NCBI GenBank assembly: GCA_018667995.1
Contig: JABIQT010000525.1
Location: 1-5,307, forward strand
Origin: Candidatus Latescibacterota bacterium
GTDB taxonomy: Bacteria; JAAXHH01; JABIQT01
Direction: 5' to 3'
DNA length: 5,307 bases
Positions 1 through 5,307 of this stretch are shown piece after piece. Position numbers and translations under genes: made by a program. The notes below the pieces were generated by a model. It did not search any database, was not told the DNA's origin, and was given only the letters and a program-made list of their open reading frames with translations. Within the stretch, counting starts at the first letter, position 1, and each line of letters opens with the position of its first letter.

Positions 1-231
1 CAGGTTAACGCCATCGAAACGAAAGACACCCCATCCGTCAGAACCGAACCAGAGATATCCTTGGCTGTCCTGCACCATGGATAGCACACGAATAGAGGCC
101 AGCTGGTCCGGAAGTCCAAACCTTTGCCAATGTCCGGTTCCTGCATCAGGCTTTGCAAAGGTGGGCACCGACACCATTGTAACGAGAATGATTGTGCGTA
201 GGACTCTATTGTAGAAGCATATCATCTGCAT
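1..231 (-). CDS. Two-component regulator propeller (Reg_prop) protein, N-terminal fragment
   Basis: Only the first 77 codons lie in the window; the gene continues past the left edge. From the ATG at 231 the protein begins with a Sec-type signal peptide: an Arg-containing N-region, a hydrophobic core TIILVTMVSV, and a likely cleavage after TFA near residue 26. It is therefore probably exported or membrane-anchored. Residues 52-77 (VLSMVQDSQGYLWFGSDGWG followed by VFRFDG) match the first blade of a Reg_prop beta-propeller, whose hallmark is the x-D-x-x-G-x-LWxGt-x-x-G-l-x-r-f/yDG pattern. In this family a periplasmic double propeller usually precedes a Y_Y_Y domain, one membrane helix and a cytoplasmic kinase, cyclase, GGDEF or DNA-binding output; which one is present here cannot be seen. 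The frame is open upstream to a stop at 271-273. A second ATG at 223-225 is an alternative start: AGGG at 236-239 lies 4 bases from the first ATG and 10 from the second. The gene follows the cyclase gene by 167 bp on the same strand. Confidence 0.85.
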   Translation of the reverse strand, partial: MQMICFYNRVLRTIILVTMVSVPTFAKPDAGTGHWQRFGLPDQLASIRVLSMVQDSQGYLWFGSDGWGVFRFDGVNL

Positions 232-375
232 GCTGCCCTGTCCGATTCGAGCGTAGCAACTAGCGTGCACTCAATTTACGGGTACCAAGCTCAGTCAAGG
301 AATGTGGTGACCGGGCCATTCTCCGAAACAAATTCCTGTGTTATTGGACGCCAGAAATTACACTATAGAACCCCA

Positions 376-397
376 GCGCCTCTTGTTTCCGCGGCGC
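376..397 (-). terminator. Short GC hairpin just after the cyclase stop codon (weak terminator candidate)
   Basis: Directly after the TGA of the cyclase gene, the minus strand reads GCGCC, 12 loop bases, then GGCGC, giving a 5-bp all-GC stem. No T-tract follows (the next bases are TGGGGTTCTATAG), so it does not meet the usual intrinsic terminator pattern. It may only pause or attenuate transcription into the downstream propeller gene, or be chance. Confidence 0.2.
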
Positions 398-398
398 A

Positions 399-2396
399 TC
401 ATCTCTTTTTCATCATTCGTATAGTGGTGCCTTTTTTACCGGATCGTACCTCGACTTCATCCATCATCTCTTCCATAAGCTTCAGGCCCCAACCACGCTT
501 AAGCAGTGTTTCCCGTGATGCACGTGCCCGAAGTTGGTCACGCGTGCTGTCTGCCTCAAATCCGTCCCCAAAGTCCTGTATCAGAACGACCAGGTCGTCT
601 TCCATTGAAATACTGATATGAAACTTGCGGTCCTTGCTGTTACTGTGCTCAATGGCGTTGATGCAGGCTTCAATCAGAGCCAGACGGACTTCCTCGACCT
701 TCGTGGGAGGAAGGCCCATGAATTCTGCTACTGCAGCCGCCGTCTGTCCGGCTGTAAGCTCCATGTCCGGTATCATTGGCAAGTTAAGCTCGATCACTTG
801 GGTTGTGCGATTACCAGTTTGATCCCTCTCAATGGCTATGGCCTCCTCACTCGATATTCTTGGGCCTAACAGCTCGTATACCGGTACTGGATCGGTTTTT
901 CCCTTCATGCGGATGGTACGAAATGCCCTTGTGTGAAACTGGACTTGAACCACCGGATGGATCTCGTCGCTGATCAAAATCTGACCGGCATCGGCGATAT
1001 CGACTAGGCGGGCGGCCAAATTCACGGAATCACCTATGACCGTATATTCCATCCTTTGACGTGCGCCTACGTTACCAGCCAGAACGGGCCCCGAGCTGAT
1101 ACCGATCCCCATACCGAGTGGCTCCTTGCCCTTGACCGTCCTTCGTTCATTCAGTATCTCAAGGGCAATGCGCATATCCAGTACGGTACTTAGTGCGCGG
1201 TTCATTTTGTCGTCAAAGTCAACGGGGGCTCCAAATATGATCATCAGCCCGTCCCCCGCGATACGACTGAGCGTCCCGTTGTGGCGGGTAATGACCTCCA
1301 CCATGGATTCATAGTATTCATTCAGCATGGCCATGGTGGCCTCAGGGCCTTGCTCCGCCTGCATTCGCGTGAATCCACGGAGATCCGTGAAAACGACCAC
1401 GACATCGCGGTGCTCGCCTCCGAGTGCAGGCTGTTCCTCCTGACGCAATGCCATATCGACAACAGTATCACTCACGTAGCGTTTGAAAATACTCCGTATA
1501 CGACGCTCCTCGGAAAGATCGTCCAACGCTATAACCAATCCCTGCAGCTTGCCTGATTCGCTGTGCAAAGGAGCAACACTCATGTCTATCACCAGTTCCC
1601 GACCGTTGACCTTACACTCCATTTGAGATGTGTGGTTGGACATGCCTGATCCCTCTGCGGATTTGATCAGGTCGAGGATCTCGTCATTGTCGAGATAATC
1701 GGCCAGACTATGGATCAGCGTACCCACAAGCATCGCCGGCCTCGTATTGAGTATACGCTCTGCGGCCTCGTTAGCAGAAACGATGTACCCGTCCAGGCCA
1801 GTCGTGATTACCCCGCTCGCGATACTGGTCATCACGTTGTGACTATAACGCTCGGCAGCTCGTTTCTCCTCCACGAGTCGGTTATTATAGATACATACCG
1901 CAATGTGACGGGCCATGTTAGCCAGGAGAGACAGATCCTGCTCGCCAAATGGAAGGAGATGGAATCTTTCACTGACGCTGAGGATGCCCACGAGGTGATC
2001 TTGGGAAACCAGGGGCACCCACATATATGACCGTAAGTTATCGTAACATCGATCCCGTTCGCCGTTGAGGTCTGGGATTAGTCTTTGAAGCTCATCGCGT
2101 AGGAGAGGACGGTTTTCGTCTGTGAGACTCTGGACCCAGGTACTATCGAGTGCCAGGTTGGGTTGGACATCATCGAGGCCTCGCGCGGCCTCTGTTGTAA
2201 GTATTTTCGAGGTGGGGTCGTACAGTAAAACAGCGCCCTTTGAGATTGTCAGGACGCCCGAAACGAGATGTAGTAGCGATCGGAGTGTGGCGTTGAAGTC
2301 ACCTGTCGAGGTGAGTGTCTCAGCGATGTCGTTCAACGAAGAAAGGCTGAACATCAGCCGATCTACGTGGTCCTGAGATGGCGGATCCTCACTCAC
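399..2396 (-). CDS. GAF-PAS class III nucleotide cyclase fused to an RsbW-like ATPase domain
   Basis: This is a 665-residue soluble multidomain enzyme with no membrane segment. Its domains are GAF (about 18-175), PAS (about 183-295), a short transducer helix (about 300-318), class III adenylate/guanylate cyclase (about 328-510) and a HATPase_c_2 domain (about 535-662). The cyclase motifs are complete for homodimeric catalysis: metal-binding Asp338 in FTDLRGFT and Asp382 in AGDGLM, and transition-state residues Asn459 and Arg463 in YTVIGDSVNLAARL. The base-recognition pair is Arg378 (usually Lys) and Thr452; Thr is typical of bacterial adenylate cyclases, so cAMP is the likeliest product. The ATPase resembles the anti-sigma kinases RsbW and SpoIIAB rather than histidine kinases: N-box EACINAIEH (Glu576, Asn580, His584), G1 DFGDG (608-612), and GWGLKLM (635-641), with no phosphoacceptor His domain. 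The start is GTG, overlapping the TGA of the upstream kinase gene as GTGA, which implies translational coupling. GAF and PAS presumably sense small ligands. The fusion of a cyclase to an RsbW-type domain is unusual. Confidence 0.93.
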   Translation of the reverse strand: MSEDPPSQDHVDRLMFSLSSLNDIAETLTSTGDFNATLRSLLHLVSGVLTISKGAVLLYDPTSKILTTEAARGLDDVQPNLALDSTWVQSLTDENRPLLRDELQRLIPDLNGERDRCYDNLRSYMWVPLVSQDHLVGILSVSERFHLLPFGEQDLSLLANMARHIAVCIYNNRLVEEKRAAERYSHNVMTSIASGVITTGLDGYIVSANEAAERILNTRPAMLVGTLIHSLADYLDNDEILDLIKSAEGSGMSNHTSQMECKVNGRELVIDMSVAPLHSESGKLQGLVIALDDLSEERRIRSIFKRYVSDTVVDMALRQEEQPALGGEHRDVVVVFTDLRGFTRMQAEQGPEATMAMLNEYYESMVEVITRHNGTLSRIAGDGLMIIFGAPVDFDDKMNRALSTVLDMRIALEILNERRTVKGKEPLGMGIGISSGPVLAGNVGARQRMEYTVIGDSVNLAARLVDIADAGQILISDEIHPVVQVQFHTRAFRTIRMKGKTDPVPVYELLGPRISSEEAIAIERDQTGNRTTQVIELNLPMIPDMELTAGQTAAAVAEFMGLPPTKVEEVRLALIEACINAIEHSNSKDRKFHISISMEDDLVVLIQDFGDGFEADSTRDQLRARASRETLLKRGWGLKLMEEMMDEVEVRSGKKGTTIRMMKKR

Positions 2397-4126
2397 TGTA
2401 CTCGGGGGCGGACGATTACGGCCGCAAGTGTGCGCCTGAATTCCTCCAGACTCACAGGTTTAACAAGGACAGCGTCTACGTTCTTGTCCGGCTTACCATC
2501 CGGATCTTCATCGCCGGTAACCAGCACTATCGGCTTTCTGGGGGCGATCTCTTTAATGGACTGAGCCAAGCTGTGGCCATCCATGTCGGGCATCAGGCGG
2601 TCCGTAAGCACCGCATCGAATTGTCCCTTGTAGAACTTTTCAAGTGCCTGCCGTCCATCCTCGGCCACAGTGGCCTTGTGGCCATCGGATATCAGGAAGT
2701 TCTTCATGATTTCTCGCTGAATAGGATCATCGTCCGCGACTAGCACGTGTACAGGTTGCAGGAGCACGTTCTGCTCGTCCTGCATGTCGGATGAAGGTGG
2801 TGGCTCGGCCACGGGAAACCGCATGCGAAACAGTGTTCCCACTCCGGGTTCACTCTCAATGTCAAGTGTCCCATGGTGTCTCTGAATGATACCGAAGACC
2901 ATGGCCAGCCCCATTCCCGTTCCCTTGTCGCCCTTCGTAGAGAAGAACGGTTCCAGGCACTGTCTGCGCACTTCCTCGGGCATGCCTGTACCCGTATCTC
3001 CCACCTCCAATATCACATAACGCTGATCTTCTTCGACTTCCTGCCTGGTCCGAAACGTGATGGATCCGTTTTCATTCATAGCGTCGACGGCGTTAAAGAC
3101 AAGATTGATGAACATCTCCCGTAAATCCGCATCATCACCGGGAATACTGGGGATGTCATTAAGATCGGTCTCCATGTGTATGGTAATTCCAACCTCTCTT
3201 GCCTGGGTATGCCATCGCGGCCTCGTAATATCGATGGACTGAGGGATCACGTCGTTCAGGTTAATGGGGAAGATCTTATTGCCTTCCTCCCTGGGACGAT
3301 AGAATCCGCGAAGACGCCGGATGATGTGCGTCGCGTCCTTTGCTGCTGTATTTATGGTACTCAGATCGTGGAGGATCTTGTCCTTGTCATCAAGCATTTT
3401 TGGAAAGAGCGTCCAGAGTTCTGTGTATCCAAGGATTGAAGCGATGGAGTTATTGACGTCGTGCACCACACCACTGGCCATCTGGCCTAATGCGCGCATA
3501 CGTTCCGCCTGAATGATGTGTTCGTGTGCTTCCTGCAGTTCGTTCAGGGTGTCAGTCAGGCGCTCATTGCTATACTGAAGATTCGCATATAGCCTTACAT
3601 TCGAAACAGCTATTCCCGCCTGATTTGCAAAGGCGGACACCAGATGTTCATCTTCTTCCGTAAACGGTGCGACATCGTTTTCTCTGCTCTCCCGGTCCAT
3701 CACACCCAAGACGCCGATCATCTCGTCGCGGGCTTTAAGGGGAATAACCATGAGATGCCGGCATCCGGCGGCCGGCGCATTGATGTCGTTGAGTACTCGG
3801 GCCTTGCCCGCGGAAATCACCGAATCGAAGATATCATCCTCTGTCGCCAACTGTAGTTCCAGAATGGCCTTGTCTTCGATTCCGAAGGTAGCAGCCGTAT
3901 TCAGCTGATTGTCGTCCTGGCTTTTCAGTAGCAGAAACGCACCCTTCAAATCCAGCAGAATAGCGAGGCGAGTGAGAATCTCGTCTGTGAGTTCATCAAG
4001 GTCCAAGACGGATGAGATGGCAGCGCCTACATCGAAGAGTGTTTCCAGTTCCAGGATCTTTCGGATCAATGTCAGATCAGTTGTATCCGGGTCCGAGCCG
4101 CTGCTACGGGATGCTTCGTTGTTCAT
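2393..4126 (-). CDS. GAF-containing hybrid histidine kinase with C-terminal receiver
   Basis: This is a 577-residue cytoplasmic sensor kinase with no signal peptide or membrane helix. A GAF domain spans about 27-178, followed by a short coiled-coil linker (about 180-208) and a HisKA dimerisation domain with phosphoacceptor His222 in VVHDVNNS. The HATPase (about 285-438) has N-box Asn341 and Asn345 in NLVFNAVDAM, G1 DTGTGM (377-382), F-box EPFFSTK (392-398) and G2 GTGMGL (402-407). After a Pro-rich linker, a receiver spans about 459-572, with acidic pocket DDD at 465-467, phosphoacceptor Asp509 in LTDRLMPDMDG, switch Thr537 and Lys556 in VKP. All catalytic residues for autophosphorylation and transfer to Asp509 are present. 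The H-box has HDxNN instead of the commoner HExxN, a known variant. The start ATG is preceded by AGGA at 4135-4138, 8 bases away. It overlaps the cyclase gene by 4 bases and heads the operon. No Hpt protein or separate response regulator is visible, so the phosphorelay target is unknown; the cyclase or the divergent activator are candidates by proximity only. Confidence 0.95.
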   Translation of the reverse strand: MNNEASRSSGSDPDTTDLTLIRKILELETLFDVGAAISSVLDLDELTDEILTRLAILLDLKGAFLLLKSQDDNQLNTAATFGIEDKAILELQLATEDDIFDSVISAGKARVLNDINAPAAGCRHLMVIPLKARDEMIGVLGVMDRESRENDVAPFTEEDEHLVSAFANQAGIAVSNVRLYANLQYSNERLTDTLNELQEAHEHIIQAERMRALGQMASGVVHDVNNSIASILGYTELWTLFPKMLDDKDKILHDLSTINTAAKDATHIIRRLRGFYRPREEGNKIFPINLNDVIPQSIDITRPRWHTQAREVGITIHMETDLNDIPSIPGDDADLREMFINLVFNAVDAMNENGSITFRTRQEVEEDQRYVILEVGDTGTGMPEEVRRQCLEPFFSTKGDKGTGMGLAMVFGIIQRHHGTLDIESEPGVGTLFRMRFPVAEPPPSSDMQDEQNVLLQPVHVLVADDDPIQREIMKNFLISDGHKATVAEDGRQALEKFYKGQFDAVLTDRLMPDMDGHSLAQSIKEIAPRKPIVLVTGDEDPDGKPDKNVDAVLVKPVSLEEFRRTLAAVIVRPRVQ

Positions 4127-4188
4127 TATGACATTCCTGAAATTGAGGTCGTACCGTCCAACTGTAAATTCTCAGGGGGTGCAATGTC

Positions 4189-4219
4189 ATTATTGTGTAT
4201 GATTTAGCTGGAAAGTCAA
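4189..4219 (-). promoter_or_regulatory. Candidate sigma-70-type promoter of the kinase-cyclase operon
   Basis: On the minus strand a TTGACT hexamer (4214-4219) is followed after 19 bases by AATAAT (4189-4194), which matches five of six -10 consensus positions. The spacer is two bases longer than optimal. Transcription would start near 4182, leaving a leader of about 56 bases before the kinase ATG at 4126. This is sequence resemblance only. Confidence 0.35.
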
Positions 4220-4232
4220 AGAAAATGTTGAC
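4215..4232. promoter_or_regulatory. Inverted repeat GTCAA-N8-TTGAC between divergent promoters (candidate operator)
   Basis: A perfect 5-bp inverted repeat with an 8-bp AT-rich spacer lies in the middle of the divergent intergenic region. Each arm is also most of a -35-like hexamer, one facing each gene. A dimeric regulator bound here would cover both -35 elements and control both transcripts at once. The symmetry might equally be a by-product of two back-to-back -35 boxes. It does not match the CRP consensus TGTGA-N6-TCACA. Confidence 0.35.
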
Positions 4233-4257
4233 AAGACCGATGGGGCCGGGGTATGGA
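4228..4257 (+). promoter_or_regulatory. Candidate sigma-70-type promoter of the sigma-54 activator gene
   Basis: A consensus TTGACA (4228-4233) is followed after 18 bases by TATGGA (4252-4257), a poor -10 matching three of six positions. Transcription would begin near 4264. That would put the alternative ATG at 4253 upstream of the transcript start, supporting translation from the ATG at 4295. A perfect -35 with a weak -10 is common at promoters needing an activator. Confidence 0.4.
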
Positions 4258-4282
4258 TAGGGAAACAACTTCCCCGAAAAAT

Positions 4283-4286
4283 GGAG
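4283..4286 (+). promoter_or_regulatory. Ribosome binding site deciding the start of the sigma-54 activator
   Basis: GGAG lies 8 bases before the ATG at 4295, an ideal distance. The in-frame ATG at 4253 has only G-rich sequence (GGGGCCGGGGT) before it, with no purine-mixed Shine-Dalgarno core at good spacing. This favours 4295 as the start. Confidence 0.55.
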
Positions 4287-4294
4287 CAGGATAC

Positions 4295-5307
4295 ATGGAG
4301 AGTCTGACGGCATTCCTGAAGTCTCAGGAGTATCTCAAGAACATACCGGACAATATCGTTCAAGAGATCATCCGAAGTGTGCAAAGAATAGAGTTATCCC
4401 CCGATGAGGTCCTGTTCAACGAGGGGGACCTGGGTGACGCACTTTACATCGTTCTGGAAGGTACGCTCAGCATCGAACATGAAGGGGTTCAGCTGGTCAC
4501 TCGGGGTCCGGGTGAGCTGGTCGGTGAATTTGCCCTGATAGATCAGCACGCGCGTAGTGCCACCGTCGTTGCACAGGGCCCGGTCAAGTTACTGAAGTGG
4601 ACGCGAGACGACTTCAACGATGCGCTTGGAAAGAACCTGGATTTGGTGCGTGGAATCCTCAGCACCATAACGGAGAAATTGCGCCAGAGTACCGCAGCCC
4701 AGGCCGGTGTGCTGCAAATGGACGAGGCCGGATCTCTCGAATCACTCGACCTCAAAGGGACTGATTGGGTTCCGAAGCTGACCGTGGTCTATCGGAGCAG
4801 CGCTATGCACCAGATATTTGACGAGGTACAACGCATCAGAATCGGAAAGAGCAGTGTGTTGATAACCGGAGAGTCCGGGACAGGCAAGGAATTAGTCGCA
4901 AGAGCGCTTCATGCCAATAGCCCCAATAGTAAGGGGCAATTCGTGGCCCTGAACTGTGGGGCTCTGCCGGAGAGCCTGGCTGAGTCGGAGCTATTCGGAC
5001 ATGATAAAGGCGCTTATACAGGGGCCGACAAGGATCGACCAGGAAAGATTGAAATCGCCCAGGGCGGCACACTATTTCTTGATGAAATAGGTGAATTGCC
5101 CACCACTCTTCAGGTTAAACTGCTGCGCGTCCTTGATGATGGACGTGTGCTTAGAATAGGTGGCGACACACCCAAAGAGGTGAAGTTCCGGCTGGTGGCC
5201 GCTACCAATAGAAATTTGCCGCAGGAGATCGAAGAGGGCAATTTTCGCGAAGATCTGTACTACCGTCTGGCCGTGATAGGAATACATATTCCACCGTTAC
5301 GCGAGCG
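4295..5307 (+). CDS. Sigma-54-dependent activator with N-terminal cyclic-nucleotide-binding domain (partial)
   Basis: The first 337 codons are present; the reading frame is open to the right edge. Residues about 10-130 form a CRP-type cyclic-nucleotide-binding domain: a beta-barrel (VLFNEGDLGDALYIVLEG, 39-56), then a phosphate-binding cassette GEFALIDQHARSATV (77-91). In the CRP/PKA family the equivalents of Glu78 and Arg87 bind the ribose and cyclic phosphate. A helical stretch (103-132) resembles the C-helix. After a linker, the AAA+ sigma-54 activation domain starts near 162. It has Walker A GESGTGKE (192-199), the sigma-54 contact loop GAYTGA (239-244, a Tyr variant of GAFTGA), Walker B TLFLDE (259-264), sensor I in AATNRN (302-307), and arginine fingers Arg318 and Arg324 in FREDLYYRL. 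The rest of the AAA+ domain and a Fis-type helix-turn-helix are expected beyond the edge. The N-terminal input replaces the usual receiver, GAF or FHA domain. The gene is divergent from the kinase-cyclase operon, so the cyclase product is its likely ligand. Start 4295 is chosen for its GGAG site; 4253 would add 14 residues. Confidence 0.93.
   Translation, partial: MESLTAFLKSQEYLKNIPDNIVQEIIRSVQRIELSPDEVLFNEGDLGDALYIVLEGTLSIEHEGVQLVTRGPGELVGEFALIDQHARSATVVAQGPVKLLKWTRDDFNDALGKNLDLVRGILSTITEKLRQSTAAQAGVLQMDEAGSLESLDLKGTDWVPKLTVVYRSSAMHQIFDEVQRIRIGKSSVLITGESGTGKELVARALHANSPNSKGQFVALNCGALPESLAESELFGHDKGAYTGADKDRPGKIEIAQGGTLFLDEIGELPTTLQVKLLRVLDDGRVLRIGGDTPKEVKFRLVAATNRNLPQEIEEGNFREDLYYRLAVIGIHIPPLRE

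Follow-up and report, generated by a model that had tools for sequence, protein, structure and literature searches.

A cyclic-nucleotide-binding domain joined to a sigma-54 AAA+ domain, encoded divergently from a kinase-cyclase operon in a Latescibacterota genome

In well-studied bacteria, cAMP reaches transcription via CRP-type proteins and sigma-70. In these proteins a cyclic-nucleotide-binding (CNB) domain, followed by a long helix, controls an HTH_Crp domain. Promoters dependent on sigma-54 are served by enhancer-binding proteins (EBPs) of the NtrC, NorR and NifA type, which combine an AAA+ core bearing Walker motifs and a sigma-54 contact loop with an N-terminal regulatory domain. A survey published in 2011 mentions about 136 EBP architectures in Pfam, and its text does not name a CNB-sigma54 combination (PMC3162934). 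The inputs given in a recent review are receiver and PRD domains, PAS, V4R and ACT domains, and GAF domains, CNB not being among them; according to the same review, little is understood of how most of these inputs gate the AAA+ ring (PMC7175178). Two further described systems are close to the locus reported here, namely the class III cyclases of the Cya/CyaB type (PDB 6fht, 2w01, 3r5g) and the anti-sigma kinases RsbW and SpoIIAB.

The stretch of DNA analysed (5307 bp, hereafter the window) is the whole of contig C1123 of a fragmented, metagenome-assembled genome of 6.06 Mb, 85% complete and 4% contaminated. Open reading frames and a domain search delimit three long genes: a hybrid histidine kinase and a cyclase on the minus strand, and an activator on the plus strand (Table 1). 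The initial annotation, a cyclase operon divergent from a CNB-sigma54 activator, is thereby borne out as far as gene anatomy goes. We also asked whether the contig might be a contaminant and think this unlikely: the activator and the histidine kinase both have their nearest relatives in the same order. The comparison set for the phylum consisted of 16 Latescibacterota genomes, the host genome included, all within one order.

Table 1. Position of the genes, domains and sites of the window
Feature	Position	Strand	Remark
GAF-PAS-class III nucleotidyl cyclase-RsbW-type HATPase, 665 aa	399..2396	-	
RsbW/SpoIIAB-type kinase domain, HATPase_c_2	408..749	-	E=4.4e-22
Class III cyclase catalytic domain	891..1415	-	Guanylate_cyc E=1.3e-29; D338, D382, N459, R463 intact
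Codon for Arg378, position of purine-reading Lys	1263..1265	-	
GAF-HisKA-HATPase_c-receiver hybrid histidine kinase	2393..4126	-	
GTGA, 4-bp overlap of kinase stop and cyclase start	2393..2396	-	
Divergent intergenic region	4127..4294	.	168 bp between starts
CNB-Sigma54_activat enhancer-binding protein (activator)	4295..5307	+	C-terminus cut by contig end
Cyclic-nucleotide-binding domain, Pfam cNMP_binding	4388..4633	+	E=4.6e-19
Phosphate-binding cassette region GPGELVGEFALIDQHARSATV, Glu78 + Arg87	4496..4570	+	
Sigma-54 interaction AAA+ domain, Walker A/B	4787..5284	+	Sigma54_activat E=2.5e-68
Sigma-54 contact loop GAYTGA, Tyr variant of GAFTGA	5009..5026	+	Orthologue: GSFTGS

The cNMP_binding and Sigma54_activat domains of the activator share one reading frame. 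This frame is open from ATG 4253; ATG 4295, which is preceded by GGAG and aligns with the start region of the orthologue described below, was taken as the start. The initial annotation had reported intact catalytic residues in the cyclase, intact ligand residues in the CNB cassette and intact sigma-54 activation motifs. The residues of the cyclase (D338, D382, N459, R463) and of the cassette (Glu78, Arg87) were all verified, and in the AAA+ domain both Walker motifs are indeed intact (A, GESGTGKE; B, LFLDEI), with FREDLYYRL in the R-finger region; the contact loop, however, reads GAYTGA and not GAFTGA. A Tyr in this loop is uncommon and occurs naturally in a small number of EBPs (PMC7057263). 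It was also met in two other loci of this analysis (L059 and L061), and we counted the variant as a sigma-54 contact loop. The activator thus resembles the NtrC, NorR and NifA type in its AAA+ core, its loop and its N-terminal regulatory position, and differs from it by the CNB input and the Tyr of the loop. It shows no DNA-binding domain because the contig stops within the gene. Its likeness to CRP lies in a CNB domain controlling transcription and in a predicted long helix after that domain, the model being confident only in the CNB part; where CRP-type proteins carry HTH_Crp and work with sigma-70, the activator carries a sigma-54 AAA+ ATPase. The circuit proposed in the initial annotation calls for rpoN in the host genome, and the gene is present there as a C-terminal fragment: contig C643 ends in it, and it includes the RpoN box VKRRTVTKYR. 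The same genome gave 22 matches to sigma-54 activators.

A search of genomes for proteins combining cNMP_binding and Sigma54_activat, suggested in the initial annotation, returned one more. This orthologue (L075 6669-8261, contig C266 of G001) is complete and comes from JACQVL01, a groundwater Latescibacterota metagenome-assembled genome belonging to another family of the same order. It is colinear with the activator and 59% identical to it over the shared part, with the architecture CNB-AAA-lid-HTH_8 (HTH_8 E=1.1e-13); the likeness to NtrC-type proteins in HTH_8 is therefore a feature of the orthologue. The existence of a colinear, complete orthologue in another family rules out that the CNB-AAA+ fusion is an assembly artefact. 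No further colinear CNB-sigma54 match was found in the 16 genomes of the phylum, none in 384 mostly diverse genomes and, at a strict cut-off, no match spanning the CNB domain in 195 genomes of a second, EBP-rich phylum. A scan of 84,980 species with the CNB region gave 80 loci, mostly other CNB proteins, among which an AAA+ domain in the same frame occurred only in the one orthologue. Eight EBPs with an early profile match were inspected by eye for a diverged CNB domain; their N-termini were GAF-like or receiver-like, with no CNB motif. As these searches either scored few candidates per genome or relied on close patterns, diverged CNB-EBPs may have been missed. No CNB-sigma54 protein was described in the literature searched, many subscription papers and InterPro lying outside that scope. 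We conclude that the architecture is rare, with two members known from the data searched. It is new as an architecture in the papers searched, sigma-54 EBPs as a class being already known.

Conservation between the two orthologues is uneven: 21 of 25 residues of the cassette are identical (84%), compared to 30 of 71 in the rest of the CNB domain (42%) and 110 of 161 in the AAA+ domain. The greater conservation of the pocket than of the rest of the domain favours a real ligand. Since the cassette is conserved in CNB domains generally, it supports ligand binding and does not prove it; likewise, Glu and Arg are kept in most CNB domains, so that the presence of Glu78 and Arg87 says little in itself. 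The closest solved relatives of the activator's CNB domain are true cyclic-nucleotide binders (PKG, the regulatory subunits of PKA, and EPAC). An AlphaFold2 model computed on two sequences had a mean pLDDT of 45.6 and was usable only for the CNB domain and the start of the next helix, and not for AAA+. Sensors of the CRP/FNR superfamily have switched ligands, and on this precedent the CNB domain could bind another small ligand, or be a protein-interaction or dimerisation module as in many CRP/FNR-type regulators. We regard this as unlikely here, given that Glu78 and Arg87 are retained and that, within the domain, the two orthologues agree best in the cassette.

The reading that we favour, and hold to be reasonably probable, is that the activator is a cyclic-nucleotide-gated sigma-54 EBP reading a shared pool. 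Once cAMP (or cGMP) had bound in the N-terminal cassette, the long helix that follows it would reorient and so permit or block assembly of the AAA+ hexamer. This hexamer, using ATP, would remodel the sigma-54 holoenzyme; contact with the enhancer would be made by a C-terminal HTH_8, a domain known from the orthologue alone. The ligand would probably be drawn from a cellular pool made by several class III cyclases, and the divergent operon of hybrid kinase and cyclase-RsbW protein would be a separate sensory module, which may feed both this pool and sigma-factor partner switching. What the sequences show directly are the domains, the intact motifs, the selectively conserved CNB pocket and the presence of rpoN; nucleotide binding, the direction of gating, the target genes and any role of the neighbouring cyclase are inferred. 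Several points count against a gated activator: the contact loop is non-canonical in both orthologues (GAYTGA, GSFTGS), the activator gene is cut short of its DNA-binding domain, sigma-54 promoter matches in the window do not exceed chance, Glu and Arg are common to most CNB domains, and the architecture has just two known members. If true, a CNB domain acting directly on the sigma-54 machinery would give cyclic nucleotides another way to promoter opening, and the protein would offer a naturally occurring fusion in which to study the control of an AAA+ ring by a ligand domain.

The cyclase shares with the Cya/CyaB type its domain family and its metal and transition-state residues: in an alignment of 31 cyclases, the two metal Asp and the transition-state Asn and Arg do not vary in any sequence that covers the position. 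It differs at Arg378, the place of the purine-reading Lys, which aligns with Lys in 6fht and Glu in 2w01, two cyclases of known structure. This position is Lys in 29 of 30 homologues and Asp in the remaining one, so that Arg is unique among the 31 cyclases compared; the homologues comprise the 11 other cyclases of the phylum (all Lys) and 19 further close homologues (18 Lys, 1 Asp). At the second purine position stands Thr (Thr452), as is usual. The combination of Arg378 and Thr452 departs from the adenylate cyclase signature (Lys with Asp, Thr or Ser), and the product is not readable from the sequence. Membership of class III stands, and cyclase activity is possible since the metal and transition-state residues are complete.

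Behind the GAF, PAS and cyclase domains, the protein ends in a domain for which RsbW and SpoIIAB are the best family matches; such a fusion distinguishes it both from the anti-sigma kinases and from the other cyclase matches examined, and no colinear cyclase-RsbW fusion was present among the matches listed from 384 genomes. The N and G boxes of HATPase_c_2 are present in the translation (EACINAIEHS, DFGDGFE, GWGLKLMEEMMDEVEV), and the tail is 47% identical to a stand-alone RsbW of the same genome (contig C903). On that contig, a SpoIIE phosphatase, the RsbW kinase and a STAS protein are encoded close together (L234). No STAS partner or sigma factor gene lies within the window. Alternatively, the protein could act chiefly as an RsbW-type kinase under GAF/PAS control, with a cyclase domain that is catalytically weak or makes another product and that serves dimerisation or nucleotide sensing; the activator would then be unrelated to it. 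The HATPase_c_2 match (E=4.4e-22), the RsbW and SpoIIAB family assignment and the likeness to an RsbW that sits with SpoIIE and STAS proteins are in keeping with this, as is the unique Arg378: in the Ma1120 cyclase, exchange of the equivalent Lys for Glu cost about 92% of the adenylate cyclase activity at pH 7.5 (PMC4215837). Nevertheless, Lys to Arg is a conservative change, and the retention of all metal and transition-state residues together with Thr452 argues against a dead cyclase. We hold this possibility to be unlikely.

The kinase gene has full-length orthologues in two other Latescibacterota genomes (55% identity in G011, 53% in G013). From its overlap with the cyclase gene we infer that the translation of the two may be coupled. 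A partial gene at window positions 1-270, which runs off the contig at position 1, shares the strand of the cyclase gene, lies 128 bp downstream and is possibly part of the operon; the 90 residues that it encodes are the beginning of a Reg_prop (beta-propeller) sensor protein. In the intergenic region, one case of an imperfect inverted repeat was noted (ATTATGACATT/AATGTCATTAT, at 4125-4135/4183-4193) and set aside as too short to count. The sigma-54 promoter pattern was likewise discarded as evidence, with 3 matches in the window against 3.9 expected by chance.

Gene order had led the initial annotation to propose that the neighbouring cyclase makes the ligand of the activator. Such a dedicated circuit, in which the nucleotide made by the kinase-cyclase operon switches on the divergent activator, would fit the divergent adjacency with 168 bp between starts, the overlap of the kinase and cyclase genes and the intact metal and transition-state residues. 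The relatives, however, do not repeat the arrangement. The 9.8-kb contig of the orthologous activator carries transporter and other genes, and no cyclase. No full-length cyclase relative was found in the 16 genomes of the phylum, where the protein is matched only by its cyclase domain, its RsbW domain or an N-terminal fragment. Within the reach of their contigs, the kinase orthologues of G011 and G013 lie beside neither a cyclase nor a CNB-EBP. This small sample of relatives thus shows conservation of none of the three adjacencies, and a lack of conserved linkage among homologues is one of the outcomes that the initial annotation itself had named as refuting its proposal. A 128-aa frame of G013 (L243 9183-9566, contig C26), adjoining a Rieske-like protein, is in its N-terminal part 59% identical over 71 residues to the first GAF region of the cyclase; it has the appearance of a remnant gene or of a short relative.

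The content of the host genome also bears on the pairing. It encodes four class III cyclases; the other three, linked to CHASE2, receiver and zinc-ribbon/AAA domains, carry Lys and Thr as their purine residues, as is classical for adenylate cyclases. There are 15 CNB domain matches in about 12 proteins, about ten of them besides the activator, and most keep the Glu/Arg pair. The presence of three further cyclases and about ten further CNB proteins makes adjacency a weak argument for pairing, and a cyclic nucleotide from any of the four cyclases could reach the activator. These genes, together with the RsbW-type tail and Arg378, did not figure in the initial annotation. Considering the missing linkage, the other cyclases and CNB proteins, and the replacement of the purine-reading Lys by Arg, its assignment of the neighbouring cyclase as ligand source is unsupported, and the dedicated circuit appears doubtful; we retain the shared-pool reading.

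Proteins in which a CNB domain is fused to a SpoIIE/PP2C phosphatase were found in the host genome (L076 2566-3729, contig C832) and in G001 (L077 81-1274, contig C176), that is, in two families of the order. They would be a possible direct input of cyclic nucleotides to partner switching and, together with the RsbW tail of the cyclase, suggest by their domain content that cyclic-nucleotide signalling in these bacteria may also be tied to it. A far bolder scheme, which we consider highly improbable, would have one sensory operon govern two kinds of alternative sigma factor at once: the GAF/PAS-sensing cyclase domain would make a cyclic nucleotide gating sigma-54 via the CNB-AAA+ protein, the RsbW domain would phosphorylate a STAS antagonist and so release or capture a sigma-70-type factor, and the CNB-SpoIIE phosphatases encoded elsewhere would close the loop. 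Among the other CNB proteins of the host genome, one (L079 1950-3377, contig C227) joins two CNB domains to 4Fe-4S ferredoxin-type domains located behind them.
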